From Pseudomonadota bacterium (GTDB lineage Bacteria; Pseudomonadota; Gammaproteobacteria; Steroidobacterales; Steroidobacteraceae), in the NCBI GenBank assembly GCA_025356815.1, contig JANXQL010000045.1:1-33749 (forward strand): a stretch of DNA of 33,749 nucleotides, in the 5' to 3' direction. Every line of letters begins with the position of its first letter. The first letter of the stretch is position 1. A model generated the notes under the pieces. It was not told the DNA's origin. It made no database searches and worked only from the letters and a program-made list of their open reading frames with translations. Both the position numbers and the translations under genes were made by a program. Below are positions 1 to 33,749 of the stretch, in pieces.

Positions 1-1258
1 ACAGCGCGCGCGCCGTCGGCGAGGCGGCGAGCCGCGTCGCGGCGTCACCGAGCGAGGCGGGCAGACGGCGCGCCGGCGCGTGCTCGCGGTCGTAGGCGTT
101 GCCCTCGATCGGCGCGTCGGGCTCGATCTGGTGCTCGATGCCCCACAGTCCCGAGCCGATCGCCGCGGCGAGCGCGAGGTAGGGATTGATGTCGGCCGCG
201 GCGATACGGTATTCGATCCTCTGGCTCGAGGCTCCGCCGCGAATCACCCTGAGCGCCGTGGTGCGGTTCTCGATGCCCCAGGTCGCCGAGGTCGGCGCCC
301 AGAAGCCGGGTACCAGCCGCGAGTAGCTGTTGACCGTCGAGGCCACCATCGCGAGCAGCTCCGGCATCAGCGTCTGCTGGCCGCCGATGAACCAGCGCAT
401 CGCGTCGGACATCTCGTCGGCCCGCGATGGATCGTGGAACACGGTGTTGCCGTCGAGGGTCTTCATCGACACGTGCAGGTGGCCGCTCTGGCCCGGCACG
501 CTGTTCGACCACTTGGCCATGAACGTCGCCATCAGCCCATGGCGCTGCGCGAGCACCTTGGTGAAGGTCTTGAACAGCGCCGCGCGGTCGGCCGCCTCGA
601 GCGCCTCGCAGTAGACGAGGGCGGCCTCGAGTACGCCGGGGCCGGTCTCGGTGTGCAGGCCCTCGATCGGGAAGCGCATCGACTGGCCCAGGTCCAGCAG
701 TTCCTGGTACAGCGCGGCATGGACGGTGCTGCGCAGCATCGAGTAGCCGAAGAAGCCGGGCGTCATGGGCTTGAGGTCGCGGTAGCCCTTTGCCCGCACC
801 GAGTCCGGGGTCTCGGCGAACATGAAGAACTCGAACTCCGCCGCCGCGCTGACCTGATAGCCCAGGCCGCGGGCGCGCTCGAGCACGCGGCGCAGGGTCG
901 CGCGCGGGCAGACCGCCTCGGCGCGGCCTGCGAACTCACCGAGGAACAGCGCCGTCTTGGGTTCCCACGGGATCTCGCGCAGCGTGCCGGGCAGGACGCG
1001 CACGGCGGCGTCGGGGTAGGCGCTGTGCCAGCCGGTGAACTTCAGGTTGTCGATCAACTGGTCGCTCGAGTCCCAGCCGAGGATGACGTCGCAGAATCCC
1101 AGCCCCTTGTCGAGTGCCGCCAGGAACTTGTCGCGTCCGAGGTACTTGCCGCGCAGAATGCCGTCGCCGTCGAAGACGCCGAGCTTGACGTGTTCGATGC
1201 CGCGGTCGTGGATGAACTGGCGCGCGGCGGCGATGTCTTTGGCGGTATTCGGATCCAT
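1..1258 (-). CDS. Glutamine-synthetase-family ligase (3' end cut by window edge)
   Basis: ATP-dependent ligase of the glutamine synthetase fold, joining ammonia or an amine to the gamma-carboxyl of glutamate in the cytoplasm. The visible 419 residues begin MDPNTAKDIAAARQF at an ATG preceded by GGGGAG, and no other start lies in frame just upstream. The core GS signatures are present: AAEFEFFMF, TETGPGVLE, GQSGHLHVSM, a stretch reading NSYSRLVPGFWAP followed by WGIENR, and RIEYRIAAADINPYLA. The family is usually about 440-460 residues, so only a short C-terminus is missing. The typical GSI adenylylation segment (NLY-LPPEE) is not visible; GNAYDREHAPARRLP stands in its place. That points to the GlnT/PuuA-like side, such as gamma-glutamyl-amine synthetases, rather than the main assimilatory GlnA. 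A possible -10 box TATCAT reads leftward at 1302-1307. The family is certain; the substrate is not. Confidence 0.9.
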   Translation of the reverse strand, partial: MDPNTAKDIAAARQFIHDRGIEHVKLGVFDGDGILRGKYLGRDKFLAALDKGLGFCDVILGWDSSDQLIDNLKFTGWHSAYPDAAVRVLPGTLREIPWEPKTALFLGEFAGRAEAVCPRATLRRVLERARGLGYQVSAAAEFEFFMFAETPDSVRAKGYRDLKPMTPGFFGYSMLRSTVHAALYQELLDLGQSMRFPIEGLHTETGPGVLEAALVYCEALEAADRAALFKTFTKVLAQRHGLMATFMAKWSNSVPGQSGHLHVSMKTLDGNTVFHDPSRADEMSDAMRWFIGGQQTLMPELLAMVASTVNSYSRLVPGFWAPTSATWGIENRTTALRVIRGGASSQRIEYRIAAADINPYLALAAAIGSGLWGIEHQIEPDAPIEGNAYDREHAPARRLPASLGDAATRLAASPTARAL

Positions 1259-1481
1259 GGGCTCCCCGGGACGGTTGACGGTGGTGACGGGTCGGTCGCG
1301 AATGATAGCGCCGATCGGCGCCGTCACCCGCCGCCGGGTCCGGCGCCGATGTTGCGTTGCGGCGCCTGACCGTGGCAAGCGCGCCTCGCGCGCCCGCCCC
1401 GGGCGGGATTTGACCGCACCCTGCGGAAGATGCGGAGCGGGCATCGCCCGCCGGTCGGTTAGGTTGTGATCGGAGGTGCCC

Positions 1482-3530
1482 ATGCTCAACGAACTGCCCA
1501 ATCTCTGCAACGTCGCCCTGGTCGGCCAGGCCGGGAGCGGCAAGACCACGCTGGCCGAGGCGCTGCTGCACGCCGCCGGCGCGATCCGTATCCGTGGCAG
1601 CGTCCCGCGCGGCACGACCGTCTGCGACTTCGACCCCCTCGAACGGCGCCACCAGCACTCGCTGGACTCGGCCGTCTGCGGCTTCGAGTCCCACGGCCGG
1701 CGCGTGACGCTGCTCGACACTCCGGGAACCCCTGATTTCATCGGCCGCGCGATCAGCGTGCTCGCCGCGGTCGAGGCGGTGGCGGTGGTCATCAACGCGG
1801 CGACAGGGCCCGAGGCGGTGGCGCTGCGAATGATGGCCGAGGCGCGCGAGCGCGGCCTGTGCAGGTTTGTGATCGTCAACCGCATCGATGCTGGCGACGC
1901 GGACCCCGGCGCGGTGCTTGCGGCACTGCGCGAGGCCTTCGGGCGGGAGTGCCTGCCGCTGAACCTGCCCGCCGACCATGGCCGGGCGGTCGTCGACTGT
2001 TACTTCCAGGCGTCCGGTCCGGCCACCGACATCGACAGCGTCGCCGCCGCCCACGAGGCGATCGTCGATCAGGTCGTCGAGGTCGACGAGGCGCTGATGA
2101 CACGCCACCTCGAGCAGAGTGGGTCGGTGACGCTCGAGCAACTGCACGGGGCGTTCGAGCAGGCGCTGCGCGAGGGCCATCTGGTGCCGGTCTGCTTCGT
2201 CTCGGCCGAGACTGGCGCGGGCGTGCCGGAGCTATTGCGCGTGCTGACTGAACTTGCACCCTCGCCGGTCGAAGGCAACCCGCCGTCGTTCCTGCGCGGC
2301 ATCGGTGCTGACGCCGTGCCGGTCGAGGTGCGTGCGGATCCGGACCTGCATGTCGTCGCACACGTCTTCAAGGTCATGATCGATCCCTACGTCGGCAAGA
2401 TTGGCGTGCTGCGCGTTCATCAGGGCACGGTACGGCCCGGTCAGCTGCTGTACGTCGGCGATGGCCGCAAACCCATGCGCGTCCCGCAGCTGTCGCGCCT
2501 GCAGGGCAAGGAACAGCGGCCGCTCCCGGCCGCCGGCCCCGGGATGATCTGCGCGATGACGAAGGTGGACGAGCTGCATTTCGACGCGGTCCTGCATGAC
2601 TCGCACGACGAGGACCACCTGCACCTGCGCTCGGTACGCTTCCCGCCCGCGATGCTCGGCGTCGCGATCGAGGCGCACAAGCGCGGCGACGAGCAGCGCA
2701 TGGCCGATACGCTGCACAAGCTCGTCGAGGAGGATCCGAGCGTGCGCATCGAGCACCCGCCGGGGACCGGCGAGACCGTGCTGTACGGGATGGGCGAGTT
2801 GCACTTGCGGCTGCTGCTGGAGAGGATGACGGAGCGCTTCGGCGTCCAGGTCCACACGCACCCGCCGCGCGTCCCGTACCGGGAGACGGTGACTGAGGCT
2901 GCCGAGGCGACCTACCGTCACAAGAAGCAGACCGGCGGTGCCGGCCAGTTCGGCGAGGTGCGGCTGCGCGTGGAGCCGCTGCCACGCGGCGCGGGCTTTG
3001 AGTTTGTCGACGACGTCGTCGGCGGTGCCATCCCTACCCAGTTCATCCCGGCCGTCGAGAAGGGCGTGCGGCTCGCGCTCGGCGCCGGCGTCGTCGCCGG
3101 CTACGAGATCGTCGATGTCCGGGTCACGCTGCTGGACGGCAAGCACCATCCGGTGGATTCGAAGGAGATCGCGTTCGTGACCGCCGGCCGACACGCGTTC
3201 GAGGAGGCGGCTGGGCGTGCCGCGCCGGTCGTGCTCGAGCCGGTCGTGCGCACCGAGGTGTCGGCCCCGGGAGGCGCGATCGGCGATGTGACGGCGGACC
3301 TCGCCGCGCGCCGCGGGCGGGTGACCGGACAGTCGTCGACCGCCGCCGGCGGGCTTACCGTCACCGCGCTGGTGCCGCTGGCGGAGTTGACGGACTACGC
3401 GCTGCGGCTGAAGGCCCTGACCGCGGGGCAGGGGGTCTACACGCTGGACCTGAGCCATTACGAGGTCGTGCCGCCGCGCCGCCAGCAGGAACTGGCCGCG
3501 GCCTGGACGCCACACGCCCGGCCTGCCTGA
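1482..3530 (+). CDS. Elongation factor G-like GTPase
   Basis: Translational GTPase of the EF-G/FusA family, about 682 residues, in the size range of EF-G-like paralogues and slightly shorter than canonical EF-G. The G domain shows a P-loop (GQAGSGKT), switch II DTPGTPDF, and VSAETGAG near the G5 position. The base-specificity motif is NRID instead of NKxD, and the switch I region reads ERRHQHSLDS instead of the usual RGITI core. Domain IV is recognisable by HKKQTGGAGQFGEV and GKHHPVDSKEIAF, and domain V by GGAIGDVTADLAARRG. ATG 1482 is chosen because GGAGG at 1472-1476 sits 5 nt upstream; an in-frame GTG at 1476 overlaps that Shine-Dalgarno. It is transcribed divergently from the glutamine-synthetase-like gene. 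The altered G motifs suggest a specialised paralogue, not the housekeeping factor; its precise role is unknown. Confidence 0.92.
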   Translation: MLNELPNLCNVALVGQAGSGKTTLAEALLHAAGAIRIRGSVPRGTTVCDFDPLERRHQHSLDSAVCGFESHGRRVTLLDTPGTPDFIGRAISVLAAVEAVAVVINAATGPEAVALRMMAEARERGLCRFVIVNRIDAGDADPGAVLAALREAFGRECLPLNLPADHGRAVVDCYFQASGPATDIDSVAAAHEAIVDQVVEVDEALMTRHLEQSGSVTLEQLHGAFEQALREGHLVPVCFVSAETGAGVPELLRVLTELAPSPVEGNPPSFLRGIGADAVPVEVRADPDLHVVAHVFKVMIDPYVGKIGVLRVHQGTVRPGQLLYVGDGRKPMRVPQLSRLQGKEQRPLPAAGPGMICAMTKVDELHFDAVLHDSHDEDHLHLRSVRFPPAMLGVAIEAHKRGDEQRMADTLHKLVEEDPSVRIEHPPGTGETVLYGMGELHLRLLLERMTERFGVQVHTHPPRVPYRETVTEAAEATYRHKKQTGGAGQFGEVRLRVEPLPRGAGFEFVDDVVGGAIPTQFIPAVEKGVRLALGAGVVAGYEIVDVRVTLLDGKHHPVDSKEIAFVTAGRHAFEEAAGRAAPVVLEPVVRTEVSAPGGAIGDVTADLAARRGRVTGQSSTAAGGLTVTALVPLAELTDYALRLKALTAGQGVYTLDLSHYEVVPPRRQQELAAAWTPHARPA

Positions 3531-3608
3531 GCCGCACCGGGCGCCGGCTCGCTCTAGAATGGGCGTGCGCGGTGCTGCCGCGCGCCGTCATCCACCGTCG
3601 AGTGCGCC

Positions 3609-3782
3609 ATGAAGATCGCTAAGCCCTTGCTGCTCGTCTGCACCCCGATCGGAGTGCTCGCCGGGCTGCGCGAGGCGTGGCGCGTCCACTGGTGGCTGGC
3701 GCTTTTGATGGCGTTGCTGGTGGCGGTGATCGCGGCGCTATTGTGGATGACGCTGAGCGTCGCGCGCCGCGAGGCGCGCTGA
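3609..3782 (+). CDS. Small membrane protein, 57 residues, function unknown
   Basis: A short open frame starting MKIAKPLLLVCTPIGVLAG and ending SVARREAR. The centre (about residues 28-51, WWLALLMALLVAVIAALLWMTL) is a strong transmembrane segment, and a weaker hydrophobic stretch lies at residues 6-20, giving one or two membrane passes. A basic C-terminal tail suggests a cytoplasmic C-terminus. A TAGAAT -10-like hexamer lies at 3555-3560 in the gap after the EF-G-like gene, but no matching -35 is visible. The Shine-Dalgarno is weak (GAGTG). The next gene is convergent and begins only 7 nt after this stop. I do not recognise a family. The clean hydrophobic profile and upstream promoter-like box argue for a real gene, but evidence is limited. 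Confidence 0.55.
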   Translation: MKIAKPLLLVCTPIGVLAGLREAWRVHWWLALLMALLVAVIAALLWMTLSVARREAR

Positions 3783-3789
3783 GGGTCGG

Positions 3790-4179
3790 CTAGAGGATGT
3801 CCTCGCGCACCGCGCCCGGCTGCGCCGGGTTGTGCGCCTCGGTGTTGAAGCCGATCAGCACCATGACGCCGGGGCCGGGGTTCTTGTAGGCATGGGTGAC
3901 GCCCGCGGGGATCGTGAATCGCCACGTCTCGCCCGCCGGCACCTCGACTTCGCGCAGCACGCCCGCTTCCTTCAGCCGTATCTGCGCAGGTCCCGTGACC
4001 ACGGAGATTTCCGTGCCGATGAGGTGACGGTGATTGCCGCGCACGTAGCCGGGCTGCGTCAGGACGACGTGCACGTTGCGTTTGTCGGCGAGGTGGTGTG
4101 CGTCGACCGGCTCGAACAACGAGCCGCGATGGTCATGGTGCGTGCGGATCGGTTCGATCAGCGTCTTTGAGGTCGTCAT
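3790..4179 (-). CDS. Cupin-domain protein (sugar epimerase / CapF-C-terminal-like)
   Basis: A 129-residue single-domain cupin. It opens with MTTSKTLIEPIRTHHDHRGSLFEP, the motif found at the start of dTDP-sugar-epimerase-like and CapF-type cupins. Cupin motif 1 is seen as VRGNHRHLIGTEISVVTG (about residues 46-63), and motif 2 as IPAGVTHAYKN (about residues 90-100). The histidines GNHRH and THA are candidate metal or substrate ligands. The ATG at 4179 is preceded by GGGGAACC. Relatives work on activated sugars in polysaccharide synthesis, but no sugar-nucleotide or glycan gene is nearby, so the substrate is unknown. It lies 57 nt downstream of the FecR-like gene on the same strand, with a hairpin between them, so both could be on one transcript. 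Confidence 0.8.
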   Translation of the reverse strand: MTTSKTLIEPIRTHHDHRGSLFEPVDAHHLADKRNVHVVLTQPGYVRGNHRHLIGTEISVVTGPAQIRLKEAGVLREVEVPAGETWRFTIPAGVTHAYKNPGPGVMVLIGFNTEAHNPAQPGAVREDIL

Positions 4180-4187
4180 CGGTTCCC

Positions 4188-4212
4188 CGGCCAGGCTCGA
4201 ATGGCCTGGCCG
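4188..4212 (-). other. Intercistronic hairpin just upstream of the cupin gene
   Basis: A perfect 9-bp inverted repeat (arms 4188-4196 and 4204-4212, core GGCCAGGC/GCCTGGCC) with a 7-nt loop lies between the FecR-like stop codon and the cupin start. On the minus-strand transcript its base abuts the GGGGAACC ribosome-binding region. No U-run follows it, so it is not a standard intrinsic terminator. Possible roles are RNA processing, 3'-end protection of the upstream message, or control of cupin translation; these are inference. Confidence 0.5.
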
Positions 4213-4236
4213 AGGATAGCAGGGCGCACGCCTGCC

Positions 4237-6615
4237 TCAGCGGTCCCGCGGATCGGGGTGCGGCTTGTCCGGGTGCGGCTTCTCGGCGGGCGGCGGCGCC
4301 GAGTGGCTGGCCGGCGGTGGGGCGGGGGCCGCCGGCGGGGGCGGCGGTGGCCTGAACTCGCGCACGGCGGGTGGGGCCGGTGGCGGGCTCCACTCGCGCG
4401 GCGCCACGGCGCGCGGCTCCGGCGGCGGCGATGGCCGCTGCTCGTAGCGGCGCGGCTCAGGCGCTGCCGGTCGGTCGTAGGTCGGCCGCTGCGGCGCGTC
4501 GTAGGTTGGCGCCGGCCGCGACGGCGCTTCGTAGGCCGGCGGTGGCGACGGGCGCTGTTCGTAGCGACGCGGCTCCGGCACCGGGGTCGACGCTGCCGGT
4601 CGATCGTAGGTCGGGCGTCGCGGCGCATCGTAGGTCGGCGCCGGCCGCGACGGCGGTTCATACGCCGGCGGTGGCGACGGGCGCTGCTCGTAGCGGCCCG
4701 GCTCCGGCGTAGGCGGCGTTACCGGACGGTCGTAGGTCGGGCGCTGCTCAGGCGCCGGCCGCACCGGGGACACCGGTGGCGGGCGCGGGCTGTCGACGCC
4801 GCGCGGTTCCGCAGGCGCCTCGCGACGCCACTCGCTCGGCGGCGGTGGCCGGTAGCTGGCCGGCGGCCGGTCGCCGCGGTTCGCAGGGGCGGTGGGCGAT
4901 GCCGGCGCGACCGGTGCCACCGGTGGCGCGGCGTTGCGTGGCGACTCGGCACCGGTCCGCGGCGGGCGAACGCCCGGGAGCGGTGCGTAGGCCGGCGACG
5001 GTGCGCCGCTGCGCATCGGCACATCGCCGCGGATCACGTGGACCGGATCCGGGCGGGCAGGCAGCGTGGCCTCTGGCGCGTCGCGCCGCGGCGCGGGCCC
5101 ACGCTCGATGGCGACCGGGTGGCCGCCGTTGGCGATGACCGCGCGTCGCTGGCTGTCGAACGATGCCGCCGGCGGCGGCGGGGGCACCCGTGCGATGACC
5201 GGCCGCGTCCACATCTCGCGGCGCGGCTCGACCGCAGCCGGCCGACCGATGCTCTCGCGGCTCGGTGCGATCGCCGGCGCGCTCGCCTGGGGGCGCATGC
5301 GCTCGAGGGCGCCCGGTGGCAGGCGCGTGAGGTGCTCACCGATCCGTTTCGAACCGGTGAATGCCTCGCGCGAGGTCGAGATCAATGCGCCGTTGACGGC
5401 GAGGTTCGCGTAGCGCGTCGGTGCGCGCCGGTCACGAGCGTCGCCGTCTCGATCCCGGCCGCCACGATCCCGGCCGCCACCATCGATGTAGTTGGTCACG
5501 TAGGTGTTTGTGACGTGGATGTTGGTGATGTTGACGTTCTGGACGTAGCCGCGGCTGTGACGGTACGAGGGTTCGTACACCTCGTTCCAACCCAGCGGGA
5601 ACCAGCCGATCGGCGGGCCGCCAATGCTGACGCCAATCGACACACCGCCGCCGCCGACCCAGCCGACCAGCGCGGGTGCGTACAGCGGGCTGCGATGGCG
5701 CGGACCCGGGGCCCAGCACCAGTCGCCGCGGACATGAACCCAGCGGCCGTAGTGGAACGGCGCGAAGCCCCACGGCGCGTCGTCGATCCACGTCCAGCCC
5801 CACGGTGCGATCCAGGCCCAGTGGCCGTCACGGTACGGCGACCAGCCCATGGCGACCGTGGGGACCCACACCGGCCCGTATTCGTCGACTGTGCGCCAGG
5901 TGCCGTAGTCGTCGAGATCCTCATAGCCGATCGTGTCGCGCGACACGTAGCGGGTCGACACTGCGCGATCCTCGCGCCGGTCACGCTCGCTGGTCCACTG
6001 GTCGAATGCGTCGCCCGGTGGCAGGTCGCCGAGCTGCATCTGGTCTACCGAGCCGTAGAAGTCGGCGAGCTGACCGCCATCGACGGTCTGGGCGCCGTTC
6101 GCGTCGGTGACCGCCACCTGTCCCTGCAGCACCGCGACATGCAATTCGTCGCCGCGCTCATTCACGTCGATCCGATACGAGCCCGGCCGCAGCACGGCGA
6201 CGGATGCCGCGGGCGTGGCGATCTCCAGCGTCTCGTCCGGTTCCAGCGAACGCACGCGCACCTGCAGGGTGCCGCTGCTCAGACGCAGCTGCACGGCATG
6301 ATCGTCGATGTTCAGGATGCCCACACCGGTCTCGGCGCCAAGCCGGATCGCGGTGGAACCGACGTGCAGCTCGGCGCGCGACTCGCGGTCGGACCACAGG
6401 CGGTCGTCGTTCGTCAGTGGCCGGTTCAACACGTCGGCGACCCATTGGTCGCTGCCTGCCGGCTCCAGCGATACGGTCCCGAGCGCGACGCTGACGCGGG
6501 CCACCCGACCCGGCGGGTCGATCGGCTCGTCGGCGTGCGCCAGTGGCGCGGCCAGGATGACCCAGGCGAGCACTGCAAGCACGCGTGGGGACAGGGAACG
6601 CAGAACGGACGACAT
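4237..6615 (-). CDS. Secreted FecR-like protein (DUF6600 type) with proline-rich tail
   Basis: A 792-residue exported protein. The start has a textbook AAGGAG six bases upstream of the ATG. Residues 1-28 form a signal peptide ending PLAHA, with no lipobox. Residues about 35-190 carry a FecR-like beta domain (VSVALGTVSLEP, RLWSDRESRAELHVG, PGSYRIDV). Residues about 225-310 are a tryptophan/tyrosine-rich block (YGTWRTVDEYGPVWVP, WSPYRDGHWAWIAPWGWTW, WVHVRGDWCWAPGP) typical of the DUF6600/YXWV group. After an RD-rich linker, the last ~370 residues are proline-rich and low complexity, with tandem repeats, ending EKPHPDKPHPDPRDR. This is probably a periplasmic or surface protein whose tail spans or binds the cell wall. 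The true function is unknown. The family is usually shorter, so the tail makes this member long. Confidence 0.85.
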   Translation of the reverse strand: MSSVLRSLSPRVLAVLAWVILAAPLAHADEPIDPPGRVARVSVALGTVSLEPAGSDQWVADVLNRPLTNDDRLWSDRESRAELHVGSTAIRLGAETGVGILNIDDHAVQLRLSSGTLQVRVRSLEPDETLEIATPAASVAVLRPGSYRIDVNERGDELHVAVLQGQVAVTDANGAQTVDGGQLADFYGSVDQMQLGDLPPGDAFDQWTSERDRREDRAVSTRYVSRDTIGYEDLDDYGTWRTVDEYGPVWVPTVAMGWSPYRDGHWAWIAPWGWTWIDDAPWGFAPFHYGRWVHVRGDWCWAPGPRHRSPLYAPALVGWVGGGGVSIGVSIGGPPIGWFPLGWNEVYEPSYRHSRGYVQNVNITNIHVTNTYVTNYIDGGGRDRGGRDRDGDARDRRAPTRYANLAVNGALISTSREAFTGSKRIGEHLTRLPPGALERMRPQASAPAIAPSRESIGRPAAVEPRREMWTRPVIARVPPPPPAASFDSQRRAVIANGGHPVAIERGPAPRRDAPEATLPARPDPVHVIRGDVPMRSGAPSPAYAPLPGVRPPRTGAESPRNAAPPVAPVAPASPTAPANRGDRPPASYRPPPPSEWRREAPAEPRGVDSPRPPPVSPVRPAPEQRPTYDRPVTPPTPEPGRYEQRPSPPPAYEPPSRPAPTYDAPRRPTYDRPAASTPVPEPRRYEQRPSPPPAYEAPSRPAPTYDAPQRPTYDRPAAPEPRRYEQRPSPPPEPRAVAPREWSPPPAPPAVREFRPPPPPPAAPAPPPASHSAPPPAEKPHPDKPHPDPRDR
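4443..4745 (-). repeat. Tandem coding repeats in the proline-rich tail
   Basis: Two long in-frame repeats, 4443-4559 (117 bp, 39 codons) and 4560-4688 (129 bp, 43 codons), are followed by a partial third copy to about 4745. Each encodes a Tyr/Pro/Arg unit containing RRYEQRPSPPPAYE, RPAPTYDAP and RPTYDRPA. The 12-bp length difference is the four-residue insertion STPV. Copies are similar at both DNA and protein level, suggesting recent duplication and possible length variation between strains. Confidence 0.8.
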
Positions 6616-6780
6616 GAGCTACTCCTTAGCGGGCGCCGGGGCCACGACGCCACCTTGAACCGTCCGGGGGCGGGTGGCGCAAAGGTTGAGGGAAATTAAC
6701 CGCGCCGTCATCCCCGCGTCGGCCGATACGAACTTCGACCCCGGTCCGGCGCATAGTAGGCTGACAGGCGGAGATCCGGC

Positions 6781-7281
6781 ATGAACTCATCGAACCTGAC
6801 GCTTGGCGAAATCTGCCTGCGACTGCTGGCCGCGGTCGTCTGCGGCAGCATCATCGGCCTGAACCGCGATTTGCACCGCAAGGGTGCCGGCATGCGCACC
6901 TTCGGACTAGTCGCACTTGCCACGGCCGGTGTCTCGATCGGCGCGCTGGCGGCCGGCACGGCACGGCCGGACGACTTCGGCCGGCTCATGCAGGGAGTGC
7001 TGACGGGCATCGGCTTTCTCGGCGCCGGCGTCATCCTGCGCCGTGCCGACAGCGGCCGGGTCACGGGGCTGACGACGGCGGCAGCGATCTGGTTCGTGGC
7101 GGGAGTCGCCCTGCTGTGCGGCCTTGGCCAGTTCCTGCTGGTGGGCCTGCTGCTGGGGATCGCGATGCTGCTGCTGCTGTTCGGCCGGGCGGCGGAGCGC
7201 CAGGCCGAGCGCTGGTTCGGGGCTTCGGTCGAGGATGAGGACGAGGACGACGCGCGACGCGGCCCACCGTCGGTGCGCTGA
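6781..7281 (+). CDS. MgtC/SapB family membrane protein
   Basis: A 166-residue inner-membrane protein. The N-terminal hydrophobic domain has the MgtC/SapB signature: LRLLAAVVCGSIIGLNRDLHRKGAGMRTFGLVALATAG, then GVLTGIGFLGAGVILRRADSGRVTGLTTAAAIWFVAGVALLCGLG. About four to five transmembrane segments are evident. The C-terminal tail (EDEDEDDARRGPPSVR) is short and acidic, so the ACT-like cytosolic domain of MgtC is absent and the protein is closer to SapB/YhiD-like members. MgtC relatives inhibit the F-type ATPase or act in low-magnesium survival, but those roles cannot be transferred here with confidence. GGCGGAG upstream supports the start. It is divergent from the FecR-like gene and lies 65 bp before the efflux operon, which appears to have its own promoter. 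No magnesium-sensing leader is visible. Confidence 0.9.
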   Translation: MNSSNLTLGEICLRLLAAVVCGSIIGLNRDLHRKGAGMRTFGLVALATAGVSIGALAAGTARPDDFGRLMQGVLTGIGFLGAGVILRRADSGRVTGLTTAAAIWFVAGVALLCGLGQFLLVGLLLGIAMLLLLFGRAAERQAERWFGASVEDEDEDDARRGPPSVR

Positions 7282-7299
7282 CGCTCTTTACCAAACTTT

Positions 7300-7340
7300 G
7301 CGCATTTGCGCGCCCGGCCGGCGCGGCGGCGCCCTACAAT
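7300..7340 (+). promoter_or_regulatory. Promoter of the efflux operon with palindromic operator
   Basis: TACAAT at 7335-7340 is a good -10 box ending 6 nt before the ATG at 7347, so transcription should begin at the start codon. No -35 match is found at the expected place. Instead, the perfect palindrome GCGCATTTGCGC lies at 7300-7311, centred 41.5 bp before the predicted start site, the classic position of an activator overlapping the -35 region. Activator dependence is inference. Confidence 0.5.
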
Positions 7341-7346
7341 TCGATC

Positions 7347-8783
7347 ATGCACGCCCTACCATTCTTCCGGCACTGCGCGTGGCGTGCCCGAGTCCTGCTG
7401 CCCTTCGCCGTCGCTGCCGGCTTGCTGCACTCGCCCGTCGCCGCCGCCGGCCCGTTCGCCGACCCGTTCGGCACGCGCACGGCGATTGCCGCGCGAACGG
7501 CCGGCATGGACGATCCGCTCGGGCGCGACTGCGCGCTGCCGTCGGGTCCGTTGACGCTCGAGGTCGCGGTCGACCTCGCGCTGTGCCGCAATCCCGCCAC
7601 CCGCGCGAGCTGGGCCGGCGCCCGGCAGCAGGCGGCGGCGCTCGGCATCGCCCAGAGCGCGTGGCTGCCGAGCATCACCGCGAGCGGCAGCGAAAACTGG
7701 AGTGACAACCCGCTCTCGGGCGGCGGTTCGATGCGTCGCACCACCGATGCCGCGCTGAGCCTGTCGTGGACGCTGTTCGACTTCGGCGCTCGCGAGTCGC
7801 GGATCGCCAGCGCCCACCACCTGCTGGAGGCCGCTGCCAGCAGCGCCGGTAGCGCCGCGCAGCAGACGGTGCTGGCGACGGTGCAGGGCTTCTACGGTGT
7901 GGTCGCCGCACAAGCCGGACTTGTTGCAGCGCAGAGCACACAGACGGCCGCGCAGCATAGCCTCGAGGTCGCCCGCGGTCGCCGCGAGGTCGGCGTCGCG
8001 ACCCGCGCCGACGTGCTGCAGGCCGAGACCGCGTACGGACAGGCGCTGCTCGCCCGCGTGCAGTCCGATGGCGCGCTCGCATCCGCCCGCGGCACGCTTG
8101 CGGTCACCCTCGGTGCGCCGGCGGACCTGCCGCTGCGCCTGGAGGCCGCGCCGGTGCCGGCCGAGGTGCCGACGCTGACGGGGAAGATCGCGGAGCTGAT
8201 GAACGAGGCGGCGCGTCAGCGCCCGGATCTCGCCGCTGCGCTCGCGCAGCGCGATGCGGCGGCGTCCGACGTCGGCAGCGCGCGCGCCGCCGGCCGTCCG
8301 TCGATCAGTGTCGGCGCCTCACGCAACTACGTGCAGACGGCTGGTCTGGCGAGCGACAACTACAACGCGGTCGGCATCAACCTGACCTGGCCGCTGTTCA
8401 ATGGCTTCAACACGACCTACCGGGTGCGCCAGGCCGAGGCCGCGCTCGCCGCGCGCGAGGCCAACGCCGAGCAGATACGTCTGGCCGTGTCGCTGGACGT
8501 GTGGAACGGCTACGCGGGCCTCGATTCTGCCGGCCAGCAGCTGCAGGCGACCGCGTCGCTGCTCGCGAGCGCGCTTGAGAACGAACAGGTCGCGCTCGGT
8601 CGCTACCAGGCAGGCGTTGGCACGATCGTCGACGTGCTGACCGCGCAGTCGGCGCTGGCGGCGGCGCGCCAGCAGCGCATCGCCGCCGAGCGTGGCTGGC
8701 AGGTGGCGCGCGCGCAGCTCGCGCTCGCGCTCGGGCGGCTCACCTCCGCCGAACCGCTGGCCGCGGCGGGGGCGCTGCCGTGA
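7347..8783 (+). CDS. TolC-family outer-membrane efflux channel
   Basis: A 478-residue outer-membrane factor. Residues 1-33 form a signal peptide ending SPVAAAG. The body contains two OEP repeats of alpha-helical barrel segments; each has a typical beta-strand entry (ITASGSENWSDN... LSLSWTLFDFGARES and ISVGASRNYVQT... INLTWPLFNGFNTTYRVRQAE). The C-terminal half ends with LGRYQAGVGTIVDVLTAQSALAAARQQ, a hallmark of the family. It should form the trimeric channel for the downstream adaptor and ABC pump. No Shine-Dalgarno precedes the ATG; the -10 box is 6 nt upstream, indicating a leaderless message. The stop codon overlaps the start of the adaptor gene by 4 nt (GTGA). Substrate unknown. Confidence 0.93.
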   Translation: MHALPFFRHCAWRARVLLPFAVAAGLLHSPVAAAGPFADPFGTRTAIAARTAGMDDPLGRDCALPSGPLTLEVAVDLALCRNPATRASWAGARQQAAALGIAQSAWLPSITASGSENWSDNPLSGGGSMRRTTDAALSLSWTLFDFGARESRIASAHHLLEAAASSAGSAAQQTVLATVQGFYGVVAAQAGLVAAQSTQTAAQHSLEVARGRREVGVATRADVLQAETAYGQALLARVQSDGALASARGTLAVTLGAPADLPLRLEAAPVPAEVPTLTGKIAELMNEAARQRPDLAAALAQRDAAASDVGSARAAGRPSISVGASRNYVQTAGLASDNYNAVGINLTWPLFNGFNTTYRVRQAEAALAAREANAEQIRLAVSLDVWNGYAGLDSAGQQLQATASLLASALENEQVALGRYQAGVGTIVDVLTAQSALAAARQQRIAAERGWQVARAQLALALGRLTSAEPLAAAGALP

Positions 8784-9997
8784 GTGCGACGCGCCACGGG
8801 CGCGTGCTGCTGCCGCTGCTGGCGAGCGCCCTGCTGCTGGCCGCCTGCTCTGGCAGCAAGAAGGTCGAGTACCTGACCGCGCCGGTGCAGCGCGGCGACC
8901 TGACGGTCACGGTGTCCGCCACCGGGACGCTCAACCCGGTCACCCTGGTCAATGTCGGTACGCAGGTATCCGGCACGGTCAAGGTGCTGAACGTCGACTT
9001 CAACTCGCATGTGGAGCGCGATCAGGTGCTTGCACGCCTCGACGAGCGCACCTACGCGGCCGTCGTGCGTCAATCCCAGGCCAACGTCGCCAGCGCCACC
9101 GCGAGCCGTGCGCTCGCCGATGCCAACGTCAAGCGTTCCGAGGACCTTTACGCGAAGGGCTACATCTCGCGACAGGACCTGGACACGGCACGGCAGCAGG
9201 CTGCGACCACCGGTGCCCAACGCGACCTCGCGCTCGCGCAGCTCGATCGCGACCGCACCAACCTCGGTTACACGGTCATCCGCTCGCCGGTCGCGGGCGT
9301 GGTCGTCTCGCGCGAGGTCGACGTCGGCCAAACCGTCGCCGCGAGCTTCCAGACGCCGACGCTGTTCAAGATCGCGCAGGACCTGTCGAAGATGCAGATC
9401 GACTCGAGCTTCGCCGAGGCCGACGTCGGGCGGATCCGCGTCGGCCAGTCGGTTCGGTTCACGGTCGACGCCTTTCCGGACCGGACCTTCGACGGCGCGG
9501 TGCGGCAGATCCGCCTCAACCCGACGACGGTTCAGAACGTGGTCACCTATGACGTCGTCGTCGGGGTCGACAACCCCGACCAGGTGCTGTTGCCGGGCAT
9601 GACCGCGTACGTCAACGTGATCCTGTCGGAGAAGCGCGCCGTGCTCGCCGTGCCGAACGCCGCGCTGCGCTTTCGGCCGGCGGGCGTCGCCGCTCCGATT
9701 GTCACCACCGCCCCGGCCGACGGTGGCGGGCGCGGCGCGGGCGCAGGCGGCACGGGCGCGACGGGCCGCGGCCCGGGTGCGCGCCGGACCGCCGGGCCCC
9801 GTCCGATCTACGTGCTGCGCGACGGTGCGCCGGTCGCGGTCCAGGTGCGGCTCGGCGGTACCGATCGTCGCTCGACCGAGGTCGTCGACGGTGGACTCAA
9901 GGAGGGTGACGAGGTGATCGTCGGGATCGCCGGCGCCGCCGGCGGTACCGCCCCGGGCAGCAGTCCGGCCGGCGCCCCGCGCGTGCGGATGTTCTGA
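8780..9997 (+). CDS. macA: MacA-like periplasmic adaptor lipoprotein
   Basis: Membrane fusion protein of a tripartite ABC efflux system, 405 residues, GTG start overlapping the tolC-like stop. The N-terminus has a lipoprotein signal with lipobox LLAAC (Cys23), so it is likely anchored in the inner membrane by lipid. The lipoyl/hairpin region reads GTLNPVTLVNVGTQVSGTV, then LARLDERTYAAVVRQSQANVASA, then IRSPVAGVVVSREVDVGQTVAASFQTPTLFKIA, all typical of HlyD/MacA adaptors. The beta-barrel follows (FPDRTFDGAVRQIRLNPTTVQNVVTYDVVV). A glycine/arginine-rich insertion at about residues 314-338 interrupts the membrane-proximal domain and looks like a flexible loop. It links the ABC transporter encoded next to the TolC-like channel. 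The macA name is by similarity of architecture and order. Confidence 0.9.
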   Translation: MSATRHGRVLLPLLASALLLAACSGSKKVEYLTAPVQRGDLTVTVSATGTLNPVTLVNVGTQVSGTVKVLNVDFNSHVERDQVLARLDERTYAAVVRQSQANVASATASRALADANVKRSEDLYAKGYISRQDLDTARQQAATTGAQRDLALAQLDRDRTNLGYTVIRSPVAGVVVSREVDVGQTVAASFQTPTLFKIAQDLSKMQIDSSFAEADVGRIRVGQSVRFTVDAFPDRTFDGAVRQIRLNPTTVQNVVTYDVVVGVDNPDQVLLPGMTAYVNVILSEKRAVLAVPNAALRFRPAGVAAPIVTTAPADGGGRGAGAGGTGATGRGPGARRTAGPRPIYVLRDGAPVAVQVRLGGTDRRSTEVVDGGLKEGDEVIVGIAGAAGGTAPGSSPAGAPRVRMF

Positions 9998-10710
9998 TGG
10001 TCATTGCCCCGGTCATCGAATGCCGGCGCCTGGTCAAGGACTACGTCACCGACGCGGGCACCCTGCACGTTCTGCAGGGCATCGACCTGAAGGTGATGCC
10101 TGGCGAGTTCGTCGCGATCATGGGGCCGTCGGGTTCGGGCAAGTCGACGCTGATGAACATTCTCGGCTGCCTGGACGTGCCGACCGCGGGGCAGTACGTG
10201 CTGGCCGGCGCCGACGTCGGCACGCTGTCCGAACCTGCGCTCGCGCAGCTGCGCAACCAGACGATCGGGTTCGTGTTCCAGGGCTACAACCTGCTCGGCC
10301 GCGCGACCCTTGAGGACAATGTCGCGCTGCCTCTGGTCTACGCGAAGGTCGCCGCCGTGGACCGACGGGCGCGGGCGCGCGAGCTGCTGGCGAAGGTGGG
10401 GCTCGACGGCTACGCCGGCTCGTTCCCGAGCAAGATCTCCGGCGGTCAGCAGCAGCGTGTCGCGATCGCGCGGGCACTGGTGACCCGCCCGGCGCTGGTG
10501 CTGGCCGATGAGCCCACCGGCAACCTCGACACCCACACCAGCGTCGAGATCATGCAGCTGTTCTCGGCGCTCAACCGCGACGGCATGACGCTGGTCGTCG
10601 TGACGCACGAGCCGGATGTGGCCGCGTGGGCGGGCCGGCTGGTGCAGCTGCGCGACGGCGTCGTCAACTACGATGGGCCGGTGCCGGAGCAGTTCAGGAA
10701 GGCGTCATGA
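9997..10710 (+). CDS. MacB/LolD-type ABC transporter ATPase
   Basis: A 237-residue nucleotide-binding protein of the MacB/LolD/FtsE class. Walker A is GPSGSGKST (about residues 43-51), the Q-loop lies in FVFQGYNLL, the ABC signature is ISGGQQQRVAIARAL, Walker B is ALVLADEPTGNLD, and the switch histidine is in VVVTHE. GNLD after Walker B is characteristic of this class. The gene starts within the stop codon of the adaptor (TGATG) and overlaps the permease start by 4 nt (ATGA), so the four genes are translationally coupled. In E. coli MacB this domain is fused to the permease; here the two are separate polypeptides. It powers mechanotransmission across the tripartite pump. Confidence 0.95.
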   Translation: MVIAPVIECRRLVKDYVTDAGTLHVLQGIDLKVMPGEFVAIMGPSGSGKSTLMNILGCLDVPTAGQYVLAGADVGTLSEPALAQLRNQTIGFVFQGYNLLGRATLEDNVALPLVYAKVAAVDRRARARELLAKVGLDGYAGSFPSKISGGQQQRVAIARALVTRPALVLADEPTGNLDTHTSVEIMQLFSALNRDGMTLVVVTHEPDVAAWAGRLVQLRDGVVNYDGPVPEQFRKAS

Positions 10711-11927
10711 TTCTCGCCATGCTGCGGGAGGCTTTCGCGGCGATGTCCGCGAACCGGATGCGCGCGGCGCTGACGATGCTGGGCATGGTGATCGGCGTCG
10801 CTGCGGTGATCCTGATGCTCGCGATCGGCCGTGGGGTCGAGGACTCAGTCAGCAAGTCGATCGCCTCGATGGGCAGCAACCTGTTCATCGTGCTGTCGGG
10901 CTCGTCGGCGCAGGGCGGCCTGCGCATGGGGAGCGGCAATGCCCCCACCCTCACCCTCGACGATGCGGCCGCGATCGCCGAGTTGCCCGGCGTGCTCGCC
11001 GATGCACCGACGCAGCCGGGCGGCGCGCAGGTGGTGTACGGCTCGGCCAACTGGGGGACGCAGGTCAACGGCACGACGCCGGAGTACCTGGACGTATCGT
11101 CGTGGGCGGTTGCTGCCGGCGCGATCTTCGACGACTCGGATGTGCGCGGCGCGACGCGCGTCGCCATGCTCGGGCAGACTGTCGTCGACAACCTCTTCGG
11201 CGCGGAGGATCCGGTCGGTCGGACGATCCGCATCAAGAATGCGCCGTTCGTCGTGGTCGGCGTGATGAGCCGGCGCGGACAGAGCCTCGACGGCCGCGAC
11301 CAGGACGACACGGTGCTGGTGCCGGTCACCACCGCGCAGCGCAAGCTGTTCGGCGCCCAGTTCCAAGGCACGGTGCGCTTCATCACGGTCAAGGCCGAAT
11401 CAGAAGCGGCGATGCCTCGTGTCGAGGACGAGATCAACGCGCTGCTGCGCGAGCGTCACCGCATTCGCGATGGCGCGGATCCAGACTTCACCGTGCGCAA
11501 CCTGACCGCGATCGCGGAGACCGCCGCGCAGGCGACGCGAATGATGGCCCTGCTGCTCGGCGCGATCGCCTCGATCTCGCTGGTCGTCGGCGGCATCGGC
11601 ATCATGAACATCATGCTGGTGTCGGTGACGGAACGGACGCGCGAGATCGGCATTCGCATGGCGATCGGTGCGAGCCGTACCCACATCATGCTGCAGTTCC
11701 TGCTCGAGTCGATCGTGTTGTCGCTGGTCGGCTGCATGATCGGCGTCGGCCTAGGCGTCGCGGGCGCGTTCGTGGTCAGCCATACCACCGAGATCACGAC
11801 GATCGTCTCGGCAGGCTCGGTCGCGCTCGGATTCTCCGTCGCGGCCGCGATCGGCGTGTTCTTCGGGTTCTATCCCGCGCGCAAGGCGGCCCTGCTGCAG
11901 CCCATCGAGGCGCTGCGCTTCCAGTAG
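10707..11927 (+). CDS. MacB-type ABC transporter permease
   Basis: A 406-residue permease with the MacB four-helix plan: TM1 in the N-terminal MRAALTMLGMVIGVAAVILMLAIG, a large periplasmic MacB_PCD domain (about residues 40-270), and a C-terminal FtsX domain with three helices (MMALLLGAIASISLVVGGIGIMNIMLVSVTERTREIGIRMAIGA, then IVLSLVGCMIGVGLGVAG, then VALGFSVAAAIGVFFGFYPARKAA). The motif TERTREIGIRMAIGA is diagnostic for the MacB/LolC type. The start at 10707 is preferred over an upstream in-frame possibility because it has AGGAAGG just upstream, gives the standard MacB N-terminus and makes an ATGA overlap with the ATPase gene. Likely exports peptides, macrolides or lipid-like molecules; the substrate cannot be read from sequence. 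Confidence 0.94.
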   Translation: MILAMLREAFAAMSANRMRAALTMLGMVIGVAAVILMLAIGRGVEDSVSKSIASMGSNLFIVLSGSSAQGGLRMGSGNAPTLTLDDAAAIAELPGVLADAPTQPGGAQVVYGSANWGTQVNGTTPEYLDVSSWAVAAGAIFDDSDVRGATRVAMLGQTVVDNLFGAEDPVGRTIRIKNAPFVVVGVMSRRGQSLDGRDQDDTVLVPVTTAQRKLFGAQFQGTVRFITVKAESEAAMPRVEDEINALLRERHRIRDGADPDFTVRNLTAIAETAAQATRMMALLLGAIASISLVVGGIGIMNIMLVSVTERTREIGIRMAIGASRTHIMLQFLLESIVLSLVGCMIGVGLGVAGAFVVSHTTEITTIVSAGSVALGFSVAAAIGVFFGFYPARKAALLQPIEALRFQ

Positions 11928-11931
11928 CCGC

Positions 11932-14148
11932 TCAGTGAATCGGCGCGTCCGGGCCGACGCCGCTGCGGGCGTCGGCTGCGGTCACGCGCGGCGTCGCCTT
12001 CTCCACGGCCTTCGGCAGCAGCGTCGCGAACGGCTCCGGCGCGCCCAGCGCGAGTCCCTGCCCGTAGGTGATGCCGAGCGCGCCGAGCTGTTGGGCCGTC
12101 GCGGGCAGCTCGATGCAACCGGCGACGGTGTCCAGGCCCAGCTGTCGCGCCACCTGCAGGATCGCGCGCACCATCGCCTCGGCGCGACTGTCGGTAGCGA
12201 GATCGCGTACGAACGAGCCATCGATCTTCAGCGCGCTGACCCGTAGCGTGGTGAGGGTGGATAGCGACGTCGCGCCGGTGCCGAAGTTGTCAATCGAGCA
12301 GTGGCAGCCGACCTCTCGCAGACCGTCGATCAGGGTGCGCGCCGCAGCGAGGTTGGCGACGATGGTCGGTTCGCTGATCTCGAAGCTCAGCAGCGACGGG
12401 GCCACCTGGTGGGTCCGCAGGCTCTGGCGAATGCGTTCGACCAAGCCCGGCTGGCGCAGCGACTGTCCTGACAGGTTCAGCGAGAACACGACCCCGCGCT
12501 GCACCAGGCCGGCGGCGACAGGCGCGAGCCGTCGCAGCGTCTCGCCGAGCATCCATTCGTCGAGCCGCGCCGCCAGCTGGTGGCGATCCGCGATCGCGAT
12601 GAACTGTTCCGCCGGGACCGCCTGGCCTTCCTCCCCCGGCAGGCGCGCGAGCAGCTCGTAGCGATCCGGCTGGCTCGGGTCCCACAGCGGCGTCAGCGCC
12701 TGAGCATGCAGTTCCAGTGCGCCCTTCTCGAGCGCGAGGAGCAGCAGGCGGTACAGCCGCTGCTCGCGCTGGCGCTCCGCGGGGCGGGTGTCCGACGGCG
12801 CGTACACCTCGACATGGTCGCGGCCGTTATCCTTGGCCGCGCTGCAGGCGCTCTCGGCGCTGGCAAGGGCGTGCTCCGGTGTCGCGCCCGGGCCGAGCGG
12901 GGCGAGCCCGTAGCACAGCGAGACGCGCAGGCCCGCCAGCGGCTCCGCCAGCGAGAGCGTGGAGACCGCCAGCCGCACCGATTCTATCCAGGCCAGCGCC
13001 GCCTCGACCGAGGCGGTGTCCAGAAGCGCGATGAATGCATCACTGCCGAGTCGCGCCGTGGGGCTCTCGCCCGGCAGCTCCTGGCCGCGCCAGATGTCGG
13101 CGACTCCGCGCATCAGGATGTCGCCGGCGTTGAAGCCATACAGTTCGTTTGTGGCGCGCAGGCCGTCGATGTCGGCATAGGCAAGCCAGCGGCCGTCCTG
13201 GGGGCGCCGCAGCAGCAGGTTGGATACCTGCTCGTCGAAGGCGTGCCGTGTCAGGAGTCCTGTGGTGATGTCGAAGCGCGTGTCGATCACTTCCTGCAGG
13301 CGCGGCGCGAGCCGCTCCAGCATGCGCGCGTCGCGCGCCTCGAACGGCCGGCCGACGCTTCGATTGAAGGCGACCACCACGCCGAGGACCTGGCCTCGGC
13401 GCTTGAGCGGGACGCACAGGATGCGAAACGCCACGTCGCCGCCAGTGCCGGTGTCGTGAGCGCGATTGATGATCAGGGTCTTCTGCTGCAGCTGCGAGAC
13501 GCGCAGCAGGTGGCGACGGACCAGCCCCTGCAGCAGGTCCAGCTCGCCTGCGCGCAGTACGCAGCGCAGTGCCACGCGCTCGAGCCGCCGGCCCGGCACG
13601 TGCAGCAGCGCGACGTCGCAGCTGGCGCGGGCGGCAAACGCGTCGAGCAGCATCTGAAGCGAATCGGCGCCGCCGGGCGGGGCCTCGATGTGGCTCATCT
13701 CAAACAGCCATTCCAGTTCCTGCGTGTCCTCGATGTTGAAGCGGCCGGTGTCGAGCACCCGCTGCTGCGCGAGGTCGCGGCGCGCGACGGTCAGAAGCGG
13801 CGCGAGCGTGTGCTCGATCGATTGCAGCGGCGGGACCTCGGCGCCGACGATGATCGAGCGGCAGACGATCGCCAGCACGCCGAGCATGTTGCCCGGTGCA
13901 TCGCGCAGCGCGAAGGCGTAGGCGGGCAGGTCCTCGAGCATCAGCTGCGCTCCGCCGACGCTGGCCGAGTCGCGGGCCGATTCGAGCAGCTCCAGTACCA
14001 TCGGACGCAGATCGCTCAGGTCCGCGCCGTCCGCGCTCCAGACGAGATCGGCTCCGGGCGCATACAGGTAGATGCCGCGCGCGCGGGGTAGCAGCGTGCG
14101 CAGCAGCTGTGCGTACGGCGCGAAGTCGAAGGACGTGAGCACCGGCAT
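11932..14148 (-). CDS. GAF-GGDEF-EAL protein with both active sites degraded
   Basis: A 738-residue cytoplasmic c-di-GMP-related protein with no transmembrane segment. Residues about 10-130 form an unrecognised N-terminal sensory region, about 160-290 a GAF-like domain, about 295-450 a GGDEF domain and about 465-715 an EAL domain. The GGDEF signature is GSDAF (368-372), losing the second Gly and the Glu needed for cyclase activity. In the EAL domain the first Glu (YELLARL), Asn (NLSGQSL), Glu (FEISE) and Lys (LKIDGSF) remain, but the DDFGTG motif is DNFGTG (Asn621) and AEGVE has become AGCIE (Gly677). Cyclase and phosphodiesterase activity are therefore both unlikely, and a role as c-di-GMP receptor or protein-interaction scaffold (as in LapD or FimX) is the best inference. 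It is convergent with the efflux operon, 4 bp apart. Confidence 0.9.
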   Translation of the reverse strand: MPVLTSFDFAPYAQLLRTLLPRARGIYLYAPGADLVWSADGADLSDLRPMVLELLESARDSASVGGAQLMLEDLPAYAFALRDAPGNMLGVLAIVCRSIIVGAEVPPLQSIEHTLAPLLTVARRDLAQQRVLDTGRFNIEDTQELEWLFEMSHIEAPPGGADSLQMLLDAFAARASCDVALLHVPGRRLERVALRCVLRAGELDLLQGLVRRHLLRVSQLQQKTLIINRAHDTGTGGDVAFRILCVPLKRRGQVLGVVVAFNRSVGRPFEARDARMLERLAPRLQEVIDTRFDITTGLLTRHAFDEQVSNLLLRRPQDGRWLAYADIDGLRATNELYGFNAGDILMRGVADIWRGQELPGESPTARLGSDAFIALLDTASVEAALAWIESVRLAVSTLSLAEPLAGLRVSLCYGLAPLGPGATPEHALASAESACSAAKDNGRDHVEVYAPSDTRPAERQREQRLYRLLLLALEKGALELHAQALTPLWDPSQPDRYELLARLPGEEGQAVPAEQFIAIADRHQLAARLDEWMLGETLRRLAPVAAGLVQRGVVFSLNLSGQSLRQPGLVERIRQSLRTHQVAPSLLSFEISEPTIVANLAAARTLIDGLREVGCHCSIDNFGTGATSLSTLTTLRVSALKIDGSFVRDLATDSRAEAMVRAILQVARQLGLDTVAGCIELPATAQQLGALGITYGQGLALGAPEPFATLLPKAVEKATPRVTAADARSGVGPDAPIH

Positions 14149-14245
14149 GAGGGGGTCAGCGAGTCGCCTGCAGGGGGAGATGATTCCACCTGTTAATGAC
14201 AGCTAGCGTGGCACTGGTCACGCTTTGGGTCACGAGAATCTTACA

Positions 14246-14262
14246 TAACGCAGCGAGCGTTA
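14246..14262. promoter_or_regulatory. Inverted repeat upstream of the GGDEF-EAL gene
   Basis: TAACGC-AGCGA-GCGTTA forms a perfect 6-bp inverted repeat in the 111-bp gap between the GGDEF-EAL gene and glpK, overlapping the glpK stop codon. No T-run follows on either strand, so a terminator is unlikely. It sits about 100 bp upstream of the GGDEF-EAL start and could be an operator. It contains most of a 12-mer that recurs upstream of the sensor kinase at 26745. Confidence 0.3.
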
Positions 14263-15753
14263 CAGCGCCCAGCCGCGTGAACGCTCCACCGCCCGTGTCC
14301 AGTCCGCGCGGCGGGCGGTTGCGTCGGCAGCGCCCGCGCCGGGCTCGAAACGCCGGCCCACCCGCCATTGCGCGGCGACCGTCGCCTCGCTGTCCCAGAA
14401 TCCCGCGCCGAGCCCGGCGAGGTAGGCCGCGCCGAGCGCCGTCGTTTCGGTGACCTCGGGGCGCACGACCGGCACCCCGAGCAGGTCCGCCTGAAACTGC
14501 ATCAGCAGGTGATCGGCCGTCGCGCCGCCGTCGACGCGCAGCTCCAGCAGCGGCCGGCCGGCGTCGGCCTGCATGGCGGTCAGCACGTCCGCGCTCTGGA
14601 ACGCGATCGCCTCGAGCGCCGCGCGCGCCAGGTGCCCGCGCTGGGTGCCGCGCGTGATGCCGACCAGCGTGCCGCGCGCATGCGGGTCCCAGTGCGGTGC
14701 GCCGAGGCCGGTGAATGCCGGCACAAGGTACACGCCGCCGGTGTCGGGCACGGTCGCGGCGAGGGCCTCGACGTCTTCCGAGCGCGCGATGATGCCCAGG
14801 CCGTCGCGCAGCCACTGCACGACGGCACCGGCGACGAAGACGCTGCCTTCGAGGGCATAGCTGCGGGTGGCCCGTTGCCAGGCGATCGTCGACAGCAGCC
14901 GGTGGCGCGAGGCGAGCGGTTCGCTGCCGGTGTTCATCAGCATGAAGCAACCGGTGCCATAGGTGTTCTTGGCCATGCCCGGGGTGAAACAGGCCTGCCC
15001 GAACAGCGCTGCCTGCTGGTCGCCGGCGATGCCGGTGATGGGCACGCGATGACCGCCGAGGTCCGCCTGCGGTGCAAGCTCGGGCGTGAGCGAGGAGGCG
15101 ACGACCTCCGGCAGGCAGGCCGCCGGGATGTCCAGCAAATCCAGCATGCGCTGCGACCACTGCCCGCTGCGCAGGTCGAGTAGCAGCGTGCGGCTCGCGT
15201 TCGTCGCATCCGTCAGGTGCGCCCGGCCGCCGGTCAGCTTCCACACCAGCCAGCTGTCGATGGTGCCGAACGCAAGTTCACCGAGCGCCGCGCGGGCGCG
15301 GCCCGAGGGTACATGGTCGAGCAGCCAGGCGAGCTGGGTGCCGGAGAAGTTCGGATCGAGCGTGAGGCCGGTGATGCCCGCCACTTCGGCCTCGAGGCCG
15401 GCGACGGTGAGCGCGGCGCAGCGATCGGCGGTGCGCCGGTCCTGCCAGACGATCGCCGGCGCCACGGCGCGGCCGCTGGCTCGCTCCCACAGCACTGTCG
15501 TCTCGCGCTGGTTGGTGATGCCGATCGCCGCGACGTCGCGCGGGCCGGCGGCGGCCCTGCTCAGGACCTCGGCGATGGTCGCCGACTGCGTCGACCAGAT
15601 CTCCTCCGGATCGTGCTCGACCCGGCCCGGCAACGGGAAGCGCTGCGTGAACTCCCGCTGTGCCATCGCCACCGGCGTGCCGGCGACGTCGAACAGGATC
15701 GAGCGAGAGCTGGTCGTGCCCTGGTCCAGCGCAAGGACATAGCGTGCCGTCAT
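14260..15753 (-). CDS. glpK: Glycerol kinase
   Basis: FGGY-family carbohydrate kinase that phosphorylates glycerol to sn-glycerol 3-phosphate in the cytoplasm; 497 residues, the normal size. Diagnostic segments are [91 protein letters not shown] and [22 protein letters not shown]. The ATG at 15753 has GGAGG upstream; the frame stays open further upstream, but that extension has no family similarity. The loop that binds the inhibitor fructose-1,6-bisphosphate in the E. coli enzyme (GKGGTR before IPI-GIAGDQQ) is replaced by a shorter DLGGHR here, so FBP feedback inhibition may be absent. It starts 14 bp after glpD on the same strand and supplies its substrate. No glpF or glpR is in view. Confidence 0.96.
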
Positions 15754-15767
15754 GCGGGGCCTCCGTG

Positions 15768-17270
15768 TCAGCCGAGCGGATGCGCGACAAGCCACGCCGC
15801 GATTGCGTCGCGGGCGTCCGGCGGCAGGTGCAGGCCGAGCTTGGTGCGGCGCCAGAGGATGTCCTCGGCGGTACACGCCCATTCGTGTGCCTGCAGGTAG
15901 CGAAGCTCCGCTTCGTAGACGCCGCTGGCGACTTCGGCGCCGAGCTCCGCGACCGAGCGGGCGCTGCCGAGCCATTGGTTCGTACGCGTGCCGTAGGTGC
16001 GCGCCCAGCGATCCATCAGGCGCGACGGCAGGTCGGGATAGCGCGTCGCGAGCCGCACGCGAAACGCCTCGAAGTCCGCGTCCGGCAGATCACCGCCGGG
16101 CAGCGGCGCGCCAGCCGTCCACTGCGAGGGACGCCGGCCGAGCGCGGGCAGCAGTTTCAAGAGCGCGTCCTCGGCGAGGCGCCGGTAGGTCGTGATCTTG
16201 CCGCCGAACACCGACAGCAGCGGTGCGCCGTCGCTGTCCAGCTCGAAGCTGTAGTCGCGCGTGACGCTGGAGGGGTCCGAGGACTCGTCCTCGAGCAGCG
16301 GCCGAACGCCGCAATAGCTCCAGATCACCTCGGCGGGCGTGACGCTGCGCTTGAAATGCCGCGTGGCGAGGTCACACAGGTAAGCGGTCTCGTCGGCGTC
16401 GATCGACGCGCGCGCGGCATCGCCGTGGTATTCGACATCGGTCGTGCCGATCAGTGTGAACTCGTGTTCGTACGGGATCGCGAAGATGATCCGCCGGTCG
16501 GCGTTCTGGAAGATGTACGCATAGGGATGATCGAACAGTCTCGGGACGACGATATGGCTGCCCTTGACCAGTCGCACGGCGCTACGCGAGCGCACCGGCG
16601 TGGACTGGTCGAGGAAAGTACCGACCCACGGCCCCGCGGCGTTGACGACCGCCGCTGCGCGCAGCCGCGTCGAGGCGCCCTCGGGGCCGCTCAGGGTCGC
16701 GGTCCACGCGCCGTGCTCGCGTGCGATGCGAGTGCAGCGGGTACGGGTCAGGATGCGCGCGCCACGCTCGGCGGCATCCATCGCGTTGAGCACCACGAGG
16801 CGCGCGTCGTCGACCCAGACGTCCGAGTACACGAAGCCCGTGCGGTGGTCGGTGCGCAGCGGCGCACCGGCCGGATGGCGGGCGAGGTCGATCGCCTTGG
16901 AGCCAGGCAGACGCCGCCGCCGGGCGAGGTGGTCGTACAGGAACAGGCCCGCCCGAATCATCCAGGCCGGCCGCAGGTGGGGTTCGTGCGGCAGTACGAA
17001 GCGCAGCGGCCACATGATGTGCGGGGCGGCCTCGAGCAGCACCTCGCGCTCGGCAAGTGCCTTGCGGACCAGGCGGAACTCGTACTGCTCCAGGTAGCGC
17101 AGACCGCCGTGGATCAGCTTCGTACTGGACGACGAGGTATGGGCCGCCAGATCGTCCTTCTCCACGAGAACGACCGACAGGCCCTGGCCTGCGGCGTCGC
17201 GCGCGATGCCGGCGCCGTTGATGCCGCCGCCGACGACGAGCAGATCGCAGTCGCGGTCCGGGCGGCTCAC
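15768..17270 (-). CDS. glpD: Aerobic glycerol-3-phosphate dehydrogenase
   Basis: FAD-dependent, membrane-peripheral dehydrogenase oxidising sn-glycerol 3-phosphate to dihydroxyacetone phosphate and passing electrons to quinone. The 500-residue length is normal. The N-terminal dinucleotide-binding motif is [22 protein letters not shown] (about residues 9-30). [21 protein letters not shown] and [11 protein letters not shown] are family hallmarks, as are [47 protein letters not shown] and [13 protein letters not shown]. The start is a GTG with only a weak purine-rich upstream stretch; no other start is in frame nearby. It is first in a glpD-glpK operon. A TAAAGT hexamer on the minus strand at 17354-17359 could be its -10 box, but no -35 is clear. 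No GlpR-type operator is recognised. Confidence 0.96.
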
Positions 17271-17392
17271 GTGCGCGTTCCGGCGGCAGGGTGGAGGTCG
17301 GTCGGCAGGGCGGCGAGCGAGTTCATCGGCGAGTCCGGACGGCGAAGGCCGGTACTTTACCGCACCGCGCCATCCGTCGCGGTGTCGGCGAC

Positions 17393-18838
17393 TCAGGCGG
17401 CGTCGCGTGCGGCCGGCACCGTGCCGATCTGTGGCGGTGCGCCGAACCAGTGCAGCTGCGTGGCGAGGGTCGCGACCGCCCCGATGATCAGCAGCGCCGG
17501 CGAGCGCAGCGCGTGCTCCGCCGCCAGCGACTCGATCCCCTGCAGCGTGCCGACCACGACGCGCTGTTCGGGCCGACTGCCGTTCTCGACGAACGCCACC
17601 GGCGTCGCCGGGTCGCGCCCATGGCGCAGCAGTTCCGTGCGCAGCTGCGCCAGCATCGTGACGCCCATGTAGACGGCGAGCGTCTCGCGCGCGTTCGCAA
17701 GTCCGCGCCAGTCGGTGGCGTCGAGCGACTCGCGGCAGTGGGCGGTCACCAGCCGCACCGAACCCGAATGGTCGCGATGGGTGAGCGGGATGCCGGCGTA
17801 GGCGGCGCAGGCGAGGGCCGCCGTGATGCCAGGGACCACCTCGTAGGCGATGCCGTTCGCGCGCAGGTACTCGAGTTCCTCCCCGCCGCGACCGAACACG
17901 AACGCGTCACCGCCCTTCAGGCGCACGACGCGCCGGCCTGCCAGCGCATGCTCGAGCATGAGCCGATGAATCTCGTCCTGCGCGACGCGATGCCCGTGAC
18001 CGGTCTTGCCGACCTCGATCAGCTCCGCCTCGCGCCGCGCCAGTGCCAGCACCTCGCGCGACACCAGCCGGTCGTGCAGCACGACGTCGGCACCTTGCAG
18101 CGCGCGCAGTGCCTTGAGCGTCAGCAGTCCCGGATCACCCGGGCCCGCGCCGACCAGGGCCACGCTGCCGATGCGGCGTGCCGCAGAGAGTGAAGCCGTG
18201 TCCTGGCGCAGCCGGGCGAGCTTGTCCGCGAGCAGGTCTTCTGCGGCGGCCGGCCGCGCCTGGCGCAGCAGCGCGGCGACCGGACCGTCCAGCAGCCAGT
18301 CGTAGAAGCCGCGCCGCACCGACAGGTCCGGAATCGCCGCGCGGATGCGTCCGCGCCAGGCGGCGGCGAACGACGCGATTCGTCCCAGCGATTCGTCGAC
18401 AACGGACTCGAGCTGCGCGCGGATGCGCCGCGCAAGCACGGGTGCGGTGCCTCCGGTAGAGACCGCAATCACGATCGGCGAGCGGTCGATGATGGCTGGC
18501 AGGATGCCCGTCGACAGTTCCAGGTCGTCGACGACGTTGGCGATGATGCCGCGCTGCTCGGCTGCGCGGGCGACGGCGGCGTTCACCGCGCGATCGGCGG
18601 TCGCGGCGATCACCAGTCGCGCACCGTCCAGGTCCTGCGCCTCGAAGGCCCGCGGCCGGTGCAGCAGGCCACCCGCATCGCACAGCGCCTGAAGTGCCGG
18701 CGTCAGCGTCGGTGCGACCAGCATCAGGCGCGCCCCGCTTTGCGCGACCAGCGCGAGCTTGCGTTCTGCGATCGCACCGCCGCCGATGATCACCACCAGG
18801 CGGTCGCGCAGATCGAGGAACAGCGGGAAGTAGCGCAT
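17393..18838 (-). CDS. cysG: Siroheme synthase, trifunctional
   Basis: A 481-residue fused enzyme that makes siroheme, the cofactor of the sulfite reductase encoded just upstream. The N-terminal half (about 1-210) is the precorrin-2 dehydrogenase/ferrochelatase module ([51 protein letters not shown]). The C-terminal half is the SAM-dependent uroporphyrinogen-III methyltransferase ([70 protein letters not shown]). The CSFHFPA segment common in enterobacterial CysG reads STGILPA here. The gene begins 12 bp after cysI and is the last of the cysJ-cysI-cysG unit. AGGG precedes the ATG. Confidence 0.96.
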
Positions 18839-18850
18839 GGCCCTGATCCG

Positions 18851-20506
18851 TCAGGCCGCCGGCAGGCCGGTGCGCCAGAGATAGTCGCCGAAGCGTTCGT
18901 CCGGCTCGCGCTGCGCCGCGAAGCCTTCGAACAGGCCGTCGAGCTCGCGCAGGATCGCCGCCTCGTCGAGGTTCTCGCGATACAGCACGTTCAGGCGCTC
19001 ACCGCGGGCATCGCCGCCCAGGTGCAGGTTGTAGCGTCCAGGAGCCTTGCCGATCAGGCCGATCTCCGCGAGGTACGGGCGAGCGCAGCCGTTCGGACAG
19101 CCGGTGATGCGCAGGCTCAGCGGTACGTCCAGCACCCCGTGCTGCTCCAGCAGCGTCTCGACCTTGCCGAGCAGCTGGGGCAGGTAGCGCTCGGCCTCCG
19201 CCATCGCCAGCGGGCAGGTCGGCATCGACACGCAGGCAAGCGCGTCGCGCCTTAATGGCGCGCCGTGCTCGGCGGCGTCCAGCCGGTACTGTTCGATGAC
19301 CGCGTCGATCGTAGCCCGGTCCTCCTCGGTCACGCCTGCGATCGTCGCGTTCTGGTTGGCGGTGACCCGAAAGTCGCCGCGATGCACCCGGGCGAGCTCG
19401 CGCCAGCCGCTCAGCCACGGCTGGTCGAAGCGATCCGAGATGCGCCCGGCCGGTATGCGCAGCGTGCGGTGCCAGCGGCCGTCGAAGCCCTGCTGCCAGC
19501 CGAAGCGATCGCTGTTGGAGGTGAAGGTGTAGGGCCGTGCGGGCTCGAGCTGCATGCCGGCCCGCTTCTCGACCTCGGCGATGAACCAGGCGAGCCCACG
19601 GTCAGCGATGGTGTACTTGAGGCGGGCGTGCTTGCGGTTGGTGCGATCGCCGAAGTCGCGCTGCGTCGTGATCACCGCCTCCGCCACCGCCAGCATCGCC
19701 TCGACCGGCAGGAAGCCGGCAACGTCGGCCAGTCGGGGGAAGGTCTTGGAGTCACCGTGCGTGGCGCCGAGGCCGCCACCGACGGTCAGGTTGAAGCCGA
19801 CCAGCCGGCCCTGCTCGACGATCGCGATGAAGCCGAGGTCGTGCGCGAGCACGTCGACGTCGTTCGAAGGCGGCACGGCGATCGCGGTCTTGAACTTTCG
19901 CGGCAGGAACGAGCTGCCGTAGACCGGCTCGACCTCGGGCGTGCCGGCGAGCTTCTCGCCGTCGAGCCAGATCTCGTGATACGCCTGGGTCTTGGGCAAC
20001 AGGTGCTCTGACAGGCGGTGCGCCCACTCGGTGACCTCGACGTGCGCGGGCGATTCCACGGGATTGGAACTGGCGATGACGTTGCGGTTGACGTCGCCGC
20101 AGGTCGCGATCGAGTCCATCAGATCGGCGTTGAGGGCCGCCATCGTCGCCTTCATGTCGCCCTTGGCGATGCCATGGAACTGAAACGTCTGGCGGGTCGT
20201 CAGTCGCAGCGAGTTATTCGCGTAACGCCGCGCGATCGCGTCGATCGCGAGCCACTGCGCGGCGGTGCAGACGCCGCCCGGCAGGCGAATGCGCACCATG
20301 AAGCGCCACAGCGGCTCGAGCTTCTGCAGCCTGCGCTCCTCGCGGATGTCGCGGTCGTCCTGCTGGTAGCTGCCGTGCAGGCGCACCAGCTGGGCGTCGT
20401 CGTCCGCCAGCCCGCCCGTGGTCGGGTCGGCGAGGCCATCGGCGATGGTGCCGCGCAGGCCGCGGCTCGCGGACTTGATCTTCTCGACGGGGGTCAGTTC
20501 GGTCAT
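18851..20506 (-). CDS. cysI: Assimilatory sulfite reductase, hemoprotein beta subunit
   Basis: Siroheme and [4Fe-4S]-containing subunit reducing sulfite to sulfide with electrons from CysJ, in the cytoplasm. About 551 residues, close to the usual 560-570. The cluster/siroheme cysteines lie in ACVSMPTCPLA and TGCPNGC near the C-terminus. Other conserved segments include NSLRLTTRQTFQFHGI, ATCGDVNRNV, YGSSFLPRKFKTAIAVPPSNDVDV, FNLTVGGGLGATHG and HARLKYTIADRG. I chose the ATG at 20506 because GAGG lies 5 nt upstream, just past the cysJ stop; an ATG at 20524 would add six residues and overlap cysJ by 11 nt, but has no Shine-Dalgarno. Second gene of cysJ-cysI-cysG. Confidence 0.95.
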   Translation of the reverse strand: MTELTPVEKIKSASRGLRGTIADGLADPTTGGLADDDAQLVRLHGSYQQDDRDIREERRLQKLEPLWRFMVRIRLPGGVCTAAQWLAIDAIARRYANNSLRLTTRQTFQFHGIAKGDMKATMAALNADLMDSIATCGDVNRNVIASSNPVESPAHVEVTEWAHRLSEHLLPKTQAYHEIWLDGEKLAGTPEVEPVYGSSFLPRKFKTAIAVPPSNDVDVLAHDLGFIAIVEQGRLVGFNLTVGGGLGATHGDSKTFPRLADVAGFLPVEAMLAVAEAVITTQRDFGDRTNRKHARLKYTIADRGLAWFIAEVEKRAGMQLEPARPYTFTSNSDRFGWQQGFDGRWHRTLRIPAGRISDRFDQPWLSGWRELARVHRGDFRVTANQNATIAGVTEEDRATIDAVIEQYRLDAAEHGAPLRRDALACVSMPTCPLAMAEAERYLPQLLGKVETLLEQHGVLDVPLSLRITGCPNGCARPYLAEIGLIGKAPGRYNLHLGGDARGERLNVLYRENLDEAAILRELDGLFEGFAAQREPDERFGDYLWRTGLPAA

Positions 20507-20513
20507 CGGCGCC

Positions 20514-22307
20514 TCAGTAGACATCGCGGGCGTAGCGCCGCGTGCGAGCCAGTTCGTTCAGGTACTCGGTCGCATCCTCGTGGGAGCGTCCGCCGTGCTC
20601 GGCGATCACCCCGATCAGCGTCGCATGCACGTCCGGCGCCATGCGTTCGGCATCGCCGCAGACGTACAGGTGCGCGCCGCTGTCAAGCCACGCGTACAGC
20701 GTCTTGCCGTGTTCGCGCAGGCGATCCTGTACATAGATCTTTTCGGCCTGGTCGCGCGAGAAGGCGACATCCAGCCGGTGCAGCGAGCCTTTCTTCAGCG
20801 CACTCTGCCATTCGATCTGGTACAGGAAGTCGCGCTCGCGGCGGCGACCGCCGTAGATGAGCCAGTTGCGGCCGCGCGCGCCATCGGCCTGTCGCTGCTG
20901 CAGGAAGCCGCGAAACGGCGCAACGCCGGTGCCCGGCCCGATCATCACGATGTCGCGTGCGCCATCGACCGGGACGCGAAAGCGCGGGTTTGGCTCCACG
21001 AACGCGCGTACGCGGCTGCCCGCCGGGGAGGTCGCGAGCTGCCAGGAGGTCGGTCCCACGCGGTGCTCGCCGCCGTGGGTGTAGTCGATCACCGCGACCG
21101 TCAGGTGCGCCTCGTCGCCGACCTCGCGCCGGCTCGAGGCCACCGAATACAGGCGCGGCGCGAGCGGGTGCAGCGCGCGCACGAGGGCCTCGGCGTCCCA
21201 GCTGGCCGGGAAGCGCCGCAGCAGGTCTACGACCTGCTGCTCTTTGAGAGTCGCGCGCAGCCGGGCGGCCTGTTCGGGCTGCAGCCAGCCGGACAGCTCC
21301 TCGCTGCCGCTGCGTTCGGCGAGTCGTTCGAGCAGCGGCCGTGCGATGCGGGCGACCTCGCGCCGCGCGCGCAGCCACTCGCCGAGTGGCGCGGTCGTGG
21401 CGTCGATTGTCACGCTCTGCGTCGGGTCGAGCCGCGTCAGCGACAGCACCTGGTCGACCAGCAGCGCCGGGTTGTCGACGACGACGCCAATCGCGTCGCC
21501 CGCCTCGTATTCGAAGTGTCGGTCTGGCAGGGCGAGGGCGAGGTGGCGCACATCGCGATCGGCGCTGCGCGCCGTGATGCGCTGATTGGTGACCAGCTCG
21601 ACCTCCAGCGGTGCCTCGCGCGAGGCCAGCGAGGCCGCCGGTACAGGCAGCGTCGTGACGCTCGCCAGCTGTGGCGCCGACTCGCCGAGTTCGCTGCGGG
21701 CAAGCGCGACCGCCTGCTCGATCCACGGCGTCGCACGAGTCTCGTAGTCGACGTCGCACTCGACACGGTCGGCGATACGGCGCGCGCCGAGCTCCGCGAG
21801 CCGCTCGTCGAGCTGGCGCCCGGTCGCGCAGAACTGCGGATAGCTCGAGTCGCCGAGTGCCAGCACCGCGTAGGACAGCGATGCCAGGCGCGGCGCACGG
21901 CGACCGCCGAGCAGGTCGATGAGCGCGCGGGCGTCGTCGGGCGGCTCACCGTCACCGTGCGTGCTGGCCACCAGGTAGACGAGCCGCTCCTGCGCGAGCT
22001 GGCGCGGGGCGTAATCGGCCGCGCTGCTGACGACGACGCCGAGCCCGGCCGCCGCGAGGCTGCGGCCGAGCTTCTCCGCGAGGCGCCGGCCGTTGCCGGT
22101 CTGCGAGGCGTACACGACGGTTGCCCGCGCACTGGGCGCTGCGGCGGAGGCGATTCCGCCGCGGGCGCGGTCGGCCGCGAGCCCGGCGAGGTAGCCGCTG
22201 GCCCAGTACAGCGCGGTCGGGTCGAGGTCTGCGACGGCCGCCTGCAGCCGGCCTAGGCGCTCCTGCGTCACGGGTGGCGGGGCATGCGGGGCGGGGATCG
22301 CGCTCAT
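20514..22307 (-). CDS. cysJ: Assimilatory sulfite reductase, flavoprotein alpha subunit
   Basis: NADPH-dependent diflavin reductase that feeds electrons to CysI. 597 residues, standard length. An FMN-binding flavodoxin domain comes first (VVYASQTGNGRRLAEKL, LVASTHGDGEPPDDA, YAVLALGDSSYPQFC; about residues 60-205). An FAD-binding domain with helical insert follows (PRLYSVASSRREV, GPTSWQLA in place of the usual GVCSxxL). The NADP domain is last (IVMIGPGTGVAPFRGFLQQR, WLIYGGRRRERDFLYQIEWQ, HLYVCGDAERMAPDV), ending in the characteristic ...ARDVY. First gene of the unit; its Shine-Dalgarno is weak. A palindrome and an AT-rich -10-like box upstream suggest CysB-type activation. Confidence 0.96.
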   Translation of the reverse strand: MSAIPAPHAPPPVTQERLGRLQAAVADLDPTALYWASGYLAGLAADRARGGIASAAAPSARATVVYASQTGNGRRLAEKLGRSLAAAGLGVVVSSAADYAPRQLAQERLVYLVASTHGDGEPPDDARALIDLLGGRRAPRLASLSYAVLALGDSSYPQFCATGRQLDERLAELGARRIADRVECDVDYETRATPWIEQAVALARSELGESAPQLASVTTLPVPAASLASREAPLEVELVTNQRITARSADRDVRHLALALPDRHFEYEAGDAIGVVVDNPALLVDQVLSLTRLDPTQSVTIDATTAPLGEWLRARREVARIARPLLERLAERSGSEELSGWLQPEQAARLRATLKEQQVVDLLRRFPASWDAEALVRALHPLAPRLYSVASSRREVGDEAHLTVAVIDYTHGGEHRVGPTSWQLATSPAGSRVRAFVEPNPRFRVPVDGARDIVMIGPGTGVAPFRGFLQQRQADGARGRNWLIYGGRRRERDFLYQIEWQSALKKGSLHRLDVAFSRDQAEKIYVQDRLREHGKTLYAWLDSGAHLYVCGDAERMAPDVHATLIGVIAEHGGRSHEDATEYLNELARTRRYARDVY

Positions 22308-22325
22308 GGAGACTCAGCGGGACGT

Positions 22326-22395
22326 TTATAAGAGGGCGTGATCGTAGGTAGCGGGACCCCCTCCCGAAAGCCACTTGTCGTTATGAGCCGATAAC
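22326..22395 (-). promoter_or_regulatory. Probable cysJIG promoter with GTTAT-N6-ATAAC palindrome
   Basis: Reading on the minus strand towards cysJ, TTATAA (22326-22331) is the only AT-rich -10 candidate, and no -35 hexamer lies at the right distance. About 50 bp further upstream, GTTAT-GAGCCG-ATAAC (22380-22395) is a perfect 5-bp inverted repeat that stands out in this GC-rich DNA. CysB sites are AT-rich and include ATAAC-like half-sites, so activation by a CysB-type regulator is plausible. This is inference. Confidence 0.35.
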
Positions 22396-22725
22396 CAACG
22401 GTGACGCCGCGGCAGTTGCGTCAGACCCTCCCTGGCGGGGCTGACCGACGGTAGGGTGGTATTTACCCGGACGTTCCTGTACCGTACGCGTCGGCTCGTG
22501 TCCCTTTGTCCTTTTTTGCCTCCTGTCGCCCGGGTTCTCCGGGGCCGGCACTGACATCAAAAGCGCTGAGAGTCCGATCCAAGGTGGCGGTCGCGACCGT
22601 CCCCGGGTGTTGGGCCTCGTGCCTATTTGTCCGGAGACGAGCGCCCCGCAGTCAGTTCTGGTTCCCGGTGTTTCGGCCCCTCAAATGTGCCGCGCTGGGG
22701 ACCTTGTTAGTGAGTGATCGCAAAA
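22396..22725 (+). other. Long, structured leader before the RNA-binding protein gene
   Basis: About 330 bp without a credible gene. It is less GC-rich than its surroundings and contains a T-rich stretch near 22502-22520. A hairpin can form between CCGACGGTA (22445-22453) and TACGCGTCGG (22485-22494), enclosing the small palindrome GGTATTTACC (22458-22467). A self-complementary CGGTCGCGACCG lies near 22590. The spacing suggests a 5' untranslated region of 200 nt or more for the RRM protein, as in cold-shock or autoregulated RNA-binding genes. No known riboswitch signature is seen, and the transcription start cannot be fixed. Confidence 0.4.
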
Positions 22726-23055
22726 ATGACCAAGATTTACGTGGGCAACCTGCCGTTTACGGCCGATGAAGCCGCTGTCCGCCAGCTGTTCGAACAGCAC
22801 GGCAAGGTGGAGTCGGTTGCCCTGATCAACGACCGGGACACCGGTCGCCCGCGCGGCTTCGGCTTCGTCGAAATGGCGAGCTCGGATGCTGCTCGCGCCA
22901 TCCAGAGCCTCAACGGGCAGAACATGGGCGGTCGCCCGCTGCGCGTTAACGAGGCGCAGGAGCGCACCGGCGGCGGCGGCGGCGGCGGCGGTGGCAACCG
23001 CGGCGGCGGCGGCGGTGGCGGCGGCGGCGGCGGCGGCGGCCCGCGTCGCTGGTAA
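22726..23055 (+). CDS. RRM RNA-binding protein with poly-glycine tail
   Basis: A 109-residue single-RRM protein. RNP2 is IYVGNL (about residues 4-9) and RNP1 is RGFGFVEM (about residues 44-51), with the usual beta-alpha-beta-beta-alpha-beta fold over residues 1-80. The tail is a run of nine Gly, then Asn-Arg, then thirteen Gly, ending PRRW. Bacterial proteins of this class bind RNA and are often cold-induced; they occur widely in cyanobacteria and many proteobacteria. The ATG at 22726 is chosen because MTKIYVGN is the standard beginning; a GTG four codons earlier is possible. The Shine-Dalgarno is weak. The gene has a long leader and a strong terminator, so it is probably monocistronic and highly expressed. 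Confidence 0.92.
   Translation: MTKIYVGNLPFTADEAAVRQLFEQHGKVESVALINDRDTGRPRGFGFVEMASSDAARAIQSLNGQNMGGRPLRVNEAQERTGGGGGGGGGNRGGGGGGGGGGGGGPRRW
22969..23040 (+). repeat. GGC triplet repeat encoding the poly-Gly tail
   Basis: Twenty-four codons, all glycine except for an Asn-Arg pair, made almost only of GGC with occasional GGT. This is a trinucleotide microsatellite, so slippage would change tail length in frame. It also makes this stretch hard to assemble exactly. Confidence 0.85.
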
Positions 23056-23102
23056 GCGACCCCGCGACGTTCGCGGCTTCCGAGCTGTGATTCGAAGCAA
23101 CT

Positions 23103-23138
23103 GAAAAGGGCCGCCTTGTGCGGCCCTTTTCTTTTATT
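23103..23138 (+). terminator. Rho-independent terminator
   Basis: A perfect 12-bp stem (23103-23114 with 23120-23131, GAAAAGGGCCGC/GCGGCCCTTTTC) with loop CTTGT, followed by TTTTATT. It ends the RRM gene transcript. Because the stem begins with an A-run, it can also work on the minus strand, where it overlaps the modC stop codon (23134-23136), making it a bidirectional terminator between convergent genes. Confidence 0.93.
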
Positions 23139-24273
23139 CAGGGGTGGAAGTATCCGCTCCGGCCCCGGCTTCCCGGATGGCCGCGGGGCGTGAATAGACG
23201 TGCCCGCGTAATGACGCGGCCTTCACCAGTGCCCAGACCGGCATCCCCGCCCGAAGCCCGAGTTCCGCGACCGCGGCCCGGGTGATGCGGGCCATCAACT
23301 GCTCGTCGCCGACCGCGACCAGCGCCAGCACATCCTCCGCGCTCTCGTCGACCAGTTCGGCCAGCGTCCCTGCGAGCACGTTGCGCACCGACAGCGAATG
23401 TGGTGGCTCGGTCGCGATGATCACATCGCGCGCCAGCACGTGCAGGCGCAACCGATCGCCGGGCGCGGCGCTCGGATGGGACAGGCGCACCTCGCCGCTG
23501 CCGACGCGTACGCTGGCAAGGCCGGACGGTTCGACCCGGCCGACCTGCACGTCGAGGACTGCGCCGACCCCGTCCTGACCGACCAGCGCGCGCAACGCCG
23601 GCTCGCGGCTTATGCGCGCGGGCGTGTCGCTTGCAAGCGTGCGACCGTCCTGCAGCAGCACGACGTGGGTGGCAAGGCGCAACACCTCCTCGTACTGGTG
23701 GCTGACGTACAGCATCGGCAGGGCGAATGCGTCCCGCAGGCGCTCCAGGTACGGCAGCACATCCTCCCGGCGCGCCGCATCGATCGAGGCAAGCGGCTCG
23801 TCCAGCAGCAGCAGACTCGGTTGCGCCAGCAGCGCCCGCCCCAGCGCGACGCGCTGGCGTTCGCCGCCGGAGAGCTGGTGCACGCGGCGGGCGAGCAGCG
23901 GGTCGAGGCCGAGCAGGTCGAGGATCTCCTTGCGTTCGATGACCTGCGGCGCGGCACGTGCCCGGCGCTCGCCATAGGCGAGGTTGCCGCGCACGTCCAG
24001 GTGCGGGAACAGCCGCGCATCCTGAAATACGTAGCCGATCCGGCGGTGTTCGGCCGGCACGTCGATGCCGCGGGCGCTGTCCAGCCAGGTCAGCCCACCG
24101 ACACGGATGGACCCGATCGCAGCGCTGAGTCCCGCGATCGCGTTGACCAGCGTGCTCTTGCCGGCGCCGGACGGCCCGTACAGGGCGACGACGCCCGGCA
24201 GCGGCGCGCTAAAGCGCGCCTGCAACTGGAACGGCCCGCGCACGGCGGTCAGCTGGACCTCCAGGCTGCTCAT
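23134..24273 (-). CDS. modC: Molybdate ABC transporter ATP-binding protein
   Basis: The 379-residue ATPase of a molybdate (or tungstate) importer. Walker A is GPSGAGKST, the Q-loop lies in YVFQDARLFPHL, the signature is QLSGGERQRVALGRALL, Walker B is LLLLDEPLASID and the switch region is YVSHQYEEV. The C-terminal portion after about residue 290 is a Mop/TOBE domain (SLSVRNVLAGTLAELVDESAEDVLALVAVG), which binds oxyanion and distinguishes ModC from other importer ATPases. Its start overlaps the end of modB by 4 nt (ATGA). It is convergent with the RRM gene across a bidirectional terminator. Confidence 0.95.
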   Translation of the reverse strand: MSSLEVQLTAVRGPFQLQARFSAPLPGVVALYGPSGAGKSTLVNAIAGLSAAIGSIRVGGLTWLDSARGIDVPAEHRRIGYVFQDARLFPHLDVRGNLAYGERRARAAPQVIERKEILDLLGLDPLLARRVHQLSGGERQRVALGRALLAQPSLLLLDEPLASIDAARREDVLPYLERLRDAFALPMLYVSHQYEEVLRLATHVVLLQDGRTLASDTPARISREPALRALVGQDGVGAVLDVQVGRVEPSGLASVRVGSGEVRLSHPSAAPGDRLRLHVLARDVIIATEPPHSLSVRNVLAGTLAELVDESAEDVLALVAVGDEQLMARITRAAVAELGLRAGMPVWALVKAASLRGHVYSRPAAIREAGAGADTSTPE

Positions 24274-24956
24274 GGTCCGAAGCGTGCGCGCAGTCGGCGC
24301 GCGAGGAATTCAGCGGCGACGAGGCCGGTGAAGCCCAGACACAGCGACAGCCCGGCGTAGCGGGCGGCCGCGCTGTCGCCGTCCGGGGACTGGATGGCCG
24401 TGTACAGCGCGAGCGGCAACGTGCGCGTCTCGCCGGGGATGTTGCTCGCGAAGGTGATCACCGCGCCGAACTCGCCTAGCCCTGCCGCGAACGCGGTCAC
24501 GGCGCCTGCCAGGATGCCCGGCGCCATCAGCGGCAAGGTCACCGACACGAAGCGGTCGACGGGGCCCGCACCGAGGGTTCGCGCCGCTTCCTCGAGGCCG
24601 GGGTGTACGCCCTCCAGCGACAGACGCATGGCGCGCACCATCAGCGGGAAGCTCATGACTGCGGTGGCGAGTGCGGCGCCGCCGGTGGTGAACGCCAGCC
24701 GCACACCGAAGGTGGCGTAGAGCCAGCCGCCGAGCGGACCGCGCACGCCGAACACCACCAGCAGCAGGTAGCCGACCACCACCGGCGGCAGCACCAGCGG
24801 CAGGTGCACCAGCGCATCGAGCAGCGTGCGGCCGGCGAACCGGCCGCGCACCAGCAGCCACGCGACCAGCACCGCGACTGGCAGGCTCGCGGCGACGCTT
24901 TCGCCGGCGACAATCACGCTGATCCGCAGCGCTTCGAGTTCGGCGGCGGTCAGCAC
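24270..24956 (-). CDS. modB: Molybdate ABC transporter permease
   Basis: A 228-residue inner-membrane permease with five to six hydrophobic helices. The ABC-interaction EAA loop is EEAARTLGAGPVDRFVSVTLPLMAPGI. LVHLPLVLPPVVVGYLLLVVFG and FAAGLGEFGAVITFASNIPGETRTLPLALYTAIQSPDGD are strongly ModB-like. The start is a GTG 22 nt after the upstream gene, with no clear Shine-Dalgarno, suggesting translational coupling. The binding protein gene modA, normally directly upstream, is not here; a gene of unknown function occupies the position. Confidence 0.94.
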   Translation of the reverse strand: MLTAAELEALRISVIVAGESVAASLPVAVLVAWLLVRGRFAGRTLLDALVHLPLVLPPVVVGYLLLVVFGVRGPLGGWLYATFGVRLAFTTGGAALATAVMSFPLMVRAMRLSLEGVHPGLEEAARTLGAGPVDRFVSVTLPLMAPGILAGAVTAFAAGLGEFGAVITFASNIPGETRTLPLALYTAIQSPDGDSAAARYAGLSLCLGFTGLVAAEFLARRLRARFGP

Positions 24957-24978
24957 GGGGTGTGGCGGGTCGATTCGA

Positions 24979-25353
24979 TCAGGGCATCCGGATGCGGCCG
25001 CCGGCCGGCAAGCCGCCGCCTGCCTCCGGGATCACGAGCGAGGAGGCCTGTTCCCGGCGCATCTGCTGCAGCTCGCGCATCGTCTCCTCGATGCCGGTCT
25101 TCGCGCCTTCGGCGAAGCCGGCGAGCGCCTCGGTGAGTGACTTGGCGTGGTCCAGCTCGAAAGTGATCGGCAGCGCGCCCATCGGCGTCATGACCTGGAT
25201 CTGGCCGACGTACAACGTCGGTCGGACCGGGTCGGCGGCGCCATCGGCCTTGACCGGCACGAGTACCCGCAGCGTCCCGACCCGGCGGTCCGTATAGCTC
25301 TCTTCCCGGTACAGGTTGTCGATGTCGAAACTAGCTTCGGTCTGGGCGTTCAT
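24979..25353 (-). CDS. Conserved-looking 124-residue protein, function unknown
   Basis: A small soluble protein starting MNAQTEASFDIDNLYREESY at an ATG with CGGAG 9 nt upstream. It has no signal peptide or membrane segment. Predicted features are a beta-rich first half (RVGTLRVLVPVKADG, TLYVGQIQVMTPMGALPITFEL) and an alpha-helical second half (SLTEALAGFAEGAKTGIEETMRELQQMRREQ), then a glycine-rich end. I do not recognise a named family, though the composition looks like a folded, conserved cytoplasmic protein. It is first in line before modB and modC, 22 nt apart, so co-transcription is likely. It is not a ModA substitute, because it is too small and unexported. It is divergent from alr, with about 156 bp between them. 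Confidence 0.75.
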   Translation of the reverse strand: MNAQTEASFDIDNLYREESYTDRRVGTLRVLVPVKADGAADPVRPTLYVGQIQVMTPMGALPITFELDHAKSLTEALAGFAEGAKTGIEETMRELQQMRREQASSLVIPEAGGGLPAGGRIRMP

Positions 25354-25509
25354 CGCGGGTCTCCGAGGGGATCGTTCAGGGCAGGTCGCCAACCTATCAG
25401 ACGGCGGGGCGCTGCAGAAGCGGCAGCGCCACGCGCCGCGCCGCGAGGACGTAGACTTGGGCTTCCAGGCCGGGCTGTGAGCCGACGAGTGAACGAGATC
25501 CCCCGAGTC

Positions 25510-26595
25510 ATGCCGGCCCTGCCGCCAGCCGAGCTGCATATCGACCTCGGCGCGCTGGCGGCGAACTATCGCGCGCTGTGTGCCATTGCCGCGCCGGCGC
25601 AGGTCTCGGCCGTGGTCAAGGCCAATGCCTACGGGCTCGGCGTCGGCCCCGTGGCCGCCGCTCTGGTCGCCGCCGGCTGCGACACCTTCTTCGTGTCCTC
25701 GCTCGCCGAAGGCGTCGAGCTGCGGGTGTTGCAGCCCGCGGTGCGGGTACTGGTGCTGGAGGGCGCCGGCGGCGATGTCGCGGCGTGTCTCGCCGCGCGC
25801 CTGGTGCCCGTGCTCAATACTCCCGTCGAGGTCCGTCAGTGGCTGGCCCTCGCGCACGGCGCCGAGGCCGCACTGCAGCTCGACACCGGCATGATGAGGG
25901 CGGGCCTCGATGCCGCCGACCTGCGCGAGCTCGTCGCGGCGCCCGGCCTGCTTGGCGCGCTGCGCCTCACGTTGGTGATGACGCACCTCGCCTGCGCCGA
26001 CGAGCCCGGTCACCCGCTCAACCGGGCACAGGTCGAGCGCTTCGCCGCGCTGCGTGCGATGCTGCCGCCGGCGCCGACCAGCATCGGCAACTCGGCAGGG
26101 ACGCTGCTGGGTCCGGAGTTTCGCGGCGAGCTCGTGCGCCCGGGAATCGCGCTGTACGGCGGACGGCCGTTCGCGAGCGGCGCCAACCCGATGCGACCGG
26201 TGGTCCGCCTCGTAGCGCGCGTGCTGCAGGTGCGCGAGCTGCACGAGGACGCCACGGTCGGTTATGGCGCCAGCGCCCGCCTGCGCCCGCCGGCGAGGAT
26301 CGCCACCGTTGGCGCCGGCTACGCCGACGGCTATCCACGCGCGCTCGGCAACCGTGGCTACGCCTGCATCGCGGGCGTGCGCGTGCCGGTGATCGGCCGT
26401 GTCTCGATGGACCTGACGACACTGGATGTCTCCTCGCTGCCGGCAGATCGGGTGCGCGTGGGAGATAGCGTCGACCTGCTTGGCGGCGGTGTGTCGCTGG
26501 AGGAGGCGGCGGAAGTCGCCGGCACGGTCAACTACGAGTTGCTCGCGCGACTGTCGACGCGCCTGGCGCGCTCGTACCACGACGCGTCTGGCTGA
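25510..26595 (+). CDS. alr: Alanine racemase
   Basis: PLP-dependent enzyme interconverting L- and D-alanine for peptidoglycan, 361 residues, the normal size. The PLP-lysine is in SAVVKANAYGLG (Lys37), and the second catalytic base is Tyr252 in TVGYGAS. Other hallmarks are LDTGMMRAGL, LVMTHLACADEP, SIGNSAGTLL, RPGIALYGGRPF, ATVGAGYADGYPRAL, GRVSMDLTTLDVS and VNYELLARLS near the end. ATG 25510 gives the standard N-terminus (ELHIDLGALAANYRAL); in-frame GTGs at 25477 and 25489 are possible but less likely. No strong Shine-Dalgarno is seen. Monocistronic by its neighbours. Whether it is the biosynthetic Alr or the catabolic DadX cannot be told, as no dadA is adjacent. Confidence 0.95.
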   Translation: MPALPPAELHIDLGALAANYRALCAIAAPAQVSAVVKANAYGLGVGPVAAALVAAGCDTFFVSSLAEGVELRVLQPAVRVLVLEGAGGDVAACLAARLVPVLNTPVEVRQWLALAHGAEAALQLDTGMMRAGLDAADLRELVAAPGLLGALRLTLVMTHLACADEPGHPLNRAQVERFAALRAMLPPAPTSIGNSAGTLLGPEFRGELVRPGIALYGGRPFASGANPMRPVVRLVARVLQVRELHEDATVGYGASARLRPPARIATVGAGYADGYPRALGNRGYACIAGVRVPVIGRVSMDLTTLDVSSLPADRVRVGDSVDLLGGGVSLEEAAEVAGTVNYELLARLSTRLARSYHDASG

Positions 26596-26674
26596 AGCGG
26601 GCCGCTGCGCGACCGCGAGTGTGAGTCTCGTCACATCTTCGCGCACTTGTCAGGCAACTTCCGGCTGAAAGCGC

Positions 26675-26710
26675 CTGCGTCACATAACGCAGCCATCCGC
26701 ATGCGTCATA
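26675..26710. promoter_or_regulatory. Inverted and direct repeats upstream of the sensor-kinase gene
   Basis: CTGCGT-CACATA-ACGCAG (26675-26692) is a perfect 6-bp inverted repeat with a 6-nt spacer. The left half recurs 26 bp later as TGCGTCATA (26702-26710). The cluster ends 34 bp before the predicted start codon, where an operator would act. The regulator is unknown; the function is inference. Confidence 0.4.
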
Positions 26711-26744
26711 TTCCGGCAAGACCTGACGTGGGGCCCGATTCGCC

Positions 26745-28640
26745 TTGAAAATACGCAACAAAGTCATCGTGCTTCTGACCGCGGTATTCGCGGTGCTCGC
26801 GCTCGTCGCATGGGGCGCCGAGGAGGCGTTGCTGTTGCCGGGATTCGAGAAGATCGAACTGGACACGGCCCACACCGCCATGCGGCGCATCGACTTTGCC
26901 GTCGAGCAGACGCTCGCCGGAGTCCAGGTGTCGGTCAATGACTGGGGCAGCTGGCTGCCCAGCTACCATTTCATGCAGGATCACAACGAGACATTCGTGA
27001 CAGAGAACCTGAGCCCGACGGCGCTCAGGCAGCTCCATCTGACGGCGTTGGCTTACGTCGACCTGGACGGACACGTCACGGTCTCCAGAGCTCTGGACGC
27101 GCAGACGGGCGCTCCGGTCGCGCTCGATCTGTTCCCCGGTGGCTATCTGCCGTCGGACTTTCCGTGGCAGCAGAACCTGCGTCAGTCGCGCTCTGCGCAG
27201 GGTCTGATCGCCACGCCGCACGGTGTGATGCTCGCGGCGGTGTCCCCGATTCTCGACGGCCCCGGCGGCCACGGCCCGTCGCGCGGCATGCTGTTCATGG
27301 GGCGGCTGCTGACCGAGGGCGAAGTCGCCGCGATCGGCGCACGTGCGCAGACCGCAGTTTCCCTAATCTCGATGCGCCGTGTGGGCGACCCGTCGTTGCG
27401 GCCACTTGCAGCGACACAGTCCGGGGACCTGATCACATCGTCCAGCGGCGTCCTCCACGTCGACCATGCGTTCGACGACATCTACGGCCAGCCGGTCATG
27501 GTCCTGCGGGTCGACGTGCCGCGAACGATCATGGCCAGCGCCAAGACCACCATCGCCTATGCCCGCACGTTCACCTTCGGCGCTGGTGTCGCGATACTGC
27601 TGTTCATCCTGCTGGTGCTCAACCGCGAGGTACTCGCGCCGCTGACGCGGGTGACACGGCACGCGAGCGCCATCGGCGCGGGCGACGACCTGTCCCATCG
27701 CCTGGACCTGCATCGAACCGACGAGATCGGGATTCTGGCGAGCGAGTTCGACCGGATGGTCGGAAGCCTCGCGGAGTCCAGACGCCGGCTGATCGATCAC
27801 AGCTTCGAGTCGGGTCGGGCCGAGCTGTCGCGCGGCATCCTGCACAACATTGGCAACGCGATGACGCCGCTTGGCGTGCGCGTCGCGAAATTGCAGGTGC
27901 TGCTGCGCGACGCGCCCGTCGCCGATCTGGAACGCGCCCTCGAGGCGCTCGCCACCGCGCCTGCCGGCAGCGAGCGGCAGGCCGACCTCGACGCGCTCGT
28001 CCGCCTCGCTGCCGTCGAACTGATCGACGCGCTGCGCCGGGCCGAAGAGGATGTCTCGGTCATCGCGCGGCAGTCGGGGCACGTGCAGGCCGCGCTGAGC
28101 GAGCAGGTTCGCTCGGCGCGTGGCACGAGCGTGATCGAGTCGATCGACCTGCGTTCGCTGGTCGACCAGAGCCTCGAGATCGTGCCCGACATGTGCCGCG
28201 AACAGGCCCGAATCGTGCTCGACCCGTCGTTGCAGGCAGTGGGTCCCGTGCGGGTCGCCCGGACCGTGCTCAGGCTCGTGCTGCAGAACCTGGTGATCAA
28301 TGCCGCCGAGGCGATCCGCCTGGCAGGGAACGGTCGGGCCACCATCCGGCTGTCCGCCGGCATCGCCTGCGTGGAGGGTGTCGAACAGTTGCTGATCACC
28401 TGCGAGGATGGCGGTATCGGCATCCCTGCCGAGAGCCTCGAGCGCGTGTTCGAACGCGGCTTCTCGACCAAGGGCGATAGCAACAGCCGGGGCATCGGCC
28501 TGCACTGGTGCGCCACCGCGATGACCAGCCTCGGCGGGCGCATCTGGGCCAGCAGTGCCGGCGCCGGCAAGGGCGCCGCGTTCCATATCTGTCTCCCGCT
28601 TCCCGTGACCATTCCCGAACCTGCCATCGCGGCAGCGTGA
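26745..28640 (+). CDS. Membrane sensor histidine kinase (CHASE4-like/HAMP/HATPase)
   Basis: A 631-residue sensor. TM1 spans about residues 7-25, a periplasmic sensing domain runs over about 30-270 (CHASE4-like: VNDWGSWLPSYHFMQ, FVTENLSPTALRQLHL), TM2 about 276-293, and HAMP about 294-345 (APLTRVTRHASAIGAGDDLSHRL, DEIGILASEFDRMVGSL). The candidate phospho-acceptor is His367 in RGILHNIGNAMTPLG, an HNIGN-type box rather than the common HELRTP. The ATPase domain has an N-box (NLVINAAEAI, Asn519), G1 DGGIGIP, F-box FERGFSTK and G2 SRGIGLHWC. The only start between the upstream in-frame stop and the conserved N-terminus is TTG 26745, with no Shine-Dalgarno. The response regulator begins 10 bp downstream, so the pair is a two-component system controlling c-di-GMP. 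Confidence 0.9.
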   Translation: MKIRNKVIVLLTAVFAVLALVAWGAEEALLLPGFEKIELDTAHTAMRRIDFAVEQTLAGVQVSVNDWGSWLPSYHFMQDHNETFVTENLSPTALRQLHLTALAYVDLDGHVTVSRALDAQTGAPVALDLFPGGYLPSDFPWQQNLRQSRSAQGLIATPHGVMLAAVSPILDGPGGHGPSRGMLFMGRLLTEGEVAAIGARAQTAVSLISMRRVGDPSLRPLAATQSGDLITSSSGVLHVDHAFDDIYGQPVMVLRVDVPRTIMASAKTTIAYARTFTFGAGVAILLFILLVLNREVLAPLTRVTRHASAIGAGDDLSHRLDLHRTDEIGILASEFDRMVGSLAESRRRLIDHSFESGRAELSRGILHNIGNAMTPLGVRVAKLQVLLRDAPVADLERALEALATAPAGSERQADLDALVRLAAVELIDALRRAEEDVSVIARQSGHVQAALSEQVRSARGTSVIESIDLRSLVDQSLEIVPDMCREQARIVLDPSLQAVGPVRVARTVLRLVLQNLVINAAEAIRLAGNGRATIRLSAGIACVEGVEQLLITCEDGGIGIPAESLERVFERGFSTKGDSNSRGIGLHWCATAMTSLGGRIWASSAGAGKGAAFHICLPLPVTIPEPAIAAA

Positions 28641-28650
28641 GGTTCAATCC

Positions 28651-30555
28651 GTGTCCGAAAAAACCCGTGCCCCCGTCCGCGTCCTCGTCGTCGACGACGA
28701 GTTCGACGTGCTTGACGCATACCGCCAGATCTTCACCGGCTCCGACGAGCTGGCCGGCGCCGCGCGGCGGCGACAGCTGGCGGCCAAACTGTTCGAGGGC
28801 ACAGACAACGCACCGGTGCGCGATCGGGCGCCGGTGCGGGTCGCCTTCGACGCCGATTACTGCGGCAGTGCCGAGGAGGCGGTCGCCGCGGTACGCGCGG
28901 CTCTCGACACGGCGCGACCGTATGCGATCGTCTTCCTGGACATGCGCATGCCGCCGGGGCGCGATGGCATCTGGGCGGCAGGTGAGATCCGCAAGCTGGA
29001 CGCGGCGGTCGAGATCGCGATCTGCACCGCCTACTCGGACGTCGATCCGGGCGACATCGGTGGGCGCGTGCCGCCCGAGGACAAGCTGTCGTACCTGCAG
29101 AAGCCCTTCCATCCGCACGAGATCCGTCAGATGGCGATCGCGCTCGCCAGCAAGTGGCGCGCCGAACGGCACATCACGCGACTGGCGTACTTCGACTCGC
29201 TGACGGGACTGCCCAACCGCGAGCATATCCACGGCCGTCTGCGGTCTGCCCTGCAGCAGCAGGGCCCTGGCGGTCCGCTGGTGGGCCTGTTGTACATCGA
29301 CCTCGACAACTTCAAGCGCATCAACGACACGCTCGGCCATGGCGTGGGCGACGAAGTGCTCGTGGTCGTGGCCGGCCGCCTGCGCGACACCCTGCGCCTG
29401 GGAACTGGGATCGTGCCCGATGAGGTGGCGACCGACCGGCCGGGCGACATCGGTCGTCTCGGCGGCGACGAGTTCATGATCGTGTTGCCCGAGATCGCCA
29501 GTTCCGAGGACGCCGGTCGCGTCGCGGACCGCATCATCGGGGCGCTGCAGGTGCCGATGAAGCTTAGCCAGCACACAGTGGTGGTGACGCCGAGCATCGG
29601 CATCGCCATCGCGCCGACTGACGGCGCCGATGCCGAGTCGCTGCTGCGCCATGCGGACCTGGCTATGTACTTCGCCAAGCGGCGCTGGCCTGGCACGTTC
29701 GCCTACTTCGACGCCTCGATGAACGAGGGCGCTCTGCAGCGCTATACGCTCGAGGAGCAGCTGCGCGGCGCGCTGGAGCGCGGTGAGCTGTCGCTCCACT
29801 ACCAACCGCAGATCGACATGCAGACGGGTGACATTGCCGGCATGGAGGCGCTGCTGCGCTGGACCAACGAGAGCCTCGGCGTGGTGCCGCCGAACGACTT
29901 CATTCCGGTGGCCGAGAGTGCGGGATTGATCATTCCTATCGGCGACTGGGTGCTACGCACGGCCTGTGCGCAGGCGCGCAGATGGCTGGACGAGGGCCTG
30001 GGACTCAAGCGCATGGCGGTCAACGTCGCCGCGCAACAGTTCGCGATGCCCGGCTTCGCCGCGCTGCTGGCGGACATACTGGAGACGAGCGGACTGCCAG
30101 CTGCGATGCTGGAGCTTGAAATCACCGAATCGATGGTCATGACCGACGAGGCGCGGGCCGGCAAGATGCTCGCGGAGCTGCACGAGCTCGGCGTGACCGT
30201 CGCGATCGACGACTTCGGCACCGGTTATTCGAACTTCCAGCGGCTGCGCCGCCTCAACATAGATCGACTCAAGATGGATCGCTCGTTCGTGCGCGAGCTC
30301 GGTGGCGAGAGCGATGACCGGGCGATCGCGGCCGCGATCATCTCGATGGCCAAGTCGCTAAACGTCGACGTCGTCGCCGAGGGCGTCGAGTCATTCCCGC
30401 AGCTGCGCTTCCTGCAGGATCACTACTGTGCCGAGGCGCAGGGCTTCCTGCTCAGCCGCGCACTGCCGGCAGGCGAGGCGCGCCTGCTGCTCGAGCGCGC
30501 CGGCGCGCACTTCGACGCGAGCCTGACGCAGCGCATCAAGCGCCTCGTCACCTGA
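28651..30555 (+). CDS. REC-GGDEF-EAL response regulator (bifunctional c-di-GMP enzyme)
   Basis: A 634-residue regulator. The REC domain (1-160) has the acidic pair Asp15/Asp16, phospho-acceptor Asp97 in IVFLDMRMP, Thr in ICTAYSD and Lys151 in YLQKPF. An insert of about 40 residues (about 30-65) separates the first helix from the second strand. The GGDEF domain (about 175-350) has an intact RLGGDEF at 269-275; the nearby RPGD is one residue too close to be a canonical RxxD inhibitory site. The EAL domain (about 365-620) has every catalytic element: EALLRW (Glu399), NVAAQQF, EITES, DDFGTG (520-525), KMDRSF and VVAEGVE (Glu577). Both synthesis and breakdown of c-di-GMP are therefore possible. 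GTG start with GAGG 8 nt upstream. It is the partner of the kinase encoded directly upstream. Confidence 0.94.
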   Translation: MSEKTRAPVRVLVVDDEFDVLDAYRQIFTGSDELAGAARRRQLAAKLFEGTDNAPVRDRAPVRVAFDADYCGSAEEAVAAVRAALDTARPYAIVFLDMRMPPGRDGIWAAGEIRKLDAAVEIAICTAYSDVDPGDIGGRVPPEDKLSYLQKPFHPHEIRQMAIALASKWRAERHITRLAYFDSLTGLPNREHIHGRLRSALQQQGPGGPLVGLLYIDLDNFKRINDTLGHGVGDEVLVVVAGRLRDTLRLGTGIVPDEVATDRPGDIGRLGGDEFMIVLPEIASSEDAGRVADRIIGALQVPMKLSQHTVVVTPSIGIAIAPTDGADAESLLRHADLAMYFAKRRWPGTFAYFDASMNEGALQRYTLEEQLRGALERGELSLHYQPQIDMQTGDIAGMEALLRWTNESLGVVPPNDFIPVAESAGLIIPIGDWVLRTACAQARRWLDEGLGLKRMAVNVAAQQFAMPGFAALLADILETSGLPAAMLELEITESMVMTDEARAGKMLAELHELGVTVAIDDFGTGYSNFQRLRRLNIDRLKMDRSFVRELGGESDDRAIAAAIISMAKSLNVDVVAEGVESFPQLRFLQDHYCAEAQGFLLSRALPAGEARLLLERAGAHFDASLTQRIKRLVT

Positions 30556-30582
30556 CCTCCGCGCCATCGCGAGCGACGGCCG

Positions 30583-32766
30583 TCAGCGGCCGTGCGCCGC
30601 CATGGCGCCGAAGCGGTAGGCCGCGTTCGCCCCGACGGTACGCGGTTCGCCCCACTGCAGGTACAGCTTGTTGGGGTAATCGGGCGGCTCCAGCCCGAAG
30701 TAGAACCCGCGCACGGGGTAGTCGCGGTTCGCGAGGTTGCGGCACCAGCCATACAGCGACCACTGTGCGGACTCCCAGCCCACTTTGACGTTCGCAAGCG
30801 CATACGCGCTCGATCGCGTGGGGTTCGGCGGCAGGTCGAAGTAGAACCCGCCGCGGCCGCTCACATCCACGCGGGCGAACAGCCCGTTCGCCGCTCGGTA
30901 GGTCGCGTCCAGCGATGCCTGCCAGTGCGGTGCGTTCGCAAGTTCACGCGAGACGCTCTGTACGCCGCTGTCGGCAACGCGGACGAAGTCGTGGAAGGAG
31001 GTCTGCAGCAGGCCCAGCGTAGCGCCGAGCGTCAGGTGGTCGGTCCAACGCCATCGAGCGGTCAACTCCGCGCCGTAGTTCCTGCCCGTGGCGGCGTTGC
31101 CGGTGTACAGGATGAACGTGTTCGGGTTGGTCGGGTCGGTCTGCACACTGGTCTTGATCTGGGCGTCGCGGCGCAGCAGGGTGAACAGCGCCGCGTCCAC
31201 GCTCCAGCGTCCGTCGTCGGGCTGCGCCTTGTAGCCGGCCTCGAGATTCCAGCCGGACTCCGGGCGGAACGCGATCTCGCCCGGCAGCAGCCCCTGGCTG
31301 AGGTTGAAGCCACCGGCCTTGTAGCCACGCGCGAGCAGCACGTACAGGCGCGAGGTGGCCGACAGCTCATAGCCGAGCGAGGCATGGCCGCCCCAGAGCG
31401 TCTCACCCGGCCGGAAGGCGGTCGCGCTGGATGTGTCGTAGACGCGGTCGGTCACAAGGTCGGCGTAATCGGCCGTATGGCGCTCCAGGCGCAGTCCGAT
31501 CGAGCCGTGCAGGCGCTGCGCCGGATTGCCCTCGAGCGCGCCGTACAGCGCGACGTTGCGGGAGCGGTAGGCGCTGTTGGTCAGCGTGTCTTGCTGGTAG
31601 GTGCCGTAGACAGGGTCGATGGACAGCCCTGCGCTGCGATCAGCGAAGCTCTCGCGCAGCTGCATCGCGTAGGCGCCGAGCAGCCAGGCGACACCGGGAC
31701 CCGCGTCGCTGGCGAGCCTGACCTCGGCGGTTGCGGTACGTCGATGGCGGGACTGCAGCTCCGTGAAGTCGTAGACGAACGGCGCCCAATAGCGGTCATT
31801 GCCCCAGTCGCCGTCGTAGCCGTACTGCACGCGGGTATCGGCGTAGGTGCCGATCGCGGTGAGCGTCTGCGCGGCCGCGCCGTTATAGGTCAGGTGAACC
31901 GAGGCGCCGCTGGAGTGCTGGGCGTCGATGCCCGGGTGGTCCGAGTGGGTGGTGCGGCCGTTGTCCGGGGCGAATGCGTCGTAGCCGTTGTCCAGCTGCA
32001 CGTGCAGCGCGCTGACGTCGATGGTGACCACGTCCGAGGGCCTGTAGCGCCAGCGGCCGCGCAGCGTCAGCTCGTCGCGGCCGTTGGTGTCGTGCCGCTG
32101 CAGGTAGTCGTTGTAGTAGTAGCCGTCGCTGGTCTCGCGCTGCACGGCGAGCCGGAACGTCGAGTCGAGGGCCGCGACTGGCCCTGTCACCACGCCGCCG
32201 ACGCTGCGCGTACCGTAGTCGCCGGCGCCGGCCTCGATTCGCCCGCCGAACTCAGGCTCGGGTGCGGCGCTCGTTACGTAGATCAGGCCGCCGAGCGCGC
32301 TCGCGCCATAGCGCGTGGCCTGCGGGCCGCGCAGCACGTCGACCGAGGCGATGTCGAACAGCGTCGCCGCGCCGCCCAGGCCGCTGAAGTCGATGTCGTC
32401 GATCAGGAACCCGATCGAGGGGTTCGGGGCGCCCTCGTACTGCTCCAGCTCGCCGATGCCGCGCAGCTGGAAGTAGCGCGGCCGGTTGCTGTCGCCGGCC
32501 CAGTTGAGGTTGGGAATCAGCGCGAGCGTGTCCTCCAGGTGCTGGCGCCCAGCGTCGTGCAGCGTGCCGGCATCGAGAACCGTAACGCTGCCGGCAAGCT
32601 GCTGCGCCGGCATGGGCCGCAGGGTTGCGGTCACGATGACCTCGGCGAGATCGCCGTCGGCGGGCGCGGCCCGCGCGCGTTCGCTCGGCGTGAGCGACAG
32701 CAGCGCCGTGGCGAAGAAGACACAGGTGCGGGACGAACGGTCCCGAAAACGGACGATGGCAGACAT
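30583..32766 (-). CDS. TonB-dependent outer-membrane receptor, predicted for thiamine or precursor
   Basis: A 727-residue gated beta-barrel. Residues 1-34 are a signal peptide. A TonB box (EVIVTA, 42-47) precedes the plug domain, which shows QLAGSVTVLDAGTL, YFQLRGIGE, GFLIDDIDFSG and VDVLRGPQATRYGASALGGLIYVTS. The rest is barrel with paired aromatic strands (YVLLARGYKAGGFN, WNLEAGYKAQ, ASLDATYRAANGLFARVDVSG) and a C-terminal strand ending in a non-aromatic extension (MAAHGR). A TPP riboswitch immediately precedes the ATG and supplies its ribosome-binding site. Receptors under THI-element control are known and are predicted to import thiamine or its pyrimidine/thiazole precursors. No other thiamine gene is adjacent. 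It is convergent with the REC-GGDEF-EAL gene, 27 bp apart. Confidence 0.93.
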   Translation of the reverse strand: MSAIVRFRDRSSRTCVFFATALLSLTPSERARAAPADGDLAEVIVTATLRPMPAQQLAGSVTVLDAGTLHDAGRQHLEDTLALIPNLNWAGDSNRPRYFQLRGIGELEQYEGAPNPSIGFLIDDIDFSGLGGAATLFDIASVDVLRGPQATRYGASALGGLIYVTSAAPEPEFGGRIEAGAGDYGTRSVGGVVTGPVAALDSTFRLAVQRETSDGYYYNDYLQRHDTNGRDELTLRGRWRYRPSDVVTIDVSALHVQLDNGYDAFAPDNGRTTHSDHPGIDAQHSSGASVHLTYNGAAAQTLTAIGTYADTRVQYGYDGDWGNDRYWAPFVYDFTELQSRHRRTATAEVRLASDAGPGVAWLLGAYAMQLRESFADRSAGLSIDPVYGTYQQDTLTNSAYRSRNVALYGALEGNPAQRLHGSIGLRLERHTADYADLVTDRVYDTSSATAFRPGETLWGGHASLGYELSATSRLYVLLARGYKAGGFNLSQGLLPGEIAFRPESGWNLEAGYKAQPDDGRWSVDAALFTLLRRDAQIKTSVQTDPTNPNTFILYTGNAATGRNYGAELTARWRWTDHLTLGATLGLLQTSFHDFVRVADSGVQSVSRELANAPHWQASLDATYRAANGLFARVDVSGRGGFYFDLPPNPTRSSAYALANVKVGWESAQWSLYGWCRNLANRDYPVRGFYFGLEPPDYPNKLYLQWGEPRTVGANAAYRFGAMAAHGR

Positions 32767-32858
32767 TGCGCTCCCTACGCCGGTACTAACCGGATCAGGT
32801 TCAACGGGTTTGCGGGCCCACCCCGCATCTCAGGCCCACGAAGGACCACCCCAGCAAG
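32767..32858 (-). ncRNA. TPP (THI-element) riboswitch
   Basis: Reading on the minus strand, the segment holds all the conserved TPP aptamer elements in order: GGGGTGG, a helix GGTCC/GGGCC, the pyrimidine-sensing CTGAGA, an accessory stem TGCGGG/CCCGCA, ACCCGTTGAACCTGATC, and the pyrophosphate-sensor arm CCGGTTAGTACCGG, then GCGTAGGGAG. The last GGAG lies 4 nt before the ATG at 32766 and is the only Shine-Dalgarno. Ligand binding, which closes P1 and holds the GTAGGG strand, should therefore block translation initiation directly. No separate terminator stem lies between aptamer and gene. The aptamer identity is near certain; the translational mechanism is inferred from spacing. Confidence 0.95.
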
Positions 32859-32920
32859 GCCGCGGAGCATACACGTGCAGTGCGCCGGTCCGGTAGTCCG
32901 GACACCCGGGGCGAGCGGGC

Positions 32921-32951
32921 TTGCCCGTCGCGCCAAGCGATCGGCTAGTAT
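32921..32951 (+). promoter_or_regulatory. Sigma70-like promoter for the right-edge gene pair
   Basis: TTGCCC (32921-32926) and TAGTAT (32946-32951), with a 19-bp spacer, match the -35 and -10 consensus at four and five of six positions. The -10 box ends 6 nt before the ATG at 32958, so transcription should start at the A of the start codon and give a leaderless message. Confidence 0.5.
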
Positions 32952-32957
32952 CGGTTC

Positions 32958-33122
32958 ATGGACTCCGTCCTCGCTTCGACGGCTTGCGCCGGCGCCCGGG
33001 CGCTTGCGATGCGCATGTCGCCGCAGCAGCGCCTGCAGGCATTGCTGCAGCATTCTCAGCTGATGGCGGCGCTACATCGCGACGGCAAGGCGCTGCGTGC
33101 CGCGGGGCGTCGCCCGCCGTGA
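32958..33122 (+). CDS. Small basic helical protein, 54 residues, paired with a nucleotidyltransferase
   Basis: Starts MDSVLASTACAGARALAMRM, continues SPQQRLQALLQHSQLMAALHRDGKALR and ends AAGRRPP. The middle is a predicted amphipathic helix rich in Gln, Leu and Ala; the end is basic. No Shine-Dalgarno is present, but a -10 box sits at the leaderless distance. The stop overlaps the GTG of the downstream nucleotidyltransferase frame by 4 nt (GTGA), a sign of translational coupling. Small helical proteins next to MNT/AbiEii-type nucleotidyltransferases occur in toxin-antitoxin-like modules, so a partner role is plausible, but I recognise no specific family. An internal ATG at codon 20 (MSPQQRLQ) is an alternative start. 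Confidence 0.55.
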   Translation: MDSVLASTACAGARALAMRMSPQQRLQALLQHSQLMAALHRDGKALRAAGRRPP

Positions 33123-33682
33123 GGGCCACCGCGCCCGGTCCGTCCGCGCTTCTGCTGCTGGACGTTGTCGCGCTGCTGAGGTCCTGCGGCGGCGAGTAGC
33201 TGGTCGTCGGCGCGATGGCCCTCGCCGTGCACGGCGTGGTGCGTGCGAGCCTCGATGCCGACGTGGTGGCGTTTGCGGCAGTGACGCAGGCGCGCGAACT
33301 CGCCAGTGGCTGTCAGGCAGCCGGGCGGTTGGCGCAACTTCGCGAAGGCGATCACGACGACCCGATCGGTGCGCTCCTGGCCGTGGAGGATGCGCACGTC
33401 AATCGGGCCGACGTGCTGTTCGGGCTGCGAGGTCTGGATCGCTCTGCCCTGACGCGCGCGGTGGGCGTGCCCTTCGAGGGCGTATTGCTGCAGGTCATCG
33501 GGCGCGAAGACCTGATCGCCACCAAGGCGTACGCCGGCGGACCGTTGGATCTACAGGATGCGCGCGGCCTCCTCGCGGTAGATCCGGATTCCGTCGACCG
33601 ACCGCTGCCGCTGGAGCTGGCGCAGCGCTTTGGTCCGAAGACGCTCGGGCGTGTGCGGCAGCTGCTGGGCGAACCCGGCTAG
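33119..33682 (+). pseudogene. Nucleotidyltransferase (AbiEii/MNT-like) interrupted by in-frame amber codon
   Basis: The frame from GTG 33119 reads MRATAPGPSALLLLDVVALL then RSCGGE, reaches TAG at 33197-33199, and continues in the same frame as LVVGAMALAVHGVVRASLDADVVAF to the stop at 33682. Joined, the two parts look like one protein of about 187 residues: a leading helix, the strand/loop LVVGA, the HGxxRxSxDxD metal-binding signature and a C-terminal half (DDPIGALLAVEDAHVNRADVLFGLRGL, VIGREDLIATKAYAGGPLDLQDARGLL) typical of small nucleotidyltransferases. In relatives an aromatic residue, often Tyr, sits where the stop is, so a one-base TAC/TAT-to-TAG change would explain it. Restart at ATG 33215 would give a 155-residue product lacking the first helix and most of the first strand, probably inactive. 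A sequencing error is possible. Confidence 0.7.
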
Positions 33683-33712
33683 CGTGCGCGGCCAGGGCGG
33701 CGGTCCGGCCCG

Positions 33713-33749
33713 TCAGCGCACCGGCAGCTCGCGCGACTTCTGCACGGTG
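33713..33749 (-). CDS. Possible 3' end of a minus-strand gene clipped by the window
   Basis: The last bases, read on the minus strand, give ...TVQKSRELPVR followed by TGA at 33715-33713. The short open stretch and its convergent position after the nucleotidyltransferase frame fit the C-terminus of a gene lying mostly outside. Too short to identify. Confidence 0.3.
   Translation of the reverse strand, partial: TVQKSRELPVR

What the first reader, a model, noticed from the sequence alone, without database searches (positions are those of the whole stretch)
32767..32858. TPP riboswitch placed so that its own 3' strand is the ribosome-binding site of a lone TonB receptor
Every conserved TPP aptamer segment is present on the minus strand, and the terminal GTAGGGAG, part of the aptamer closing region, is also the only Shine-Dalgarno, 4 nt from the ATG. 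There is no room for a separate expression platform, so ligand binding should occlude initiation directly. The regulated gene is an outer-membrane TonB-dependent receptor with no inner-membrane thiamine transporter or thi gene beside it, which assigns it a likely cargo (thiamine or a precursor) purely from regulation.
Basis: partly seen in the sequence, partly recalled or inferred. Interest (0 to 1): 0.75.

Follow-up and report, generated by a model that had tools for sequence, protein, structure and literature searches.

The report
Vitamin B1 receptor with aptamer-only riboswitch
A bacterium that seems unable to make vitamin B1 appears to control its outer-membrane B1 gate with an RNA sensor whose own tail is the ribosome-binding site, so sensor and switch are one piece of RNA; this is a fresh example of a known kind, and its relatives suggest that the switch has been rebuilt several times.

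Summary
RF00059 matches window 32753-32863(-) at 74.1 bits (cut-off 54.3), the only match found in the 4.0-Mb genome. The Shine-Dalgarno UAGGGAG is aptamer sequence: UAGG is the 3' strand of P4. P1 then reaches the start codon (A32766 of AUG opposite U32857).
Comparison favours direct occlusion. In 75 orthologous leaders the start codon lies 29-37 nt (37) or 83-130 nt (38) past the core. An anti-aptamer strand beyond chance is found in 24 of 38 long leaders and 2 of 37 short ones. The geometry changed 5-9 times on the tree. All 15 genomes of the genus keep 29-32 nt.
The cargo no longer rests on regulation alone. In 59 of 72 relatives pnuT follows the receptor gene, in 57 with a thiK-like kinase. 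The genus keeps that pair elsewhere. ThiC, ThiE and ThiG were not found, ThiL was, so thiamine itself, not a precursor, is the likely cargo.
RBS capture in TPP aptamers was described in 2007 (PMC2258182), and THI-box TonB receptors are known (omr1, OMthi). TPP control here is inferred.

The parts
32753..32863 (-). TPP riboswitch aptamer (RF00059), full length; by inference nearly the whole leader
   Evidence: cmscan 74.1 bits, gathering 54.3; only one found in own genome
32866..32871 (-). probable -10 element TATGCT; would start transcription at about the 5' edge of P1 (inferred)
   Evidence: TANNNT 10-14 nt before the GGGG of P2 in 14 of 14 genus leaders tested (related, so not independent), rate 1.1% further upstream in the same sequences; the scan that asks for both promoter hexamers finds none
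32854..32857 (-). P1, 5' strand UUGC
32766..32769 (-). P1, 3' strand GCAA; its last A is the A of the start codon
   Evidence: in genus mates L126 and L130 P1 has 7 pairs and takes in A and U of the AUG at 29 nt
32796..32799 (-). P4, 5' strand CCUG: the built-in anti-Shine-Dalgarno
   Evidence: cmscan structure line
32771..32777 (-). Shine-Dalgarno UAGGGAG; first four nt are the 3' strand of P4
   Evidence: duplex with the anti-SD -8.1 kcal/mol
32764..32766 (-). start codon ATG of the receptor
   Evidence: same distance from the core in L002, L003, L007 and in 12 of 15 genus leaders
30583..32766 (-). TonB-dependent outer-membrane receptor, 727 aa: Plug 54-160, barrel 240-678
   Evidence: Pfam PF07715 and PF00593; no NCBIfam cut-off met

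Best explanation
A direct-occlusion (platform-free) translational TPP riboswitch that shuts off the outer-membrane thiamine receptor of a thiamine auxotroph. When TPP is scarce, P1 is loose and 16S rRNA can take UAGGGAG (7 contiguous pairs, one of them G-U) from the short P4 helix, so the receptor is made. When TPP is plentiful, it locks P2/P3 against P4/P5 and closes P1; SD (in P4), spacer and first nucleotide of AUG (in P1) are held in one folded RNA and the 30S subunit cannot load. Thiamine enters by the receptor, crosses the inner membrane by the PnuT-like protein, is trapped by the ThiK-like kinase and made into TPP by ThiL, which closes the loop. Shown here: aptamer, geometry, its conservation, lack of a downstream alternative strand, and the gene inventory. 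Inferred: TPP binding, occlusion, the start site of transcription, the roles of transporter and kinase, and thiamine as cargo.
For: Aptamer, the only one found in the genome. Geometry kept in 15 of 15 genus leaders: start codon 29 nt past the core in 12, and 30, 31 or 32 nt in three; a long open frame follows in 13, while L123 and L131 run off their contigs (L123 still matches the receptor; L131 gave no match). Short leaders lack the anti-aptamer strand that long ones have (2 of 37 against 24 of 38). P1 partners in the genus fit their own better than swapped ones (232 of 5000 swaps as good; 257 of 5000 after collapsing like rows). No terminator pattern. Relatives: pnuT within 700 nt after the receptor gene in 59 of 72 loci with room, kinase too in 57. 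Own genome: no ThiC, ThiE or ThiG; ThiL present; PnuT-family protein plus kinase. 15 of 15 genus genomes: one THI box found, no ThiC, one pnuT-like gene with the kinase beside it.
Against: Thermodynamic folding leaves UAGG largely paired even without ligand (P unpaired 0.03-0.19 in the window), and the MFE folds of the window and three relatives differ, so the ON state is not explained by a fold change and needs the ribosome to win P4. P1 covariation is weak across the wider family (30 of the 37 short leaders could be scored: own 8.17, swapped mean 7.48, sd 0.35, best swap 8.63), and P1 is poor in L121 and L123. Upstream sequence was not tested as an alternative partner. Of 11 further genomes searched with the window's PnuT-like protein, mostly ones whose receptor locus lacks it or has no room for it, 6 gave no match, so the PnuT partner is not universal. 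In B. thetaiotaomicron the mRNAs of riboswitch-linked OMthi and pnuT changed little with thiamine (PMC5613172, passages).
Confidence: 0.77

Rival explanations
1. Classic strand exchange: an alternative pairing partner (upstream or in the coding region) breaks the aptamer without TPP, as in the long-leader relatives or E. coli tbpA.
For: 24 of 38 orthologous long leaders show such a strand beyond shuffles; E. coli tbpA forms an anti-P1 stem (PMC11487190, passages).
Against: No downstream partner in the window (p=0.735) nor beyond chance in short leaders (2 of 37). In L007 the predicted free fold pairs upstream CCUCCUUGC with GUAGGGAG, but not in the window, L002 or L003.
Confidence: 0.1
2. Mainly mRNA-level control: TPP blocks ribosome loading and Rho or RNases then remove the untranslated message.
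For: E. coli tbpA shows mRNA-level control together with translation control (PMC11487190, passages).
Against: No intrinsic-terminator pattern in 32700-33100; Rho sites were not tested. This would be an added layer, not a substitute for occlusion.
Confidence: 0.08
3. The receptor imports something other than thiamine (precursor, siderophore-like compound), and TPP only signals nutritional state.
For: Its matches among solved structures are siderophore, metallophore or pesticin receptors and no NCBIfam cut-off is met. Six of 11 further genomes gave no match to the window's PnuT-like protein.
Against: Operon with pnuT and a kinase in 57 of 72 relatives; no ThiE found to use precursors; in Bacteroides, loss of a riboswitch-linked TonB receptor raised the thiamine need of a synthesis mutant (PMC5613172, passages).
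Confidence: 0.1

Closest known systems
Direct translation attenuation by TPP riboswitches (Barrick and Breaker 2007, PMC2258182; passages read)
   Same: RBS lies inside the conserved aptamer core; the purine-rich 3' end of the aptamer substitutes for the SD. The paper says the same mechanisms had been predicted for TPP riboswitches before.
   Different: [quoted passage not shown] here it is in Gammaproteobacterial kin, P1 reaches the AUG, and orthologs alternate with strand exchange.
OMthi / BT2390 with pnuT-tnr3, Bacteroides thetaiotaomicron (PMC5613172; passages read)
   Same: TPP-riboswitch-linked TonB-dependent receptor, PnuT inner-membrane transporter, operon that is sometimes split.
   Different: Here pnuT goes with a ThiK-like kinase, not tnr3; after the split no riboswitch was found at pnuT (one THI box per genus genome, at the receptor); ThiC, ThiE and ThiG not found in the window's genome. 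Sequence kinship to BT2390 not tested.
omr1, TonB-dependent putative thiamine transporter near TPP riboswitches in SAR86 and Flavobacteriales (PMC10881298; passages read)
   Same: Same regulatory link in other Gram-negative bacteria.
   Different: Leader architecture not described in the passages read; sequence kinship not tested.
Direct-occlusion riboswitches such as SAM-II and preQ1-II (PMC10907184, section 4 part 1 of 2 and passages)
   Same: Aptamer and expression platform are one unit; ligand holds the RBS in the fold.
   Different: That review treats the TPP class under strand exchange; the aptamer here is the larger TPP fold, not a small pseudoknot.

Membership tests
TPP riboswitch aptamer RF00059 | Score over the curated cut-off, whole model matched | tested here: met
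   74.1 bits against 54.3, positions 1-105, one non-standard pair in P1
TPP riboswitch aptamer RF00059 | Binds TPP | not testable with these tools
   needs in-line probing or SHAPE
Direct translation attenuation / direct occlusion | RBS within the aptamer, no separate platform | tested here: met
   SD = P4 3' strand, AUG at P1; 29-nt geometry; no anti-aptamer strand downstream
Direct translation attenuation / direct occlusion | Ligand lowers ribosome loading | not testable with these tools
   needs toeprint or reporter
Strand-exchange TPP riboswitch | Alternative strand that pairs with the aptamer | tested here: inconclusive
   downstream: none, p=0.735 over 76 nt; upstream not tested
TonB-dependent receptor | Plug domain plus TonB-dependent barrel domain | tested here: met
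   PF07715 52.7 bits, PF00593 105.8 bits, both over cut-off
Thiamine TonB receptor (omr1/OMthi) | THI box upstream and pnuT in the operon or genome | tested here: met
   THI box; pnuT after the receptor gene in 59 of 72 relatives; in the window genome the pnuT-kinase pair lies elsewhere
Thiamine TonB receptor (omr1/OMthi) | Sequence kinship to BT2390 or omr1 | not tested
   reference sequences not fetched
Thiamine TonB receptor (omr1/OMthi) | Transports thiamine | not testable with these tools
   needs uptake or growth assay

The most novel reading that the evidence does not exclude
One receptor family has swapped its riboswitch output several times between direct occlusion (aptamer = ribosome-binding site) and strand exchange (a CCGGAUC strand that can pair with the aptamer or with an SD copy of its GAUCCGG), and intermediates with a start codon or overlapping small ORF at the direct position still exist. 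In the window's genus the end point is a leader that is nothing but the aptamer, from promoter to AUG, and the only TPP-sensing RNA found in the cell controls only the outer-membrane gate.
Probability: 0.55. Interest if true: 0.6.

Novelty: new member of a known kind. Interest (0 to 1): 0.45.

Why it matters
It is a natural set of orthologous genes in which the same aptamer works with and without an expression platform, so the cost, gain and evolution of platforms can be measured in matched reporters. It also gives a likely function, thiamine uptake, to a receptor that domain libraries leave generic, and it marks a whole genus as probably dependent on others for vitamin B1.

Tried and rejected
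Rejected: start codon further downstream (no other in-frame start within 90 nt). Chance match (E 5.3e-13). Intrinsic terminator (none found). An upstream anti-SD strand as a shared ON state (in the predicted fold of L007 only, of four folded). Precursor as cargo (no ThiE found). P1 covariation as strong proof: about two sd over swaps in 30 of 37 short leaders (seven could not be scored), 232 of 5000 in the genus. The sigma-70 scan, which asks for both hexamers, found no promoter. Papers sought for THI-box TonB receptors in Xanthomonas and Alteromonadales gave nothing I used (listings only). Rodionov et al. 2002, the root paper on THI elements, is not held and was not seen.

Choices that affect counts: leader class was set by hand. 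L009, L011, L013 and L022 were called long because a downstream start gives a signal peptide by eye, although L009, L011 and L022 also have an in-frame ATG at the direct position. Flipping these three gives 9 changes; leaving out ten doubtful rows, or only L055, L057 and L073, gives 5. Six of 80 loci have no class: L027, L028 and L050 (contig starts), L067 and L075 (no usable core and start), and L069, whose core the pattern missed (one search finds it, with the start 112 nt on, so it would be long). L019 and L081 share a name and may be one genome. One search had 77 rows, 73 of them with a class; L067, L075, L077 and L081 were too short; 13 rows have odd letter make-up. Searches covered the genomes of 40 of the 80 loci, picked by me, completeness unknown. 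score only part of the first-look candidates, with stricter filters, so THI-box counts are lower bounds.

Full report
What is there. A full TPP aptamer lies on the minus strand at 32753-32863 (RF00059, 74.1 bits, cut-off 54.3, E 5.3e-13). It is the only match found in the window's genome (4.0 Mb, 95% complete; 150 of 172 candidates scored). The gene after it is a 727-residue TonB-dependent receptor, 30583-32766(-), with Plug and barrel domains; NCBIfam gives no model over its cut-off, and the best solved chain by sequence is the pesticin receptor 4epa. Downstream, a GGDEF/EAL protein faces it; three ORFs on the upstream side have no Pfam match. No thiamine gene is among the window proteins scanned; some ORFs of the window were not scanned.

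Anatomy. By the cmscan structure line and the sequence, P5 is CCGG/CCGG, P4 is CCUG (32799-32796) with UAGG (32777-32774), and P1 is UUGC (32857-32854) with GCAA (32769-32766). The SD UAGGGAG (32777-32771) is thus P4 plus junction, and the A of AUG (32766) is the last P1 base. A TATGCT at 32871-32866 looks like a -10 box: TANNNT occurs 10-14 nt before the GGGG of P2 in 14 of 14 genus leaders tested (related sequences), against 1.1% at shifted places upstream. If so, transcription begins at about the first base of P1 and the leader is little more than the aptamer. This is inference; no start site was mapped.

Is the platform really missing? Eighty related loci were fetched. In 75 leaders (the window and 74 of the 80) the distance from the last A of GAACCTGA to the start codon falls in two groups, 29-37 nt (37 leaders) and 83-130 nt (38 leaders), after start codons were chosen by frame, SD and signal peptide. 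Many long leaders hold a CCGGATC-type strand (29 of 38 by motif), often followed by an SD of the type GGAGATC. Complementarity to the aptamer's CUGAUCCGG beyond shuffles (p up to 0.05) is seen in 24 of 38 long leaders but in 2 of 37 short ones, about the chance rate; the window has p=0.735. So most long leaders look like strand exchange and the short ones like direct occlusion. On a tree of 77 receptors (73 with a class) the two states need 7 changes, at least 6 forced by starred branches, against a shuffled mean of 24.7, and 5 to 9 under other treatments of doubtful rows. The tree came from a short search with a simple model.

Intermediates. Eight of the ten long leaders in the Steroidobacter-like clade (L004, L008, L009, L010, L011, L022, L045, L056; not L006, and L013 only at 36 nt) keep an ATG or GTG 30-31 nt after the core, that is, at the direct position. 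In L009, L011 and L022 it runs in frame into the receptor; in L004, L008 and L045 it opens a small ORF of 31-34 codons that ends 19 nt into the receptor gene; in L010 the ORF stops before it. This suggests a route between the two designs, by translational coupling or by start-codon shift. It is untested, and the leaders share ancestry.

The genus. The search gave 15 genomes of the window's genus, the own one included. Each has one THI box found and no ThiC. The start codon lies 29 nt past the core in 12 of 15 and 30, 31 and 32 nt in L125, L133 and L128. Thirteen of these open a frame of 721-740 codons; L123 and L131 run off their contigs, L123 still matching the receptor. P1 in L126 and L130 has seven pairs and includes A and U of the AUG at 29 nt; L126 has a second ATG at 26 nt. 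The own-against-swapped test of P1 in the genus is modest (232 of 5000 swaps as good; 257 of 5000 collapsed), and in the wider short group about two sd.

The pathway. In 59 of 72 relatives with at least 900 nt of room, a PnuC/PnuT-family gene begins within 700 nt after the receptor gene, and in 57 a kinase follows. Of the other 13, three are the window's kin L002, L003 and L007. In the window's genus this operon is split: of the 14 other genus loci, 12 have room and none shows either gene beside the receptor, while 15 of 15 genomes have the pnuT-kinase pair. In six of the 15 (G048, G050, G053, G055, G058, G059) it lies on the receptor's contig, about 52-84 kb off. In the window's genome it is on contig C160. 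Against a universal partner: of 11 genomes searched with the window's PnuT-like protein, 6 gave no match. The transporter scores as PnuC in NCBIfam, the kinase only as APH and choline kinase in Pfam; NCBIfam ranks a guanitoxin-pathway kinase above ThiK, both below cut-off. PnuT and ThiK are therefore names from context. The window's genome gave no ThiC, ThiE or ThiG, with controls ringing in 13, 11 and 14 of 14 genomes, and has ThiL (329 bits, over cut-off). ThiD, TenA and other salvage genes were not searched. It should need thiamine from outside. Among 40 genomes of relatives, 3 have ThiC; all three are among the four with two THI boxes, and in each a box lies just upstream of ThiC on the same contig.

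Mechanism. TPP made from imported thiamine should close P1 and freeze P4/P5, burying SD and AUG. Against a simple two-state picture, folding gives UAGG mostly paired even without ligand; the ON state then needs the ribosome to open P4. The steps from TPP binding to occlusion are inferred.

What is known. [quoted passage not shown] A 2024 review (PMC10907184, section 4 part 1 of 2 and passages) treats the TPP class under strand exchange. TonB receptors near TPP riboswitches are known as OMthi (PMC5613172, passages) and omr1 (PMC10881298, passages); one sits in a Variovorax TPP operon (PMC10409787, passages), and thiamin appears among the assigned substrates of TonB transporter clusters (PMC3400609, passages). 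Split operons are noted for Bacteroides, with the riboswitch mostly kept and sometimes doubled. So each part is known. I saw no description of alternating direct and strand-exchange platforms within one receptor family in the listings, which cover open-licence papers only and were not aimed at that question alone.

Noticed in passing
L004, L008, L045 (long leaders, about 31 nt after the THI core): A small ORF starts at the direct-occlusion position and ends 19 nt into the receptor gene, hinting at translational coupling under TPP control.
   Followed up: partly
L029, L030, L033, L042, L048, L052, L059, L063, L065: The nine of 38 long leaders without the CCGGATC-type motif (L030 still shows complementarity); L065 seems to have its own hairpin over the SD. 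How these work is unexplained.
   Followed up: no
L060, L061, L062, L066: Loci from myxobacterial or unassigned MAGs with GAACCTGAGACGG or GAACCTGACACGG in place of GAACCTGATCCGG, an altered P4/P5 junction.
   Followed up: no
window 24979-26646(-): A 555-residue ORF next to modBC-like genes with no Pfam or NCBIfam match.
   Followed up: no
L082:2061-2927(+): The APH-family kinase beside the pnuT-like gene scores higher with the guanitoxin-pathway kinase model than with ThiK, both under cut-off; its substrate deserves a test.
   Followed up: partly
G085, G089, G091, G096, G102, G104: Order-level relatives with ThiC but no THI box found (strict filters, part of the candidates scored), so thiamine synthesis there may not be under TPP riboswitch control.
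   Followed up: no
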